A stretch of DNA of 64,000 nt from Jiangella alkaliphila. GTDB lineage: Bacteria; Actinomycetota; Actinomycetes; Jiangellales; Jiangellaceae. This document shows positions 1-64,000 of the stretch, in pieces (position 1 is the first letter of the stretch; every line of letters starts with the position of its first letter). Position numbers and translations under genes: made by a program. The notes below the pieces were generated by a model. It was not told the origin of the DNA. It worked only from the letters and a program-made list of their open reading frames with translations, and did not search any database. Location of the stretch: positions 2,329,278 through 2,393,277 of the forward strand of contig NZ_LT629791.1 of the NCBI RefSeq assembly GCF_900105925.1, in the 5' to 3' direction.

Positions 1-180
1 CCGCCAGGCCAGCTTCGCACCTGCGCGACCCTCAGCCGGCCCGAGATTGTAGGTTTCCCAGTGGCTTCCCATGAGCGTTCCAGGGTCGTCGCATTGATGT
101 CCCATACTGGCACCTGAGACGTCAGTTGCAGAGCGGTCGGTATGCGGCTTCTCCTGACCGATTCGCGTACTCTGATGCGC

Positions 181-1074
181 ATGTCCAACAACCACGAGTT
201 CGATCCCTTCGCGGGTATCGAAGACGAGCAGGACGCCGGGCCAGATGGCGCTCGCGCCGGGCTCCTCGAGGCCGCAAGGCGTGGCTACGTCCCGCTGCGC
301 AAGGCGTTCGTCCAGCGACCGCAGGACAGTGCGCCGGTCGCGGGTCGACCTTCGGCCCGCGCCTCGGTTCTCTACGATCTCGTGCACAGACGGAACCAGC
401 GAGCCCTTGACGTCTTTCTGCTCATGCACGCGCTGCAGCCGATTCTCGATGGGACACCTCTGCTGCTCGGTACTTGGGCCAACATCCTGTCGGTGAAGTC
501 TCGCGTCGACGCCACCGCGGTCTCACGGGCGATCGAGACACTCGAAGATCTCCATCTTGTTGTCCGAGAGGACGATAGCCGGACGCCGACGCTCCGACTC
601 CTCCTCGAGGACGGTTCGGGGAAGCCATGGCACAAGCCTGGCTCGACAGTCGAAGAAGGACCCGGCTACTTCGTCATCCCTCACGACTATTGGACGAGGG
701 GCCTGTCCGAGCGGCTTTCCCTGCCTGGGAAAGCCATGCTTCTCATCCTACTTTCCGAGACACAGAACCCCAAGACGCCAGCCTTCGCGATGGCCGTCGA
801 GCGGGCGAGCGAGTGGTACGGCATCAGCGAGCGCACCGCCGAGCGCGGATACCAAGAGATCGGCAAGGCGGGCTTCATGAAGGTCAAGGTGCAGAAGGTG
901 AACGACGACCGTCACCCGGTGGGTAGGCGCGATGTCTACTGGCGAGCACTGAAGTCGCCGTTCGACACCATGACGCGCCAGAGGCTACAGGGCAGCGCAA
1001 CCAAGGCAGCACGCGCGGCCGGGTCGGCGGCCGCAGCCACTTCGGTAGCCGTGCAACTGCAGCCGACAACGTAG
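181..1074 (+). CDS. Protein with two winged-helix-like regions, possibly replication or element related
   Basis: The 297-aa protein is not recognised as a named family. Two stretches look like winged helices: about residues 78-140 (ends in LEDLHLVVRE) and about 180-245 (contains WYGISERTAERGYQEIG, a typical recognition helix). Two tandem winged helices are seen in plasmid and phage replication initiators and in some element regulators; that link is inference. The start at ATG 181 is preferred because TACTCT (168-173) sits 7 nt before it, as in a leaderless promoter; in-frame ATGs at 142 and 175 are alternatives. The tail is Ala-rich. Base composition is lower in GC (some 60-nt stretches near 55-60%) than the rest of the window, suggesting transfer. 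It precedes a small well-translated gene and a strong terminator. Confidence 0.7.
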   Translation: MSNNHEFDPFAGIEDEQDAGPDGARAGLLEAARRGYVPLRKAFVQRPQDSAPVAGRPSARASVLYDLVHRRNQRALDVFLLMHALQPILDGTPLLLGTWANILSVKSRVDATAVSRAIETLEDLHLVVREDDSRTPTLRLLLEDGSGKPWHKPGSTVEEGPGYFVIPHDYWTRGLSERLSLPGKAMLLILLSETQNPKTPAFAMAVERASEWYGISERTAERGYQEIGKAGFMKVKVQKVNDDRHPVGRRDVYWRALKSPFDTMTRQRLQGSATKAARAAGSAAAATSVAVQLQPTT

Positions 1075-1126
1075 CGCGTCACGCCCCGCGGACCCACGAT
1101 CGCTACCGGTGAGGAGGAGGTGATAC

Positions 1127-1318
1127 ATGCCAAAGATCAACGCGCCCCCCGACGTACTTCTCGAGCGCGAGAAGACGAACCGCGACATCGCCAACGCAGG
1201 ATGGGGACCAACGCTTCGTCTGAAGTTGCTGAGGAGCCCGGTGGCGCCCGGACTCCTCCTTGCTGGCGGCCTAGGTCTCTCCACGCTACTGCAGCAGATC
1301 GGCGACTACCTTGCATAA
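1127..1318 (+). CDS. Small hypothetical protein, 63 aa
   Basis: The gene has a very strong Shine-Dalgarno run (GAGGAGGAGG, 1111-1120) six bases before the ATG, which makes a real gene likely despite its size. The product starts polar and charged and has one hydrophobic stretch near the C-terminus (APGLLLAGGLGLSTLLQQIG) that could be a short membrane helix or amphipathic anchor. It lies 52 bp after the two-winged-helix gene on the same strand and is followed at once by a terminator, so the two probably form one transcript. No family is recognised. Confidence 0.65.
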   Translation: MPKINAPPDVLLEREKTNRDIANAGWGPTLRLKLLRSPVAPGLLLAGGLGLSTLLQQIGDYLA

Positions 1319-1334
1319 CGACCATACGACAGAG

Positions 1335-1369
1335 GGGGCTGCCCGATCCACTCGTGATCGGGCAGCCCC
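1335..1369 (+). terminator. Strong intrinsic terminator-like hairpin
   Basis: A perfect 14-bp stem (GGGGCTGCCCGATC, 1335-1348, pairing with 1356-1369) encloses a 7-nt loop. It lies 16 nt after the stop of the small gene. There is no U-tract, which is usual in high-GC actinomycetes. Confidence 0.8.
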
Positions 1370-1387
1370 TCGCAGTGCACCAAGGGC

Positions 1388-2068
1388 CAACGTGACGTCC
1401 GCGCACTCGCGAGCCGGCTCCGGGAGCAGCATGGCCACCTCGAGGTGCTGATCAACAACGCCGCGGCGGGCGGTGCGCGGCGGGAGCTGACCGCCGACGG
1501 CGTCGAGCGCACCTGGGCGGTGAGCTACCTGGCGCCGTTCCTGCTCACGACCCTGCTCATCGACATGCTGACGGCGAGTGCGCCTGCGCGCGTCGTCAAC
1601 GTCACGTCGGCGGCTCAGGCCATGGGCCGGCTCGACCTCGACGACGTCGAGTTCGTCCGGCGGCGGTACCGGCCGTTCGCCGCCTACGCCCAGGCGAAGC
1701 TGGCGCTGGTGCTGTTCACGGTCGAGCTGGCCGGCCGGCTCGACGGCACCGGCGTCACCGTCACCAGCGTGCACCCGGGCGGCGCGCGGACGAACATGGG
1801 CGGCCAGCTCGACGCTCGCGGGCCGGCCGCGTGGGGCGCGCGGCTGACCTGGCTGCTGAGCCGGAGCCCGGAGGCGGCGGCTCACGGCACGGTGCGGCTC
1901 GCGACCGCGCCGGAGGCCGGCGGCACCGGTGGCTACCTTGTGAACCGGCCCGGCAAGGCGCCGAAGCCGGGCCGGGCGAACCGGCTCGCGCACGATGCCG
2001 ACGCCAGGCGGGCGCTGTGGGAGCTGTCCGAACGGATGGTTCGCCGGCCCGGGAGGTTCACCTCCTGA
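1388..2068 (+). pseudogene. 5'-truncated short-chain dehydrogenase (SDR) gene
   Basis: The frame is open back to a stop at 1355-1357, and recognisable SDR sequence begins near 1388-1394 with RDVRALASRLREQHGHLEV, directly followed by the LINNAA (NNAG-type) motif. Later come the SDR serine region (VVNVTSAA), the YAQAK catalytic Tyr-Lys motif (Y...K at about 1687-1698) and VHPGGARTN. The whole N-terminal Rossmann part with TGxxxGxG, roughly 60-65 residues, is absent. The homology starts only some 20 nt after the terminator hairpin of the upstream gene, so the 5' end was probably lost by insertion or deletion at the end of a lower-GC element. A GTG at 1445 could start a 207-aa product, but it would lack the cofactor-binding fold. 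The family is the retinol dehydrogenase/WW-domain oxidoreductase-like SDRs. Confidence 0.75.
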
Positions 2069-2071
2069 CCG

Positions 2072-2755
2072 CTACTCGCCGTTGCGCATGATGTCGAGGT
2101 CGACCGGGCCGTCGATGCCGTCGACCCGCGCGAACGTGTTGACCTGCCAGACGTGCCAGCGCTCGTCGGTGGGGCGGCGGAAGAAGCGGTAGTCCCAGAG
2201 CCGCCGGTCCAGGCCGTCGCGGACCGGGTAGGCGTCGTCCCAGTCGGGGCGGACGTAGAACAGCAGGTCGCGATCCCACGCCTGCTCGACCAGCTCGACG
2301 AACGCGTCGACCTCGGCGGCCACCTGGTCCGCCGGCGGCCGCTCGCTGCAGTTGCCGGTCAGCTCCAGGTCGATGACCGGCGGCAGCGCGTCGGCGTCGG
2401 GCGGCGCGACGGACAGGAAGTTCTCGGCCTGCGCCTCGCCCGGCGCGCAGAGGGTGAAGAAGTGGTAGGCGCCGCGGTCCAGCCCGGCTGCGGCGGCGCC
2501 GGCCCAGTTCTCCTCGAACCACTCGTCGACCCAGCCCTCGCCCTCGCTGGCCTTGATGTAGGCGAACTGGATGCCGTCGTCGGCCACGGCCTCCCAGTCG
2601 ATCTCGTCCTGGTGCGCCGAGACGTCGATGCCGTAGCGTTCGCCGTCCTGGAGCGCCGGCCGCCAGTGGGGGACGGCCCAGAACCAGATGACGGCGCCCA
2701 GCCCCAGCGCCACGACCACCACCGCCGAGACGGTGACGATGATGCGACGCCGCAT
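2072..2755 (-). CDS. GH25 family lysozyme (muramidase), membrane-anchored or secreted
   Basis: The 227-aa protein has an N-terminal positively charged segment and one hydrophobic helix (about residues 5-27) acting as a signal anchor, followed by a GH25 domain. The N-terminal GH25 signature GIDVSAHQ and the central acidic motif VIDLEL fit the catalytic D/DxE residues of the family, and AYHFFTL is the conserved YHF strand. Two cysteines (LCAPGE and GNCSE) could form a disulfide outside the cell. GH25 enzymes cleave the MurNAc-GlcNAc bond of peptidoglycan. The start at 2755 has an AGGGGGAT ribosome site. It is convergent with the truncated SDR gene (3-bp gap), and no operon partner is seen. Confidence 0.88.
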   Translation of the reverse strand: MRRRIIVTVSAVVVVALGLGAVIWFWAVPHWRPALQDGERYGIDVSAHQDEIDWEAVADDGIQFAYIKASEGEGWVDEWFEENWAGAAAAGLDRGAYHFFTLCAPGEAQAENFLSVAPPDADALPPVIDLELTGNCSERPPADQVAAEVDAFVELVEQAWDRDLLFYVRPDWDDAYPVRDGLDRRLWDYRFFRRPTDERWHVWQVNTFARVDGIDGPVDLDIMRNGE

Positions 2756-2824
2756 GGATCATCCCCCTGAATCGCCCGCTTCGTCCCGTCACGATAACCG
2801 GCCGGAGGGCCGTATCGTCAGGGC

Positions 2825-3610
2825 ATGGCACCGGACGTCTGGGCCCAGGGTGACGCCTACGAGGCGTACGTCGGGCGATGGAGCCGCCGCGTCGCCGCCG
2901 AGTTCGTGCCCTGGCTGGACGTGCCCGGGGGTGCGCGGTGGGTGGACGTCGGCTGCGGCACCGGCGCGCTGACCGAGGCCGTGGTGACGATGGCCGCGCC
3001 GGCCTCCGTCGTCGGCGTCGACCCGTCCGACGGATTCCTCGGCACCGCCCGCGAGCGCGTCGCGGGCGCGACGTTCGAGGCTGGCTCCGCCGCGGAGCTG
3101 CCGGTCGCCGACGGCGCCGCCGACGCCGTCGTCAGCGGGCTGGCGCTCAACTTCGTGCCGGACGCGTCCGCCGCGGTCACGGAGGGCGTCCGGGTGGCGG
3201 CGCGTGGCGCCGTCGTCGCCGCGTACGTGTGGGACTACGCCGAGGGCATGCAGCTCATGCGGCACTTCTGGGCGGCCGCCGCCGACGTCGACCCGGCCGG
3301 CGCCGACCTCGACGAGGGCACCCGGTTCCCGCTGTGCCGGCCCGAGCCGCTGCGCCGGCTGTGGCAGGCGGCCGGGCTGGCGGACGTCACGGTCCGGCCG
3401 ATCGACGTCCCGACGGCGTTCGCGTCGTTCGACGACTACTGGCGGCCGTTCCTCGGCGGGCAGGGCGCAGCGCCCGGCTACCTGGCCACGCTGCCGCGGT
3501 CGCGGCAGGAGGCGATCCGCCACGCGGTGCGGGTGCGGCTGCCGGTCGCGGCGGACGGCTCGATCGCGCTGACCGCCCGCGCCTGGGCGGTCCGGGGACT
3601 GCGGCCCTGA
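2825..3610 (+). CDS. Class I SAM-dependent methyltransferase
   Basis: The 261-aa protein carries the SAM-binding motif I WVDVGCGTGALT (residues 39-50), an acidic residue at the end of strand 2 (GVDPSD) and the motif IV/post region VSGLALNFVPD. It matches the Methyltransf_11/UbiE-like type; the substrate is unknown. TATCGT at 2813-2818 ends 6 nt before the ATG, so the mRNA may be leaderless. The stop is 10 bp before the VOC-family gene, so the two are likely co-transcribed. Confidence 0.85.
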   Translation: MAPDVWAQGDAYEAYVGRWSRRVAAEFVPWLDVPGGARWVDVGCGTGALTEAVVTMAAPASVVGVDPSDGFLGTARERVAGATFEAGSAAELPVADGAADAVVSGLALNFVPDASAAVTEGVRVAARGAVVAAYVWDYAEGMQLMRHFWAAAADVDPAGADLDEGTRFPLCRPEPLRRLWQAAGLADVTVRPIDVPTAFASFDDYWRPFLGGQGAAPGYLATLPRSRQEAIRHAVRVRLPVAADGSIALTARAWAVRGLRP

Positions 3611-3620
3611 GGAGGACGTC

Positions 3621-4025
3621 ATGCGGCTGGCCGGCGGGTACCCGGTCGTCATCACCGAGCGGCTGCGCGAGTGCCGCGACTTCTACGTCGGCCGCCTCGG
3701 TTTCGCGGTGGTGTTCGAGGCCGACTGGTTCGTGCTCCTCGACGGCGGCGGCGTCGCGGTCGCGTTCATGCTGCCGGAGCACCCGTCGGCGCCGCCGTCG
3801 CCCGGCCCGCACACCGGCGACGGCGCGTTCCTCACGCTCCAGGTGACCGACGCCGCCGCGGAGTACGCGACGCTGCTGGCGGCCGGCGTGGAGATCGCGC
3901 TGCCGCTGACCGACGAGCCCTGGGGCCAGCGTCGCTTCGGGCTGGTCGACCCCGCCGGCCAGTGGGTCGACGTCGTCGAGCAGATCCAGCCGGAGCCCGG
4001 CTGGTGGGACCCGTACATCGGCTAG
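3621..4025 (+). CDS. VOC-family (glyoxalase/bleomycin resistance fold) protein
   Basis: The 134-aa protein is one VOC domain made of two beta-alpha-beta-beta-beta modules. It starts YPVVITERLRECRDFYVGRLGF, the usual first module, and ends WGQRRFGLVDPAGQWVDVVEQ, the usual GxxxFxDPxGN-like C-terminal strand. Members are metal-dependent lyases, dioxygenases or drug-binding resistance proteins; the chemistry cannot be fixed here. GAGGAGG lies upstream of the ATG. It follows the methyltransferase by 10 bp, and its stop overlaps the convergent trxA stop by 4 bp. Confidence 0.82.
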   Translation: MRLAGGYPVVITERLRECRDFYVGRLGFAVVFEADWFVLLDGGGVAVAFMLPEHPSAPPSPGPHTGDGAFLTLQVTDAAAEYATLLAAGVEIALPLTDEPWGQRRFGLVDPAGQWVDVVEQIQPEPGWWDPYIG

Positions 4026-4345
4026 CGGGCCAGCGCGTCCTCGAGCTCCTTGAGCAGCCGCGCCTTCGGCCGCGCGCCGATCAGCGCCTGCACCGGCTCG
4101 CCGTCGACGAACAGCATGAGCGTGGGCAGCGACATGACGCGGTAGCGGGCGCCCAGTTCGGGGTGCTCGTCGGTGTTCACCTTGCGGATCGCGATGGTGC
4201 CCTCGAGCTCGCCGGACAGCTGCTCCAGCATCGGCGCGATCAGGTGGCACGGCGGGCACCACTCGGCCCAGAAATCCACCAGGACCGGGATGTCGCTGCT
4301 CAGCACCTCGCGGTCGAACGTCTCGTCGGTGACGGTGTGCGTCAT
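4022..4345 (-). CDS. trxA: Thioredoxin
   Basis: The 107-aa protein is a full-length single-domain thioredoxin. The active site is WCPPC (C30 and C33; the classical form is WCGPC), preceded by VLVDFWAEW, and the cis-proline loop is MSLPTL. It should reduce protein disulfides in the cytoplasm with electrons from thioredoxin reductase. The ATG overlaps the stop of the upstream merR gene in an ATGA (4342-4345), so the two are translationally coupled. Control by the MerR protein is therefore likely. The Pro-Pro active site is an unusual variant that can shift redox potential or partner choice. Confidence 0.9.
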   Translation of the reverse strand: MTHTVTDETFDREVLSSDIPVLVDFWAEWCPPCHLIAPMLEQLSGELEGTIAIRKVNTDEHPELGARYRVMSLPTLMLFVDGEPVQALIGARPKARLLKELEDALAR

Positions 4346-4713
4346 CGCGGGTCCCCCTGCCGCCGCGCCTGGGCGTCGTCGAGCTTGGTCTGGATGCCGG
4401 CGCGGATCGCCGTCAGCCGATCGAGATAGCCGTCGACCTCGGCGAGCTTGCGCCGGTACGTCTCGATCGAGTCGGCGCAGGAGTCGCCGGACTCGTGGCC
4501 GGAGCGCAGGCACTCGACGAACGGGCGGGTGTCGTCGAGGCTGAACCCGATGCCCTGCAGCGTCTGGATCTCGGTGACCAGCCGCAGGTCGTCCTCGTCG
4601 TACTCGCGGTAGCCGTTCGGGGCGCGTTGCGCCATCAGCAGGCCCTGGGACTCGTAGAACCGCAGCGCCCGCGTGGTGGTGCCGGTGCGCTGGGCGAGGT
4701 CGCCGATTCGCAT
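4342..4713 (-). CDS. MerR-family transcriptional regulator
   Basis: The 123-aa protein opens with the MerR helix-turn-helix and wing (MRIGDLAQRTGTTTRALRFYESQGLL, then NGYREYDEDDL), followed by a dimerisation coiled coil. Cysteines at ECLRSGHESGDSCAD in the effector region could sense metal or oxidants, as in SoxR- or CueR-like members, but the exact cysteine spacing of those sensors is not seen. It is first gene of a two-gene operon with trxA. A 20-bp palindrome lies in the 19-bp spacer of its own promoter (see 4728-4747), the standard MerR arrangement for DNA-distortion activation. The ATG begins 6 nt after the -10, so translation is probably leaderless. Confidence 0.88.
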   Translation of the reverse strand: MRIGDLAQRTGTTTRALRFYESQGLLMAQRAPNGYREYDEDDLRLVTEIQTLQGIGFSLDDTRPFVECLRSGHESGDSCADSIETYRRKLAEVDGYLDRLTAIRAGIQTKLDDAQARRQGDPR

Positions 4714-4727
4714 GCCTCGACGGTATT

Positions 4728-4747
4728 CCTTGACGCGTGCGTCAAGG
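4728..4747 (-). promoter_or_regulatory. MerR-type operator within the merR-trxA promoter
   Basis: A perfect inverted repeat with 9-bp arms (CCTTGACGC / GCGTCAAGG) and a 2-bp centre occupies 4728-4747. Reading the minus strand, TTGCCT (-35) and TACCGT (-10) flank it with a 19-bp spacer, the over-long spacer typical of MerR-controlled promoters. The ATG of merR starts 6 nt after the -10. Confidence 0.75.
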
Positions 4748-4756
4748 CAAGGGTTG

Positions 4757-5965
4757 CTACGGCAGGTCGGCCTGGGGGGCTGCCGTGTAGACGTCCAGGA
4801 GGCGCCGCTCGGCATCGGAGAGCGCGAGCCGCACGGCGCCGAGCGCGACGGCGTCGTCACCGAGCTGCGAGAGCTCGAGCCGAGGTGTCACCAGCGCACG
4901 CCGGGTGAGATGCCGGCGCAGGCTGGCCAGTATCGCGTCGCCGGCCAGGGCGACACTGCCGCCGATGATGACCAGCTCCGGGTCGATCGCGGACACGAAC
5001 GAGGCGAGGCCCCGTGACAGCCGGGCGCAGGCCTCGTCCACCGCCTGCAGCGCCCGAGCCTCGCCGCCGGCTGCCGCGGTGAGGACGGCGGAGGCGTCGG
5101 CGCCGTCGAAACCGAGGCTGCGGGCCCGGCTCAGGATCCAGGCGGTTCCGGCCGCGGACTCGAGCGGGCCGAGCCCGTCGGGCTGGACGCCCTGCGGCTC
5201 CTCCTCGAGCTCGAGGAACCCGATCTCGCCGGCCGCGCCGTGGGCACCGCGGTGCAGCTCTCCGTGCACCAGCACGGCCGCACCGACCCGGGCGCCCCAC
5301 TGCACGAGGATCAGGTTCTCGGCGGCACCGCCGACGCCGTTCCAGCGCTCGGCCATCACGGCGAGGTTGACGTCGTTCTCGACCCGGACGGAGCACTCGA
5401 CGCTGCGCCGGAACAGGCCGCCCAGCTCCAGCGAGCTCCATCCGGGTATCGACGGCGCCTGCACGACGGCGCCGCGCTGCTCGTCCACCACGCCAGGCGT
5501 GCCGATGCCCACCGCCGCGAGCGCGGACGACGGGACGGGCACCGCGTCGAGTGCCTGCCGCATCGTGGCCGTCACCTGCTCGAGCAGCTGGGCGTGGGTG
5601 CTGGCCTCCTCGACGTCACGGCGGACGTGGGAGACGACGGTGCCGCTGAGGTCGGCGACGGCGCAGTAGATCTTGTGCGGTCCGACGTCGATGCCGAGCA
5701 CGTACCGCGCGTCGGCGCGGAATCTCAGCACGCGGGCCGGCCGGCCCATGCGCGGCAGGTCGAGGTCGGGCGCCTCGGTCTCCTCGACCCATCCGTCGGT
5801 CATGAGCGTCGACACCGCCGCGCTCACCGTGGGACGGGACAGGCCGGTCGCGTGGATGAGGTCGGTCACCCGTGCCGTACCCGCGGCACGGATGGCGCTG
5901 AGCACCGCGGCGCAGTTCATCAGCCGTAGCACCTGAGGTCCGCTGCCATGTCCGGTTTGAGTCAC
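4757..5965 (-). CDS. ROK-family transcriptional regulator of the adjacent sugar locus
   Basis: The 402-aa protein has an N-terminal winged helix (about residues 15-75, VTDLIHATGLSRPTVSAAVS) and a C-terminal ROK domain: the phosphate-binding strand GIDVGPHK, the GIGTPGVVD loop, the VENDVNLAVMAE segment and the adenosine-like segment VIIGGSVA. ROK repressors bind a sugar or sugar phosphate. The usual ROK zinc motif CxCGxxGCxE is missing: after GEIGFLELEEEP the sequence has no cysteines, so it is a zinc-free variant. The GTG start at 5965 is chosen for AGGGG five bases upstream. It is divergent from the secreted dehydrogenase operon, with a 301-bp shared region holding a ROK-like operator. Confidence 0.88.
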   Translation of the reverse strand: MTQTGHGSGPQVLRLMNCAAVLSAIRAAGTARVTDLIHATGLSRPTVSAAVSTLMTDGWVEETEAPDLDLPRMGRPARVLRFRADARYVLGIDVGPHKIYCAVADLSGTVVSHVRRDVEEASTHAQLLEQVTATMRQALDAVPVPSSALAAVGIGTPGVVDEQRGAVVQAPSIPGWSSLELGGLFRRSVECSVRVENDVNLAVMAERWNGVGGAAENLILVQWGARVGAAVLVHGELHRGAHGAAGEIGFLELEEEPQGVQPDGLGPLESAAGTAWILSRARSLGFDGADASAVLTAAAGGEARALQAVDEACARLSRGLASFVSAIDPELVIIGGSVALAGDAILASLRRHLTRRALVTPRLELSQLGDDAVALGAVRLALSDAERRLLDVYTAAPQADLP

Positions 5966-5974
5966 TAGTACCCC

Positions 5975-6004
5975 TTGACACCCGACGTCTCGTACCAACA
6001 TAGT
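5975..6004 (+). promoter_or_regulatory. Promoter of the secreted-enzyme/ABC operon
   Basis: TTGACA (5975-5980, a perfect -35) and CATAGT (5999-6004) are separated by 18 bp. Transcription would start near 6011, giving a leader of about 255 nt before the coding region at 6267. Confidence 0.6.
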
Positions 6005-6019
6005 GATCGTCACACACAT

Positions 6020-6040
6020 AGTTAGGGAAGTTTCCTTACT
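6020..6040. promoter_or_regulatory. ROK-type operator
   Basis: A 21-bp imperfect palindrome (AGTTAGGGAA, centre G at 6030, TTTCCTTACT) matches at 8 of 10 positions. It resembles the TTAG..AAA..CTAA sites known for actinobacterial ROK regulators. It sits about 10-30 bp downstream of the predicted transcription start, where a bound repressor would block elongation or promoter escape. Confidence 0.6.
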
Positions 6041-6266
6041 AAGTCTAGGTGATGCTCTTCGACCGCTCTCAGCGGCTGCCGCGTTCGTGTCGACGATTCG
6101 GAGCGTCCTGGCCCTCCGTCGTCGGGGCACCGCGATCACGGCAGCTCGTCCACCCGATAGCCAGGCTCTGCTTGCCGGCACCTGCAGGGCGCTACTGACG
6201 AAGTCCCTACGCAGCACATCAACACGGCGTTCGTTCACGTCAGCACCCGTCCCCCCGGAGGAAGCC

Positions 6267-9200
6267 ATGGTGGGCAAGCGATCCACATCGTTACTGTTGT
6301 TCCTGGCGCTGCTGTTATCGGTCCTGGTCAGCGCGCCGGCCACTGCACAGACAGCCGAGGCTCCGGCCGAACCAGGCGGCACGTTCGCGGAACTGTCCGC
6401 GGCCGACCAGTTCGAGAAGACGCTGGTCGCACCCGGCATCTCCCAGCCGATGAACATGGACATCGCCGACGACGGCCGCGTGTACATGACCAGCCGCGAC
6501 GGCGTCATCCGCGTCTACCACCCGCACATGGGGCACGTGGGTGTGGTGGGCGAGCTCGACGTGTTCGACGACCACCCGCTGCCGCAGAACCCCGACTTCG
6601 AAGGGTCGAAGAACCAGGAGGGCGGCCTGCTGGGCCTGGCCCTGGACCCGGGCTTCGCGACGAACGGCTGGGTGTACGTGTACTACACGACCCGCGCCGA
6701 GAACGCGCACTACCTCTCCCGGTTCGTCATCGAGAACGACCAGCTCGACGTCGAGTCCGAGATCGTCATGCTGAAGGTCCCGTACAACAAGACGAACTGC
6801 TGCCACGTCGCCGGGGACGTCGACTTCGACTCCGCCGGCAACCTGTACCTGAGCACCGGCGACGAGTCGCCGCCGGACCTGAACCAGCAGTACTCGCCGC
6901 TCGACAGCCGTCCGACGCACTGGTACAACGACGACCGCCGGACTTCGGGCAACACGAACGACCTGCGCGGCAAGGTGCTGCGGATCACCCCGCAGGACGA
7001 CGGCACCTACGCGATCCCGGACGGGAACCTGTTCACCGGCGACGAGGAGGGCGGCGGCAAGACCCGGGCGGAGATCTTCGCGATGGGGTTCCGCAACCCG
7101 TTCCGCATCTCGCTGGACCCCGCGACCGACCGGCTGCACATCGGCAACTACGGGCCGGACCGGCTGGGTGACTGGACCGAGCGCGGGCCGTGGGGCTTCG
7201 ACCAGTACATGGCGACGTCCGAGGCGGCCAACTTCGGCTACCCGTTCTGCATCGGGAACAACTACCCGTACCGGCCGTGGGACTACGCGACGAACCAGCC
7301 GCTCGGTGACTTCTACGACTGCGAGAACGGCCCGGTCAACGACTCGCCGAACAACACCGGTCTCGACCAGCTCCCGCCGGTGACGCCGGCGACGATCTAC
7401 TACCCGCGCAGCTGGGCGGGCTGGCCCGAGTCGTGGGTCGGCTGGCCGGCGCAGGAGCTCAACCCGATCCCGGAGCCGTTCCTCAACATGGGCTCCGGTG
7501 CGGGCGGCCCGATGTCCGGCCCCGTCTACCGCTACGACGCGGCGCTGCAGTCCGACACCAAGTTCCCCGAGCACTACGACGGGCGCTGGTTCCTGCTCGA
7601 CTTCCACCGCGGCCACGTCAAGACGGCCGACCTGGACGAGAACGAGCAGGTCGAGGCCATCGACGACTTCATGCCCGGCCAGACCTGGTCCGGCCTGATG
7701 GACGGTGAGTTCGGCCCGGACGGCTCGCTGTACGTGCTGGAGGGCGGCGCGTTCGGCAACAGCCCGAACGCCGGCCTGTACCGCGTCGACTACGTGCCCG
7801 ACACCGGTCCCGGCCAGTGCGTGACCGACGACTTCGCCGGGACCGAGCTCGACCGCGAGCGCTGGCCGACGATCGTGCGTGAGAACCCGGACGGCTACCG
7901 GCAGACCGACGGCGCCCTCGAGATCGACATGCTGCAGGGCGACATGATCAGCAACCACCTGAGCGGCAACATCAACACCACCGCGCAGAACCTGATCATG
8001 ACGCCGGTGCCGGACGGGAACTGGGAGGCCACGGTCACCGTCGACCTGCCGGCGGAGTCGGTCAGCCATGACCAGGCCGGGTTCATCATCTACGCCGACG
8101 ACCAGAACTTCACCAAGGCGGCCTACTTCCCGCCGTACGGCAGCGCGGTCGACGGGCGGATGGAGTACCTCTTCCACCAGAACGGAGAGATCCGCTACCA
8201 AGGCGGGGTCGACAACCCCACCATCACCAACGCACCGCGGACGCTGCACCTCCGGTTGAGCGGTGACGGTGAGAACGTGCGGGCCGCCTACTCCCGCGAC
8301 GGCGTGACCTGGGTCAACGTCGGGCGACCGGCGCCGATCTCGCAGTACGAAGCGCCCCAGTTCGGCTTCTTCGCCGCCCATGGCCCGAACGCGATCGAGA
8401 CCCCGCTGACCGCGACGTTCTCCGACTACTCGCTGTGCGTCCCGGAGGAGCCCGCGTGTGCGGCGCCGCAGCCCGACGAGGGCTACCGGCCGCTGTGGGA
8501 CGGCGCCACGCTGACCGGCTGGAACCAGTCCGGCCCGGGTGGGTTCGCGATCGTGCCGGACGGGGAGCGGGCCGGCTCGTGCGCCCTGGAGTCGGTCGGC
8601 GACCCGGCCGGCCTGGGGATGCTGTGGCACGAAGAGGAGTTCGAGTCCTACCGGCTGCACCTCGACTTCAAGGCGGTCGCCGAGGACGACAACTCCGGCG
8701 TGTTCTTCGGGTTCCCCGACCCCGGTGACGACCCGTACGTCGCCGTGCGCCAGGGCTACGAGATCCAGATCGACGACACCGGCGGCTCGCCCGGCGCCGC
8801 GGACAGCTCCAAGACCGGCTCGGTCTACACCTTCCAGGCACCGACGTCGTTCCCGACCGTCGCCGGTGAGTGGAACGAGATGGAGATCGAGGTCGAGGAC
8901 CCGATGGTCCGGGTCTGGATCAACGACGTGCTGGTCAACGAGTACGAGAATCCGGAGGGCTCCGGACGGGACCTGGCCTCCGGCTTCGTGGGCATCCAGA
9001 ACAACCGCGTGTCGGACAACGTGTTCTTCCGCGACATCTGGATCAAGGAGCTCGGCGACACGCAGTGCCCCGAGCCGCAGGCGCCGCCGGCAGGCTTCGC
9101 GCCGCTGTACGACGGCGAGACGCTGGACGGCTGGACGATGGCCGGTCCGGGCGGCTTCGAGATCGACGAGTGCGGGCTGCTCGAGCCGTTCGGCGGCATG

Positions 9201-10808
9201 GGCCTGCTCTGGTACGACGAGCAGACGTTCTCCGACTACGTCATGCGGGTCGACTTCCGGGTCAAGGCGCCGACGGACAACTCCGGCGTGTTCGTCCGCT
9301 TCCCCGATCCGCAGGGCGATCCGGGCCGGCCGGTGAACGAGGGCCACGAGGTCCAGATCTACGACGGCACCGACGACCCGATGACCCGCACCGGCGCGAT
9401 CTACAACTTCGCACCGGCGGATCCGCTGGCCACGAACCCGATCGGCGAGTGGAACACGATGGAGATCGAGGTGATCGGCCAGGAGTACCGCGTCACGCTC
9501 AACGGCGTCGAGGTCACCACGTTCACCGGCGACGGCACCCGTCCTCTCGAGGGCTTCGTCGGCCTGCAGAACCACTCGGCGGGCCAGGCGGCCGGTGAGA
9601 GCGTGGAGTTCCGCAACGTCTGGATCAACGAGATCGAGGACGAGCTGACGGTCGACGCCACGGTCGACCCGGCCGAGCCCGACGGCGCCGGCGGCTGGTA
9701 CGTCTCGCCGGTCACGCTCGGCCTGGAGTCCAACGACCCGGACGCGGAGCTGTACTGGCGGCCGCGGACGGACGAGACCGAGTGGCGCACGTGGACCGAG
9801 CCGGTCGTCTTCGACCAGGACGGCGTCTACAACATCGACTACAAGGCGGTCGTCCCCGGCGACGGCGGCGAGCCGGCCGAGAAGGAGATCCTCGTCGGCT
9901 CGGGCGGATTCGGGTTCAGCGAGACCGACTTCAGCGTGCGCCAGGGCGACACCGTCAAGTTCCAGTACGTCCCCGGGTACGCACACGACGTCGTGATCAC
10001 CGACGAGAACGGCGAGGTGCTGGCGTCGCGTCCGCTCGGCGACGACTGGGAGGACGACCCGTTCTTCTTCGACGCGGCCGACGTGGGCACGTACTACGTC
10101 TACTGCACGCCGCACTCGAACCGGCCCGACCCGGACGATCCGACGACGTGGGCCGGCATGGTCGCGACGTTCGAGGTGACGCCGTCCACCGGCGAGCCGC
10201 CGGTGGAGACCGGGATCGAGGAGATCGAGTTCCTGGTCGACCAGACGGGGCCGGCCACCACGGCCTCGCTGGCGGGGGAGCAGAGCGGCGACGTCTACAC
10301 CGGTCCGGTCACGGTGACCCTGGCCGCGCAGGACGCCACCTCCGGTGTCGCGGAGACGCAGCACCGGATGGCCGGTGAGGAGGAGCCGGCGGTCTACGAC
10401 GAACCGATCACCGTGACCGAACCCGGCGACTACGCCGTCGAGTTCCGGTCGGTGGACGTGGCCGGCAACGCCGAGGACTGGCAGACGGTCGAGTTCACCA
10501 TCGACGACGGCGGTCCGAGCGCCTGCCCGGCCCCGGACCCGCGGGAGACCGTCATGATCGGCGAGCACGACAGCGGCGTGCCCAGCTATGCACTCGACGA
10601 CGGGTGCACGGTCAACGACCTCATCCTCGACGAGGGCGAGTGGAACAGTCACGGGGCCTTCGTGCGACACGTCGGGGAGGTGACCGACCAACTGGTGACC
10701 GACGGCGTGCTCAGCGGCAGGGAACGAGGCGCCATCGTCCGCGCCGCCGCAGGGAGCGACATCGGACACCAGGGAGCTTCGCGCCGGATGTCGTGGTCCA
10801 TGTCCTGA
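6267..10808 (+). CDS. Secreted multi-domain PQQ-type sugar dehydrogenase / DUF1080 / cupredoxin protein
   Basis: The 1513-aa protein has a Sec signal peptide (residues 1-28, ending APATA-Q). The domains in order are a six-bladed glucose/sorbosone dehydrogenase propeller (about 45-508), a DUF1349-like concanavalin-fold domain (about 518-725), two DUF1080 (3-keto-disaccharide hydrolase/GH16-like) domains (about 738-930 and 943-1124), an OmpL47/chitobiase-like beta domain (about 1128-1208), a cupredoxin domain (about 1211-1305), a second OmpL47-like domain (about 1322-1413) and a short C-terminal domain with two Cys. All four type-1 copper ligands are visible: H of YAHDVV, C and H of YCTPHSN, M of AGMVATF. 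The ATG at 6267 is chosen because GGAGGAAG precedes it and the signal peptide starts there, although the frame is open further upstream. It is first gene of the sugar locus. Likely role: extracellular oxidation and cleavage of a carbohydrate (inference). Confidence 0.85.
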   Translation: MVGKRSTSLLLFLALLLSVLVSAPATAQTAEAPAEPGGTFAELSAADQFEKTLVAPGISQPMNMDIADDGRVYMTSRDGVIRVYHPHMGHVGVVGELDVFDDHPLPQNPDFEGSKNQEGGLLGLALDPGFATNGWVYVYYTTRAENAHYLSRFVIENDQLDVESEIVMLKVPYNKTNCCHVAGDVDFDSAGNLYLSTGDESPPDLNQQYSPLDSRPTHWYNDDRRTSGNTNDLRGKVLRITPQDDGTYAIPDGNLFTGDEEGGGKTRAEIFAMGFRNPFRISLDPATDRLHIGNYGPDRLGDWTERGPWGFDQYMATSEAANFGYPFCIGNNYPYRPWDYATNQPLGDFYDCENGPVNDSPNNTGLDQLPPVTPATIYYPRSWAGWPESWVGWPAQELNPIPEPFLNMGSGAGGPMSGPVYRYDAALQSDTKFPEHYDGRWFLLDFHRGHVKTADLDENEQVEAIDDFMPGQTWSGLMDGEFGPDGSLYVLEGGAFGNSPNAGLYRVDYVPDTGPGQCVTDDFAGTELDRERWPTIVRENPDGYRQTDGALEIDMLQGDMISNHLSGNINTTAQNLIMTPVPDGNWEATVTVDLPAESVSHDQAGFIIYADDQNFTKAAYFPPYGSAVDGRMEYLFHQNGEIRYQGGVDNPTITNAPRTLHLRLSGDGENVRAAYSRDGVTWVNVGRPAPISQYEAPQFGFFAAHGPNAIETPLTATFSDYSLCVPEEPACAAPQPDEGYRPLWDGATLTGWNQSGPGGFAIVPDGERAGSCALESVGDPAGLGMLWHEEEFESYRLHLDFKAVAEDDNSGVFFGFPDPGDDPYVAVRQGYEIQIDDTGGSPGAADSSKTGSVYTFQAPTSFPTVAGEWNEMEIEVEDPMVRVWINDVLVNEYENPEGSGRDLASGFVGIQNNRVSDNVFFRDIWIKELGDTQCPEPQAPPAGFAPLYDGETLDGWTMAGPGGFEIDECGLLEPFGGMGLLWYDEQTFSDYVMRVDFRVKAPTDNSGVFVRFPDPQGDPGRPVNEGHEVQIYDGTDDPMTRTGAIYNFAPADPLATNPIGEWNTMEIEVIGQEYRVTLNGVEVTTFTGDGTRPLEGFVGLQNHSAGQAAGESVEFRNVWINEIEDELTVDATVDPAEPDGAGGWYVSPVTLGLESNDPDAELYWRPRTDETEWRTWTEPVVFDQDGVYNIDYKAVVPGDGGEPAEKEILVGSGGFGFSETDFSVRQGDTVKFQYVPGYAHDVVITDENGEVLASRPLGDDWEDDPFFFDAADVGTYYVYCTPHSNRPDPDDPTTWAGMVATFEVTPSTGEPPVETGIEEIEFLVDQTGPATTASLAGEQSGDVYTGPVTVTLAAQDATSGVAETQHRMAGEEEPAVYDEPITVTEPGDYAVEFRSVDVAGNAEDWQTVEFTIDDGGPSACPAPDPRETVMIGEHDSGVPSYALDDGCTVNDLILDEGEWNSHGAFVRHVGEVTDQLVTDGVLSGRERGAIVRAAAGSDIGHQGASRRMSWSMS

Positions 10809-10822
10809 ACACACCGCTGAAC

Positions 10823-10862
10823 CCCCGTCCGGCGCCGGTCCGCAGGCCGGCGCCGGACGGGG
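10823..10862 (+). terminator. Intercistronic GC-rich hairpin before the binding-protein gene
   Basis: A perfect 16-bp stem (CCCCGTCCGGCGCCGG at 10823-10838 with 10847-10862) has an 8-nt loop and lies between the secreted enzyme and the binding-protein gene. It could be a partial terminator or an mRNA-stabilising element that uncouples expression of the enzyme and transporter. Confidence 0.6.
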
Positions 10863-10894
10863 ACCGTTCAGCCTCGAACATCATGGGAGATCTC

Positions 10895-12214
10895 ATGTCG
10901 AACCGACTCGGCCGGCTCGCACCGGCCGTGGGTGTCGCCCTGGTGCTGGCCGCCTGTGGCGAGAGCGCCGATCCGCGAGAGGACACCGAGGCCAACGGTG
11001 GCGACGACACCGGCGGCAGCGGCGATCAGGTCACGCTGGTCATGGAGAGCTGGCGCAACGACGACCTCGCGATCTGGGAGGACGTCATCCTGCCCGCCTT
11101 CCACGAGCAGTACCCGGACATCCGGGTGACCTTCCAGCCGACGGCGCCGGACGAGTACGACGCCGCGCTGGACGCGAAGCTCTCGGGCGGCACCGCGGGC
11201 GACCTGATCACCTGCCGCCCGTTCGACGTGTCGCTGCGCCTCTTCGAGGAGGGCCATCTCGCCTCGCTGACCGACCTGCCGGGCATGGAGTCCTTCGGCG
11301 ACGTCGCCCGCGCGGCGTGGTCGACCGACGACGGCTCGGAGGCGTTCTGCGTCCCGATGGCCTCGGTGATCCACGGGTTCCTCTACAACACCGAGGCGTT
11401 CGACCAGCTGGGCCTCACGCCTCCGGAGACGCAGGAACAGTTCCACGACATGCTCGGCCAGATCGCCGCCGACGGCTCGTACGCCCCGCTGGTGATGGGC
11501 ACCGCGGACCAGTGGGAGGCGGCGACCATGGGCCTGCAGAACCTCGGGCCGAACTACTGGAACGGCGAGGAGGGTCGTCAGGCGCTGATCGACGGCACCG
11601 AGCGGTTCGACGACGAGCAGTACGTGGCGGCGTTCACCGAGCTCGCCTCCTGGGCGGAGTACCTGCCCGACGGCTACCAGTCGCTGACCTACCCCGACGC
11701 GCAGAACATGTTCACCCTCGGCCGCGGTGCGGTCTTCCCGGCCGGTTCCTGGGAGATCGCGCTGTTCAACGAGCAGGCGGACTTCGAGATGGGAGCGTTC
11801 GCGCCGCCGCTGCCGGAGGGTCAGGACACCTGCTTCATCAGCGACCACACCGACATCGGCGTCGGCATGAACGCGGCCACCGAGCACCCGGAGGAGGTCA
11901 GGACCTTCCTCGAGTGGACGACCACGGCCGAGTTCGCCGACCTGTACGCCAACGCGCTGCCGGGGTTCTTCCCGATGTCCGACCACGACGTCGAGGTCGA
12001 CGACCCGCTGGCGCAGGAGTTCCTCAGCTGGCGCGACCGGTGCGAGTCGACCATCCGCAACTCGTACCAGATCCTCTCGCGCGGCGAGCCCAACCTCGAG
12101 AACCAGCTGTGGGACCTCAGCGCGCAACTGCTCAACGGCACGGTCCAACCGGCCGATGCCGCCGGCCAGGCCCAGGCGGGCCTGGAACGCTGGTACGAGC
12201 CGCAGCAGCGGTAA
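10895..12214 (+). CDS. ABC sugar transporter, substrate-binding lipoprotein
   Basis: The 439-aa protein is a family-1 extracellular solute-binding protein (MalE/UgpB-like). The lipobox is LVLAAC with the lipidated Cys at residue 21, followed by an acidic flexible linker rich in Gly, Asp and Glu. The mature part has the usual pattern of cluster-B binding proteins (VTLVMESWRNDD at the first strand, GRGAVFPAGSWEIA near the C-terminal lobe). The ATG at 10895 follows GGGAGA; an in-frame ATG at 10883 is an alternative. It delivers the substrate to the two permeases encoded 10 bp and about 1 kb downstream. Confidence 0.88.
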   Translation: MSNRLGRLAPAVGVALVLAACGESADPREDTEANGGDDTGGSGDQVTLVMESWRNDDLAIWEDVILPAFHEQYPDIRVTFQPTAPDEYDAALDAKLSGGTAGDLITCRPFDVSLRLFEEGHLASLTDLPGMESFGDVARAAWSTDDGSEAFCVPMASVIHGFLYNTEAFDQLGLTPPETQEQFHDMLGQIAADGSYAPLVMGTADQWEAATMGLQNLGPNYWNGEEGRQALIDGTERFDDEQYVAAFTELASWAEYLPDGYQSLTYPDAQNMFTLGRGAVFPAGSWEIALFNEQADFEMGAFAPPLPEGQDTCFISDHTDIGVGMNAATEHPEEVRTFLEWTTTAEFADLYANALPGFFPMSDHDVEVDDPLAQEFLSWRDRCESTIRNSYQILSRGEPNLENQLWDLSAQLLNGTVQPADAAGQAQAGLERWYEPQQR

Positions 12215-12223
12215 GGAGAACGG

Positions 12224-13183
12224 ATGACCTCGGCGCCACCCGAGGGGATCGGTATCGACGCCACGGCCGGGAGCGAACCGGCCGTGGCGCCGGCGCCCGC
12301 CGCCCGCCCGCGCCGCCGGTTCCGTACCCACCTCGTCGTCTTCATCGCCCCAGCGGCGGCGATCTACACGATCTTCATGGTCTACCCGCTGCTCGACTCG
12401 CTGCGGCTCAGCCTCTACGCCCCGGTGGACGGCGTGCAGACGTTCGTCGGCCTGGACAACTTCGTCCACCTGCTCACCGACGACCTGCTCTCCGACGCGT
12501 TCTGGAACGCGGTGTGGAACAACCTGATGTTCTTCGCCGTGCACTTCTTCGTCCAGAACCCGATCGGGCTGCTGCTCGCGGCGCTGCTGGCCGCGCCCAC
12601 GCTGAAGGGGCGAAGCACCTATCGCACCCTGCTGTTCCTGCCGACGACGCTGAGCGTGGTCATCGTCGGCTTCATCTGGCAGTTGATCATCAGCCCGGTG
12701 TGGGGGTTCGTCGAGACCCCGCTGCTCGGTCAGTCGAGCACCGCCTTGGTGACGCTCGCGCTGATGTCGGTCTGGCAGTACATCGGCATCCCGATGATCC
12801 TCTTCTACGCCGTACTCATCAGCATCCCGGACGAGCTCACCGAGGCCGCGACCGTCGACGGCGCCGGCGCCTGGGCGACGTTCTGGCGGGTCAAGTTCCC
12901 GCTGATCCTGCCGACCGTCGGCATCGTCTCCGTCATCACCTATGTGGCCAACCTGAACGCGTTCGACCTGATCTACACGGTCAAAGGTGCCCTGGCCGGG
13001 CCGGACTTCACCTCGGACATCATGGGGACGCTGTTCTTCCGCACGTTCTTCGGCTTCCAGCTGCAGCAGGGCTCCAGCACCATGGGCGCCACGGTCGCCA
13101 CCATGATGTTCCTGCTCATCCTCGCCGGCGTGTTGCTGTACTTCTACGGCTGGCAGCGGCGCGTCGAGAGCTACCAACTGTGA
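12224..13183 (+). CDS. ABC sugar transporter permease (MalF/UgpA type)
   Basis: The 319-aa inner-membrane protein has six predicted helices, starting at about residue 37 after a Pro/Arg-rich N-terminus. The EAA loop that contacts the ATPase is EAATVDGAGAWATFWRVKFP. AAGGAG precedes the ATG. It pairs with the next gene as the heterodimeric channel. No ATPase gene is present in the locus, so a shared MsiK-like ATPase elsewhere is expected, as is common in actinomycetes. Confidence 0.9.
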   Translation: MTSAPPEGIGIDATAGSEPAVAPAPAARPRRRFRTHLVVFIAPAAAIYTIFMVYPLLDSLRLSLYAPVDGVQTFVGLDNFVHLLTDDLLSDAFWNAVWNNLMFFAVHFFVQNPIGLLLAALLAAPTLKGRSTYRTLLFLPTTLSVVIVGFIWQLIISPVWGFVETPLLGQSSTALVTLALMSVWQYIGIPMILFYAVLISIPDELTEAATVDGAGAWATFWRVKFPLILPTVGIVSVITYVANLNAFDLIYTVKGALAGPDFTSDIMGTLFFRTFFGFQLQQGSSTMGATVATMMFLLILAGVLLYFYGWQRRVESYQL

Positions 13184-13193
13184 GGAGCCGAGA

Positions 13194-14078
13194 GTGAGCG
13201 CTGTGAGCACCCCGGTCCGCGATGTCGCGCGGTCGCCGAGGGCAGGCCGGACGTGGCGGGCGCGCGCCGGTGTGGCCGTGCCGCACCTCATCCTGATCGC
13301 CTACGTCGTCGTGGCGTGCGGGCCGATCGCGCTGATCGTCATGAACGCCTTCAAGTCCCGCCAGGCGATCTTCGAGGAGCCGTTCGCCTTTCCGACGCCC
13401 AGCACGGTGGACCTGGGCGGCTTCGAGACGGTCTTCGCCCGCTCCCGGTTCGAGCTGTACTTCCTCAACAGCTTCATCGTCACCGTCGGTACCGTGGTCC
13501 TGGTGCTGCTGCTCGGGTCGATGGCCGCGTTCGCCCTGGCCGAGTACCGTTTCGCGGGCATCACGATCGTGTCGCTCTATCTGGCCGTGGGCATCATGAT
13601 CCCCATCCGTCTCGGCACGGTCGGGATCCTCGACCTCATGGTCCGGCTGGGCATGGTGAACTCGCTGGCCGGCCTGGTGCTGGTGTACACCGCGATGGGC
13701 CTGCCACTGGCCGTGTTCGTCCTGACCGCGTTCTTCAAACAGGTGCCCGGCGACCTGAAGGACGCGGCCCGGATCGACGGTGCGAGCGAGTACCGGGTGT
13801 ACTCCCTCGCCCTTCCGCTCGTGCGGCCGGGGCTCGCGGCCATCGGCATCTACACCATGCTGCCGATCTGGAACGACCTGTGGTTCCCGCTGATCCTCAC
13901 CCCGGGCGAGAGCGTCCGCACGGTCACGCTCGGCACCCAGCTGTTCCTCGGGCAGTTCGTCAGCGACTGGAACGCCGTGCTCGCGGTGCTGACGTTGGCG
14001 GCGCTGCCGATGCTGGCCCTGTTCGTCATCTTCTCGCGGCAGTTCGTCCGCGGTCTGACATCGGGAGCGGTCAAATGA
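13194..14078 (+). CDS. ABC sugar transporter permease (MalG/UgpE type)
   Basis: The 294-aa protein has six predicted membrane helices and the EAA-loop sequence DAARIDGASEYRVYSLALPL. It starts with GTG behind GAGGAGCC. The stop overlaps the ATG of the first Gfo/Idh gene (ATGA, 14075-14078), so importer and dehydrogenase are coupled. Confidence 0.9.
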   Translation: MSAVSTPVRDVARSPRAGRTWRARAGVAVPHLILIAYVVVACGPIALIVMNAFKSRQAIFEEPFAFPTPSTVDLGGFETVFARSRFELYFLNSFIVTVGTVVLVLLLGSMAAFALAEYRFAGITIVSLYLAVGIMIPIRLGTVGILDLMVRLGMVNSLAGLVLVYTAMGLPLAVFVLTAFFKQVPGDLKDAARIDGASEYRVYSLALPLVRPGLAAIGIYTMLPIWNDLWFPLILTPGESVRTVTLGTQLFLGQFVSDWNAVLAVLTLAALPMLALFVIFSRQFVRGLTSGAVK

Positions 14079-15079
14079 GCCGGACGCGCATCGGCATCGT
14101 CGGGGCGGGCTTCATGGGGTCGGTGCACGCGGCGGCGTGGGCCGCCTGCCCGGACGCGCGGCTGACCGCACTCGCGTCCGGACCGGGTGGCCCGCCCGAG
14201 CGGCTGGCCCAGGAGTACGGCATGCGGGTGTGCGCCGATCTGGACGAGCTGCTCGGCCGGGTCGATCTCGTCGACGTCTGCGTGCCCACCGACCTGCACC
14301 ACGAGATCACCGTCCGCGCGGCCCGGGCCGGCCGGGCCGTGGTCTGCGAGAAGCCGCTGGCTCGAACGCCCGACGAAGCGGCGGAGATGATCGCGGCCTG
14401 CCGGGAGGCCGGCGTGCCGCTGCTGCCCGCCCACGTCGTGCGGTTCTTCCCCGAGTACGCGGCGGCGAAGGCGGCCGTCGACGCCGGCGTGATCGGCGAG
14501 CCGGCGGTGGTCCGGCTGACCCGGTCGACGTTCCAGCCGGCGAAGCCCGCGGACAACTGGTACCTCGACGAGGCACGCTCGGGCGGACTCCATTTCGACC
14601 TGATGGTGCACGACCTCGACTACGCCCGCTGGGTCGCCGGCGAGGTCGTCGGCGTGCACGCGCGCAGCCTCCGGGCCGTCCGCCCGGACGCCGGCACCGA
14701 CCACGTCCTGGCCATCCTGCGGCACGCGTCGGGCGCGATCAGCCATGTCGAGGCATCGTGGGCGCACCCGCCGCCGACGTTTCGCACCCGCGCGGAGATC
14801 TCCGGGACGACGGGCGTGCTCGACCTCGACTCCGACCGCAGCGCGCCGGTGCGCCCGACGCTGCGGGCCGGCACCCGGGCGGGGGACATGCCGCTGCCGT
14901 CCAGTCCGCTCGCCGAGTCGCCGTACGCGACCCAGCTGCGGCACTTCCTCGACGTCGTCCGCGGCGTGGCGGAGCCGATCGTCACGGCCGAGGACGCCCT
15001 CGCCGCGGTGCGCATCGCGACAGCCGTCGGCCGGTCGATCGCCACCGGCCGGCCCGCGGACCTGGAGGTGGTGGCGTGA
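14075..15079 (+). CDS. Gfo/Idh/MocA-family NAD(P)-dependent oxidoreductase (first of two)
   Basis: The 334-aa protein has the Rossmann motif GIVGAGFMGSVHAAAW at the N-terminus and the family EKP motif (VCEKPLARTP), whose Lys is catalytic. The GLHFDLMVHDLDYARW segment carries the conserved D/H catalytic pair. Members oxidise or reduce sugars, inositols and keto-sugars in the cytoplasm. It overlaps its neighbours on both sides (ATGA at the start, GTGA at the end). In this locus it probably processes the imported sugar or 3-keto-sugar; the substrate cannot be told from sequence. Confidence 0.9.
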   Translation: MSRTRIGIVGAGFMGSVHAAAWAACPDARLTALASGPGGPPERLAQEYGMRVCADLDELLGRVDLVDVCVPTDLHHEITVRAARAGRAVVCEKPLARTPDEAAEMIAACREAGVPLLPAHVVRFFPEYAAAKAAVDAGVIGEPAVVRLTRSTFQPAKPADNWYLDEARSGGLHFDLMVHDLDYARWVAGEVVGVHARSLRAVRPDAGTDHVLAILRHASGAISHVEASWAHPPPTFRTRAEISGTTGVLDLDSDRSAPVRPTLRAGTRAGDMPLPSSPLAESPYATQLRHFLDVVRGVAEPIVTAEDALAAVRIATAVGRSIATGRPADLEVVA

Positions 15080-16071
15080 GGGTCGGGTTCCTGTCCACCG
15101 CGCACGTGCACGTCGACGCCTACGTCCACAACGTCCGGGCCGCCGGAGCGGAGGTGGCCGGCGTCACCGACGACGACGCCGAGCGGGGCACCCGGTGGGC
15201 GAGCACGCACGCGGTGCCGTGGTTCGCCTCGGCGGATCGGCTGCTGGACGCGGGGGTGGACGCGGTCGTCGTCGGCTCGGAGACGGTGCACCATCGCCGC
15301 TTGGTCGAACAGGCGGCGGCGGCCGGTGTCGCCGTGCTCTGCGAGAAGCCGCTCGCCACGAACGACGACGACGCGCGTGCCATCGTCGACGCGTGCGCCG
15401 CCGCGGGCGTCCCGCTGATGACGGCGTTCCCGATGCGGTTCAGTCCGCCGCTGCGCGAGTCCGCGGCGCTGCTGGCCGGCGGCGCGCTCGGCCGGGTCTA
15501 CGCGTGCACGGGCACGAACCAGAGCGTGCTGCCGACGAGGCACGGCGCCTGGTTCGCCGACCCCGTGCTGGCCGGCGGCGGCGCGATCATGGATCACGTG
15601 GTGCATCTGGCCGACATCCTGCGCTGGTACCTGGGCCAGGATCCCGTCGAGGTGTACGCGGCCACCAACCGCGTCCTGCACCGCGACACCGTCACCGTCG
15701 AGACCGGCGGGCTGGTCATGCTCGGCTATCCCGACGGCGTGTTCGCGACCATCGACGCGAGCTGGAGTCGTCCGGGGAACTATCCGACGTGGGGCGGGCT
15801 CAGCCTGGAGCTGGTGGGCGAGCACGGCACCGTCGCCGTCGACGCCTTCAGCCAGCACCTCACCGTGCATGGCGGATCACACGGGCAGCTGGACTGGCCG
15901 GCGTGGGGGTCCGATGCCAACCAGGGCATGATCGAGGAGTTCCTCGACGCGGCCCGTCATCGGCGCCGCCCCACCGTCACGGGTGAGGACGGACTGGCGG
16001 CGACGCGGGTCGCGCTGGCGGCGTACCGGTCGGCCGCCGCCGGCGAACCGGTCGCGCTGACCGCGCCGTAA
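15076..16071 (+). CDS. Gfo/Idh/MocA-family oxidoreductase (second)
   Basis: The 331-aa protein begins VRVGFLSTAHVHVDAY. The usual GxGxxG is replaced by a STAHVH-type loop, known in a subgroup of this family. The EKP motif is LCEKPLATND and the catalytic region is GGGAIMDHVVHLADILRWY. The GTG overlaps the stop of the first oxidoreductase (GTGA, 15076-15079). Two divergent paralogues in tandem suggest two successive redox steps on one substrate, for example oxidation and re-reduction at different carbons (inference). It ends 4 bp from a convergent small gene, with no clear terminator between. Confidence 0.88.
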   Translation: MRVGFLSTAHVHVDAYVHNVRAAGAEVAGVTDDDAERGTRWASTHAVPWFASADRLLDAGVDAVVVGSETVHHRRLVEQAAAAGVAVLCEKPLATNDDDARAIVDACAAAGVPLMTAFPMRFSPPLRESAALLAGGALGRVYACTGTNQSVLPTRHGAWFADPVLAGGGAIMDHVVHLADILRWYLGQDPVEVYAATNRVLHRDTVTVETGGLVMLGYPDGVFATIDASWSRPGNYPTWGGLSLELVGEHGTVAVDAFSQHLTVHGGSHGQLDWPAWGSDANQGMIEEFLDAARHRRRPTVTGEDGLAATRVALAAYRSAAAGEPVALTAP

Positions 16072-16075
16072 CGGA

Positions 16076-16405
16076 CTACGCGGTCTGCTGTGCGGCGGTG
16101 GCGCAGCGGGCCCGGCCGTTGATGACCGTGACGCCCGTGGGGTGGGCGCTGCCCGTGGGCTCCGGGGCGGGCGGCGGGTCGATCCACCGGATCTCGGTGA
16201 GGCCGCCGTGACCGTGGATGGCCTCGACGTGCTCGATGTCGTCGTAGACGGCGACCGACTGGACGTCGGAGCAACACCAGGCCAGCGTCGTGCGGCCGGT
16301 GGGGTACTGCGTGCCGTACGCGACGATGCCGGTGCCGGAGACGCCCGTGACGTCGTAGCGGCGGTGCAGGGCGAAGCGGCGCGGAAGTTGAGCGGGCTGG
16401 CTCAC
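16076..16405 (-). CDS. Conserved hypothetical protein, 109 aa
   Basis: The protein is predicted to be a mostly beta-strand domain (YDVTGVSGTGIVAYGTQYP, then TTLAWCCSDVQSVAVYDDIEHVEAIHGHGG) with a double cysteine and a Pro-rich linker, without signal peptide or membrane helix. The GTG at 16405 overlaps the stop of an upstream 40-aa frame (GTGA). The function is unknown. Codon use matches the neighbours. Confidence 0.65.
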   Translation of the reverse strand: MSQPAQLPRRFALHRRYDVTGVSGTGIVAYGTQYPTGRTTLAWCCSDVQSVAVYDDIEHVEAIHGHGGLTEIRWIDPPPAPEPTGSAHPTGVTVINGRARCATAAQQTA

Positions 16406-16524
16406 GTGACTCGTTCCCCGTTCCGTTGATCAGGCGTGGCGGCCGGGACCTGGCTGGTCCGACCGGCCGCCACGCCGGCCTGTGGTGCGCGGTCGACGGC
16501 CGTTCGGCGCACCCCGATCGCCAT
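16402..16524 (-). CDS. Possible small protein, 40 aa, coupled to the 109-aa gene
   Basis: The ATG at 16524 has GGAGGG six bases upstream, and the stop overlaps the next start in a GTGA, the same coupling used by true operons in this window. The product is polar, Ala/Arg-rich and unrecognised. It may be a genuine microprotein or a leader peptide that sets translation of the 109-aa gene. Confidence 0.4.
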   Translation of the reverse strand: MAIGVRRTAVDRAPQAGVAAGRTSQVPAATPDQRNGERVT

Positions 16525-16888
16525 GGCCGTCCCTCCGCACTCTCTAGGAGATGTCACCAGAGTGACACTCCCCACACGATCGTGCAGCGTCACCGCGCCA
16601 CGTGTGACACGTTGAAACATCGGCGGACACAAGACGCGCGGCGAAAAACGACATTCGCGACATCAGTTGCGAATCGGGTTGCGGGTGCGGAGTCGGCGTC
16701 GTGGCGTCCGGGCGCGGCGGTTCACTGATCGAAACCGTGCGTGGTCTGCGGCGATGTGCGGCGGTCGGACTGCGGCCCGATCCGGCCCGCCCGTCTGTCT
16801 ACCGATTCCGCCGCCGCGCCGTCAGCCCGAAGCTCGATCCCGTGACATCCGGCCGTCGACTGTGACGTACCGCCGGGAGGTGGCGGGC
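16525..16888. other. Intergenic region with inverted repeats
   Basis: No convincing gene is seen. It holds TGTCAC-N4-GTGACA at 16552-16567, close upstream of the 40-aa frame, and ATTCGCGA-N6-TTGCGAAT at 16653-16674 (7 of 8 matched). Both could be operator sites; further GTGAC/GTCAC half sites lie at about 16590-16612. Confidence 0.4.
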
Positions 16889-17845
16889 TCAGCGGGCCAG
16901 CAGGGCGGTGACGGCGCTCATGGTGGCGCCGACGTCGCGGACGTTGCCGCGGCCGAGGTGGGGGACGAACGCCGTCTGGCGGCCGCAGGCGGCGTCGATG
17001 ACCTGCTGGTTGCCCAGCGGCCGCGTGCGGGTGCGGATGTCGCCGATCTCGAGCACCCGGGTGGCGCGGGGCGCGAACGCGGACAGGTGCAGCGCCGACC
17101 CGGAGATGCCGGCGAGGACGGGTGCTGCGGCGACCGCCGCGAGCTGCTCGGTGATCGGCAGCTCCTGCGGGTGCAGCACGTGGAAGCCGAGCCGTTCCAT
17201 GAGGGCGTCGAGGAGCTCGTCGCCGTCGCTGCGCCGCCGGTCGTTGGGCAGCCGGGTCCGCGAGACGAACGCCGGCGGGCCGGGCGCGGCGGCGACGGCG
17301 GCCCGTTCCCAGACGGCGACCGCCTCGGCGCTGGTGCGCCGGCCGGGGTGGTAGGGGCGGGCCGGCACGACCAGCTCCTCGACCTCCGTGGGCTGTGCGA
17401 CGACCCGGATCGGGACGTCCCAGCCGCTGCGCCGCACCAGCGCGGTCTGATAGTCCAGCTGGGTGCCGGGGAAGATGAACCGGTGGAACACCAGGCCGTC
17501 GACCTCCTGGCCGATCGGCCATAGGCTGGTCAGCGTCTCGGTGACGAAGTGCCCGAACCGGCCCATCCAGTGCCCGCCGTAGAGCCAGCGGCCGTCGAGG
17601 CGGTCGGCGGGCGGCTCGGCGCAGTGCGCCGGGTCATCGGGGACGACGTGGTCGCCGTCGTAGCCGCCGGCGCGCAGCGACTCCGGCACGAGTCGTCCGT
17701 CCTCATAGACGGCGCCGCGCGAGTGACGCTTCGGGCCGCCGTCGAGACGGACGCTGCTCCAGCCGCTCAGCAGCGCGTCGCGGACGATCCGCAGGCCGGC
17801 CGGCGGCGGGGGAGCGTCGGGCGGCATCGCATAGTCCCACTGCAT
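16889..17845 (-). CDS. Glycosyltransferase family 61 protein (DUF563)
   Basis: The 318-aa protein matches the GT61/DUF563 pattern: an N-terminal GGHWMGRFGHFVTETL segment (the GNxxHFxxE-like region), a middle strand-rich part (VVAQPTEVEELVVP) and the C-terminal APVLAGISGSALHLSAFAP segment (G..GA.L.N..F) that binds the sugar nucleotide. Related proteins add xylose, arabinose or other sugars to polysaccharides. ATG 17845 is preferred; TACTCT lies 6 nt before it, suggesting a leaderless start, and an in-frame ATG at 17830 is an alternative. It follows the tyrosine phosphatase by 41 bp, which fits a cell-surface polysaccharide context. Confidence 0.75.
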   Translation of the reverse strand: MQWDYAMPPDAPPPPAGLRIVRDALLSGWSSVRLDGGPKRHSRGAVYEDGRLVPESLRAGGYDGDHVVPDDPAHCAEPPADRLDGRWLYGGHWMGRFGHFVTETLTSLWPIGQEVDGLVFHRFIFPGTQLDYQTALVRRSGWDVPIRVVAQPTEVEELVVPARPYHPGRRTSAEAVAVWERAAVAAAPGPPAFVSRTRLPNDRRRSDGDELLDALMERLGFHVLHPQELPITEQLAAVAAAPVLAGISGSALHLSAFAPRATRVLEIGDIRTRTRPLGNQQVIDAACGRQTAFVPHLGRGNVRDVGATMSAVTALLAR

Positions 17846-17886
17846 TGGGGCAGAGTAGCTGGTGAAAATGTACGGCAAAAGGTATT

Positions 17887-18438
17887 TCAGGTGACATTTG
17901 GGATGAGCCGCCGCACCAGGTCGTCGAGCTCCTCGACCACCTCGCGCCACACGGAGGCACGCTGGCCGTAGGGGTCGACGATGTCGTCCTCGGCGCTCTC
18001 ACCGGCGACGTCGTCGCGCGTGCGGCCCTCGCCGACGTGCTCGAGCCAGTCCGCGAAGCGCTGGTGCCGGCCGCGGACGGCGGACTTCTCCACCCGGCGG
18101 ACGAAGTCCTTGAGCGTGAACGTCTTCGCCCAGGCGTCCGGGTGCTCGTCGACGACGGAGCGGACGTGCTCGCGCTCCATGCAGAGCACCAGGGCCGCCT
18201 TGCCGACGGAGGCGGCGGAGACGGGGAGGCTGCGGTGTCCGCCCAGTTCCAGCCCGCGCTCGCGCATGACCGTGATGCCGACCGGCGGCACCGATCCGTG
18301 CGCGCCGACCAGTGCGCCGGACCGGCCTACCAGCGGCGACCCGGCCCGCGGCGCGTAGGCGTCGAGCATGGCGGCGGCGATGGGCGAACGGCAGCGGCCG
18401 GCGGTGCAGACGAAGAGAACGTCGATGCTGACCCCCAC
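17887..18438 (-). CDS. Low-molecular-weight protein tyrosine phosphatase
   Basis: The 183-aa protein has the P-loop CTAGRCRSP (C11, R17; CX5R-S) at the N-terminus and the general-acid Asp in DIVDPYG (D155). It is slightly longer than the usual 150-160 aa because of extra residues around 105-145. These cytosolic enzymes dephosphorylate tyrosine kinases or sugar-building enzymes in capsule and exopolysaccharide systems. The GTG at 18438 is the likely start. The GT61 gene downstream supports a polysaccharide role; no BY-kinase is seen nearby. Confidence 0.88.
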   Translation of the reverse strand: MGVSIDVLFVCTAGRCRSPIAAAMLDAYAPRAGSPLVGRSGALVGAHGSVPPVGITVMRERGLELGGHRSLPVSAASVGKAALVLCMEREHVRSVVDEHPDAWAKTFTLKDFVRRVEKSAVRGRHQRFADWLEHVGEGRTRDDVAGESAEDDIVDPYGQRASVWREVVEELDDLVRRLIPNVT

Positions 18439-18635
18439 CCGATGCCCGGTCCGACCACGACGTACTGAATCCTACGGCGGCCGAATGCCGCGGTTTGCAC
18501 CCCGGGTCCCGTTGGTGAAACCTGTCATGATCGTTCTCTCATGTGACTCTCATCACCTTGTGTCCGACTAGTGCGGTACGGTCCGCGCGTCGGCGGCAGG
18601 GCACTGCCGCGGCATGGCCAACGAAAGGATCGACC

Positions 18636-19976
18636 GTGCGCAAGATCATCTGCGCCGCGGCCGGCGCGGTGGCCCTCGCAGTCGGGGGGCTAGCACCGGC
18701 GGCATTTGCTGAAGAAGTTCCAGGTGAGGGCTTCATCTTCGCGGAGAGCCCATGGGAGACGCTCGACACCGGGCCTTGGCCTGGCTGGGAACCTGGGCTG
18801 GAAGACCCGTCCGAGCTCTCGACGTTCACCGGCCCGAGGAGCGTCGAGCTCACCTGGGCCGAGGGCAACCCCGAATCGGACCTCGGCACGTCGGCCGAGA
18901 CCACCGACCTGGGCGTCGCGGTCAATGCGACCGACGAGATCGTCGTCGGCTACGAGCTGATCGACGGCGCGAGTCCCGCCGCCACCGCGGTCCGGGTGTT
19001 CGCCCAGGTGGACGACGAGCCGATCGTGTTCGCGGCCGCGCCGGTCGGCGACGACTCCGGCACGCTGGTCCTCGAGCTCCCCACGACCGGGACCGTCGGC
19101 CACGTGGGCCTCGTCTACGACACCAGCAACGGCGGCGTCGAAGGCACCGTCCGGTTCAGCGACCTCTCGGTCGCCGGCGAGTCCGTCCTGTTCGTCCCGC
19201 CGGCAGACCCGACGCTCAAGCAGCCGACCTGCACCGAGTCCGGCTCGATCACCATTCCGGAGGGGGCCGGCTACGCGTACGAGGTCGACGGCATGCCGGT
19301 CGACGCCGGTGGCTACGCGAGGGCCCCGGGCGACTACGTGGTGACGGCGAAGTTCACCGGCCTCGTCGCCTACACGTGGACGCTGACCCTCACCGCGCCG
19401 ACCGGCTGCCAGGGTGACGACGACGGCGCCGAAGACGGCACCGACGACGGTACGGATGACGGCGCCGAAGACGGTGGCTCGGACGATGGCGCCGAAGACG
19501 GTGGCTCGGACGATGGCGCCGAAGACGGTGGCGCCGAGGCCGGCACCGACGACGGCGGCACCGAAGACGGCGGCGCGGAAGCCGGGGCCGATGACGGCAG
19601 CGGCGACGACGACGGCTCGCCGAGCCCGACCCCGTCCGCCGACGACTGCGACGCCTACGTGGACTCGGCCGCCTGGTGCGACCCCGCGCACGGTGACTAC
19701 GACTGCTCGGAGATCGACGACGCGCACACGCCGGTCCAGCTCGTCGACGCCGGCACCGACCCGTTCCTGCTCGACAGCGACGACGACGGCGTCGGCTGCG
19801 AGGGACCTGACGACGACGGCACCGGGGACGACGACGGCACCGGCGACGACGACGGCAACCTCCCCGACACCGGCTCCGGCGCCGGGAGCACGCTGCTCTG
19901 GGCCGGCATCGCGCTGCTGGTGCTCGGCGGGGCCGCGGCCCTCGTCGCCCGTCACCGGACCCGTCCGGCCGGCTGA
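18636..19976 (+). CDS. Cell-wall-anchored surface protein with Excalibur domain and LPDTG signal
   Basis: The 446-aa protein has a signal peptide (1-25, ending AAFA), a beta-rich N-terminal region (about 30-250), an acidic Asp/Gly/Glu repeat (about 265-335), an Excalibur-type calcium-binding domain (about 337-390, with DCDAY, YDCSE and DSDDDGVGCE), then LPDTG (409-413), a hydrophobic helix and a basic tail. That tail is a sortase sorting signal, so the protein should be covalently fixed to peptidoglycan. Excalibur motifs are thought to bind calcium extracellularly. The GTG at 18636 follows GAAAGGA. It stands alone between the divergent phosphatase and a terminator. Confidence 0.85.
   Translation: MRKIICAAAGAVALAVGGLAPAAFAEEVPGEGFIFAESPWETLDTGPWPGWEPGLEDPSELSTFTGPRSVELTWAEGNPESDLGTSAETTDLGVAVNATDEIVVGYELIDGASPAATAVRVFAQVDDEPIVFAAAPVGDDSGTLVLELPTTGTVGHVGLVYDTSNGGVEGTVRFSDLSVAGESVLFVPPADPTLKQPTCTESGSITIPEGAGYAYEVDGMPVDAGGYARAPGDYVVTAKFTGLVAYTWTLTLTAPTGCQGDDDGAEDGTDDGTDDGAEDGGSDDGAEDGGSDDGAEDGGAEAGTDDGGTEDGGAEAGADDGSGDDDGSPSPTPSADDCDAYVDSAAWCDPAHGDYDCSEIDDAHTPVQLVDAGTDPFLLDSDDDGVGCEGPDDDGTGDDDGTGDDDGNLPDTGSGAGSTLLWAGIALLVLGGAAALVARHRTRPAG
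19455..19535 (+). repeat. Three tandem 27-bp coding repeats
   Basis: Three copies of a 27-nt unit (start 19455, 19482, 19509) encode the nonapeptide DDGAEDGGS with small changes. They form the core of the acidic wall-spanning linker of the LPDTG protein and could vary in number by slippage. Confidence 0.85.
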
Positions 19977-19993
19977 CCCGCGGGAGACCCGAA

Positions 19994-20025
19994 TGCGCCC
20001 CCGGTGCCGTCGCACCGGGGGCGCA
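19994..20025. terminator. Bidirectional terminator hairpin
   Basis: A perfect 14-bp stem (TGCGCCCCCGGTGC with GCACCGGGGGCGCA) and a 4-nt loop lie between two convergent genes, 18 bp after the LPDTG gene and 31 bp from the exporter permease stop. Confidence 0.85.
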
Positions 20026-20055
20026 CTCACGAGAGAAGGGGCGTCGGCTAGGTGG

Positions 20056-20886
20056 TCACCGGCTCAGCCGCTGGAACCGGCGGACCGCCAGCGGCACGAA
20101 CACCAGCGTGACGACCAGCGGCCAGACGATCGCGCCGAGCAGCGCGTTCTGCTCGATCCAGCTGTCGCCCACGGCCGCGGGGTTGCCGAACAGCTCGCGC
20201 GCCGCCGTCACCGTCGACGACACCGGGTTCCACGCCGCGATGGCGCCCAGCCAGTCGGGCATCTGCGACGGCGCCACGAACACGCTGGAGATCATCGCGA
20301 ACGGGAACGCGACAGCGAACAGGCTGCCGGCCGCCTCCTCGTTCGGCGTCAGCAGGCCGATCCAGATGCCGATCCAGATCAGCGCGAACCGCAGCCACAG
20401 GAACAGCCCGAACGCGGCCACCGTCGCCCAGAGCCCGCCGTCGGAGCGCCAGCCGATCACCAGCGCCGTCACGGCCAGCACCAGCAGGTCGAGTCCAGCG
20501 CTGACGATGTCGGCGACCCCGCGGCCGGTCACCGGGGCCGACGGCGCCATCGGCATGGAGCGGAACCGGTCGGTGACGCCCTTGGTGGTGTCGAGCACGA
20601 CGGCGTAGGCGGTGTTCATGAACCCCATCGCCATGGTCATGCCGAACATGCCCGGCATGAGGTACTCGCGGTAGTCGCCGCCGCCGGGCACGCTCATCGC
20701 GCTACCGAACACGTACCCGAACAGCAGCACCGAGACGATCGGGAAGCCGAGCTGCCAGGCGATGTTGGCCGGCTGCCTGACCAGGTGGGTCAGCGTGCGC
20801 CGGGCGACCGTCCAGCCGTCGGTCATGGCCCAGTACATCCGCCGCTCGGGGGCGTCCAGGTCGTCGTCGAGGATGGCCGTGCTCAT
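20056..20886 (-). CDS. ABC-2 type exporter permease (DrrB-like)
   Basis: The 276-aa protein has six predicted membrane helices in the ABC2_membrane pattern and an amphipathic N-terminus ([13 protein letters not shown]), followed by [12 protein letters not shown] as in daunorubicin-type permeases. It should form a homodimeric efflux channel with the ATPase encoded just upstream; start and stop overlap in ATGA (20883-20886). The exported compound is unknown; a drug, lipid or secondary metabolite is usual for this family. Confidence 0.88.
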
Positions 20887-21875
20887 GCCGGGACCTCCGT
20901 CCGCTGCGTCGTCTCAGTGGTCTCCGGCTCCGCCTTGTGCCCGGTGAGCCGCAGGAACACCTCGTCCAGGGTGGGCCGGCGCAGCCCGATGTCCTCGACG
21001 CCGATGCCCTCGTCCTGCAGCCGCCGGGCCACGTCGGTGAGCGCGGCGACCCGGTGCTCGACCGGCGCGGTGACCTTGCGGTGCTCCGTGTCGACCTCCG
21101 GCTCGCCGGCCGCGACCCGCGCGACCGCCTGCACGGCCACCGGCAGGTCGACCGCCTCCTCCAGGACGACCTCCAGCTGGTCGCCGCCGATGCGCTGCTT
21201 GAGCGCGGCGGGGGTGTCGTCGGCGATCACCTTCCCGTGGTCGATGACGGCGACCCGTGCGGCTAGCTGGTCGGCCTCGTCGAGGTACTGCGTGGTCAGC
21301 AGCACGGTGGTGCCGCCCGACACCAGCGAGCGGACCGCCGTCCACACCTCGTTGCGCCCGCGCGGGTCGAGGCCCGTCGTCGGCTCGTCGAGGAACATCA
21401 CCTTCGGGGCGAGGATCATGCTGGCGGCGAGGTCGAGGCGCCGCCGCATGCCGCCGCTGTACTCCTTGGTGCCCTTGTCGGCGGCGTCGGCGAGGTCGAA
21501 CTGTTCGAGCAGCTCGTCGGCCCGGGCAGCAGCGCGGGCCGAGCCGAGGTGGAACAGCCGGCCGAACATCTGCAGGTTCTGCCGGCCGGTCAGGATCTCG
21601 TCCACCGCCGTGAACTGGCCGGTGAAACCGATGCGCCGGCGAACCTTGCGCGGGTCGCGGACGACGTCGAGACCGGCGACCTCGGCGCGGCCGCCGTCGA
21701 GCCGGACGAGCGTGGCCAGGATGCGCACCGCGGTGGTCTTGCCGGCACCGTTGGGGCCCAGCAGGCCGTAGACCGTGCCCTGCGGGACGGCCAGGTCGAA
21801 ACCGTCGAGGGCGTGTTTCTCGCCGTAGCGCTTCTGTAGTCCTTCGGCTCGGATCGCGTGGCTGGTGGTGCTCAA
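20883..21875 (-). CDS. ABC exporter ATP-binding protein (DrrA-like)
   Basis: The 330-aa protein has Walker [10 protein letters not shown], the signature [12 protein letters not shown], Walker [13 protein letters not shown] and the DrrA-type C-terminal extension (about 225-330). It starts with TTG, preceded by GAAGGGA five bases upstream. It is the first gene of the exporter pair and divergent from a TetR regulator; an inverted repeat lies between the two starts, so repression by that TetR protein with relief by the exported drug is the likely circuit (inference). Confidence 0.9.
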
Positions 21876-21904
21876 GGGAGTCCCTTCCGCTGAACCGGGT
21901 ACGT

Positions 21905-21924
21905 TGTACGCACTTAAGCGTACA
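21905..21924. promoter_or_regulatory. Likely TetR operator between drrA-like and tetR genes
   Basis: Perfect 7-bp arms (TGTACGC / GCGTACA) flank a 6-bp centre that itself is part of CTTAAG. The site is 30 bp from the exporter start and 26 bp from the regulator start, so one dimer could control both genes. Confidence 0.65.
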
Positions 21925-21949
21925 CCCTGCGCAGTTTATTCCGGAGTTA

Positions 21950-22735
21950 GTGTTTGCCCTGATGACAACGGACTACAGCAGCGGTAGCGGCGACGTCTCG
22001 AAGAGCCTCGAGCTCCTGTGGGGGATGCAGCAGCGTCCGACCCGCGGGCCCAAGCCGGGGCTCACGCTCGAGCGCATCGTCGCCGCCGCGATCGAGGTCG
22101 CCGATGCCGACGGCCTGGCCGCACTCTCCATGCGGCGGGTGGCGGCGCACCTCGGCGTGGGCACCATGTCGCTCTACCGCTACGTGCCGGGCAAGGGCGA
22201 ACTGCTCGACCTCATGCTCGACCGCGTCGCCGGCCCGGTCGACCCGGTGGACCCCGACGCCGTCGATGAGCCGGTCGGCTGGCGCGAGGCGCTGGAAGAG
22301 ATGGCCCGCGGCATCTGGCAGATGTGCCTGGACCATCCCTGGTACCCGCTGGTCGACCAGGTGCGGCCGCTGCTCGGTCCGAACAACATCGCCGGTATGG
22401 ATCAGCTCATCCGCCGGCTGCAGCCGACCGGGCTGCCCGACCGCCAGCTGGTGCTGATGGTCTCGGTGGTCGACGGCTTCGTCACGACGGTGGCGCGCTC
22501 GCACGTCAACGCGATGCAGGCCGAGCAGCGCACCGGCATCTCCGAAGAGGAGTTCTGGGAGGCGCAGGAGCCGGTGCTCGTCAAGATGATGGAGACCGGG
22601 CGCTACCCGACGCTCGCCGCGATGGACGAGGACACGTTCACCTTCACCTACGAGGACATCTTCGCGTTCGGCCTGAAGACGATCCTCGACGGCCTGGCGG
22701 TGTACGTCGAGGGGAGCGCGCCGACTACGGGTTGA
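21950..22735 (+). CDS. TetR/AcrR-family repressor with TetR-type C-terminal domain
   Basis: The 261-aa protein has an N-terminal helix-turn-helix (about residues 41-80; ALSMRRVAAHLGVGTMSLYRYV), preceded by an unusual 35-residue extension, and a long helical ligand domain of the TetR_C class. The GTG at 21950 begins 7 nt after TATTCC and may be leaderless; ATG 21962 is an alternative in the same frame. It is divergent from the DrrAB-like exporter and probably represses it. Its 3' end overlaps a convergent small gene by 11 bp. Confidence 0.88.
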   Translation: MFALMTTDYSSGSGDVSKSLELLWGMQQRPTRGPKPGLTLERIVAAAIEVADADGLAALSMRRVAAHLGVGTMSLYRYVPGKGELLDLMLDRVAGPVDPVDPDAVDEPVGWREALEEMARGIWQMCLDHPWYPLVDQVRPLLGPNNIAGMDQLIRRLQPTGLPDRQLVLMVSVVDGFVTTVARSHVNAMQAEQRTGISEEEFWEAQEPVLVKMMETGRYPTLAAMDEDTFTFTYEDIFAFGLKTILDGLAVYVEGSAPTTG

Positions 22736-22925
22736 CCGGCGGCGCGTCGAGCCCGTGGTCGGGGTCGTGCGCCCAGCGCACGCGGTGCGTGCCGAAGCCG
22801 GCGGCGTGCACGCCGTCGTGGCCGTGCGGCCGCCGGCACCGGTACGTCAGTGAGTAGAGATCTCGGCAGGAGTCGGCGTACGAGGTGTACGCGAACTCCA
22901 GGTCGAGCCGTTCGTCGATGCTCAT
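22725..22925 (-). CDS. Small hypothetical protein, 66 aa
   Basis: The protein begins MSIDERLDLEFAYTSYADSC and contains two cysteines and a His-rich stretch (RPHGHDGVHAAGFGTHRV), which could bind a metal. There is no signal or membrane segment. It is convergent with the TetR gene and overlaps its end. No family is recognised; acceptance rests on codon use and on the fit between neighbours. Confidence 0.5.
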   Translation of the reverse strand: MSIDERLDLEFAYTSYADSCRDLYSLTYRCRRPHGHDGVHAAGFGTHRVRWAHDPDHGLDAPPVNP

Positions 22926-22999
22926 GGGGGATCACCACGCCAGAGGGTCGGGGTGTGACGTGCCGCCCCGTTGCGACGGATCCAGTATCACACGAGCAC

Positions 23000-24226
23000 T
23001 CAGGACGTCGCCGAGCCCAGCATTCCGTGCGGGTCGATGACGTACTTGCGGGCCGCGCCGCGGTCGAACTCCATGTAGCCGTCCGGAGCCCGGTCCAGCG
23101 GGATGACCGTGGCGTTCACGTTCTTCGCGATCGGCGTCCGGTCGTGCAGGATCGCCTCCATCAGGTAGTTGTTGTACTTCATCACCGGGCACTGACCAGT
23201 CGTGAACGACAGCGACTTCGCCCAGCCCAGACCCAGCCTGATCGACAGCGAGCCGATCTTGGCCGCCGCGTCGCCGGCGCCCGGGTCGCCCGTCACGTAC
23301 AGCCCGGGGATGCCGACGGCGCCGCCGGCCCGGGTGACGTTCATGACGGTGTTGAGCACCGTCGCCGGCCGCTCAGCCTCGGCGTCGGCCCCGTGACCAC
23401 GGGCCTCGAACCCGACCGCGTCGACCGCGCAGTCGACCTCGGGCTCGCCCAGCAGCCCGGCGATCTGCTCCGCCGGGTCACCCTGCGACACGTCGATGGT
23501 CTCGCAGCCGAACGAGCGGGCCTGCGCCAGCCGCTCCGGCTGCAGGTCCGCGACGATGACGACGGACGCGCCGAGCAAGAACGCCGACGTCGCCGCGGCC
23601 AGCCCGACCGGCCCGGCGCCGGCGACGTACACCGACGTGCCCGGCTTCACCCCGGCCGTCACGCAGCCATGGAAGCCGGTCGGGAAGATGTCGGCCAGCA
23701 TCGCGAGGTCGAGGATCTTCGCCATCGCACGGTCGCGGTCGGGGAACTTCAGCAGGTTCCAGTCGGCGTACGGCGTCAGCACGTACTCGGCCTGCCCGCC
23801 GACCCAGCCGCCCATGTCGACGTACCCGTACGCCGAGCCCGGCCGGTCCGGGTTGACGTTCAGGCAGACGCCGGTCTTGCCCTCCTTGCAGTTGCGGCAC
23901 CGCCCGCAGGCGATGTTGAACGGTACGGAGACCAGGTCGCCGACCTTGATGAACTCGACGCCCGGCCCGGTCTCGACCACCTCGCCGGTGATCTCGTGTC
24001 CCAGGGCCAGGCCCTCGGGCGCCGTGGTGCGGCCGCGGACCATGTGCTGGTCGCTGCCGCAGATGTTGGTGGCGACGACCTTGAGGATCGCCGCGTGGTT
24101 CAGTTGACGGCCCACGTTCGCCGGGTTGACCCCGGGGCCGTCCTTGAGCTCGAAGGTCGGATAGTCGATGGACTCGACCTCGACGTGGCCGGGTCCGCGG
24201 TAGATGACTGCTCGGTTTCCAGGCAC
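23000..24226 (-). CDS. fdhA: Glutathione-independent formaldehyde dehydrogenase (zinc-type MDR)
   Basis: The 408-aa protein matches the Pseudomonas putida-type formaldehyde dehydrogenase (about 398 aa), which oxidises formaldehyde to formate with bound NAD and no glutathione or mycothiol. Catalytic zinc ligands are in NICGSDQHMV and GHEITGEV; the structural zinc site is the four-Cys stretch CGRCRNCKEGKTGVC; the cofactor loop is VAGAGPVGLAA. The extended loop after the first strand (PTFELKDGPGVNPANVGR) is specific to this subgroup. The GTG start has AGGAGGG upstream. It stands alone; it probably serves detoxification. Confidence 0.88.
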   Translation of the reverse strand: MPGNRAVIYRGPGHVEVESIDYPTFELKDGPGVNPANVGRQLNHAAILKVVATNICGSDQHMVRGRTTAPEGLALGHEITGEVVETGPGVEFIKVGDLVSVPFNIACGRCRNCKEGKTGVCLNVNPDRPGSAYGYVDMGGWVGGQAEYVLTPYADWNLLKFPDRDRAMAKILDLAMLADIFPTGFHGCVTAGVKPGTSVYVAGAGPVGLAAATSAFLLGASVVIVADLQPERLAQARSFGCETIDVSQGDPAEQIAGLLGEPEVDCAVDAVGFEARGHGADAEAERPATVLNTVMNVTRAGGAVGIPGLYVTGDPGAGDAAAKIGSLSIRLGLGWAKSLSFTTGQCPVMKYNNYLMEAILHDRTPIAKNVNATVIPLDRAPDGYMEFDRGAARKYVIDPHGMLGSATS

Positions 24227-24450
24227 GACCCTGCGTCCCTCCTGTGGGTACGGATGTGACGGAATTCGGCTGGCTCTCCCCGGCCACGGTGGCGGGGCCG
24301 TCCGAACTCGTCACCGTGCCCCCTGGGAGTCAGGGCGGACGGCACGGACGAGGCGGTCACCGTCGTAGCGGTGAGCGGTTCTCTCGCCCGGAATTCCACC
24401 GTAGACCCGGCCCCCGGGGTGCGGTCAATCGCGCCGGCCGGGTGGTGCGG

Positions 24451-25218
24451 TCAAGCGGCGGCGGCGTGGGCGGCGTCGGCGCGGATGGCGAGGGTGATCC
24501 GGCGGACCGCGCGGCTGGCCCGTTGCCGGGCGGCGGCCCAGCTGATGCCGGCGCGTTCGGCCGCGGCGGCGCCGCCCTCGAGACCGGGCGCGGGCGCGTA
24601 GATGTCCAGCAGCAGCTCGGCGTCGGCGGCGGTGATGGTGCCGGACTCGGCCGCCCACGCGAGCAGTTCGGAGAGGTCGATGTCGGCGTCCGGCTCCGGA
24701 TCGCTGACGAGGACGGCGGCCAGCGTGCCTGGCTCGGCCGGCGTCTCGGTCCGGCGGTGCGCCAGCTCGCGGCTGACCATCCCGAGCGTGTCCATCGCGA
24801 TGTTCGCCGCCACCTTCGTCGGGCGGCGCTCGGCCGGATAGGTCGCGATGACCGTCCACAGCGCGGCGACGGCGGTGTGCTCCAGGCTCTCGCGGCTGTC
24901 TCGGCCCGCGTGGCCGGCGGCGATCCGGATCGCCTTGCCGAGCATCAGCTGCAGCACCGTCCGCCCCGCCAGCGCGTCGCCGTCATGGGCCAGCCGCAGC
25001 AACGCGATCAGGACGGCGTCGGCGCGCTGCCGGCCGGCCGCGACCGCGGCCTCCACATCGCCGAGGTCCTGACAGCCGGTCAGCGCGGGCTCGGCCGCCG
25101 CCCAGCGTCCGACCGCGTCGGCCCTCCCGTCGGCGCTGAGCCGGTCCCACTCGTCGTTGAGCCGGCCGGCCACGCCGGTCCCGGTCTGTCGCCGCGCTCC
25201 CGTGATGGTGACGCCCAT
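24451..25218 (-). CDS. Sigma-70-region-4-like DNA-binding protein
   Basis: The 255-aa protein is largely helical. The C-terminus (about residues 200-245; LLLDIYAPAPGLEGGAAAAERAGISWAAARQRASRAVRRI) resembles sigma region 4 with a helix-turn-helix; a clear region 2 is not seen, so it may be a degenerate sigma factor or a stand-alone regulator. The ATG at 25218 is chosen over upstream frame because homology-like sequence and composition start there. Three tandem 12-bp repeats lie 24-59 bp upstream, and an IS3 element is inserted 94 bp upstream on the same strand, possibly changing its promoter. Confidence 0.6.
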   Translation of the reverse strand: MGVTITGARRQTGTGVAGRLNDEWDRLSADGRADAVGRWAAAEPALTGCQDLGDVEAAVAAGRQRADAVLIALLRLAHDGDALAGRTVLQLMLGKAIRIAAGHAGRDSRESLEHTAVAALWTVIATYPAERRPTKVAANIAMDTLGMVSRELAHRRTETPAEPGTLAAVLVSDPEPDADIDLSELLAWAAESGTITAADAELLLDIYAPAPGLEGGAAAAERAGISWAAARQRASRAVRRITLAIRADAAHAAAA

Positions 25219-25241
25219 GCGTCCAACGCTGGGCGGCGACC

Positions 25242-25277
25242 CTTGCCTGCGGACTTGCCCGCAAGCTTGCCCGCACG
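25242..25277. repeat. Three tandem 12-bp repeats upstream of the sigma-like gene
   Basis: Units CTTGCCTGCGGA, CTTGCCCGCAAG and CTTGCCCGCACG follow each other without gaps. The last junction creates the 10-bp palindrome GCAAGCTTGC (25261-25270). Position just before the start suggests operators for autoregulation. Confidence 0.6.
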
Positions 25278-25339
25278 TTCCTGACCAGTGGGGCAAGTGG
25301 GCTGCCCCGAGCTTTCCGGACCGCTTCGTTTGCGGTCTC

Positions 25340-26248
25340 TTATGCTGCGAGCTGGCCATTCAGGTGTTCGTTGCGGACTTCGTGCGGGGTCCGGTAGCCG
25401 AGCCCTGAATGGATTCGTCTGCGATTGTAGAAGAGTTCGATGTAGTTCGCAACATCCTCGCGGGCTTTCTTCCGTGTCGGGTACACGGTGCGGTAGACGC
25501 GCTCGACCTTCAACATGGAATTGAACGATTCGGCCAGAGCGTTGTCGTAGCAAATGCCGGTCCTGCCGAGCGAAGCGCGCATCCCGAGCTGCTTGATCTT
25601 CGCTGAGAAGTCAGTCGATGTGTACTGCGTCCCGCGATCTGAGTGAAGGATGCAGCGGTCGGCGAGATCGTGATTCCTGGCGGCCATGTCGAGCGCGTCG
25701 GTGACGAGTTCGGTGCGCATGTGGTCGGCGAGTGCGTACCCGATGACTTCTTTGTTGAAGCAGTCGATCACGGTCGCCAGGTACAGCCATCCCTCCCAGG
25801 TGTGGATGTAGGTGATGTCGCCGACCAGCTTCGTTCCCGGCGCGTCGGCGGTGAAGTCGCGGCGCACCAGGTCTGGGGTGGCCGGCCGGTCGTCGCCCTG
25901 GATAGTGGTGATCTTGTACGGGCGCGGCTGGCACGGCACCAGGCCCAGCTCACGCATCAGGTCACGGACCAGCTCGGGCCCGGCCTGCTCGCCGCCGCGG
26001 AGCAGCTCGGCGTGGATGCGCCGGTACCCGTAGGTGCGGTCGTTGTGGTCGAACAACGCCTCGATCTTGAGCTTCAACTCCTCACGCCGCCGCGTGGTCG
26101 CCGACGGTGGCCGGTCCCGCCAGTCGTAGTAGCCGGACCTGGACACACCCAGCCAGGTGAACATCTGCTTGAGAGACGGAGCGTCGTTGACATTGTCGGC
26201 GCTATTGTGCGCGTACTCGGCGGCGATGAACTCGTACTTCTCGCTCAC
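25340..26248 (-). CDS. IS3-family transposase OrfB (DDE catalytic domain)
   Basis: The 302-aa protein has the HTH_21 region and the rve integrase fold with the complete DDE triad: D144 (VGDITYIHTW), D204 (LHSDRGTQY) and E240 (ALAESFNSMLK), a canonical DD(35)E spacing, followed by the K/R residue of the IS3 family. The GTG start overlaps the OrfA stop (GTGA, 26245-26248). The fused OrfAB transposase would be made by -1 frameshifting at the A6G run (minus strand, 26283-26277), since the OrfB frame is open upstream in the -1 register and reads KK-SCRVLREG across it. Confidence 0.92.
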   Translation of the reverse strand: MSEKYEFIAAEYAHNSADNVNDAPSLKQMFTWLGVSRSGYYDWRDRPPSATTRRREELKLKIEALFDHNDRTYGYRRIHAELLRGGEQAGPELVRDLMRELGLVPCQPRPYKITTIQGDDRPATPDLVRRDFTADAPGTKLVGDITYIHTWEGWLYLATVIDCFNKEVIGYALADHMRTELVTDALDMAARNHDLADRCILHSDRGTQYTSTDFSAKIKQLGMRASLGRTGICYDNALAESFNSMLKVERVYRTVYPTRKKAREDVANYIELFYNRRRIHSGLGYRTPHEVRNEHLNGQLAA

Positions 26249-26541
26249 CGCTGCTCCTTCGCGAAGTACGCGGCAGCTTTTTTCAGGAACGCGAGCTCCA
26301 TCTCCTGGTCTCGCGTCCGCCGTCGCAGTTCGGCCAACTCCGCACGTTCGGACAACCCCAGCGGCGGCTCGTCGCCGACGTGGTCCTCTCGGTACTTCTT
26401 CACCCAATTGCCGAGAGTGGTCTCACCCACGCCGATCTCACGCGCCACATCGGCAATACGACGGTCATTCTCGACCACCAGTCGAGCAGCCTCTTCGCGG
26501 AACTCAGGCGTGAATGTTGCCTTCTTCCTCGCCACGAACAC
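26245..26541 (-). CDS. IS3-family OrfA (HTH protein)
   Basis: The 98-aa protein has a helix-turn-helix of the HTH_Tnp_1 type (FTPEFREEAARLVVEND, then DVAREIGVGETTLGNWVKKY) and a C-terminal leucine-zipper-like helix (ERAELAELRRRTRDQEMELAFL) used to dimerise. It binds the IS ends and, alone, usually limits transposition. CTG AAA AAA GCT near the 3' end is the probable slip site for the OrfAB fusion. Confidence 0.92.
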   Translation of the reverse strand: MFVARKKATFTPEFREEAARLVVENDRRIADVAREIGVGETTLGNWVKKYREDHVGDEPPLGLSERAELAELRRRTRDQEMELAFLKKAAAYFAKEQR

Positions 26542-26586
26542 TTCTCCTTTCCGGATCGGACCTTATGAGGTCCGCAGTCCGGAAAG

Positions 26587-26915
26587 TGGGAGGCACGCCA
26601 CAAGGGTTGCCGGGGGGTGCCTAGTTGGGGGAGTGTGGCGACGGTCCTCACTCGCGTGGGGAGTACCTCACTCGCGTGGGGACCGGATGGTGGCCGGTTC
26701 GGCGCCGGGTGTGGTCGTTTGGCGGGTGAGGTGCCTCGGTGGCGGGTGAGGTCACACTATCCGCCGGTTCTTTGAGCATCCGGCGGCCGGGACGACGATG
26801 ACCTAGATCGGGCTGTGCCCGGTTCTTCCCCGTCCCCCTGATAACTGCGGCCTAAAGAGAATGGGCAGCAGGGGGACGCCCAACTCGGCAAACCCCCGTC
26901 CCACGAACGGGTCGG
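26587..26915. other. Intergenic region with CCTCACYCGC boxes and an inverted repeat
   Basis: No gene is seen. Two direct copies of a 17-bp box (26646-26662 and 26666-26682) and two inverted shorter copies, GGCGGGTGAGGT (26721-26732 and 26741-26752), each pair with a 20-bp period, form a symmetric cluster. Beyond it is GTCCCCCTG-N28-CAGGGGGAC (26832-26877), which may serve as terminator for the APS-kinase-like gene ending at 26916 on the minus strand. Confidence 0.5.
26646..26752. repeat. Four-box repeat cluster (two direct, two inverted)
   Basis: The core CCTCACTCGCG occurs at 26646 and 26666; its near-complement GGCGGGTGAGG occurs at 26721 and 26741. The 20-bp period puts each pair about two helical turns apart, as in operator or iteron arrays. 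Confidence 0.55.
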
Positions 26916-28208
26916 TCAGAGCCGTCCACCTTGGTCGAGCAGGGTGATGACGGTGTCGCGTGCCGCGGTGACCGACAGGCCGGTGGTGTCGAGGACGAGG
27001 TCGGCGTCGTCGGGTTCTTCGTACGGGCTGGAGATGCCGGTGAACTCCGCGATCTCGCCGGCCCGGGCGCGCGCGTAGAGGCCCTTGCGGTCGCGCCGCT
27101 CGCACTCCGCCAGCGGGGTGGCGACGTGGATCAGCAGGAAGTCGCCGTGGGCTTCGGCCAGCGCCCTGACCCGCGCCCGGGTGGCGGCGAACGGGGCGAT
27201 CGGCGCGCATACCGCCACGCCGCCGTGCTTGGCGATCTCGGCCGCGACGAACCCGATGCGCTCGACGTTGCGGTCGCGGTCCTCCTTGGAGAACCCGAGC
27301 CCGGCGGACAGGCTGCGCCGGACGACGTCGCCGTCGAGGAGGGTGACGGTGCGGGTGCCGATCTCGGCGATGCGGTCGGTGACCGCCCGCGCGATCGTCG
27401 ACTTGCCCGACCCGGACAGCCCGGTGAACAACAGCACCAGCCCGCGCTCGTGCGGCAGCGGCCGCCACCGGCGCCACGCGTGCCGGCTCGCCGACGGCCA
27501 GTCGGCCGGCTCGGCCGCGGTGCCGTCGAGCCAGTGCTGTAGCGCCTCCGCGGACGGCGGGGTGGCCGGCACGACGAGCGTGCCGCCGTAGGCGACGGCG
27601 ATGCGCTCGGCCAGCTCGTCGTCGCGGTCGTCGCCGTACTGCGGGGCCGGGACGACGATCAGCTCGGACCGGCGGCCGTCGCGGCGCAGCCGGTCGCGCA
27701 GCGTCAGCGTCGCGGAGATGACGTCGGCCGCGTCGGGTCCCGGGACGGAGCGCGGCCCGTCCAGCACGATCAGCAGCACCGGCTGCCCCGCCTTGACCGT
27801 GGCCGCCTCTAGCGTGCGCAGGTCGACCGGGTCGCGGGTCACGACGGCCGCGGCGTTGGGCAGCTTCATCCGCCCGGGCGCGCGCCGCAGTGCCGCATAC
27901 GCCCCGCGCGGCTCGTCGTCGGCGACGGGCGCAGCGCGGCGAACCGTCCCCTTCACCGTCAGCCGGCGCTTGCGGGTGATCGCGGACTCGACGGTGACGA
28001 CGGCGACTGGCGCCCCCTCGGCGTCGGTGAGGGTCAGCTCGGTGCCCGGCGCGGGCTTCTTGCCGGGCAGCGGATCGAGCTCGACGGCGACCGCGGGCGG
28101 CGGCGCGGCGGAGCCGGGCACGGCGATGCCCAGCAGCGCGAGCTCGAGGGTGGTGAGGGTGATCGGATCGGGGGTCAGAGCAGGACCGGGGGTCGATTCG
28201 GCGGCCAC
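26916..28208 (-). CDS. APS-kinase (CysC) domain protein with degenerate ATP-sulfurylase-like N-terminus
   Basis: The 430-aa protein has a C-terminal adenylylsulfate kinase domain (about 252-430): P-loop TGLSGSGKST (262-271), LLDGDVVRRSLSAGLGFS, the DRDRNVERIGFVA motif and the FTGISSPYEEP segment that binds APS. This activity phosphorylates APS to PAPS. Residues about 15-240 resemble the PUA-like and catalytic parts of ATP sulfurylase, but the nucleotide-binding RNPxHxxH motif is not visible, so that half is probably inactive or has changed role. No other sulfate-assimilation gene is adjacent. The gene is transcribed away from the NAD(P)-binding gene's stop with a 44-bp gap, possibly in one unit with it. 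Confidence 0.78.
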   Translation of the reverse strand: MAAESTPGPALTPDPITLTTLELALLGIAVPGSAAPPPAVAVELDPLPGKKPAPGTELTLTDAEGAPVAVVTVESAITRKRRLTVKGTVRRAAPVADDEPRGAYAALRRAPGRMKLPNAAAVVTRDPVDLRTLEAATVKAGQPVLLIVLDGPRSVPGPDAADVISATLTLRDRLRRDGRRSELIVVPAPQYGDDRDDELAERIAVAYGGTLVVPATPPSAEALQHWLDGTAAEPADWPSASRHAWRRWRPLPHERGLVLLFTGLSGSGKSTIARAVTDRIAEIGTRTVTLLDGDVVRRSLSAGLGFSKEDRDRNVERIGFVAAEIAKHGGVAVCAPIAPFAATRARVRALAEAHGDFLLIHVATPLAECERRDRKGLYARARAGEIAEFTGISSPYEEPDDADLVLDTTGLSVTAARDTVITLLDQGGRL

Positions 28209-28252
28209 GGCGCCCAGCTTAGGGCCGCCGGCGGCCCGAGCCGGAACCCGTC

Positions 28253-28909
28253 TCAGACCGCCAGCGACCGCACCGCGTCGCCGACCGGGACGTCGCCGCC
28301 GACCAGCTCCAGCGTGAGCCGCGCGGTGCCCGGCTCGTCCAGCATCGCCAGCAGCACGGCCGCGACGTCGTCGCGGGTGACCCGGCCCCGCGGGACCGAC
28401 GGCGCCAGCGTCACGCGCCCGGTCCCGGCGTCGTTGGTCAGGCCGCCGGGACGCAGCACCGTCCAGTCGAGGTCGCGGCGGCGCAGGTCGGCCTCGCTGT
28501 CGCCCTTGGCCTTCAGGTAGACCTGGAAGGCGTCGTCCGGGTCAGTGGGCGGCTGCGTGGTCGCGTTGATGGACGACACCAGCAGGTAGCGGCGCACCCC
28601 GGCCAGCTCGGCGGCGTCGGCCAGCAGCGCGGCCGCGCCTCGGTCGACGGTGTCCTTGCGGGCCGGGCCGCTGCCCGGGCCGGCGCCGGCCGCGAACACG
28701 ACGGCGTCGGCGCCGCGGATCTCGTCGGCCAGCTCCTCCGCCGTCGCCCGCTCCAGGTCGATGACGACCGCCGTCGCGCCGGCCGACGCGAGGTCGCCGG
28801 CTTGGTCGGGGTTGCGGATGAGGCCCACCGCGCTGTCGCCGCGCAAAGTGAGCAGTCGTTCCAGCCGAAGTGCGATCTGACCGTGCCCGCCAGCGATGAC
28901 CACCTGCAT
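28253..28909 (-). CDS. NAD(P)-binding atypical SDR (NmrA/YwnB-like)
   Basis: The 218-aa protein begins with a Rossmann glycine motif (VVIAGGHGQIALRLERLL), then DLERATAEEL and VVFAAGAGPG, and has SSINATTQ and YLKAKGDSEADL in place of the classical SDR active site. Such proteins are often redox sensors or flavin/quinone-linked reductases. The start at 28909 lies 7 nt after TAACGT, so it may be leaderless. It is divergent from tdh with the perfect 28-bp inverted repeat in between. Confidence 0.82.
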   Translation of the reverse strand: MQVVIAGGHGQIALRLERLLTLRGDSAVGLIRNPDQAGDLASAGATAVVIDLERATAEELADEIRGADAVVFAAGAGPGSGPARKDTVDRGAAALLADAAELAGVRRYLLVSSINATTQPPTDPDDAFQVYLKAKGDSEADLRRRDLDWTVLRPGGLTNDAGTGRVTLAPSVPRGRVTRDDVAAVLLAMLDEPGTARLTLELVGGDVPVGDAVRSLAV

Positions 28910-28959
28910 TCGGCGTACGTTAGCCGACCTCGTCGCCCGGGGGGACGTTGTCCGGGGCG

Positions 28960-29033
28960 CTTTGCAATGAGCACCTATACGCACCACCCCGCCCGGTGGT
29001 GGGCAGTGGTGCGTATAGGTGCTCATTGCAAAG
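28960..29033. repeat. Perfect 28-bp inverted repeat (large cruciform/hairpin element)
   Basis: Left arm 28960-28987 and right arm 29006-29033 are exactly complementary over 28 bp around an 18-nt centre; the arms contain GCAATGAGCACCTATACGC and are less GC-rich than the flanks. After a small bulge CCC/GGG can extend the stem. It lies in the 208-bp divergent promoter region of the NAD(P)-binding gene and tdh, so it is not a normal terminator. Confidence 0.9.
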
Positions 29034-29117
29034 GGTGGTCGAAGAGCTCTCCGACCAGCGGCGTTGTGGCCGACGCGGGGTGGGGACGCCGCCGGGCGGT
29101 GCGTTACGCTCGCGCGA

Positions 29118-30149
29118 GTGAGAGCACTGGTCAAGGCCGGACCCGGCGCCGGGCTGGAGCTGACGGACGTCGCGATGCCCGTGGCCGGGGCGGGCGAGGC
29201 GCTGGTCCGCGTCCTGCGCACCGGCATCTGCGGCACCGACCTGCACATCGTGAACTGGGACCCGTGGGCGCAGGCGAACATCCGCCCGCCGCTGGTCGTC
29301 GGGCACGAATTCGTCGGCGAGGTGGTCGAGGTCGGGCCGGGCAGCCGCGGCGTGCAGGTGGGCGACCTCGTCAGCGGCGAGGGTCACATCGTGTGCGAGC
29401 GGTGCCGGCACTGCCGGGCCGGCCAGCGGCACCTGTGCCCGAACACCGAGGGCATCGGCGTGCACCGCGACGGCGCGTTCGCGGAGTTCATCGTCATGCC
29501 GGCCGGCAACCTGTGGCGGCACCCCGACGGCATCGACCTCGACGCCGCCGCGATCTTCGACCCGTTCGGCAACGCCGTCCACACCGCGCTGAAGTTCCCG
29601 GTCCATGGTGAGGACGTGCTGGTGGCCGGCGCCGGGCCGATCGGCATCATGGCCGCGCTGGTCGCCAAGCACGCCGGCGCGCGCAACGTCGTCATCACCG
29701 ACGTCAACCCCTACCGCCTCCAGCTGGCCGACCGCCTGGGCGCCGGCACCTCCGTCGACGTCCGCAGCACGTCGCTCGAAGAGGTCCGCCAGCAGCTCGG
29801 CATGGCCGAGGGGTTCGACGTCGGCATGGAGATGTCCGGCGACCCGACGGCGCTGCACGACATGATCGAGTCGATGGCCAACGGCGGGCGCATCGCCATG
29901 CTCGGCCTGCCGTCGAAGGAGAGCAGCGTCGACTGGTCCCGCATCGTGCTGCGGATGCTCACCATCAGTGGCATCTACGGCCGCGAGATGTACGAGACGT
30001 GGTACCAGGCGTCCGTCCTGGTCGCTGCCGGCGTCGACATCGCCCGCGTCGTCACGCACCGGTTCGCCAGCACCGAGCACGAGGCGGCGTTCGAGGCGGC
30101 GGCCAGCGGGCACAGTGGCAAGGTCATCATCGAGTGGGCGCAGCGGTAA
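29118..30149 (+). CDS. tdh: L-threonine 3-dehydrogenase
   Basis: The 343-aa zinc-type MDR enzyme has the length of E. coli Tdh (341). Catalytic zinc ligands are in [13 protein letters not shown] and GHEFVGEV; the structural zinc site is [15 protein letters not shown]; the cofactor loop is [12 protein letters not shown], with [12 protein letters not shown] as in Tdh. It oxidises threonine to 2-amino-3-ketobutyrate with NAD. The next gene, kbl, completes the pathway to glycine and acetyl-CoA, which settles the assignment. The GTG at 29118 lies 7 nt after TACGCT, suggesting a leaderless mRNA. Confidence 0.93.
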
Positions 30150-30163
30150 CCAGGGAGGACGCG

Positions 30164-31345
<1,182 letters not shown>

Positions 31346-31355
31346 GCGAGCGGTG

Positions 31356-31811
31356 TCAGGGGCGAGCGCCCGGACCCTCCACGACGTCGACCTCGTCGCC
31401 GTGCAGGAGCTCGCCGCAGTGTGAGCAGCGGATCTCCGCGTGGACGTGCTCCCCGCAGGCTCGGTGCCGCAGCAGCACCGGCGGTCCGGCCTCGCCCGCG
31501 GTCCAGCGGTCGCCCCAGGCGCTGATCGCCATCAGCACCTCGGTCAGCTCCAGCCCCTTCGCCGTCAACCCGTACTCGTAGCGCGGCGGGCGCTCTGAGT
31601 ACTGCCGCCGTTCCAGCACACCGTGCCCGACCAGCCAGGCCAGCCGCTCCGTCAGCACCTTCCGTGAGATGCCGAGGTCGCGCTGCAGCTCGTCGAAGCG
31701 GACGATCCCGGTCCACACGTCCCGGATGATCAGCGGCGACCAGGGCTCGCCCGCGACATCGAGCGTCCGCGCGATCGAACAGGCCATGTCGCCGAAGTCG
31801 GTCCGCTGCAT
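31356..31811 (-). CDS. HxlR-family transcriptional regulator
   Basis: The 151-aa protein has the HxlR winged helix: CSIARTLDVAGEPWSPLIIRDVWTG, FDELQRDLGISRKVLTERLAWL and the wing RPPRYEYGLTAKG. The extended C-terminus has a CxxC pair (IRCSHCGELL) plus another Cys, a likely small zinc or redox site. HxlR proteins respond to aldehydes, quinones or oxidants. It is divergent from the oxidoreductase at 31897; direct repeats in the 85-bp gap match the way HxlR binds DNA. Confidence 0.88.
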   Translation of the reverse strand: MQRTDFGDMACSIARTLDVAGEPWSPLIIRDVWTGIVRFDELQRDLGISRKVLTERLAWLVGHGVLERRQYSERPPRYEYGLTAKGLELTEVLMAISAWGDRWTAGEAGPPVLLRHRACGEHVHAEIRCSHCGELLHGDEVDVVEGPGARP

Positions 31812-31834
31812 CCCGCCGCCTCCTCAGTCAGTTG

Positions 31835-31884
31835 CTTGAAGGAACTTACTACGTTAGCGTGCGTTCCCTCAAGGAACTCACTAC
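31835..31884. promoter_or_regulatory. Direct-repeat operator for HxlR
   Basis: CTTGAAGGAACTTACTAC (31835-31852) and CCTCAAGGAACTCACTAC (31867-31884) match at 15 of 18 positions, 32 bp apart (about three helical turns). Bacillus HxlR also binds two direct repeats. Confidence 0.65.
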
Positions 31885-31896
31885 CGAGGAGGCGCC

Positions 31897-32418
31897 ATGA
31901 ACGCGACCACACAGCCCCGGGCCGAGCTGCTGTTCGGACCCGGCGACGCCACCCCGATGAGCACCGACGAGGCCGACCTCATGCCCTGGTCCGCGGCGGC
32001 CGAACAGCTGGCCGCCCTGCCCAAGTACTGGCTGGCGACGGGGCGCGCGAGCGGCCGGCCGCACGTGATGCCCGTGATGGGCGTCTGGCTGGGCGGCACG
32101 CTCACCGTCAGCAGCCGGCCGGGCTCGGTGAAGGGCCGCAACCTGCTCCGCGACGGCCAGTGCGTCGTGACGGCGACGATCGAGCTCGGCGACCTCGTCG
32201 TCGAGGGCGACGCCGGCCACGTGACCGACGTCGCCCGGCAGCGCGAGCTGGCCGCCGCGTTCGTCGCGAAGTACGACTGGCGCTTCGGCCTGCGCGACGG
32301 CCGCATCTACGAGGACAGCCTGCCCGGTTCGCCGGAGTACGCGTTCTTCGAGATCGCGCCGGTGAAGGCGTTCGGCTACGGCCCCGACGGGCTGACCGCG
32401 ACCCGCTGGCGGTTCTGA
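31897..32418 (+). CDS. Pyridoxamine 5'-phosphate oxidase-like (split beta-barrel) flavoprotein
   Basis: The 173-aa protein has the split-barrel fold of the PNPOx/F420-reductase superfamily: LATGRASGRPHVMPVMGVWLGGTLTVSS is the typical first strands, and RNLLRDGQCVVTATI the binding region. It probably binds FMN or F420 and reduces a small molecule; the substrate is unknown. GAGGAGG precedes the ATG. Its control by the divergent HxlR protein is likely. The 3' end overlaps the convergent MMPL gene by 43 bp. Confidence 0.8.
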   Translation: MNATTQPRAELLFGPGDATPMSTDEADLMPWSAAAEQLAALPKYWLATGRASGRPHVMPVMGVWLGGTLTVSSRPGSVKGRNLLRDGQCVVTATIELGDLVVEGDAGHVTDVARQRELAAAFVAKYDWRFGLRDGRIYEDSLPGSPEYAFFEIAPVKAFGYGPDGLTATRWRF

Positions 32419-34577
32419 TCCTCGAGGGCGCCGGTGAGCCGGGCGCCCTCGATGTCGACGTTCGGCAGCAGCCGGTCCAGCCAGCGCGGCAGCCACCACG
32501 CGCGCTCGCCGACCAGCGTCAGGACCGCCGGCACGATGGTCATCCGCACCACGAACGCGTCGACGGCGATCGCGACGGCCAGCGCGAAGCCCATCTGGCG
32601 GATGTCGGCCGCCTCGTTGAGCACGAACCCGCCGAACACGCTGATCATGATGATCGCCGCCGCGGTGACCACCCGGGCGCCGTGGCCGAAGCCCGTCGTG
32701 ACGGCGCGGACGGCCGGCTCGCCGTGCACGTACGCCTCGCGCATCCGCGTCACCAGGAACACCTCGTAGTCCATGGCCAGGCCGAACACGATGCCGATGA
32801 CGATGATCGGCAGCATGCTGTTGATCATGCCGACCTCGTCGACGCCGAGGCCGGTCAGCCAGCCCCACTGGAACGCCGCGACCATCGCGCCGAACGTCGC
32901 CGCCATCGTCAGCAGGAACCCGAGCGTCGCCTTCACCGGCACGACCAGCGAGCGGAACGCCAGCATCAGCAGCACGAACGACAGTCCGACGACGACCAGC
33001 AGGTACGGCAGCAGCGCCTGCGACATCCGCTCGGAGAAGTCGATGTACAGCGCGGTCAGGCCGGTGACCAGAACGGCCGTCCCGGCGGGCGCGTTCCTCC
33101 CGGCGAGCTCGGCGCGGATCGTCTCGACCAGCCGCTCGGTCTCCGGGCTGGACGGCCCGCTGGTGGGGACGACGGTGATGACGGCGGTCTCGCCGGCCGC
33201 GTCCGGCTCCGGCGGCGTGACCATCGCGACGCCGTCCAGCTCCTGCAGCCCGGACGCGACCTCGGTGGCCGCGGCCTCGGCGCCGTCACCGTCGACGATC
33301 ACCAGCAGCGGCCCGTTGAAGCCAGGCCCGAATCCCTCGACCGTGAGGTCGTAGGCCTGCCGCTGCGTGGTGTCGGCGGGGTACGTGCCCTCGTCGGGCA
33401 GCCCGAACCGGGCGTCCAGCACCGGCAGCGCGAGCACGGCGAGCCCGGCGACACTCGCCGTCAGCGCGACGACGGGGTGCCGGGTGACCAGCCCGGCCCA
33501 CCGGTGGCTCAGTCGCGGTGTGTCGTCGTCCTCCGGGTCGGCGGACCGGGACCGCAGCCCCGGCAGGCGCGCCAGCATGCGCCGTCCGGCGAACCCGAAC
33601 AGCGCCGGCAGCAGGGTCAGCGCGATGACGACGGCGATGGCGACGGTGACCGCGGCGGCCAGGCCCATCTCCGTCAGCATCGGGATGCCGACGACGGACA
33701 GCCCGGCCAGCGCGATCACGACGGTGAGCCCGGCGAACACGACCGCGGTGCCGGCGGTGCCGATGGCCCGGCCGGCCGCCTCGTCGCCGGGCGCGCCGGT
33801 GGCCAGCTCGTGCCGGTACCGCGAGGCGATGAACAGCGCGTAGTCGATGCCGACGGCCAGCCCGAGCATGGTGGCGAGGATCGGCGTGATCGTGCTGAGG
33901 TCGACGAACGCGGTGGCCGCGGTGACCAGCGCGACGCCGACGCCCACGCCGACGATGCCGGTGAGCAGCGGCATGCCGGCCGCGAGCAGCGAACCGAACG
34001 TGATGACCAGGACCAGCGCGGCGACGGCGATGCCGAGCAGCTCGCTGCCCAGCTCGGGCTCGGGCTCGGGCTCGGCCGCGGTGCCGGCCAGCTCGACCCG
34101 CAGGCCGGACTCGCCCGCGGTCTCGACGGCGTCGTCGAGCGTCTCGCGGGTCTGCGCCTCCAGGGAGAAGAAGTCGACGGTGTAGGTGACCTCGGCCAGC
34201 GCGACCCGGCCGTCCTCGGACACCAGGCCGGCGGTGAACGGGTCGACGATCTCGGCGACCTGCGGCCCGGCGTCGATCTCCGCGACGGCGTCGGCGATGG
34301 CCTGCTGGTGGGCGGCGTCGCTGACGGTGTCGCCGTCGGGTGCCGCGAACACCAGCCGCGCCGCCGCGCCGTCTGGCGAGGAGCCCGGGAACCGCTCCTC
34401 CAGCAGGTCGAACGCCTCCTGTGACTCGGTGCCCGGGATCGCGAACGAGTCCGCCGTCGGGTTGGACAGCGTCGCGGCGGCCACCCCGGCCAGCACGATC
34501 ACCGCCAGCCAGACGGCTCCGACCAGGCGACGGCTGCGGTACGAGAACCGCCCGATCCGGTACAGCAGGGTTGCCAC
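32376..34577 (-). CDS. MMPL/RND-family membrane transporter (first)
   Basis: The 733-aa protein has the 12-helix pattern of MMPL proteins in two halves, each with an external domain after helix 1 or 7 and the conserved GIDYALFIASRY or AMDYEVFLVTRM motif for proton relay. Actinobacterial MMPL proteins export lipids, siderophores or drugs with proton-motive force. It starts with GTG and ends in a soluble tail (ALEDQNRQRVAV). An inverted repeat 10 bp upstream of the start could be the site of a regulator, but no TetR gene is adjacent. A second MMPL gene lies at 39027. Confidence 0.9.
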   Translation of the reverse strand: MATLLYRIGRFSYRSRRLVGAVWLAVIVLAGVAAATLSNPTADSFAIPGTESQEAFDLLEERFPGSSPDGAAARLVFAAPDGDTVSDAAHQQAIADAVAEIDAGPQVAEIVDPFTAGLVSEDGRVALAEVTYTVDFFSLEAQTRETLDDAVETAGESGLRVELAGTAAEPEPEPELGSELLGIAVAALVLVITFGSLLAAGMPLLTGIVGVGVGVALVTAATAFVDLSTITPILATMLGLAVGIDYALFIASRYRHELATGAPGDEAAGRAIGTAGTAVVFAGLTVVIALAGLSVVGIPMLTEMGLAAAVTVAIAVVIALTLLPALFGFAGRRMLARLPGLRSRSADPEDDDTPRLSHRWAGLVTRHPVVALTASVAGLAVLALPVLDARFGLPDEGTYPADTTQRQAYDLTVEGFGPGFNGPLLVIVDGDGAEAAATEVASGLQELDGVAMVTPPEPDAAGETAVITVVPTSGPSSPETERLVETIRAELAGRNAPAGTAVLVTGLTALYIDFSERMSQALLPYLLVVVGLSFVLLMLAFRSLVVPVKATLGFLLTMAATFGAMVAAFQWGWLTGLGVDEVGMINSMLPIIVIGIVFGLAMDYEVFLVTRMREAYVHGEPAVRAVTTGFGHGARVVTAAAIIMISVFGGFVLNEAADIRQMGFALAVAIAVDAFVVRMTIVPAVLTLVGERAWWLPRWLDRLLPNVDIEGARLTGALEDQNRQRVAVSPSGP

Positions 34578-34587
34578 GACAGCCTCC

Positions 34588-34634
34588 GACAGTCACTCGG
34601 TGTAGAACGTCTCTATATTCTGAGAGTAACTGTC
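34588..34634. promoter_or_regulatory. Inverted repeat upstream of the MMPL gene
   Basis: GACAGTCACTC (34588-34598) and GAGTAACTGTC (34624-34634) are inverted copies with one mismatch, 25 bp apart. An AT-rich core (TATATT, read as TATAGA on the minus strand) between them could be the -10 of the MMPL promoter. Confidence 0.5.
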
Positions 34635-34741
34635 AGATTGCGCTTCGCACAAGAGTGGTCAGGATTCGAGAAGCGCCGGCGGCCGGTCGCTCCCTAGCCT
34701 GAACGGGTCAGTGCAGACGCCAGGGGGAAGGAGAACCAGAG

Positions 34742-35173
34742 ATGACCACCGAGAAGAAGTCGTACGACGGGTTCGACGAGGCCGAGCGCGCCGCGATGAA
34801 GGAGCGGGCCAGTGAGCTCAAGAAGAGCAAGAAGCCCAAGGCGAACCCCGAGGCCGAGCTGTTGGAGAAGATCGCCGAGATGCCCGAGGCCGACCGCGTG
34901 CTCGCCGAGCGGCTGCACGCCCTCATCAGCGCCGAGGTGCCCGAGCTGTCGCCTCGCACCTGGTACGGACAGCCCGCCTACTCCAAGGGCGGCAAGGTCA
35001 TCTGCTTCTTCCAGGCCGCGGCGAAGTTCGGCACCGAGTACGCGACGTTCGGCTTCAACGACGCGCCGCTGCTCGACAACGGCACCATGTGGCCGACCGC
35101 GTTCGGCCTGAAGAAGCTGACCGCCGAGGACGAGAAGCTGCTGGTCTCGCTGGTGAAGAAGGCCGCCGGCTAG
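34742..35173 (+). CDS. DUF1801-like (YdhG/iron-chaperone fold) protein
   Basis: The 143-aa protein has a charged, Lys-rich N-terminal third and a C-terminal domain matching the DUF1801 pattern: LHALISAEVPELSPRTWYGQPAYSKGGKVICFF, then YATFGFNDAPLLDNGTMWPTAFGLKKL. Proteins of this fold include frataxin-like YdhG; function is not established. GGGGAAGGAG precedes the ATG. It is convergent with the M20 gene (12-bp gap). Confidence 0.78.
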   Translation: MTTEKKSYDGFDEAERAAMKERASELKKSKKPKANPEAELLEKIAEMPEADRVLAERLHALISAEVPELSPRTWYGQPAYSKGGKVICFFQAAAKFGTEYATFGFNDAPLLDNGTMWPTAFGLKKLTAEDEKLLVSLVKKAAG

Positions 35174-35185
35174 AGCGCCGCCAGG

Positions 35186-36328
35186 CTAGAGCAAGGGCAG
35201 CAGCGCGGCGACCAGCCGGGCCCGCTCGGCCAGCGACGCGACGACCACCTGCTCGTGGACGGCGTGCGCGCCGGCGCCGAGCGGGCCGAAGCCGTCGAGC
35301 GTCGCGACGCCGAGCGAGCCGGTGGTGTTGGTGTCGGCGCCGCCGGCCGCAGGCGCGCCGTCGATGCGCTGGCCGATGCTCGCCGCCGCGCGCCGCACGG
35401 TGCCGAGCAACCCGGCGGTCGTGTCGCCGGGCGCCCACGTCGGCCGCCGCGACATCACCTCCGCGGTCACCGTCGCGCCGGCCCGGATCGCCCGCAGCGA
35501 CGTCAGCCCGTCCAGCACCACCCGCTCGGACTCGGCGTCGGCGAACCGCAGCCCGAGGTCGGCGTGCGCGGCCGCGGGCACGACGTTGGTGCGGCCGCCG
35601 CCGGCGACGGTGCCGACGTTGCACAGCACGTCGCCCGGTGCGTGCCGGACGATCGAGCGGACCAGGATCAGCTGGTCGACCAGCTCGTCGACGGCGGAGG
35701 TGCCGGCGTCCGGGTCGAGTGCCGCGTGCGCCTCGACCCCCTCGACGCCCAGCCGGAGCCGGGTGCTGCCGCGCCGCCCGGCCTTCAGCGACCCGTCGGG
35801 GTGCGGCGACTCGAACCCCAGGGCGGCGACGGCGTCGCGCGCGGCGTCGCAGACCAGCGCGCCCGCCGTCGGCGAGCCGACCTCCTCGTCGGCCACGACG
35901 ACGACGCGCACCGGCGGGTGGCCGGCGCCACCGGCCTCGTGGGCGGCGCGGGCCAGCTCGAGCGCGGTCTCCATGACCACCAGCCCGCTCTTCATGTCGT
36001 AGGCGCCCGGCCCGTGCGCGACGCCGTCCTCGACCCGCCACGGCATCGGGCCGGCCAGCTGCCCGGCCGGCCACACGGTGTCGTGGTGACCGAGGAACAG
36101 CACCGGCGCCGCGCCGGCCTTCGCGCCGCGTCCCGGGTGCTCCATGACCAGGTGGTCGCCGGTCGGAGACGGCACCCGGCGGGCGGTGCCGCCGAGCTCG
36201 CGGTGCCGCGCCAGCAGGACCTCGCCGAGCGCGTCCAGCCGGGCGGCGTCGCCGGTGGGCGTCTCGTGCCGGACGTAGCTCTCCAGGCGGGCGAGCATCG
36301 CGTCGAGGTCCGGTGCGGTACCGTTCAT
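35186..36328 (-). CDS. M20-family metallopeptidase/deacylase (carboxypeptidase G2-like)
   Basis: The 380-aa protein has the M20 di-zinc site: H in GHHDTVWP, bridging D in GAYDMKSG, the catalytic and metal Glu pair in VVADEEVGS, plus later ligands around SPHPDGS and the C-terminal GAGAHAVHE. A dimerisation domain with EAHAAL lies in the middle. Such enzymes remove acyl groups from amino acids or cleave C-terminal residues. Divergent from a GNAT-SIS-racemase operon, it is likely the N-succinyl-L-amino acid desuccinylase of a D-to-L conversion pathway (inference). TATAGT 6 nt before the ATG suggests a leaderless start. Confidence 0.87.
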   Translation of the reverse strand: MNGTAPDLDAMLARLESYVRHETPTGDAARLDALGEVLLARHRELGGTARRVPSPTGDHLVMEHPGRGAKAGAAPVLFLGHHDTVWPAGQLAGPMPWRVEDGVAHGPGAYDMKSGLVVMETALELARAAHEAGGAGHPPVRVVVVADEEVGSPTAGALVCDAARDAVAALGFESPHPDGSLKAGRRGSTRLRLGVEGVEAHAALDPDAGTSAVDELVDQLILVRSIVRHAPGDVLCNVGTVAGGGRTNVVPAAAHADLGLRFADAESERVVLDGLTSLRAIRAGATVTAEVMSRRPTWAPGDTTAGLLGTVRRAAASIGQRIDGAPAAGGADTNTTGSLGVATLDGFGPLGAGAHAVHEQVVVASLAERARLVAALLPLL

Positions 36329-36337
36329 CTCGCCACT

Positions 36338-36350
36338 ATACGATTCGTAT
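36338..36350. promoter_or_regulatory. Palindromic operator between M20 gene and GNAT operon
   Basis: ATACGA-T-TCGTAT is a perfect 13-bp palindrome that overlaps the first bases of the TATAGT -10 (minus strand) of the M20 gene. It lies 9 bp from that gene's start, where a repressor would block RNA polymerase; the regulator is not obvious. Confidence 0.65.
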
Positions 36351-36420
36351 CATCGCCGCTTTGGTCTGTTGACGGATTGATGCGGGCTATTTGCGGTCCG
36401 TATCTCCACCGAGGAGGGCC

Positions 36421-37149
36421 ATGAACCCGCGCGTCGAGCGACTCACGTCCGCCGCCGATCTCGCGTCTGCCGCGCGCCTCTACCGCGAGGTGTTCGGCTA
36501 CGAGGACCCCGCGCACTCGGTGAACCCGCGGCTGCTCGCGTCGCTGGCGGCCAACGGCGGCTCGGTGGTCGGCGTCCGCGGTGCCGGCGGCGAGCTGGTC
36601 GCGTTCGCGTACGGCTTCGTCGGCACCGACCGCGGCGAGGTCTACCACTACTCGCAGGCCGCCGTCGTCGCCGCCGGGCAGCAGGGCCGCGGTCTCGGGC
36701 GGGCGCTCAAGCGTGGCCAGCGCGAGGTCGCCCTGGCCGGCGGGCAGACCCGCATGCGCTGGTCGTTCGACCCGTCGGTGGTCCGCAACGCGCACTTCAA
36801 CCTCGACGTGCTCGGCGCGACCGGGCGGTGGTTCCGGCCGGAGTTCTTCGGTCAGCCCGACACCGACCGGATGATCGTCGACTGGGACCTTGACGACGAA
36901 CGGCGCGCGGGCCAGGCGCCGGCGCCGGCCGGGCTGCCGGCCGACCTCGCCGACCCGGCCGGCTGGCTGCGGCCCCGTCCGTCCGGCCCGGACACCTGGC
37001 TGCCGCTGCCGCTGACGTCCACCACCGAGCAGCGGCGCGAGCTGGGCGTCGTCATCGGGTCGCTGATCGCCGGCGGCTCGGTCGCGACGTCGTGCGTCCT
37101 GGTCTCGCCCGACACCGGCGCCTACCGCTTCGCCCGGACCTCGCCATGA
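36421..37149 (+). CDS. GNAT-superfamily N-acyltransferase (COG3375-like)
   Basis: The 242-aa protein has the acyl-CoA-binding signature QQGRGLGRALKRGQ (the RxxGxG/A loop) after strand 4, then RWSFDPSVVRNAHFNLDVLGA, a hallmark of the COG3375 group, which is often found next to N-acylamino acid racemases. In Geobacillus such a GNAT succinylates D-amino acids. GAGGAGG precedes the ATG at 36421. The stop overlaps the start of the SIS gene (ATGA, 37146-37149). Confidence 0.85.
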   Translation: MNPRVERLTSAADLASAARLYREVFGYEDPAHSVNPRLLASLAANGGSVVGVRGAGGELVAFAYGFVGTDRGEVYHYSQAAVVAAGQQGRGLGRALKRGQREVALAGGQTRMRWSFDPSVVRNAHFNLDVLGATGRWFRPEFFGQPDTDRMIVDWDLDDERRAGQAPAPAGLPADLADPAGWLRPRPSGPDTWLPLPLTSTTEQRRELGVVIGSLIAGGSVATSCVLVSPDTGAYRFARTSP

Positions 37150-37778
37150 CCGAGCTGACCAGTCCGTCGCAACGCTTCGGCGCCCGGCTGCAGCGGCCGT
37201 CGTCGGCGGCGTCGCTGCAGGCGCGGGTGATCGAGCAGGAGACCCGCACGCTGGCCGAGGCGTTCGAGCGGGTCGCGGCCGACGGGTCGGTGGCGGCCGC
37301 GGCGGCGACGGTCGTCGCGGCCCGGCGCCGGTTCGTCGCCGGCACCGGCAAGTCCTTCGCGTACGCCTCGCTGCTCGCCGTCGACCTGTCCGCCGGTCTG
37401 TCCAACGTCACGCTGGTCGACGGCACCCTGGTCCGCCACGTCGACGTGCTCGCCGACGTCCGCGACACCGACGTGCTGGTGGCGGTGTCGCTGCGGCGGT
37501 ACCGGCGCGAGACGGTCGCGCTGGCCGGGCGGTTCGCGGCCGCCGGTGGCGCCGTCGTCGCCGTCACCGACACCGCGGAGTCGCCGCTGGTGTCCGTCGC
37601 GGGACAGTCGATCGTGGTGCCGACCGCGAGCGCCTCGTTCGCCGACTCGCCGACCGCCGTCGCCGCCGTCGTGCACCTGCTCGCTACGCTCACGACCGCC
37701 AGCGCGAAGGGCGCCCGCCGCCGGCTGGCCGAGCGCGACCGGCTGGCGCACGACCTCGACCTCTACTGGGAGGACTGA
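37146..37778 (+). CDS. SIS-domain protein, RpiR-like but lacking the helix-turn-helix
   Basis: The 210-aa protein begins with the linker helix that normally follows the RpiR DNA-binding domain (SLQARVIEQETRTLAEAFERV) and then has a SIS domain: RRRFVAGTGKSFAYASLLA, TDVLVAVSLRRYRRETVALA (the usual S-x-x-G/R-T loop) and VVAVTDTAESPL. RpiR regulators are about 280 aa with an N-terminal HTH_6, which is absent here. It is coupled to the GNAT gene and lies 2 bp before the racemase. It may bind a phosphosugar or a pathway ligand and act with a separate DNA-binding partner. Confidence 0.8.
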   Translation: MTELTSPSQRFGARLQRPSSAASLQARVIEQETRTLAEAFERVAADGSVAAAAATVVAARRRFVAGTGKSFAYASLLAVDLSAGLSNVTLVDGTLVRHVDVLADVRDTDVLVAVSLRRYRRETVALAGRFAAAGGAVVAVTDTAESPLVSVAGQSIVVPTASASFADSPTAVAAVVHLLATLTTASAKGARRRLAERDRLAHDLDLYWED

Positions 37779-37780
37779 CC

Positions 37781-38896
37781 GTGCGCGTCACCCATGCGTC
37801 CCTGCACCTGGTCAGGCTGCCACTGGTGCACCGCTTCCGCACCAGCTCGCACGCCAAGGACCACCTCGACCACATCCTCGTCCGGCTGACCGACGAGTCC
37901 GGCGCCGTCGGGTGGGGCGAGATCGCGTCGGCCAGCGACCCGTTCTACTCGCCCGAGACGGTGGACACGTGCTGGCTGGTCGCCGAGCGGTACCTGCTGC
38001 CGTCCGTCGTCGGCGCGCGCTGGGACGACCCCGCCGAGGTGGCCGGGCTGTGGGCGAAGGTGCGCGGCCATCAGTTCGCCAAGGCCGGCGTCGACATGGC
38101 GGCGTGGACGCTGTGGTCGCTGTCCGGCGGGGTGTCGCTGGCGACCGCGCTGGGCGGGACGCGGCCGACGGTCGTCGCGGGCGTCTCGCTGGGCATCGAG
38201 CCGACCATCGACGACCTGCTGGCCGAGGTCGCCAAGCACGTCGACGCCGGGTACCCGCGGGCGAAGCTGAAGATCGCCCCCGGCTGGGACGTCGAGCCGG
38301 TGCGGGCGGTGCGGTCGTCCTTCCCGGAGTTGCTGCTGCACGTCGACGCGAACGGCGTCTACGGCGAGTCCGAGGACGAGGTGCGGTCGCTGCGGGCGCT
38401 GGACGGGTTCGGGCTGTCGATGATCGAGCAGCCCTTCGGGCCGCGGAACCTGCTCGCCCACGCCGCCCTCCAGCGCGACATCTCGACGCCGGTGTGCCTG
38501 GATGAGTCGATCGAGACCCTGGACGACCTGCGTACGGCTGTCGTGCTCGGGGCGCTGAAGGTGCTCAACATCAAGGTGTCGCGGCTGGGCGGGCTCGGCC
38601 CGGCGGTGGCCGCGCACGACCTCGCGGCCGAGCACGACATCCCGGTCTGGTGCGGCGGCATGCACGAGTTCGGCGTCGGCCGTGCCGCCAACGTCGCGCT
38701 GTCCAGCCTCCCCGGCTTCACCCTCCCCTCCGACGTCTCCGCGTCGGACAAGTACTACCAACGCGACGTCGTCACGCCCTCCATCACCGCGTCCGGCGGT
38801 GTGGTCGACGTGCCCACCGGCCCCGGCCTCGGCCACGCGGTGGATGAGGCGTTCGTGCAGGCCAGCGAGGTGCGGACGGCCGAACTCAGGGCCTGA
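37781..38896 (+). CDS. N-acylamino acid / N-succinylamino acid racemase (enolase superfamily, OSBS-like)
   Basis: The 371-aa enolase-superfamily enzyme has both catalytic lysines (K164 in AKLKIAPG and K265 in NIKVSRLGG) and all three magnesium ligands (D189 in VDANG, E216 in IEQPF, D241 in CLDES), so it should be active. The pattern is that of the NAAAR/o-succinylbenzoate synthase group. No menaquinone genes lie nearby, while a GNAT acyltransferase and an M20 deacylase do, which points to N-succinylamino acid racemisation rather than OSBS activity. The GTG is 2 bp after the SIS stop. Confidence 0.88.
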   Translation: MRVTHASLHLVRLPLVHRFRTSSHAKDHLDHILVRLTDESGAVGWGEIASASDPFYSPETVDTCWLVAERYLLPSVVGARWDDPAEVAGLWAKVRGHQFAKAGVDMAAWTLWSLSGGVSLATALGGTRPTVVAGVSLGIEPTIDDLLAEVAKHVDAGYPRAKLKIAPGWDVEPVRAVRSSFPELLLHVDANGVYGESEDEVRSLRALDGFGLSMIEQPFGPRNLLAHAALQRDISTPVCLDESIETLDDLRTAVVLGALKVLNIKVSRLGGLGPAVAAHDLAAEHDIPVWCGGMHEFGVGRAANVALSSLPGFTLPSDVSASDKYYQRDVVTPSITASGGVVDVPTGPGLGHAVDEAFVQASEVRTAELRA

Positions 38897-39026
38897 CCCC
38901 TGGACGTCCCCAGCATGGAACCGGGGGCTTCCCCCAGGGTGAATCGGGGGCTTTCCGGGTTACCGCGGAGTTCCCGCGCGGCGAGAGTGAGACCGACCTC
39001 ACCGACATCTGCCGACGGGACGCACC
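38897..39026 (+). other. Intergenic spacer with short G-rich repeats and hairpin
   Basis: GGGGG-CTT-CCCCC (38923-38935) forms a small hairpin, flanked by CCCTGG and CCAGGG that could extend it; a second CGGGGGCTTTCC copy follows at about 38948. This may terminate the racemase operon before the second MMPL gene. Confidence 0.4.
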
Positions 39027-41255
39027 ATGACCACCACCCTGCCTCTGGACCGACCGCCCGCACCGACCCCGCCCTTGCCACCGCCGCCGCGCCGCGGCCT
39101 GGTGGTCCGCGTCGCCCGCTGGAGCTCGACGCACAAGTGGCTCGCCCTCGTCCTCTGGCTGGCGTTCGTCGCCGCCGCGATCGTGGGCGGCGGCGCCGTC
39201 GGCACGAAGGAGGTGGAGGACGGCGACCAGGGCGTCGGCGCTTCCGCCGGTGCCGACAAGGCGCTCCTCCAGGCCGACTTCGACGACCCGTACACCGAGT
39301 CCGTGCTGGTCCGGGCCGCAGACGGCGGTGCCGTCGACACCGGCTCGGGGGCCGTCACGACACTCGCTGCGAACATCGCCGCCGCGCCGGGCGTGGCCTC
39401 GGTGGCGGAGCCGCAGGTGACCGAGGACGGCACCGCCGCGCTCTACGAGGTGACGCTCGACATCCCCGAGGGCACCGACTCCGAGGAGGAGGACGCCGCC
39501 AGTGCGGCCGCCGCCGAGATCGGGCAGGTCGTCGACGGCGCCGACGGGTCGCTGGACGTCGGGCAGGTCGGCGACGCGTCGCTGGGCGAGGCGCTGGACC
39601 AGGTCTACGAGGACGACCTGCAGCGCGCCGAGTACCTGTCCCTGCCGGTCAGCCTGCTGATCATGCTGGTCGTGTTCGGCGCGCTCATCGCCGCCGCCGT
39701 GCCGGTGCTGCTGGCGCTGTCGTCGGTGGTCGCGGCCATGGGGCTGTCGGCGTTCGCGTCGTACGTCGTCCCGTCCACCGACATCCTGGCCTCGGTCGTG
39801 CTGCTGGTCGGCATGGCCGTCGGCGTCGACTACTCGCTGTTCTACGTCCGCCGCGAGCGCGAGGAGCGGGAGAAGGGCCGCGGCACGATGGACGCCGTCG
39901 CGGTCGCCGCCGCCACGTCCGGCCGGGCCGTCGTGGTCTCCGGCCTTGCCGTCATCATCGCGATGGCCGGCATGTTCTTCGCCGGTGAGGCGACGTTCCA
40001 GTCGCTGGCTGTGGGCACCATCCTGGTCGTCGCGGTCGCCGTCGTCGGGTCCGTGACGGCGCTGCCGGCGCTGCTGGCGATCTTCGGCCGCTGGATCGAC
40101 CGCCCGCGCATCCCGCTGCTGTGGCGGCTGCGCAAGCGCGACGGCGGCGAGCCCCGCGTGTGGCGGGCCATCCTCGGCCCGGTGCTGCGGCACCCGAAGA
40201 CCGCGCTGGTCGCCGGCCTGCTGGCGCTGCTCGCGCTGGCCGCACCGGCGCTCGGCATGAAGCTCTCGCAGCCCGGCATCTCCGACCTGTCCAACGACGT
40301 GCCCGAGGTGCAGACCTACGAGGCCATCACGACGGCGTTCCCGTCCGAGGGCGCCGCGCACGACATCGCCGTCTGGACGACCGACGGCTCGCCGCTGGAC
40401 ACCGCCGCCGTCGACGGGGGCGTCGCCCAGCTGAACGACGCGGTCGGCACCGACCCCGAGTTCGCCGCCGGCGAGGGGCTGACGGCGGAGTACTCGACCG
40501 ACGGCTCGGTCGCCGAGATCACCGTCCCCGTCCCGTACGAGCACGACGACGACCGCGCCGAGGACTCGCTGCAGACCCTGCGCGACGACCTCGTCCCGGC
40601 GGCGTTCGACGGCATCGACGGTGTCGAGAGCGGCGTCACGGGGATGACCGCCGGCAACGTCGACTTCCGCGGCCTGCTGGCCGACCGGATGCCGATCGTC
40701 ATCGGGTTCGTCCTGCTGATGACCATCATCGTCCTGGTGATGGCGTTCCGGTCGCTGGCCGTGGCGCTGACCGCCGCGGGGCTGAACCTGCTCTCCGTCG
40801 CCGCCTCCTACGGCCTGCTGACCCTGGTCTTCCAGAACAGCTGGGCCGAAGGGATCCTCGGCTTCGAGTCCACCGGCGCGATCATCACCTGGCTGCCGCT
40901 GTTCCTCTTCGTGATCCTGTTCGGCCTGTCGATGGACTACCACGTGTTCGTCGTCAGCCGGATCCGCGAGGGCGCCAAGGCCGGCATGTCGACGCCCGAG
41001 GCGGTGCGCACCGGCATCATCCGCTCCGCCGGCGTCGTCACCAGCGCCGCCGTGGTCATGGTGGCCGTGTTCTCGATCTTCGCGACGCTCGGCGCCATCG
41101 ACTTCAAGCAGATGGGCGTGGGGTTGGCCGCGGCGATCCTCATCGACGCGACCATCGTCCGGGCCGTGCTGCTGCCGTCGATCATGGCGCTGCTGGGGGA
41201 GCGCAACTGGTGGCTGCCCAAGCCGCTGAACCGGCTGCCGCGGCTCGAGCACTGA
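39027..41255 (+). CDS. MMPL/RND-family membrane transporter (second)
   Basis: The 742-aa protein has a Pro-rich cytoplasmic N-terminus, 12 predicted helices in two halves and the paired motifs GVDYSLFYVRRERE and SMDYHVFVVSRIRE. The external loop after helix 1 is acidic. It is distantly similar in layout to the MMPL gene at 32376 but not a recent duplicate. A strong terminator follows directly. The substrate is unknown. Confidence 0.9.
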   Translation: MTTTLPLDRPPAPTPPLPPPPRRGLVVRVARWSSTHKWLALVLWLAFVAAAIVGGGAVGTKEVEDGDQGVGASAGADKALLQADFDDPYTESVLVRAADGGAVDTGSGAVTTLAANIAAAPGVASVAEPQVTEDGTAALYEVTLDIPEGTDSEEEDAASAAAAEIGQVVDGADGSLDVGQVGDASLGEALDQVYEDDLQRAEYLSLPVSLLIMLVVFGALIAAAVPVLLALSSVVAAMGLSAFASYVVPSTDILASVVLLVGMAVGVDYSLFYVRREREEREKGRGTMDAVAVAAATSGRAVVVSGLAVIIAMAGMFFAGEATFQSLAVGTILVVAVAVVGSVTALPALLAIFGRWIDRPRIPLLWRLRKRDGGEPRVWRAILGPVLRHPKTALVAGLLALLALAAPALGMKLSQPGISDLSNDVPEVQTYEAITTAFPSEGAAHDIAVWTTDGSPLDTAAVDGGVAQLNDAVGTDPEFAAGEGLTAEYSTDGSVAEITVPVPYEHDDDRAEDSLQTLRDDLVPAAFDGIDGVESGVTGMTAGNVDFRGLLADRMPIVIGFVLLMTIIVLVMAFRSLAVALTAAGLNLLSVAASYGLLTLVFQNSWAEGILGFESTGAIITWLPLFLFVILFGLSMDYHVFVVSRIREGAKAGMSTPEAVRTGIIRSAGVVTSAAVVMVAVFSIFATLGAIDFKQMGVGLAAAILIDATIVRAVLLPSIMALLGERNWWLPKPLNRLPRLEH

Positions 41256-41261
41256 CGCACT

Positions 41262-41307
41262 GACGCGCGACCGGGGCCGTCCACGGGGGCGGCCCCGGTC
41301 GCGCGTC
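41262..41307. terminator. Bidirectional terminator, perfect 18-bp stem
   Basis: GACGCGCGACCGGGGCCG (41262-41279) pairs perfectly with 41290-41307 around a 10-nt loop. It fills the gap between the convergent MMPL and discoidin-like genes and touches the stop codon of the latter. Confidence 0.9.
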
Positions 41308-42165
41308 TCAGCCGGTGAAGACCTGGACCTCGACGAGCCGCGAGTAGTCGGCGCTGTTGGACGCCAGGCCGACGATCCGGACGGCGTCCGCGGTCACCGG
41401 GGCGAACGTCGACGTCACCCGGCCGGCGGTGCTGCCGCGCACCTCGTGCACGGTCTGCCACGCACCGCCCACCCGCACCTGGACGTCGAAGTCGCGCAGG
41501 CCGTAGCGGGCCGCCGGGTACCGCGTCGAGTCCAGCGTCCAGGTCTCGACCCGCGCGACGGTCGTCGGACCGGCCAGGGCGACGTCGTAGGTGTCCGGGA
41601 AGACGCGGCTGGTGCCGTCGTTCCAGCCGGTCAGCGTGTCCCACTCCTCGGAGTCGGTGTTGCCGTCGACCGCGCCGCAGACCTCGAAGTTCGCGTGCGT
41701 CGAGGACGCCGCCGCCTGCTCGCCGAGCGCCTGGTTGTCGCCGGCGCCCTTCGTCGGCAGCGGCAGCACCTCGACCGGGACGGTCAGGCCCTTGCCCTCC
41801 GGCGTGGTCAGCCGCACGTCGTACGAGCCCGGCGCGGCGTCGCGCGGCACCGTCACGCCGACGCGGGTGTTCACCGTATGGTCCGGGTCCCACGCGGGCA
41901 GCCACGACGAGACGATCCGGCGGTCCAGCGTCACCGGGCCGGACGGCGTCAGCTCCAGGTCCGCGTAGAGGTCGGCCGAGCCGGCGTTCGTCATGCCGGC
42001 CTGGAACGCGGTGGGCAGGCACGGCAGCCCGACCACCTCGACCCGCTCCGGCGTCGCGCTGAGTCGGACGGGGTCGCGGTCCGGCCGCGCCGCGGTGCTG
42101 ACCACGGCGGTGAGCAGGCCGAGCGCCGTCGCCGACACCAGGACGACCGCGAGCTGCCGCCTCAT
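41308..42165 (-). CDS. Secreted F5/8 type C (discoidin-like) domain protein
   Basis: The 285-aa protein has a signal peptide (about residues 1-27), an NPCBM-associated/NEW3-like beta-sandwich (about 35-140; GVTVPRDAAPGSYDVRLTT) and a C-terminal discoidin-like domain (about 150-285; AASSTHANFEVCGAVDGNTD, then VRIVGLASNSADYSRLVEVQVF). It probably binds a carbohydrate or cell-surface ligand. It is coupled to the PhoD gene (ATGA, 42162-42165), suggesting it targets or assists the phosphatase outside the cell. Confidence 0.82.
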   Translation of the reverse strand: MRRQLAVVLVSATALGLLTAVVSTAARPDRDPVRLSATPERVEVVGLPCLPTAFQAGMTNAGSADLYADLELTPSGPVTLDRRIVSSWLPAWDPDHTVNTRVGVTVPRDAAPGSYDVRLTTPEGKGLTVPVEVLPLPTKGAGDNQALGEQAAASSTHANFEVCGAVDGNTDSEEWDTLTGWNDGTSRVFPDTYDVALAGPTTVARVETWTLDSTRYPAARYGLRDFDVQVRVGGAWQTVHEVRGSTAGRVTSTFAPVTADAVRIVGLASNSADYSRLVEVQVFTG

Positions 42166-43796
42166 GCCTGACCTCCCTCGATGTGGATGCTGGGGTCGCC
42201 GTCGGCGACCGCGATGCGCGCCCGTGTGCTCATGACGCCGCCGGGGACGGTGACGCGGTCGGCCACGCGGTAGTCGGTCAGCCACTGCTCCGGCGTGACG
42301 TCGACGTGCACGTAGCCGCGCTGGAAGTTGCCGAACTTCACGTGCGGGTTCTCGTCCAGGATGGTCTGGCCGCCGGGGTCGATATCCATGCCGTCGCGGC
42401 CGGACGTGATCGACGTGCCCACGAACTCCGTCCCGACCACCGGAGCGGCCGGGTCGGCGTAGTCGGCCTTCAGCTCGGACACGACGCTGCGATGCAGGTC
42501 GCCGGCGATGCTGACGAGGTTGCGCACGCCCCGCTCGGCCGCGCCGCCGATCACCCGCTGCCGCGACGCCACGTACCCGTCCCAGGTGTCCATCGGCACG
42601 ATCACCTCGGCGCCGGCGCGAGTGTCCAGCTGCGCGATCGCCGTCTGGTGGGCCAGCACCTCCCACCGCGCGGACCGCTCGGCGAACCCGTCCAGCAGCC
42701 ACCGCTCCTGCTCCGCGCCCGTGATGGTGCGGTTCGGGTCCAGCGAGCCGGGGTTCGGCGGGTCCGACCCGTCGCCGGCCGCCTGGTCGTCGCGGTACTG
42801 GCGGGTGTCGAGCAGGTTGAACCGGACGAGGTCGCCGTACTGGAACCGGCGGTACAGCTGCAGGTCCGGGCCGATCGGCTGCTGCGACAGCCGCACCGGC
42901 ATGTGCTCCCACCAGGCACGGAACGCGTTCGCGCGGCGGACCACGAACTCGTTGCGCGGCGCGTTGGTCTCCGAGATCTCGTCCGCCCAGTTGTTCTCGA
43001 CCTCGTGGTCGTCCATCGTGACGATCCACGGCGCGGCGGCGTGGGCGGCCTGCAGGTCGGGGTCGGACTTGTACAGCGCGTAGCGGCCGCGGTACTCGTC
43101 CAGCGTCATCGTCTCGCGCAGCTGGTCGGCCGGGAGCTGCTGCTGACGGACGCCCGCGCCCGCCGTCACGCCGTACTCGTACAGGTAGTCGCCCAGGTGG
43201 AAGACGACGTCGTGCTGGCGCGCCGCCATGTCGGCGTAGGCGGTGTAGAAGCCCTCGTAGTAGGCCTGGCAGGAGGCGAACGCGAACCGCAGGGCGGCGG
43301 GGGAGTCACCGGCGGCCGGCGCGGTGCGGGTGCGGCCGGCCGGGCTCACGTGCCGGCCGACGCGGAAGCGGTACCAGTACTCCCGCCACGGCCGCAGCCC
43401 CTGCACGTCGATGTGGACGCTGTACGACTCCACGCGCCGGGCCCGGGCGGTGCCCTTGCGGACGACGCGGCGGAAAGCCGGGTCCTCCGCGATCTCCCAC
43501 AGCACCATGACGGGGCGCGGGCCGAGGCCGCCGAACGGCTCCAGCGGCCGCGGCGCCAGCCGGGTCCACAGCACGACGGAGTCGCTGAGCGGGTCGCCCG
43601 ACGCGACGCCCAGCGCGAACGGGTCCTCGGGCAACTGGGTGAGCTCGACGGCCGAACCGTCGGCCGACGCCAGGCCGGGCAGCGACCCCACCACGGCGAG
43701 GCCCATGGCCGCGCCCGTGACGGTGAGGAACCTGCGCCGAGTGGCATCGACCGCGTCCAGCCTGAGCCCTCTGAAGGGGGTGCGGTCGCCGGTCAT
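42162..43796 (-). CDS. phoD: PhoD-like alkaline phosphatase/phosphodiesterase, Tat-exported
   Basis: The 544-aa protein begins with a twin-arginine signal (TRRRFLTVTG at residues 19-28, then a hydrophobic segment). It shows the PhoD N-terminal domain (FALGVASGDPLSDSVVLWTRL) and the metallophosphatase core: FHLGDYLYEYG, VTMDDHEVENNWADE and SIAGDLHRSVV supply the iron/calcium ligands. PhoD enzymes hydrolyse phosphomonoesters and diesters such as teichoic acids outside the cell. A Tat signal fits the cofactor-loaded enzyme. No PHO box was recognised upstream. Confidence 0.9.
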   Translation of the reverse strand: MTGDRTPFRGLRLDAVDATRRRFLTVTGAAMGLAVVGSLPGLASADGSAVELTQLPEDPFALGVASGDPLSDSVVLWTRLAPRPLEPFGGLGPRPVMVLWEIAEDPAFRRVVRKGTARARRVESYSVHIDVQGLRPWREYWYRFRVGRHVSPAGRTRTAPAAGDSPAALRFAFASCQAYYEGFYTAYADMAARQHDVVFHLGDYLYEYGVTAGAGVRQQQLPADQLRETMTLDEYRGRYALYKSDPDLQAAHAAAPWIVTMDDHEVENNWADEISETNAPRNEFVVRRANAFRAWWEHMPVRLSQQPIGPDLQLYRRFQYGDLVRFNLLDTRQYRDDQAAGDGSDPPNPGSLDPNRTITGAEQERWLLDGFAERSARWEVLAHQTAIAQLDTRAGAEVIVPMDTWDGYVASRQRVIGGAAERGVRNLVSIAGDLHRSVVSELKADYADPAAPVVGTEFVGTSITSGRDGMDIDPGGQTILDENPHVKFGNFQRGYVHVDVTPEQWLTDYRVADRVTVPGGVMSTRARIAVADGDPSIHIEGGQA

Positions 43797-43910
43797 GACA
43801 GGTCAGCAGATCAGTCGCAGCCGACGCCAGAACGGACGCGAGGTGTCCACTTGTAGAACAAGTCGGGGACCAGGCATGCCACTCGCGCTTGCCGGACAGG
43901 ACGCCGTGTA

Positions 43911-43927
43911 CATACCATGTGTGTATG
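43911..43927 (+). promoter_or_regulatory. Promoter/operator of the VapBC-type pair
   Basis: CATAC-N7-GTATG is an inverted repeat that covers the likely -10 (TACCAT, 43913-43918) and the start codon. A -35-like TTGCCG lies at 43889-43894 with an 18-bp spacer. The ATG is 6 nt after the -10, so translation is probably leaderless and autorepression by the antitoxin is expected. Confidence 0.6.
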
Positions 43928-44149
43928 GCTCGCCTGAACGTGTACCTCCCCGATGACCTGGCCGAAGAGGCCAGGGCGTCGGATCTCAATGTGTCCCAAC
44001 TGACGCAGCAGGCGTTGCGGCAAGAACTCGACCGGCGCAAGGCGGAGACGTGGCTCGACCGCGTGCGCCGTCGCCGATACGCCGGAGTCACGCACGATCA
44101 CGCCATGGAAGCCCTCGACGCCGCTCGGGAAGAGTTCGGCGCGACGTGA
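43925..44149 (+). CDS. Antitoxin, ribbon-helix-helix (VapB/CcdA-like)
   Basis: The 74-aa protein has an N-terminal RHH DNA-binding fold (MARLNVYLPDDLAEEARASD, then VSQLTQQALRQEL) and a C-terminal tail (about 45-74) that should wrap the toxin. The stop overlaps the toxin GTG start (GTGA, 44146-44149), the normal antitoxin-first order. It should repress its own promoter at the palindrome covering its start. Confidence 0.85.
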   Translation: MARLNVYLPDDLAEEARASDLNVSQLTQQALRQELDRRKAETWLDRVRRRRYAGVTHDHAMEALDAAREEFGAT

Positions 44150-44550
44150 ACCTCGAAGCCGTGGTCGTCGATGCCTCAGCCCTTGTCGATCTCATCGTTC
44201 CGACCGATCGAGCGGAGGTCGTGGCGAAGACCATCGAAGGGCGGGCGCTTCACGCTCCCGCACATGTCGACGCGGAGTTGCTGAGTGCCTTCGGCCGGCT
44301 CCAGCGTGCCGGCGTCCTGTCCGACCCGGACGTGACGGATCTGCTCGATCTCCTCGAGACGATGCCGGTCGTCCGGCATGGTCTGCCTGATCTGCTGGAT
44401 CTCGCGTGGGCGCACAGGCACGACACGCGACTGACCGACGCCCTCTATCTCGCACTAGCAGAGCGTCTCGGCCTCGGCCTGGTGACGACCGATGCCCGAC
44501 TGACAAGGGCGGGTTCGGCGTCGAGCCTGATACTCCCGCTCAACGCATAG
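44146..44550 (+). CDS. vapC: PIN-domain toxin (VapC)
   Basis: The 134-aa PIN-domain protein has the four acidic residues of the nuclease site: D9 (VVVDASALV), E44 (VDAELLSAF), D98 (RLTDALYLALAE) and D117 (VTTDARL). VapC toxins cleave tRNA or rRNA with magnesium and are held inactive by the antitoxin. Both genes appear intact. A long inverted repeat follows 49 bp after the stop. Confidence 0.9.
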   Translation: MNLEAVVVDASALVDLIVPTDRAEVVAKTIEGRALHAPAHVDAELLSAFGRLQRAGVLSDPDVTDLLDLLETMPVVRHGLPDLLDLAWAHRHDTRLTDALYLALAERLGLGLVTTDARLTRAGSASSLILPLNA

Positions 44551-44598
44551 TCGCGTGCGTCCGCTGCGCGAACCCAATTACCACGGCGCGCTCGACTG

Positions 44599-44669
44599 CC
44601 TTGGCAAGCCTGGTCGTCGCGGGAGGCCGGGCAAATCGGGCGCTGTCACGACGACCAGCCTTGCCAAGG
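44599..44669. repeat. Long inverted repeat between vapC and mfd
   Basis: Arms of 21 bp (44599-44619 and 44649-44669) match at 20 positions around a 29-nt centre; each contains CCTTGGCAAG. It could end the toxin transcript, though its size and lack of a GC-only stem resemble a mobile or REP-like element. Confidence 0.75.
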
Positions 44670-44788
44670 GCGGCGACCTCGTCACTCCGCGGCGAGCGCC
44701 GCGACTCTGTCGGCGGAACGTCGTAAGCTCGTAGCGACCCCCCACCCCAGCCGGTGTGGGGGCATGTCTGCGTGCCCGGAAGGTCAAC

Positions 44789-47700
44789 ATGAGTCTCAGC
44801 GGTCTGCTGTCCGCCCTCCTCGGCAGCGACGGCGATCCCACCCTGCGCTCGGCCGTCGCCGACGCGCGCACGGGTGCGGTCACCGCCCTCGACCTCACCG
44901 CGCCGCCGGCGTTGCGCCCGTTCGTGGCGGGTGCCATCGCCGCCGACGAGGCCGGTGCTGGCCGGACGGTGCTCGCCGTCACCGCCACCGGACGCGAGGC
45001 CGAGGACCTCGCCACCGAGCTGCGCTGCCTGCTGCCGCCCGAGTCGGTCGTCGAGTACCCGGCCTGGGAGACGCTGCCGCACGAGCGCCTGTCGCCGCGC
45101 AGCGACACGGTCGGCCGGCGGCTGGCCGTGCTGCGCCGGCTGGTTCACCCCGACCTCGAGTCCGGCGGACCGGTCAAGGTCGTCGTCGCGCCGGTGCGCA
45201 GTGTGCTGCAGCCGCAGGTCGCCGGGCTGGCCGACCTGCGCCCGGTCGCGCTGAAGCCGGGCGACGACGTCGCGCTCGACGCCGTCGTCGAGCAGCTGGC
45301 CGCCGCCGCGTACGTCCGCGTCGACCTCGTGGAGCGACGGGGCGAGTTCGCCGTCCGCGGCGGCATCGTCGACGTCTTCCCGCCGACTGAGGAGCACCCG
45401 GTACGGGTCGACTTCTGGGGCGACACCGTCGAGGAGATCCGCTACTTCACCGTCGCCGACCAGCGCTCCACCGACGCAGCCGAGCACGGGCTGTGGGCGC
45501 CGCCGTGCCGCGAGCTGCTGCTCACCGACGACGTCCGCACGCGGGCGGCCGCGCTCGCGCACGAGCACCCCGAACTGGGCGAGATGCTGGAGAAGATCGC
45601 CGCCGGCATCGCCGTCGAGGGCATGGAGTCGCTGGCGCCGGTGCTGGTCGACCGCATGGAGATGCTGATCGACCTGCTGCCCGCCGGCACCCACGTGCTG
45701 GTCTGCGACCCCGAGCGGGTCCGCACCCGGGCGCACGACATGGTCGCCACCAGCCAGGAGTTCCTCGACGCGTCGTGGGCCGCGGCGGCCGGCGGCGGCA
45801 CGGCGCCGATCGACCTCGGCGCGGCGGCGTACCACACGCTCGGCGACGTCCGGGCGCAGGCGATCCGGCAGGGCCTGCCCTGGTGGAGCCTCAGCTCCTT
45901 CGGCCTCGGCAGCACCGACGACGTCCCGGAGCGGCCGCAGCCCGTCGACCTCGACGCCGACCTGTACGCCGTCGACCTCGGCGACGACATGGTGACGGCG
46001 GGCGCCGTCGACACCCGCGAGCTGGACGTCCGCCCGGCCGAGACGTACCGCGGCGACACCCAGCGGGCCATCGCCGACATCTCCGGCTGGCTGGCCACCG
46101 GCGGCCGCGCCGTGTTCGTCACAGGTGGCCACGGCACCGCCGAGCGGGTCGTCGAGGTCCTGGGCGAGTCCGAGGTGCCCGCGCGCTACGTCGAGCACGT
46201 CGACACCGCGCCGGCGCCGGGCGTCGTCCTGGTCACCACCGGCGGGCTCACCCACGGGTTCATCGCGCAGGCCGCCGGCCTCGCCGTCCTGACCGAGGAC
46301 GACCTCACCGGCCAGCGGGTGTCCACCAAGGGCACCACCCGCATGCCCAGCCGTCGGCGCAACCAGGTCGACCCGCTCCAGCTCAAGCTCGGCGACTACG
46401 TCGTGCACGACCAGCACGGCGTCGGCCGCTACGTCGAGATGACCAGCCGGACGGTGCAGGGCGCCACCCGCGAGTACCTCGTCGTCGAGTACGCGCCGTC
46501 CAAGCGCGGCCAGCCGGGCGACCGCCTGTACGTCCCGACCGACCAGCTCGAGCAGGTCACCAAGTACGTCGGCGGCGACGCGCCCGGCCTCGACCGCATC
46601 GGCGGCAGCGACTGGGCCAAGCGCAAGGGCCGGGCCCGCAAGGCGGTCAAGGAGATCGCCGCCGAGCTGATCAAGCTGTACGCCGCCCGCCAGGCCGCGC
46701 CGGGCCACGCCTTCGGCCAGGACACGCCCTGGCAGAGTGAGCTGGAGGACGCGTTTCCGTACGTTGAGACCACCGACCAGCTGTCCACCATCGACGAGGT
46801 CAAGCGCGACATGGAGCGCGAGATCCCGATGGACCGCGTCATCGCCGGCGACGTCGGCTACGGCAAGACCGAGATCGCCGTGCGGGCGGCGTTCAAGGCG
46901 GTCCAGGACGGCAAGCAGGTCGGTGTGCTGGTGCCCACGACGCTGCTGGTGGGCCAGCACTTCTCCACCTTCTCGGAGCGGTTCGCGCCGTTCCCGGTGA
47001 CGATCCGGGCGCTGTCGCGGTTCCAGGCCGACGCGGAGGCCGCCGACACCATCGAGGGGTTGCACGACGGCACGGTCGACGTCGTCATCGGCACCCACCG
47101 GCTGATCACCGGCGACGTCCGGTTCAAGGACCTCGGCCTGCTGATCGTCGACGAAGAGCAGCGCTTCGGCGTCGAGCACAAGGAGAAGCTGAAGCACCTG
47201 CGCGCGAACGTCGACGTGCTGACGATGTCGGCGACGCCGATCCCGCGGACGCTGGAGATGTCGATCACCGGCATCCGCGACATGAGCGTCATCACCACCC
47301 CGCCTGAGGAGCGCCACCCCGTCCTCACCTACGTCGGCGGGTACGACGAGAAGCAGGTCGGCGCTGCGCTCCGGCGCGAGCTGATGCGCGACGGCCAGGT
47401 GTTCTTCGTGCACAACCGGGTCGACACCATCGAGAAGACCGCGGCGCACCTGCGCCAGCTGGTGCCCGAGGCCCGCATCGCCACGGCACACGGCCAGATG
47501 GGCGAGCACGTCCTCGAACAGGTCATCAACGCGTTCTGGCAGCGCGAAGTCGACGTGCTGGTGTGCACGACGATCGTCGAGACCGGCCTCGACATCTCCA
47601 ACGCCAACACGCTGGTCGTCGACCGGTCCGAGCGGCTCGGCCTGTCGCAGCTGCACCAGTTGCGCGGCCGGGTCGGCCGTGGCCGCGAGCGGGCGTACGC

Positions 47701-48433
47701 GTATTTCTTCTACCCGCGCGAGACCCCGCTGACCGAGGAGGCGCACGAGCGGCTGGCCACCATCGCCCAGCACTCCGACCTCGGCGCCGGCATGCAGGTC
47801 GCGATGAAGGACCTCGAGATCCGCGGCGCGGGCAACCTGCTCGGCGGCGAGCAGTCCGGCCACATCGCCGACGTCGGGTTCGACCTCTACGTGCGGCTGG
47901 TCGGCGAGGCGGTGTCGGAGTACCGCGGCGACGGCGCCGAGGCACAGCCCGAGGTCCGCATCGAGCTGCCGGTCGACGCGCACATCCCGCACGACTACGT
48001 CGCCAGCGAGCGGCTGCGGCTCGAGGCGTATCGGCGGCTGTCCGAGGCGGTCGACGACGCCGCCGTTGACGCCGTGCTCGAGGAGCTGACCGACCGCTAC
48101 GGCGCGCCGCCCGAGCCGGTCGAGAACCTGCTGGCGGTGGCCCGGTTCCGGGCGCACGCCCGGCGCGCGGGGCTGTCCGAGGTCACCGTCCAAGGCACCT
48201 ACATCCGGTTCGCGCACGTCGAGCTGGCCGACTGGCAGCGGGTCCGGCTCGGCCGGCTCTACCCGAAGTCACTGGTCAAGGACGCCGTCGGGACGATGCT
48301 GGTGCCCCGGCCCCGGCCGACCCAGATCGGCGGGCCGCAGCTGCGCGGCGTCGAGCTGCTGGCCTGGGCGAAGACCGTCATCGACGACGTCATCGCCCAC
48401 CAGCCCGACGTGGCCGGCACCCGGGCTGGATAA
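44789..48433 (+). CDS. mfd: Transcription-repair coupling factor
   Basis: The 1214-aa protein is full length. The order is a UvrB-like N-terminal module (with [14 protein letters not shown]), the CarD-like RNA-polymerase-interaction domain ([15 protein letters not shown], about residue 530), the RecG-like translocase with Walker [12 protein letters not shown] (about 688) and DEEQ box (VDEEQRFGV, about 787), motif [19 protein letters not shown], and the C-terminal TRCF domain that contacts UvrA. Mfd removes RNA polymerase stalled at lesions and recruits the excision machinery. ATG 44789 has GGAAGG upstream. It leads an operon with the SurA-like lipoprotein and mazG. Confidence 0.97.
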
Positions 48434-48485
48434 GATGCGGCCGGGCATCGTCCCACCGCAGGCCGAACCGACGAAGAGGATCACC

Positions 48486-49106
48486 GTGTCGACCATCCGA
48501 CGCATCGTCATCGCGTCCCTCGCCGCGGCCAGCGCCGTCGCGCTGGCCGCGTGCGACTCCGAGCAGATCGGCGCCGCCGTCGTCGTCGACGGCGACCGGT
48601 TCACCGTCGACGACCTGCAGAACGCGGTCGACCACGCCCAGCGGCTCGACGGCTTCGACGTCGAGGCGGCCGGCGGCATGCCGGCGTTCCAGCGGACCGT
48701 CCTGACCCGGCACATCCAGCACGAGATCTTCGTGCGGCTGGCCGACGACGAGGGTCTCCAGGTCAGCGAGGCCGACATCGACGTCGCCATCGACGAGATC
48801 TCCGGCCAGGCGCCCGGCGGCGACCTCACCTCGGCGCTCGCGCAGGCCGGCTTCACCGAGCAGGCGTTCCGTGCCGGCGTCGCCGACCAGCTGATCGCGC
48901 AGGCCTACTCCGAGGAGACCGGCGCCGACGCCGCCGCGCTCACCCAGACCCTCGTCGAACTCGGCGACGAACTGGGCGTCGAGGTCAATCCGCGGTACGG
49001 CGCCTGGGGCGAGGACCTCGCCGTCAGCGCCGACACCGGCTCGATCTCCGAGCCCGCCGGCGGCTCCGACGCGGCCGAGGAGCAGCCGCTCCCGCCGGTC
49101 GAGTGA
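48486..49106 (+). CDS. SurA-N-like lipoprotein
   Basis: The 206-aa protein has a signal peptide with lipobox VALAAC (Cys 23) and a SurA_N-type helical domain (about 28-170) that starts GAAVVVDGDRFTVDDLQNAV, the usual first helix of SurA/PrsA chaperone domains; no PPIase domain follows. It may assist folding of exported proteins at the membrane. The tail is acidic and disordered. The GTG follows AGAGGA. The stop overlaps the mazG start (GTGA, 49103-49106). Confidence 0.82.
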   Translation: MSTIRRIVIASLAAASAVALAACDSEQIGAAVVVDGDRFTVDDLQNAVDHAQRLDGFDVEAAGGMPAFQRTVLTRHIQHEIFVRLADDEGLQVSEADIDVAIDEISGQAPGGDLTSALAQAGFTEQAFRAGVADQLIAQAYSEETGADAAALTQTLVELGDELGVEVNPRYGAWGEDLAVSADTGSISEPAGGSDAAEEQPLPPVE

Positions 49107-50005
49107 GCCTGGTCCTGCTCGCCACCAGCCCGCGGGTCGCCCCCGGGCTGCTCTCCGCCGCCGCGTGGGACGCGCTGCGGGCGGGCTCCGTGTACGTCGA
49201 CGACGAGGCGCACCCGCAGGTGGCCCCGGTGCGCGCGGCCGGCATCGACGTCTCCGTGGTGTCCTCGCCGCCAGGCGGTGACGTCGTTTGGCTGCTGCCG
49301 CCCGGCGACGACGGCGCAGGGTTCCCGGACGCCCGTGTCGTCGTCGGCTCGGCCGACCTGCCCGGCGCGCGGCTGCTCGACCTCGTCGCCGTCATGGACC
49401 GGCTCCGCTCGCCCGGCGGCTGCCCGTGGGACGCAGAGCAGACCCACCGCAGCCTGGCGACGTACCTGCTGGAGGAGACCTACGAGACGCTCGAGGCGAT
49501 CGAGTCGGACAACGACGACGATCTGCGCGAAGAGCTCGGCGACCTGCTGCTGCAGGTGATCTTCCACGCCCGGCTGGCGCAGGAGCGCGCGACGCAGCCG
49601 TGGGGGATCGACGAGGTCGCGGCCGGCATCGAGGACAAGCTGGTCCGCCGGCATCCGCACGTCTTCGGCGACGTCCAGGCGTCGTCCGCGTCCGACGTCG
49701 GGGAGCGGTGGGAGCGGCTGAAGCGCGAGGAGAAGAACCGCTCCTCCGCCGTCGACGGCGTGCCGCTCGCCCAGCCGGCGCTGTCGCTGGCCGCCAAGCT
49801 CGTCCACCGGGTCGAGAAGGCCGGCGTGCCGGTCCCGGCGCCGGCACCGCCCGGGCGCGCGCCGGAGTCCGCCGAGGAGGTCGGCGACGCGCTGTTCGCG
49901 CTGGCCGCGGCCGCCCGCGACCGTGGCATCGACCCTGAGCAGGCGCTGCGCGATGCCGCCCGCCGCTACGTCGCCGCCGTCAAGGCCGCCGAGGCCACCC
50001 GCTGA
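49103..50005 (+). CDS. mazG: Nucleoside triphosphate pyrophosphohydrolase MazG
   Basis: The 300-aa protein has an actinobacterial N-terminal extension (about 1-92) and a MazG domain starting LRSPGGCPWDAEQTHRSL. The metal-binding acidic motifs are LEETYETLEAIE and EELGDLLLQVIFHARLAQE, and the second conserved segment is KLVRRHPHVFGDV. MazG hydrolyses (d)NTPs, removing damaged nucleotides. It is third in the mfd operon and ends 4 bp from the convergent histidine kinase. Confidence 0.94.
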   Translation: MSLVLLATSPRVAPGLLSAAAWDALRAGSVYVDDEAHPQVAPVRAAGIDVSVVSSPPGGDVVWLLPPGDDGAGFPDARVVVGSADLPGARLLDLVAVMDRLRSPGGCPWDAEQTHRSLATYLLEETYETLEAIESDNDDDLREELGDLLLQVIFHARLAQERATQPWGIDEVAAGIEDKLVRRHPHVFGDVQASSASDVGERWERLKREEKNRSSAVDGVPLAQPALSLAAKLVHRVEKAGVPVPAPAPPGRAPESAEEVGDALFALAAAARDRGIDPEQALRDAARRYVAAVKAAEATR

Positions 50006-50009
50006 TCGG

Positions 50010-51533
50010 TCACACCTCCGGCGCGGCCTCCAGCGTCAGCCAGGTCGTGGCCGCGGCCGCGTCGCCGCCGGCCGGCGGGAGCAGCACCCGGAACGTCGCG
50101 CCCTCGCCCGGCACGGACCGCAGCTCGACCCGGCCGCCGTGCGCGGCCACCAGCGCGGACACGATCGACAGGCCGAGGCCGCTGCCGCTGTACCGGGCGC
50201 CGTCGGACCGCGACCGGGACGGGTCGGCGCGGTAGAACCGCTCGAACACGTGCGCGGCGTCCTCGCCGGCCAGGCCCGGCCCGTCGTCGCGCACCTCCAG
50301 CACGGCCCAGCCCTCCGCGGTGCCGCCGACGCTGACGTCGACCACGGTGCCGGGCGGCGTGTGGACGGTCGCGTTGCGCACCAGGTTGTCCACGACCTGC
50401 CGCAGCCGCAGCGCGTCGCCGATGAGCGGCGGCACCGGCCGGGCGTCGACGCGCAGCCGGAGGTCGTGGTCGCGGGCCACGACGCGGGCGTGCAGGACCG
50501 ACTCGACGACGATCTCGATCAGGTCCACCGGCGCCCGGGCGATCACCGGCTGCTGGTCCAGCCGGGCGAGCAGCAGGAGGTCGTCGACGAGCAGCCCCAT
50601 GCGGGCCGCCTCGTCCTCGACCCGGCGCAGCAGCCGGCGCACCTCGGCCTCGTCGTGCACGACACCCTGCCGGTACAGCTCGGCGAAGCCGCGGATCGAG
50701 GTGAGCGGGGTGCGCAGCTCGTGGCTGGCGTCGCCGATGAAGCGGCGCATGCGCTGCTCGGACTCGCGCGCCTCCCGCTCGGAGATCCGGCGGGCGAGGA
50801 ATGCCGACTCGATCTGGCCGAGCATCGTGTTGAGCGAGGCGGACAGCCGGCCCACCTCGGTGCGCGGGTCGCGCGGCGGGATGCGGCGGCTCAGGTCGCC
50901 GGCCGCGATCGCCTCGGCGGTGTGCTCGACCTCCTCCAGCGGCCGCAGCCGGGTGCGCACCGTCCACCAGGCCAGCCCGGCCAGCGCCGCCAGCGCGAGC
51001 ACGGCGACGACGCCGTCGATCAGCAGCAGCTGGTCGACGGTCGCGTCGACGTCGTTCAGCGGCCGGCCCAGCGCGGCCGACCCGCCGTCCTCCGTGACCA
51101 GCACCAGGACCCGCCAGGTCCCGTCGCCCTCGACGGCGTCGACGGTGAACGGGACGCCGCTCAGCTCCGTCGCCGTCGCGGTGTCCATCGTCGGCAGCTG
51201 CGGGCCCGGCCGGTCCGAGTCCGCGTCGTCGGTGGTCGAGACGGGGGCGCCGTCCGGGGCGAAGACGGTGATGCTGTAGTCGGCGAGCGGCCGGAACGGG
51301 CGCGGGTCGGCATCGATCGGGCCGGGCCGGAACTGCCCTTCGAACGGGCGGGCCGCCTGCCGCAGCTGGTCGTCGGTGCGGTCCATCAGGTAGCCCTGCA
51401 GCACGGCCGCCGCGACGACGCTGGTGGCCAGGACCGTCACGGCGGCCAAGGCCACGACCACCAGCAGCAACTGGGTCCGCAACGGCGTGCGGTCGCGCCG
51501 GGCCTGCCACGCCCGGGCCAGCCGCGTCCTCAC
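50010..51533 (-). CDS. Sensor histidine kinase of a two-component system
   Basis: The 507-aa protein has transmembrane helix 1 (about 20-45), an extracellular sensor domain (about 50-165), helix 2 (about 168-192), HAMP (about 192-245), the HisKA box DASHELRTPL with phosphorylated H271, and a HATPase domain with N (LVRNATVHT), G1 (VRDDGPGL) and G2 (GSGLGLSIV) boxes. The GTG overlaps the stop of the response regulator (GTGA). With the divergent MacAB-like operon this resembles antimicrobial-sensing systems of Gram-positive bacteria; the signal is not known. Confidence 0.94.
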   Translation of the reverse strand: MRTRLARAWQARRDRTPLRTQLLLVVVALAAVTVLATSVVAAAVLQGYLMDRTDDQLRQAARPFEGQFRPGPIDADPRPFRPLADYSITVFAPDGAPVSTTDDADSDRPGPQLPTMDTATATELSGVPFTVDAVEGDGTWRVLVLVTEDGGSAALGRPLNDVDATVDQLLLIDGVVAVLALAALAGLAWWTVRTRLRPLEEVEHTAEAIAAGDLSRRIPPRDPRTEVGRLSASLNTMLGQIESAFLARRISEREARESEQRMRRFIGDASHELRTPLTSIRGFAELYRQGVVHDEAEVRRLLRRVEDEAARMGLLVDDLLLLARLDQQPVIARAPVDLIEIVVESVLHARVVARDHDLRLRVDARPVPPLIGDALRLRQVVDNLVRNATVHTPPGTVVDVSVGGTAEGWAVLEVRDDGPGLAGEDAAHVFERFYRADPSRSRSDGARYSGSGLGLSIVSALVAAHGGRVELRSVPGEGATFRVLLPPAGGDAAAATTWLTLEAAPEV

Positions 51534-52243
51534 GGGCTCTCGCGCGGCTGCCGCAGGACGTAGCCGACGCCGCGCACCGTGTGCAGCAGCTTGGGCGTGC
51601 CCTGGTCGAGCTTGCGGCGCAGGTACGACATGTAGGACTCGACGACGCTCGCGTCGCCGCCGAAGTCGTAGGACCAGACGTGGTCGAGGATCTGCGCCTT
51701 GCTGAGCACCCGGCCCTGGTTGGCCAGGAAGTAGCGCAGCAGCTTGAACTCCGTCGGCGACAGGTCCACGGCGCGGCCGGCCTTCCACACCTCGTGCCGG
51801 TCGTCGTCCAGCTCCAGGTCGGCGTAGGACAGCCGGGCCGTCGTCTCGTCGCGGCCGCTGCCGCGGGAGCGGCGCAGGATGGCCCGGATCCGGGCCACCA
51901 CCTCCTCCAGGCTGAACGGCTTGGTCACGTAGTCGTCCGCGCCGATCGTGAGGCCCATGACGCGGTCCTCGCTGGCGTCCCTCGCGGTGAGGAACAGCAC
52001 CGGCACGTCCACCCGGTGGCTGCGCAGCTGGCGCACGACCGCGAAGCCGTCCATGTCCGGCATCAGGACGTCGAGCACGACGAGGTCGGGCTGCTCGGCG
52101 AGGACGAGGTCCAGCGCCTGGCGGCCGCTGCGCGCGGTCGTGACCTCGAACCCGGCGTAGCGCAGGCTGGCGGCGAGCAGCTCGACGATGTTCGGCTCGT
52201 CGTCCACGACGACGAGCCGCCCGTCCGGTTCCGGTGCGGCCAT
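51530..52243 (-). CDS. OmpR/PhoB-family response regulator
   Basis: The 237-aa protein has a receiver domain with acidic pair D14/D15, phosphoacceptor D58 (VVLDVLMPDMDG) and K108 (YVTKPF), then a winged-helix output domain (DLSPTEFKLLRYFLANQGRVLSKAQILDHVW, VVESYMSYLRRKL, VRGVGYVLR). ATG 52243 is preferred to the GTG at 52252. It is first gene of the regulator-kinase pair and probably binds the 11-bp-phased repeats in the region shared with the divergent efflux operon. Confidence 0.94.
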   Translation of the reverse strand: MAAPEPDGRLVVVDDEPNIVELLAASLRYAGFEVTTARSGRQALDLVLAEQPDLVVLDVLMPDMDGFAVVRQLRSHRVDVPVLFLTARDASEDRVMGLTIGADDYVTKPFSLEEVVARIRAILRRSRGSGRDETTARLSYADLELDDDRHEVWKAGRAVDLSPTEFKLLRYFLANQGRVLSKAQILDHVWSYDFGGDASVVESYMSYLRRKLDQGTPKLLHTVRGVGYVLRQPRESP

Positions 52244-52276
52244 GGGCCGCACCTTGCCGGTCCCGGCTGAGAGCTT

Positions 52277-52352
52277 CCTGGCAGCAGGCTGGGAGTTTGC
52301 TGTGAATGCCGTTCACAGGCGGTTGCCAGGTTCGTCCCAGGGCGGTGCCAGG
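52277..52352. promoter_or_regulatory. Response-regulator operator cluster between TCS and efflux operon
   Basis: On the plus strand the box (G/C)CCAGG occurs three times at exactly 11-bp steps (52325, 52336, 52347). On the minus strand two boxes (GCCAGG at 52282-52277 and CCCAGC at 52293-52288) are also 11 bp apart. Between the groups lies CTGTGAA-N5-TTCACAG (52300-52318), a perfect inverted repeat. An 11-bp step is typical of OmpR/PhoB-family binding to tandem half sites, so both promoters are probably controlled by the adjacent regulator. Confidence 0.7.
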
Positions 52353-52373
52353 AAGAACCCCGATCGTGTTCGG

Positions 52374-53612
52374 GTGCGACTGCTACCGAAGTCCCGTCGT
52401 GCGCGACGGGCGATTGTGCTGCTGGGGACGATGGCCGCCGCGGTCGGCGCGGCCGGTGCCGCCTGGGCGGTGACGCAGGACGACCCGGCCGCCACGGCGT
52501 CGACGACCACCGCCGAGGCCGCCGTCGGCACCTACGAGGAGACGGTGGCCAGCACCGGCACCTTCCAGCCGGCCGAGACCGCCGAGCTGTCGTTCGCCGT
52601 GAGCGGCGAGGTGCTCTCCGTCGACGTCGCCGTCGGCGATGTGGTCGTGGCCGGCCAGGCGCTGGCCACCGTCGGCACCGAGACGCTGGACGCGGAGCTG
52701 ACGGCGGCCGAGGCGGCCCTGGACGCGGCGCTGGAACGGCTCGACTCCGACACCGACGCCGGTGCGACGGACACCCAGCTGGCCGCGGACGAGGCGTCCG
52801 TCGCGGCCGCGGAGTCCCGGGTCGCGCAGGCCACGGAGGCGCTGGACGACGCCACGCTGACGTCGACCATCGCCGGCACGGTGGCGTCGGTGGACGTCGC
52901 CGTCGGTGACGAGGTCAGTGGGTCGTCGGCGTCGTCCGGTTCGACGGGTTCAACCGGTTCGGCGGGGGCGACCGGCGCGACCGGCGCCTCCAGTACGACG
53001 CCGTCGACCGGCACGGGCGCGCAGATCACGGTGATCACCACCGACGCGTTCGTGGTGGAGACCAGCGTGGGCAGCGCCGACCTGAGCCGCCTGCAGGAGG
53101 GCCTGCAGGCCGAGCTGACGCCGTCCGACGGCGGCGAGGTCGTCTACGGCACCGTCAGCTCGGTCGGCCTGGTGGCCTCCAGCTCGACCTCCGGCGCCGC
53201 CACGTTCCCGGTGGAGATCGCGGTGACCGGCGCGGTCGACGGCGTCTACGCGGGCGGCAGCGCCGACGTGTCGATCATCGTCGAGCAGCGCGCCGACGTC
53301 CTGACCGTGCCGACCGCGGCGGTCGCCACGACCGACGGCGCGACCACGGTCACCGTCGTGTCGGAGGACGGCTCGCAGGTCGAGACGCCGGTCGAGATCG
53401 GCACCAGCTTCGGCATCCAGACGGAGATCGTCAGTGGCCTGGAGGCCGGCGCGGAGGTCGTCGTCCCGATGGCCATTCGCGGCGGCGGAGGGGGTGGGGG
53501 CGGCGGCGAGGACGGTGAGGAGCTGCCGCCCGGCAGTCGGTTCCCCGGCGGCGAGTTCCCCGGTGGTGGCGGCTTCCCCGGCGGCGGCGCACCCAACGGC
53601 GGGCAGGGGTGA
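52374..53612 (+). CDS. Periplasmic-adaptor-like membrane fusion protein (MacA-like), first
   Basis: The 412-aa protein has an N-terminal membrane anchor (about residues 12-32), a biotinyl-lipoyl-like half (VSGEVLSVDVAVGDVVVAGQAL), a short helical hairpin (about 100-160), the second lipoyl half (IAGTVASVDVAVGDEVSG) with a Ser/Gly/Thr linker, a beta-barrel and a Gly-rich C-terminal tail. It should link the MacB-like permease to the cell exterior in this Gram-positive. The GTG at 52374 lacks a clear ribosome site, so the exact start is uncertain. Its stop overlaps the ATPase start (GTGA, 53609-53612). Confidence 0.85.
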   Translation: MRLLPKSRRARRAIVLLGTMAAAVGAAGAAWAVTQDDPAATASTTTAEAAVGTYEETVASTGTFQPAETAELSFAVSGEVLSVDVAVGDVVVAGQALATVGTETLDAELTAAEAALDAALERLDSDTDAGATDTQLAADEASVAAAESRVAQATEALDDATLTSTIAGTVASVDVAVGDEVSGSSASSGSTGSTGSAGATGATGASSTTPSTGTGAQITVITTDAFVVETSVGSADLSRLQEGLQAELTPSDGGEVVYGTVSSVGLVASSSTSGAATFPVEIAVTGAVDGVYAGGSADVSIIVEQRADVLTVPTAAVATTDGATTVTVVSEDGSQVETPVEIGTSFGIQTEIVSGLEAGAEVVVPMAIRGGGGGGGGGEDGEELPPGSRFPGGEFPGGGGFPGGGAPNGGQG

Positions 53613-54304
53613 CCGGCGTGGTTCTGCACCTCGATGGCGTCCGCAAGTCCTACCAGACCGGAACGCTGCACGTCGACGCCCTGCGCGGCATCGACCTGGG
53701 GATCGACGAGGGCGACTACGTCGCGATCATGGGCCCGTCCGGCTCCGGCAAGTCCACGCTGATGAACATCCTCGGCTGCCTCGACACGCCGACGTCGGGG
53801 ACCTATCGGCTGGTCGGCGTCGACGTCGGCGAGCTGAGCGAGAACGAACTCGCGGAGGTCCGCAACCGGCTCATCGGCTTCGTGTTCCAGCAGTTCAACC
53901 TGCTGGCGCACCTGACGGCGCTGCGCAACGTCGAACTGCCGCTCGCCTACGCGGGTGTGCCGGGCGACGAGCGGCGCCGGCGGGCGCTGGCCGCGCTGGG
54001 CCGCGTCGGCCTGTCCGACCGGGTGGACCACCGGCCGCGGGAGCTGTCCGGCGGCCAGCAGCAGCGGGTCGCGATCGCCCGGGCGCTGGTCACCGACCCC
54101 GCGCTGATCCTGGCCGATGAGCCGACCGGCAACCTGGACTCGCGCTCGACCCGTGACGTGCTCGCGCTCCTCGAGGAACTGCACGACCAGGGCCGGACGA
54201 TCGTGCTGATCACGCACGAGGAGGAGGTCGCCAGGGCGGCCCAGCGGGTCGTGCGCATCCACGACGGCGAGCTGCGGGTCACGGCGCCGGCGGTGCGCCG
54301 ATGA
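53609..54304 (+). CDS. ABC transporter ATP-binding protein (MacB/LolD-type)
   Basis: The 231-aa ATPase has Walker [11 protein letters not shown]-loop VFQQFNLL, signature [15 protein letters not shown], Walker [13 protein letters not shown] and the H-loop LITHEEEVA. It powers mechanotransmission by the FtsX-like permease encoded next (ATGA overlap, 54301-54304). Genes on both sides overlap, so adaptor, ATPase and permease are made together. Confidence 0.94.
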
Positions 54305-55527
54305 ACTGGCTCGACACGCTGCGCACCGGCTGGGAGGCCGTCCGCACGCACCGGCTGCGCTCGCTGCTGACGATCGTCGGCATCCTCATCGGCATCGCCT
54401 CGGTGATCCTCACCATCGGCTTCGGGCAGGGAGCGCAGGCGGAGGTCCGGGCGCAGATCAGCGCGCTCGGCAGCAACCTGCTGATCGTCACACCGGGCAG
54501 CAGTACCGACGCGTCCGGCCTGCGCGGCGGCACCGGCTCGGCCACCACCCTCACCATGGACGACGCCGAGCTGCTGGAGTCGGAGGTGGTCGCGCCCGAC
54601 GTCGCCGGCGTCGCACCGGTGAGCGGCGGACCCCAGTCGCTCACCGCCGGCAGCACCAACTGGACCACCACCGTCAACGGCGCCACGCCGGCCTGGCTGG
54701 ACGTGCGGAACCGGAGCCTGAGCTCGGGCCGGTTCCTCACCGACCAGGACCTCGAGAACGAGGCCGCCGTCATCGTGCTCGGGCCGGACACCGCGAGCGA
54801 GCTGTTCGGCCCGCTGGACCCCGTCGGTCAGACGGTGATGGCCGGCGGCGCCGCGTTCACCGTCGTCGGCGTGCTCGACTCGGTGGGCTCGTCGTCCGCG
54901 GCCGATGAGGACGACCTGGCCATCGTTCCCGCGTCGACGGCATCGGCGCGGCTAGCTGCCGGTTCGACCTCGGTCTCGACCATCTACGTCGAGGCGGCGT
55001 CTGCGGACCAGCTGTCCGCCGCCTACCAGGAGGTCGACGCGGCGCTGGCCACCGCGCACGGCCTCACGTCCGACGACGAGGCCGACTACACCATCTCCAC
55101 GCAGGAGTCGCTGCTGGAGACCGCCACCGAGACCGACCGGACGCTCACCATCCTGCTCGCCGGCATCGCCGGGATCTCCCTGGTCGTGGGCGGGATCGGC
55201 GTCATGAACATCATGCTCGTCTCCGTCACCGAGCGGATCCGCGAGATCGGGCTGCGCAAGGCGCTCGGCGCCACCCCGGCCGTGATCCGGCGGCAGTTCC
55301 TGCTCGAGGCGTCCGTCCTCGGGCTGGCCGGCGGGCTGCTCGGCGCCGGACTCGGCGTCCTCGGCGCCGAGCTGCTGCCCCGGCTCGTCGACCAGCCGGT
55401 CGAGATCTCCATCCCCGCGACCGCCGGAGCGATCGCCATGGCCCTGGCGGTCGGCGTCGGTTTCGGCGTCTACCCCGCCGGCCGCGCCGCGCAGCTCGCC
55501 CCCATCGACGCGCTGCGCAGTGAATGA
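54301..55527 (+). CDS. MacB-like ABC transporter permease (FtsX fold)
   Basis: The 408-aa protein has one N-terminal helix ([23 protein letters not shown]), a large extracellular MacB_PCD domain (about 45-270) and three C-terminal helices containing [19 protein letters not shown] and [12 protein letters not shown], hallmark sequences of MacB. It probably exports peptides or antibiotics, or acts as part of a resistance module with the adjacent two-component system. Confidence 0.93.
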
Positions 55528-55560
55528 CCGACCCCGAACCGACCCAGGAGTGACCACACC

Positions 55561-56430
55561 ATGATCTCGACCCTTCCGCGTCCGCGCCGGGTGCTGCTGA
55601 CCCTCGCCGTCACCACCGCGGTGGTGATCGGCGGCTGCGGCTCCGATTCCGAGGACCCGGCGACCACGTCCGAGGCAGAGGCCGACCTGAGCGGCCCCGA
55701 GCCCAGCGGTCCGGCCGGCGCGGACGGCGGGGGCGGCGGCTCCCCCGGCGCGGCCGGGCTGGTCGCCGTGATCGACGGGACGACGTTGCAGGTCCAGGGC
55801 ATGGCCGGGCAGGTGGCCGTCACCTACACCGACACGACGGCGATCACGGCGACGGTCGACGGCACGGCTGCGGACGTCGCGGCCGGCGTCTGCGTGCTCG
55901 TGCAGTCCGAGGGCGCCGATCCGGAGGCCACCGAGGTGACCGCGACCAGCGTCGCCGTCACCCAGCCGGCCGAGGACGGCTCGTGTGGAGGCGGGCTCGG
56001 CGGCGGGTTCGCGGGTGGCGGTGGCGGGGGTGCCGGCGGCGGAGGTGGCCGGCCGACCGAGCTGCCGGACGGCGCGCCGACGGACCGGCCGTCCCGCTCG
56101 CCGGGCACCGGTGGTGACGTCGCGTTCGCCGGGCCGACCGTCGGCGTCGTCACCGAGGTCGGCGCCGACGGCTTCACCGTCGAGGTCACCCGGCCGAGCC
56201 GCGGCGAGGAGACCACCGCCGCGCCCACCGCCGTCACAGTCACCACGTCGGCCGGCACCACGTGGACCACCCAGGTGGCCGCCGGGCCGGAGGCGCTGGT
56301 CGAGGGGACCTGTGTCGTCGCGGCCGGCGAGCCCGACTCCACCGGCGCGGTCACCGCGGCGTCGATCGCGGTCTCGCCCGCCGTCGACGGCGCCTGCCAG
56401 GGGCCGGGCGGGGGTGGCCCCGATGCCTGA
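55561..56430 (+). CDS. Lipoprotein with two DUF5666-like domains
   Basis: The 289-aa protein has a lipobox-type signal (TAVVIGGCG, Cys about 26), a Gly/Pro/Ser-rich linker, and two similar beta domains (about 64-135 and 193-280). Each has a GTTLQVQ- or GFTVEVT-like strand and ends in a cysteine (AAGVCVLVQSEG, VEGTCVVAAGEP), as in DUF5666. The Gly-rich linker between them is low complexity. Placed between the permease and a second adaptor, it is presumably an accessory subunit on the outer face. The function is unknown. Confidence 0.8.
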   Translation: MISTLPRPRRVLLTLAVTTAVVIGGCGSDSEDPATTSEAEADLSGPEPSGPAGADGGGGGSPGAAGLVAVIDGTTLQVQGMAGQVAVTYTDTTAITATVDGTAADVAAGVCVLVQSEGADPEATEVTATSVAVTQPAEDGSCGGGLGGGFAGGGGGGAGGGGGRPTELPDGAPTDRPSRSPGTGGDVAFAGPTVGVVTEVGADGFTVEVTRPSRGEETTAAPTAVTVTTSAGTTWTTQVAAGPEALVEGTCVVAAGEPDSTGAVTAASIAVSPAVDGACQGPGGGGPDA

Positions 56431-58306
56431 GGCGTTCGCGCTGCGCCGCCGGCCGCGGCGGCGCCGGAAGCTGCGGCTGGTCGTCGCCGGCGGGCTGACC
56501 GTGCTGGTCGCGGGCGGCGCGGCCGGGGTCTGGGCCGTCGCGGTCGCTGGTGAGGAGGCGTCCTACCGGACGGTGGCGGCGGAGGCCGCGTCGGTCGCGG
56601 AGACCCTGGACACCACCGGGACGACCGAGGCGGCCTCGTCCGCCGACGCCGCCTTCGGCACCTCCGGCACCGTGGCGTCGGTCGACGTGGCCGTCGGCGA
56701 CACGGTGACGGTCGGTCAGCAGCTGGCCGCGCTGGACACCGCCGACCTGGCCGCCGACCTCGCCGACGCCCAGGCCGAGCTGGCCCAGGCGGAGGCGGCG
56801 CTCGAGGCGACTCTGAACGGGCAGACCGACTCGGTGGCCGGGGCTTCGGCTGTCTCGTCGTCGACGTCCGGGGCGGCCGCGACGGCGGTGGCGTACGTCC
56901 AGCCGGTCGGGGAGGCGCCGGCGGCTCAGGGTGGTGGCGCGGCCGAGCAGTTGGCGGCGCTGCAGCAGGCCGTGCTGGCGGCGCAGAAGGCGGCCGACCG
57001 GAGCCTGGCCCAGGCCGCCGCTGCCCTGGAGGAGCAGCAGGAGGTGTGCTCGACGGCGATGTCGGGGGTCTCGGCGGACTCGGTCAGCTGGACGACGGCT
57101 GCGATCACGACCAGCCCGTCGCCGTCGCCCACGTCGTCGCCGTCGGAGTCGCCGAGCCCGACCCCGTCCGAGACGCCGACGCGGACGCCGTCCCCGTCGC
57201 CGTCAGAGTCGCCGACGCCGAGTCCGTCGCCCTCGGAGCCGGAACCGGAGCCGCCGGCGCCCGACCTCGAGCCGTGCGTCGCGGCGTTGGAGGCCGCGCA
57301 GGCGGCGCAGCAGCAGGCGGCGGGGGATCAGCAGGCATTGCAGCAGGCGATCGCCGCGCTGGCCGACCTGCTCGCGACGGCGAGTGTGCCGTCGGGGGAG
57401 GAGCCCTCGGCCGGCGGCGATGTGCCGCAGGGTGGCAGCGCGCCGGAGGGCGGTGACGTCCCGCAGGGTGACGTGCCGCAGGGCGACGTCCCGCAGGGCG
57501 AGGGCGCGCCGCAGGAGCCGCCGTCGTCGGAGAGCCCGGGCGGTGCGAGCGCGCTGTCCGAGGCGGCGCAGCTGGCCAGCGACCAGGCGGCGGTGACCGA
57601 GGCGGAGCTGCGGGTGCTGCAGGCCGAGCAGGCGCTGGACGCGGCGACGATGGTGGCGCCGATCGACGGGACGGTCGCCGCGGTGGGCCTGACCGCCGGC
57701 GCCGCCGCCGACACGTCCGCCACCATCACCGTCGTCGCGCCCGGCGCGATCACCGTGACGGCGACGGTGTCGGAGAGCGACGTGCGCACCCTCCAGGTCG
57801 GGACGGCGGCCGAGGTCCGGCCGGCCGGCGCCGCGGAGAGCGTCGACGGCGAGGTCGTCTCGATCGGCCTCGTCCCCGACACGTCGAGCGGCAGCCCCCA
57901 GTACCCCGTCGTCGTCGGGGTGGCCGAACCGCCGGCGACCGCGGCGAGCGGTTCCGAGGCCGAGGTGTCGTTCCTGCTCGGCGAGGCGGCGGAGGTGCTG
58001 ACCGTGCCGAACTCGGCGATCACGCTGACCGCGGACGGCGGCGCGGTCCGCGTCTTCTCCGGCGGCGAGGTCGAGGTCACCCAGGTCACCGTCGGCGTCG
58101 TCGGATCCGAGCGCACCGAGATCGTCGACGGCCTGTCCGCCGGCGACCAGGTGGTCCTCGCCGACCTCGGCGCCGACCTCCCCTCCTCCGACGCCGGACC
58201 CACCGGCGGCGGGTCCTTCATGGACGGCGGCACCTTCGGTGGTGGCGGCTTCGGTGGCGGTGGCGGTGGCGGTGGCGGCGCCCGGCCGCCCGCCTTCCGC
58301 GGCTGA
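56423..58306 (+). CDS. Second membrane fusion protein with Ser/Pro-rich cysteine-flanked hairpin tip
   Basis: The 627-aa protein has a basic cytoplasmic N-terminus, one membrane helix (about 18-42), a lipoyl half (GTSGTVASVDVAVGDTVTVG, about 79-98), a long helical hairpin (about 105-405), the second lipoyl half (about 408-430), a beta-barrel and a Gly-rich tail. The hairpin is interrupted by a Ser/Pro/Thr/Glu-rich stretch (about 231-283) flanked by the only two cysteines, C209 and C285, which could form a disulfide. Repeats of the GDVPQ type follow at about 332-358. It overlaps the lipoprotein gene by 8 bp. It is far longer than usual adaptors (350-450 aa). Confidence 0.83.
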   Translation: MPEAFALRRRPRRRRKLRLVVAGGLTVLVAGGAAGVWAVAVAGEEASYRTVAAEAASVAETLDTTGTTEAASSADAAFGTSGTVASVDVAVGDTVTVGQQLAALDTADLAADLADAQAELAQAEAALEATLNGQTDSVAGASAVSSSTSGAAATAVAYVQPVGEAPAAQGGGAAEQLAALQQAVLAAQKAADRSLAQAAAALEEQQEVCSTAMSGVSADSVSWTTAAITTSPSPSPTSSPSESPSPTPSETPTRTPSPSPSESPTPSPSPSEPEPEPPAPDLEPCVAALEAAQAAQQQAAGDQQALQQAIAALADLLATASVPSGEEPSAGGDVPQGGSAPEGGDVPQGDVPQGDVPQGEGAPQEPPSSESPGGASALSEAAQLASDQAAVTEAELRVLQAEQALDAATMVAPIDGTVAAVGLTAGAAADTSATITVVAPGAITVTATVSESDVRTLQVGTAAEVRPAGAAESVDGEVVSIGLVPDTSSGSPQYPVVVGVAEPPATAASGSEAEVSFLLGEAAEVLTVPNSAITLTADGGAVRVFSGGEVEVTQVTVGVVGSERTEIVDGLSAGDQVVLADLGADLPSSDAGPTGGGSFMDGGTFGGGGFGGGGGGGGGARPPAFRG

Positions 58307-58334
58307 TCCCCGCGCGGCGGCCGGGTGGGCGGGT

Positions 58335-58880
58335 CTACCGCTCGCCCGGCTGCTCCGCGCGCAGCCCGCGTTCGGTGAGGTCGTGCAGCCGCTCCAGCCA
58401 CCCCTCCGGCGCCGGCCGGAAACTCGGCGACTGCGCCGTCGCCGACCACTCCACCCCAGCCGCCACGTCCTCGAACGTCAGCCCACGCGCCTCCAGCCAC
58501 GCCCGCGCCCCCGGCGAACTGAGCTCGGGCGTCTGGTTCACGGCGTGCAGCATGTAGTCGGTGAGCCGCCGGCGGCCCCAGTCCTCTCGCGGGACCGGGT
58601 ACGGATCGCCCGGTGCCGGCTCCGGCCCGAACGCGTCGAACCAGACGTTGCGCAACCACTCGTCCGTGATCCACTGCGACGACCTCCGCAGCGGCGGAAA
58701 GGACGAGTCACGGAGATGAACGGCGAACTCGTCGCGGAAGGCGCCGTAGCTCCCGTCCTCGTCGGCAGCGAGCATCTGTGGGACCTCTTCGCAAGCATCG
58801 ACGTAGAACTCCGGCAACTCGTCTGCCATGTGGAAGCCGGTGCCGAAGTACGTCTTGAAGTTCTTGCTCTCCGGGATCAC
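58335..58880 (-). CDS. Hypothetical protein, likely immunity partner of the upstream toxin-like gene
   Basis: The 181-aa soluble protein is acidic in its first half (FHMADELPEFYVDACEEVPQM) and has no signal or membrane helix. It is not recognised as a family. The ATG overlaps the stop of the 381-aa gene (ATGA, 58877-58880), which gives the fixed toxin-then-immunity order of polymorphic toxin loci. Assignment as immunity protein is inference from order and size. Confidence 0.55.
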   Translation of the reverse strand: MIPESKNFKTYFGTGFHMADELPEFYVDACEEVPQMLAADEDGSYGAFRDEFAVHLRDSSFPPLRRSSQWITDEWLRNVWFDAFGPEPAPGDPYPVPREDWGRRRLTDYMLHAVNQTPELSSPGARAWLEARGLTFEDVAAGVEWSATAQSPSFRPAPEGWLERLHDLTERGLRAEQPGER

Positions 58881-60022
58881 GTCAGGTCCTCCAGACGTTC
58901 GTTCTTCGGGTTGAAGTCCTCGACGGGGTAGCAGGTGACCAAGTGCCAGTCTGTCGGCCCGGCCCGTTTGAAGGCGAGAACCACGCCAGCTTGCTGGCCG
59001 GCGGCGATCGGGTCGTACGGCACGCCGTAGACCGGCGGTGCCCCGTTCCTCATCGCGTGACGACGTGCGGCCCGCCAGTCGGCGATCTGCTCAGGGCTCC
59101 CCGTAGCGGTACCTCGGTAGCCGGCCGCGTCGCCCGCCACCAGACCAGCCAGTTCCGCGCTGATATGGATGCCCAGTCGGTTCGTCGTCGACGTCGTGTG
59201 CTTCTCGATCAGCTCGTTCACGCCGCCGGCGCGATCGTGCGCCCACCTGAGGAAGACGGCGAGCGGCTTGGCCATCGCCTCCGGCGACGTGAAGCCACCA
59301 CTCATCGGGCCGCACCAATGCTCGGACTCGACTGAACCGTTCGGTTGGAGGCGCCAGACCTCCTCGCCAGCCGGATCCTTCAGCCAGACGAGCCGCGCGA
59401 GCTGCGTCTCGGGGTCGATGTGGTGCCCGTGCCGTTCCATGGCGTGGCACGTGTCGTCCTGGAGTAGACGCAGAGCCTCGTCCCGGAGATCCTCAGGCAG
59501 CAGGTCGCCGACCAGCACCTTGGCAACGTCGGACTCGTCTGGCGTTCGCACCCCCGCGCCATCGGCCGTCTGGGTCGTGAGCGTGCGGCTGTCGTCCACC
59601 GAGCCGAGGAGATCGTCCACGTAGTCCTGGGCGAAGCCGGTGGGGAAGCGGTCGCGAAGGGCGCCGGCGGGCGCGGCCGGCACCAGCGGCGGCAGCGCCG
59701 CCAGGCCGTGCCAGGGCGCGAGCAGGGCCAGCAGCGCGTGGATCTCCGTCACGTAGGGCTGCCGCGCCTCGGCGAGCCGCCCGCGGAGGTCGGCGTCGAG
59801 CTCGCGGCCGAGGCGGTCGATCTCCTGCGTGAGAGCGGCGACGTCCGCCGGCAGGCGCACTGGGGCCAGCTCGCCGGTCACCCGCTGGGCCCGCGCGTTC
59901 GACTCGCCGGCCACGGCCTCGGCCCGGCGGTCGAGGTCGACGCAGGTGCGGAGGAGGGCTTCGACGGCGGAGCGGACGGCGCCGCGGTCGGGTGGCGCCG
60001 AGGGCTGCGTCACCCCTGGCAC
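58877..60022 (-). CDS. Candidate polymorphic toxin with C-terminal RNase-like domain
   Basis: The 381-aa protein has an N-terminal helical region (about 1-100, coiled-coil-like, VAALTQEIDRLGRELDADLR) that could be a trafficking domain, a linker, and a C-terminal domain (about 193-367). That domain shows an early His cluster (RHGHHIDPETQLARL, 197-211), a GGFTSPEAMAKPL segment (242-254) and the ending WHLVTCYP (359-366). Early His, a central (S/T)xFT segment and a closing VT-x-YP strand are the layout of CdiA-CT/RNase A-like and related toxin RNases, as I know them. No Sec signal or LXG/WXG motif is evident. It is coupled to the 181-aa gene. Confidence in the nuclease label is moderate. Confidence 0.5.
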   Translation of the reverse strand: MPGVTQPSAPPDRGAVRSAVEALLRTCVDLDRRAEAVAGESNARAQRVTGELAPVRLPADVAALTQEIDRLGRELDADLRGRLAEARQPYVTEIHALLALLAPWHGLAALPPLVPAAPAGALRDRFPTGFAQDYVDDLLGSVDDSRTLTTQTADGAGVRTPDESDVAKVLVGDLLPEDLRDEALRLLQDDTCHAMERHGHHIDPETQLARLVWLKDPAGEEVWRLQPNGSVESEHWCGPMSGGFTSPEAMAKPLAVFLRWAHDRAGGVNELIEKHTTSTTNRLGIHISAELAGLVAGDAAGYRGTATGSPEQIADWRAARRHAMRNGAPPVYGVPYDPIAAGQQAGVVLAFKRAGPTDWHLVTCYPVEDFNPKNERLEDLT

Positions 60023-60116
60023 GGTACCGGCTGCGTGGCCACTATGCAGGCCGTCCGCCCGGAACCCGGGTGGTCACCGGTAACGTTGTGACCAGACAAC
60101 GACGAAGGGAAACTCC

Positions 60117-60455
60117 GTGACCTGTCCGAAGTGCAGCGGTCAGATGAAGACGTATGACCGGTTGGGCGTGCACGTCGAGCAGTGCGACAGCTGCAAGGGC
60201 ATCTTCCTCGACAAGGGCGAGCTCGAGCAGATCGTCGCCGCCGAGGAGCAGTTCAATGCGCCGCCGCCCCCGCTGGAGACCAGCCGCCGCCAGGTACCTC
60301 CGCCGCAGCAGCAGCCGTACCAGGAGCCTTATCAGCAGCCGTACCGCGACAGCCCGGCCCCGTACGGCCGCGGCCGCGGCTACTCCGACTCGCCCGGCCC
60401 GTACGGCTACGGCAAGAAGCGGCGCAAGAGCTTCCTCGATCAGCTCTTCGACTGA
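60117..60455 (+). CDS. TFIIB-type zinc-ribbon protein
   Basis: The 112-aa protein has an N-terminal zf-TFIIB ribbon (CPKCSGQM, then CDSCKGIFLDKGELEQI) with four zinc cysteines, followed by a low-complexity Pro/Gln/Tyr/Gly-rich tail and a basic C-terminus (KKRRKSFLDQLFD). Proteins of this type are common in actinomycetes; the role is not established. The GTG has GAAGGGA upstream. It is 9 bp before the kinase gene. Confidence 0.82.
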   Translation: MTCPKCSGQMKTYDRLGVHVEQCDSCKGIFLDKGELEQIVAAEEQFNAPPPPLETSRRQVPPPQQQPYQEPYQQPYRDSPAPYGRGRGYSDSPGPYGYGKKRRKSFLDQLFD

Positions 60456-60464
60456 CCCGTACGC

Positions 60465-61118
60465 GTGAACCTGCTGATCTGCGAGCGGTGCGGTGAACGC
60501 GCCGACCGCCCGCAGATCGAGCCCGAGGCGGTCATCCGGTGCGCCCACTGCGGCCACCGATGGCCGTTCCTTCGCCTCCCGCTGTTCTGCCTGACCGGCC
60601 CCAGCGGCACCGGCAAGTCGACGATCCAGCGGCTGCTGGCAACCGAGCTGGCCGACCGGTTCGTCGTTCTCGAGCAGGACGTGTTGTGGGTCGCCGGGCT
60701 GCGCGACGACGGGGCGGAGCACCGGCCGTTCCGGTCGGTCTGGCTACGCATGGCCGCCATGGTCAACCAGAGTCGTCGCCCGGTGGTGCTGTGCGGGACG
60801 GTCGTGCCGCCGGAGTTCGAGTCGCTGCCCGAGCGGGCGCTGTTCGAGCGCATCGACTACCTGTGCCTGACGTGCGACCCGGACGTGCTGGCGGCGCGGC
60901 TGCGGGACCGGCCGACGTGGCGGGAGTGGGACGAGCCGCGGATCGCCGAGATGCTCGAGTACGCCGCCTGGATCGACGCCGCCGCTGCCACCATGGACCC
61001 CCCGATGACGTTGCTCGACACCACCGGCGTGCCGGTGGAGCAGACGGCGCGGGCCGTCGCCGCCTGGCTGGATCAGCGGGCCGGGGCGCTCACGCCGACC
61101 CTGCCGCCTCGGCCCTGA
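60465..61118 (+). CDS. P-loop nucleoside/nucleotide kinase-like protein with zinc ribbon
   Basis: The 217-aa protein starts with a small zinc ribbon (CERCGERADRP, then CAHCG) and continues with a P-loop kinase fold: Walker A TGPSGTGKST (about 44-53), EQDVLWVAGL, and the lid-like LAARLRDRPTWREWDEPRI. It resembles AAA_33/shikimate-kinase-like ATPases without a clear substrate motif. It is in tandem with another zinc-ribbon gene. Its end overlaps the convergent TetR gene by 29 bp. Confidence 0.75.
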   Translation: MNLLICERCGERADRPQIEPEAVIRCAHCGHRWPFLRLPLFCLTGPSGTGKSTIQRLLATELADRFVVLEQDVLWVAGLRDDGAEHRPFRSVWLRMAAMVNQSRRPVVLCGTVVPPEFESLPERALFERIDYLCLTCDPDVLAARLRDRPTWREWDEPRIAEMLEYAAWIDAAAATMDPPMTLLDTTGVPVEQTARAVAAWLDQRAGALTPTLPPRP

Positions 61119-61710
61119 TGCCGGCCACCAGCAGCCGCACCGTGTAGCTGAACTGCTCCTCGGAGCCGACGGTGTGCAGCTCGCCTCCGGGCGGGGCCGA
61201 CGGCAGCCCGCCGAGCACGTCGCTCACCTGATGCCACCGCGCGTCGCGCGTGCCGGCCCGTACTGCCATCGCCAGCCCGGCCGCGATGGTCGCCACCAGC
61301 GCCTGCGCCGCGCGGGTCGCCTCGGCCGGCGCCAACCCCGCGTCGCCCAGGGCGGCGAAGACACCGGCGCCGATGCGCTGACCCTGCTCGGCCAGCGGCG
61401 GCCGGGCCGCGACATGACCGGCGATCCCCGGGTGGGCCAGCGCCGCCGCGCGGATGTCGTCGGCCACCCGCCGCAGCCGCTCGTCCCACGGCAGCGCCGG
61501 GTCGGGCGACGGGACGGCGGTCAGTGCGAGGTCGGCGACCGCGTCGAGGAGCGCCATCCGGTCGGGGAAGTGCCGGTAGAGCGCCATCGGGTCGCAGCCC
61601 AGCTCGCCGGCGATGCGGCGCATGGTCATCGCCTCGCCGCCCTCACGGTCGCCCAGCCGCAGGGCGGCGTCGGCGATCGTCGACGGCGTGAGGAACGGGG
61701 TGCGGGCCAC
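61090..61710 (-). CDS. TetR/AcrR-family repressor
   Basis: The 206-aa protein has the TetR helix-turn-helix (about residues 8-55; MTMRRIAGELGCDPMALYRHFPDR) and a TetR_C-like ligand domain. It is divergent from a small membrane-protein gene, and two 15-bp palindromes lie between the starts, so it likely represses that gene and itself. Confidence 0.9.
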   Translation of the reverse strand: MARTPFLTPSTIADAALRLGDREGGEAMTMRRIAGELGCDPMALYRHFPDRMALLDAVADLALTAVPSPDPALPWDERLRRVADDIRAAALAHPGIAGHVAARPPLAEQGQRIGAGVFAALGDAGLAPAEATRAAQALVATIAAGLAMAVRAGTRDARWHQVSDVLGGLPSAPPGGELHTVGSEEQFSYTVRLLVAGIRAEAAGSA

Positions 61711-61738
61711 GCCGCCATCCTCCCGCGAACGCCGACAG

Positions 61739-61784
61739 GTCTACGGCGTAGACACCCGGGCGCGCCGAAGTCTACGCTGTAGAC
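61739..61784. promoter_or_regulatory. Two TetR operators in tandem
   Basis: GTCTACGGCGTAGAC (61739-61753) is a perfect palindrome with 7-bp arms; GTCTACGCTGTAGAC (61770-61784) is a second copy with one mismatched pair. They are 31 bp apart (about three turns), so two dimers can bind on one face. Confidence 0.8.
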
Positions 61785-61805
61785 CCCTGTGGAGAAGGAG
61801 CCATC

Positions 61806-62177
61806 GTGATCACCGTCGCCCGCCTCATCGCGGCCGGGACGAGCCTCGTCACGCTCGTCTTCATGTTCCTGCACGACTCCTGGCAGGCGGACAACGTCTT
61901 CCTGGTGCCCGACCTCGTCCTGTGCGCGGTGCTGCTGGCCGGCGCCGTCCTGCCGGCGGCCTGGGCAGGCACGGTGCTGCTGGCCGGGTTCGCGCTGGCC
62001 GCGGGCGTGTTCGTCACGTCCGTGTCGTCGTACGCCGTCGACGGCGAGGTCGGCATCCCGAGCCTCGCCGGAGCGCTGGGCAGTCTCGCGATGACGGTGC
62101 TGCTCGGCCGGGAGCGCTCAGCCGGCCGGGCCCAGCAGGCCGAGCTCGTCCGCCAGGACGAGGTACATGCCGTGTGA
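61806..62177 (+). CDS. Small integral membrane protein, 123 aa
   Basis: The protein has four predicted membrane helices (about 5-22, 32-50, 53-72, 82-100) and a charged cytoplasmic tail. GGAGAAGGAG precedes the GTG. No family is recognised; small four-helix proteins controlled by a divergent TetR regulator are often drug-responsive. Its 3' end overlaps the convergent GH15-like gene by 60 bp. Confidence 0.72.
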   Translation: MITVARLIAAGTSLVTLVFMFLHDSWQADNVFLVPDLVLCAVLLAGAVLPAAWAGTVLLAGFALAAGVFVTSVSSYAVDGEVGIPSLAGALGSLAMTVLLGRERSAGRAQQAELVRQDEVHAV

Positions 62178-63242
62178 CCACAGCAGCGGCCGGGCGCTGG
62201 GGCCCCAGCGCCCGGTCCACTCCTCCAGCTGGTCCGGCGCCAGCAACGGCGGCACCTGCTCGGGCAGCAGACCGTCGCCGTCGGCGGTCGACGCGATCCA
62301 GTGCAGCAGGTCGGTGGCCCGGTCGCGCGATCCCGTGACGGCGTGGTGCCAGCCGAGGAACGCCGCCAGGATCGGCCACTGCCCGCCGCCGTAGAAGGTG
62401 TCGCCGACGTAGCGGTGCACGCCGCCGCCCGGCGTCGTCAGCTCCGACGTCACGCGCGCGACCGTCGCCGCCATGACGTCACCCGACGGCGGGACCAGCT
62501 CGAACGGCGCCCCGGCGACCACCAGGCTCGCGTCGACCGCCGTCGACCCGAGCCACTTGCGCAGCGCGCCGTCGTGCAGGCCCTCGCGCTGGACCAGGTC
62601 CGCGATGCGGTCGGCCGCCATGTCGGCGGTCGCCGCCAGCACGCCGAGCGACGCGGCCGCGCGCAGCCCGCCGTACACCGACGCCAGCGTCGACACGTGC
62701 GTCTCGTCGCGGTGCTCCTCCCACCAGTCGCGGCAGGTCCGGTCCCCGACGGCGACCAGGTAGCGCACCGCCGTCTCGGCGGCATCGACGTACGGCGCGA
62801 CCGGCAGCTCCCAGCGGGACAGGTGCGACCGCAGCGCCCACAGCCACGTCCCGTAGCCGTCGACCTGGTAGTTCCACCAGTCGTCGTCGTGCCGTTCGCC
62901 GCTCAGCGTGTACCGGGCCGGCAGCAGCTCAAAGTCGGCCGGCTGCTCACCCGCCGCCACCCGCTCGACCAGCGACGACACGACCGGCGCCTCCCGCGCC
63001 AGCACCCGTGCGCACCAGTCGTGGAAGGCGGTGGCGGAGTCGGCGGAGCCCGCGCGGCTCATCCCCTCGGCGACGAACGCGCCGTCGCGGAATCAGCAGA
63101 AGCCGTACGGCGCGAAGCCGGCCGCCGCCGGGTAGGCGCCGGACGGATCCTGGGACCGCGCGATCACCGCGACGCTGACGTCAGCGAGTCGCCGCAGGTC
63201 AGTGCCGCCGGCTTCAGACAATGGGTTGACAGGCTCGGCCAT
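62118..63242 (-). pseudogene. GH15-like (glucoamylase-fold) gene interrupted by an in-frame TGA
   Basis: An ATG at 63242 opens a frame that reads through codon 49 and meets TGA at 63095-63093 (codon 50), then continues in the same frame to 62118. Sequence on both sides is GH15-like: before the stop APYGFC, after it FRDGAFVAEGMSRAG, where GH15 proteins have Trp in the W-x-RD motif; TGG to TGA is a single base change. The rest has the helical barrel pattern (WWNYQVDGYGTWLWAL, FYGGGQWPILAAFLGWH, WGPSARPLLWSHGMYL). The 314-aa part from ATG 63062 could be translated alone but lacks the first helices and the conserved Trp. It is divergent from a LacI regulator. Confidence 0.75.
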
Positions 63243-63260
63243 GATGCCCGAATGTAGCCG

Positions 63261-63286
63261 ATGTAACCGGTTTATGTAACCGGTAC
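63261..63286. promoter_or_regulatory. LacI-type operator with tandem repeats
   Basis: Two 13-bp direct repeats beginning ATGTAACCGGT (63261-63273 and 63274-63286) follow a degenerate copy (ATGTAGCCG, 63252-63260). The first holds the palindrome AACCGGTT (63265-63272), a common LacI-family core. It lies between the divergent GH15-like and LacI genes. Confidence 0.6.
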
Positions 63287-63304
63287 CAAAGGAGCGACCC
63301 GACG

Positions 63305-64000
63305 ATGGACGACGCGGAGCCGAAGAGCCCCCAGCGACGCCGCACGACCGGCCGCGCCAGCGTGACCATCCGCGACGTGGCGCGGCACGCGGGCGTGTCG
63401 GTGGCGACGGTCTCGCGCGCCCTCCGCGGCAGCGACCTCGTCCACCCGGCCACCCGCGAACGCGTCGACGCCGCCATCGAGGCGCTCCGGTTCACCCCGA
63501 GCCAGCTCGGCCGCTCGCTGGCCGAACGGCGGCACGCGGCCAACGGCATCGTCTTCCCCGACCTGTCCGGCCCGTTCTACGCCGAGGTCGTGCTGGGCTA
63601 CGAGGAGGTCGCCGCGACGCTCGGCCGCTCGGTGCTGATCCTCAGCACGCACAACCGCGAGTCGGCGGACGAGATGGTGCTCGAGCTCGCCGGCCGGGTC
63701 GACGGCCTGGCGGTGTTCGGCCGGACGGTGCACGACGACGTCGTCGCCGAGGTCGTGCAGCGCGGCGTCCCGGTCGTGCTGATGGCGCGGACCGAGATCG
63801 AGGGGGCCGACTCCGTCCGCACCGAGAACGTCGTCGCCGCGTCCTCCGTCGTCGATCACCTGCTGACGCACGGGTACCGGCGCATGGCCTTCCTCGGCGA
63901 CCCGGTCGACTCCACCGACGTCGCCGAGCGCTGGGCCGGGTTCCGCGGCGCGCTCGCGCAGGCCGGCGCGGAGGTCCCGGAGCGCACCATCCCGGCCGGC
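63305..64000 (+). CDS. LacI-family transcriptional regulator (3' end outside window)
   Basis: The visible 232 residues start at ATG 63305 (AAAGGAG is 11 nt upstream). After a basic 20-residue lead comes the LacI helix-turn-helix (VTIRDVARHAGVSVATVSRALRG) and the hinge (TRERVDAAIEALRFTP), then the sugar-binding PBP fold (GIVFPDLSGPFYAEVVLGYEE, LILSTHNRES, VDHLLTHGYRRMAFLG). It is divergent from the broken GH15-like gene and probably controlled it in response to a sugar. The open frame runs off the end of the window. Confidence 0.93.
   Translation, partial: MDDAEPKSPQRRRTTGRASVTIRDVARHAGVSVATVSRALRGSDLVHPATRERVDAAIEALRFTPSQLGRSLAERRHAANGIVFPDLSGPFYAEVVLGYEEVAATLGRSVLILSTHNRESADEMVLELAGRVDGLAVFGRTVHDDVVAEVVQRGVPVVLMARTEIEGADSVRTENVVAASSVVDHLLTHGYRRMAFLGDPVDSTDVAERWAGFRGALAQAGAEVPERTIPAG

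Follow-up and report, generated by a model that had tools for sequence, protein, structure and literature searches.

Jiangella alkaliphila is a soil bacterium, and the window of its genome considered here, i.e. the whole 64-kb stretch of DNA that was analysed, contains a long palindrome located between two divergently oriented genes. The question raised by this locus is whether the palindrome belongs to these two genes, as a local operator would, or to a repeat population of the genome, and in the latter case what kind of element it may represent.

The palindrome and its surroundings

An inverted-repeat scan of the 64 kb (14-base seed, arms of at least 18 nt, separation of at most 300 bp) returned four inverted repeats, and only this one was perfect. 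Its two 28-nt arms are 100% complementary, with zero mismatches, and lie 18 nt apart, as had been reported in a preliminary description of the same DNA, which had also correctly described the flanking genes as pointing outward (Table 1). This divergent setting is a minority context within the family to which the palindrome belongs. The tdh copy, named after one of its neighbours, folds with -68 kcal/mol (z -12.3), and the scan of positions 28700 to 29300, which concerns this copy only, found 0 sites with a T-run or an intrinsic terminator. An intrinsic terminator was thus rejected for this copy.

Table 1. Features of the palindrome locus (positions in the window)
Feature	Position	Strand	Remarks
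Left arm, 28 nt	28960..28987	+	Family-wide 24-nt half-site at 28962-28985; consensus from 336 arms
Centre, 18 nt between the 28-nt arms	28988..29005	.	22 nt (28986-29007) between the 24-nt half-sites, i.e. two-turn spacing class
Right arm, 28 nt	29006..29033	-	24-nt half-site at 29008-29031
Outer box CGCTGGTCGG	29051..29060	-	Lies 28-29 nt beyond the right half-site; recurs weakly as a companion of family members
Flanking gene, NAD(P)H-binding protein	28253..28909	-	PF13460
Flanking gene, zinc alcohol-dehydrogenase type (tdh of the preliminary description)	29118..30149	+	PF08240/PF00107

A genome-wide family of bipartite half-sites

Comparison of the region with its own genome (G000; 7,716,500 bases in one contig) yielded 92 BLAST matches, and the 22-nt core of the arm was found there, with up to three mismatches, 47 times in forward and 46 times in reverse orientation, whereas the reversed control had no match in either orientation. 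A family of about 50 palindromic sites, nearly all of them outside called genes, is present in J. alkaliphila. The preliminary description had proposed searching the arm against the whole genome and related genomes, and the many intergenic copies found in this way refute a single-copy operator local to tdh, which was one of its suggestions; regulatory DNA binding is plausible for the sites as a genome-wide class and not as a property of tdh.

Most arms of G000 are arranged head to head and form 44 pairs. For pair statistics, arms with at most three mismatches were used when the start of the partner was 24 to 284 nt away, lone and overlapping arms being dropped, which gave 130 pairs in three copy-rich genomes: 44 in G000 (50 site clusters), 55 in G005 (58 clusters) and 31 in G014 (34 clusters). 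Duplicate records of a locus (L005, L007, L010, L013-L015, L018, L019, L021, L023, L024, L026, L029, L047 and L050) were left out, and in the locus comparison L039 stood in for the nested L030.

The consensus of 336 aligned arms from several species reads CT-TTGCAATGAGCAC-nnnn-ACGCAYC. The half-site is bipartite: the blocks TTGCAATGAGCAC and ACGCAYC are nearly invariant and enclose a loose 4-nt core, the second base of which is free while the remaining ones show preferences. This conservation per position seems to exceed what sites of transcription factors usually display, and it counts against reading the palindromes as protein-bound dyads. Outside the half-site, at 28-29 nt, the box CGCWGGTCRG recurs, with 27 matches at up to one mismatch in the corresponding 10-nt bin and at most 8 in any other 10-nt bin of the outer flanks; a similar box is also present at the tdh locus of the palindrome-less G008, G009 and G015.

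Spacer lengths follow the turn of the helix

Spacers between the 24-nt half-sites measured at most 40 nt in 116 of the 130 pairs of the three genomes, and more than 40 nt in the other 14. Among these 116 pairs, the spacer was 0 nt in 54, 10-12 nt in 44 and 19-22 nt in 13; no spacer of 1-9 nt was found, and the remaining five were 14, 24, 25, 27 and 34 nt long. Among periods between 5 and 25 bp, 10.7 bp, i.e. one DNA turn, fitted best, and it was retained when one element was drawn per locus (81 loci; 5-95% range 10.5-10.9). With one element per locus, the approximately 40 non-zero spacers gave a phasing R of 0.83, the maximum among 20,000 uniform simulations being 0.58; these Rayleigh figures assume independent loci, an assumption softened by the one-element-per-locus draw.

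At orthologous loci, the spacer class was mostly kept or shifted by about one or two turns, as at the palindrome of the window, whose counterparts in G005 and G014 have spacers of 11 nt. Several of these loci differed in spacer sequence and retained the length class. Out-of-step changes were found as well (27 to 11, 21 to 25, 11 to 14, 0 to 58 and 170 to 67). The arrangement found, inverted half-sites with helical spacing, is that expected of an operator-like, protein-binding dyad.

Shared loci and a one-base change between sister species

Of the 81 loci, 37 recurred in two or all three of the copy-rich genomes. The penultimate base of the half-site (tail position) was C in both arms of all 44 pairs of G000 and of 50 of the 55 pairs of G005, a genome in which 57 regions were taken, against 147 arms present, and most sites were first found with a C-demanding pattern, which favours C at this position. 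In G014, it was T in both arms of 28 of the 31 pairs. G005 and G014 have 26 loci in common, of which 21 opposed CC to TT, the others being CC/TC (two loci) and CC/AT, AA/TT and TT/TT (one each). Over the remaining block positions, only 23 of 988 comparisons differed between the same genomes (2.3%), and over the core 48 of 208, both scored in whichever of the two orientations agreed better. G005 elements with a T tail could have escaped detection if their spacers are longer or their blocks changed; a paired pattern free at the tail listed 41 G005 pairs, of which 36 were CC, two TT, one AA, one CT and one CA. The tail contrast between the two species stands, since the pairs listed with this pattern were mostly CC and those with TT or AA entered the counts.

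Rare cores (TTG or TCT, for instance) were retained at loci where the tail differed (L073/L159, L144/L172), which shows that these copies were inherited and then modified where they stood, and not replaced. Reading by eye showed many immediate flanks to be diverged and the arms retained. The preliminary description had taken the identity of the two arms as a possible sign of recent spread; in its simple form this is unsupported, because 37 of the 81 loci are orthologous across species and the arms are species-specific.

Genomic location

Genes were called with a home-made codon-usage script. The 130 elements were located between convergent genes (58), between genes on the same strand (50), between divergent genes (14), at a fragment edge (5) or inside a called gene (3), and the counts per locus were 38 convergent, 30 same-strand and 9 divergent, of 77. 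Median distances were 34 nt to the nearest 3' end and 86 nt to the nearest 5' end. The baseline for these contexts is the single 64-kb window, which has 39 gaps (18 same-strand, 13 divergent and 8 convergent), convergent gaps making up 192 of its 5,009 bp of intergenic sequence. A scan of ten neighbouring proteins gave two ABC transporters and a mixture of enzymes, with no theme in common.

A class of putative protein-binding dyads

Fixed blocks, a hardly read core, phased spacers and a genome-wide one-base difference in both arms are expected if a protein holds a pair of half-sites from the same side of duplex DNA. We therefore favour, with a probability of roughly 45%, the reading of the palindrome as a member of a Jiangella-specific class of putative duplex-DNA binding dyads. 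The protein would recognise TTGCAATGAGCAC and ACGCAYC within each 24-bp half-site and would hardly read the four bases between them. As the inner ends of facing half-sites lie mostly 0, 1 or 2 helical turns apart, a putative dimeric or oligomeric protein could hold both on the same duplex face. At sites beyond 3' ends, the bound protein would most likely separate transcription units from one another as a boundary or roadblock, a role favoured by this location, and at tdh it would sit in the divergent promoter region. Such a scheme supposes a DNA-binding protein acting on the duplex form and co-evolving with its sites, and template switching by the polymerase may be what keeps the arms alike. 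Palindromes are described as fragile or rearrangement-prone, and short ones are easily deleted. Unselected copies should therefore vanish, as may have occurred in G012 and at the stub of G010, and deletion-prone palindromes would be lost where the binding factor is gone.

Several observations speak against a dyad. G012, with 96% identity to G005 over two genes, contains a single arm within three mismatches, a presence/absence pattern like that of a mobile element; the 3'-end location is unlike that of an operator; 14 of the 130 spacers exceed 40 nt, some orthologous spacers changed out of step and the neighbouring genes lack a common theme; and the arms match above shuffles, which a pairing constraint would also give. 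A mobile origin of the family at some time is likely, and the putative dyad-binding protein could itself be a transposase, domesticated or active. The fuller scenario, in which this protein, perhaps a domesticated transposase, would use about 50 phased dyads as 3'-end boundary elements, would have shifted its specificity by one base between sister species, nearly all sites following in both arms, and would have been lost together with the palindromes in other species, is unlikely as a whole.

Families of palindromes between genes occur commonly, and most of them lack an explanation. In the present one, spacer steps of one turn and a single-base difference at 21 of the 26 loci shared by close species are two quantitative signatures that point to a trans-acting protein, and the natural variants of the family would be ready-made mutants for following the co-evolution of a protein with its genome-wide sites. 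We know of no earlier description of this family, an intergenic palindromic repeat family which would work like a protein-binding dyad: among the papers listed for Jiangella repeats, actinobacterial MITE palindromes and four 10-11-nt fragments of the arm, none dealt with it, as judged by titles and, for Jiangella, also by the opening of abstracts. Among known systems, the crevar sites of CcpA also combine inverted half-sites with a variable, unconserved spacer (0-40 nt) and many sites per genome (PMC5263246). The Jiangella dyads have nearly invariant 24-nt half-sites, mostly at 3' ends, and helically quantised spacers, whereas the core of CcpA sites measures 6 bp, the sites belong to regulated promoters, and helical quantisation is not described in the accessible part of that report (PMC5263246).

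Patchy distribution and the possibility of a mobile element

Among 22 genomes of the family and 22 of the order, the palindromes were found in Jiangella alone. The paired pattern, searched against a contig collection of 84,980 species from which records near the window were possibly excluded, matched three stretches, all from Jiangella (J. ureilytica and J. rhizosphaerae). A phage or plasmid origin was rejected, as the plasmid and phage sequences searched gave no match and the one arm match among viral contigs, inside an ORF of a contig with 46% G+C, looks like chance.

The 12 Jiangella genomes differed widely in copy number. Counting arms with at most three mismatches, the copy-rich genomes G000, G005 and G014 had 95, 147 and 70 (controls 0), and the other nine had few or none, with 23 (G010), 13 (G015), 10 (G013), 9 (G007), 8 (G011), 4 (G009), 2 (G008), 1 (G012) and 0 (G006). 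A species tree built from two adjacent genes at the tdh locus placed G012 beside G005 and G014 with a support of 1.0 (G005 with G014, 0.91), identities among these three over the two genes being 95.9-96.9%, and grouped G000 with the copy-poor G008 and G013 (0.82). The tdh locus was filled in G000, G005 and G014 and empty in G006, G008, G011, G012 and G013; G007 had an apparently decayed long version, G010 a stub, CTTTGCTCATTGCAAAAG, and G009 and G015 other sequence. The RibD-like/kynureninase locus was likewise filled in G000, G005 and G014 and in none of the remaining nine genomes. A third locus, with a 0-spacer element of about 50 bp in the same three genomes, was without it in eight genomes in which both flanks aligned, G006 being the one that could not be judged. 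Comparison of empty and filled sites at the three loci, whose flanks have diverged, revealed no clear target duplication.

Empty sites in relatives and an uneven copy number (from 0 to 147 arms among the 12 genomes) are what a family of miniature mobile elements would leave, its arms being the ends recognised by a transposase acting in trans and its location reflecting tolerated insertion. MITEs are short non-coding units with inverted termini, patchy copy number and empty sites in relatives, and the Jiangella family resembles them in all these respects. It differs from them in that the sequences between its arms are for the most part unrelated and in many cases missing altogether, that neither an autonomous partner (among the arms listed) nor a clear target duplication (at the three loci compared) was found, and that a difference between species recurs identically in the two arms across loci. 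Relatives with long spacers (58-170 nt in the copy-rich genomes and as much as 717 nt in G010), some of them with nested inverted repeats when read by eye, and tandem arrays of half-sites also favour a mobile element.

Further similarities concern REPs and REPINs, which are intergenic, lie in many cases near gene 3' ends and are associated with RAYT transposases (PMC3116915, PMC3733652). The Jiangella family has the same intergenic and 3'-biased location (PMC3733652), mostly between convergent or unidirectional genes, and shares with them inverted doublets, conserved arms, variable spacers and compensatory changes (PMC3116915, PMC3733652). According to the available parts of these reports, REPs bear a GTAG or CGTC tag, whereas the outer ends of the Jiangella arms are CTTTGC/GCAAAG, without such a tag in the consensus of 336 arms, and REPINs consist of two small REP hairpins spaced by about 71 or 110 bp, in contrast to one large dyad with a spacer in helical steps. 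The RAYT domain (Y1_Tnp, PF01797) matched in 0 of the 22 family genomes, the positive control matching in 5 of 14 named genomes, and a RAYT-driven REP was rejected on this ground; the preliminary suggestion of a REP/MITE-like element was thus right about an intergenic repeat family and is unsupported as to the RAYT link. Among the arms listed, no pair surrounded a gene, and a search for an insertion sequence with such ends, made with a 129-nt interior from L033, matched short stretches in which no gene was identified (14 matches in G000, 1-5 in six other genomes, none in five). Spacers phased to the helix and an in-place one-base difference at the same loci also argue against mobile elements, an explanation which we consider rather unlikely, although it is the best of the alternatives.

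Arm pairing and the possibility of an RNA hairpin

Arms were fully paired in 23 of 44 pairs in G000, 22 of 55 in G005 and 10 of 31 in G014. Both arms carried the same core in 24 of 44 pairs (G000; shuffles mean 15.1, maximum 24), 24 of 55 (G005; mean 8.5, maximum 18) and 17 of 31 (G014; mean 5.3, maximum 14), and non-consensus cores were matched between arms in 3 of 23, 14 of 45 and 11 of 25 pairs, respectively, so that 28 of 93 variable pairs were matched and 65 of 93 uncompensated. Arm pairing is not the main constraint on these elements. Their partial matching can be explained without any hairpin function, since polymerase template switching is known to homogenise the arms of inverted repeats (PMC8604942; PMC8794818).

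These data bear on a role as an RNA hairpin transcribed at the 3' ends of genes, i.e. a terminator, an RNase III site or a 3' stabiliser. The large convergent share (58 of 130 elements), the shorter median distance to 3' ends, the strong folding of the tdh copy and the paired changes seen in both arms at some loci would all suit such a role. The statement of the preliminary description that the palindrome is not a terminator applies well to the tdh copy, which lies between divergent genes and has no T-run, and less well to the family, many copies of which stand just past 3' ends. Most core variants were unpaired, and seven loci gave no match in Rfam, so that a known Rfam RNA was rejected. A hairpin requires neither identical arms everywhere nor spacer steps of 10.7 bp, and this makes an RNA role quite improbable.

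Template switching (PMC8604942, PMC8794818) could also be the only force maintaining symmetry, the palindromes being old neutral repeats. Block conservation across loci, the same base difference at 21 of 26 loci and the phased spacers would then be unexplained, and such a neutral origin is very improbable.

Integron attC sites consist of an outer box, an unpaired spacer, an inner box and a variable loop, a layout which the succession of box, variable core, box and variable loop of the Jiangella elements resembles, as does their 3' position; recognition by a structure-specific recombinase on folded single strands is nonetheless hardly credible, given that no cassette arrays were noticed, that the arms are often fully paired and that spacer lengths are quantised.

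Other elements

Elsewhere in the window, a 21-bp stem with a 4-nt loop (41262-41307, 95% complementary) looks like an ordinary strong hairpin, and the translation of an ORF at 25340-26407, about 2.5 kb from the palindrome, resembles what we take to be an IS3-type transposase. In G005, a second dyad is located about 2 kb from the tdh dyad (L079:286-345), inside an inserted stretch of about 132 bp for which G014, G006, G008, G009 and G015 have empty sites.

The long-spacer members L032, L033, L035, L043, L057 and L061 of G000 have a common interior with CTTGGCAC-like inverted repeats. In G010, a 765-bp element (L186:1525-2289) with GGACAC-type arms is full of nested repeats and contains overlapping reading frames only, which were judged unconvincing. 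Tandem amplification of half-sites was observed at L066, L067, L076 and L077 in G005 and at L168 in G014, with repeat lengths that are not in helical steps; at L066, eight half-sites succeed one another in direct orientation at intervals of 38-39 bp, and an inverted one comes after them.
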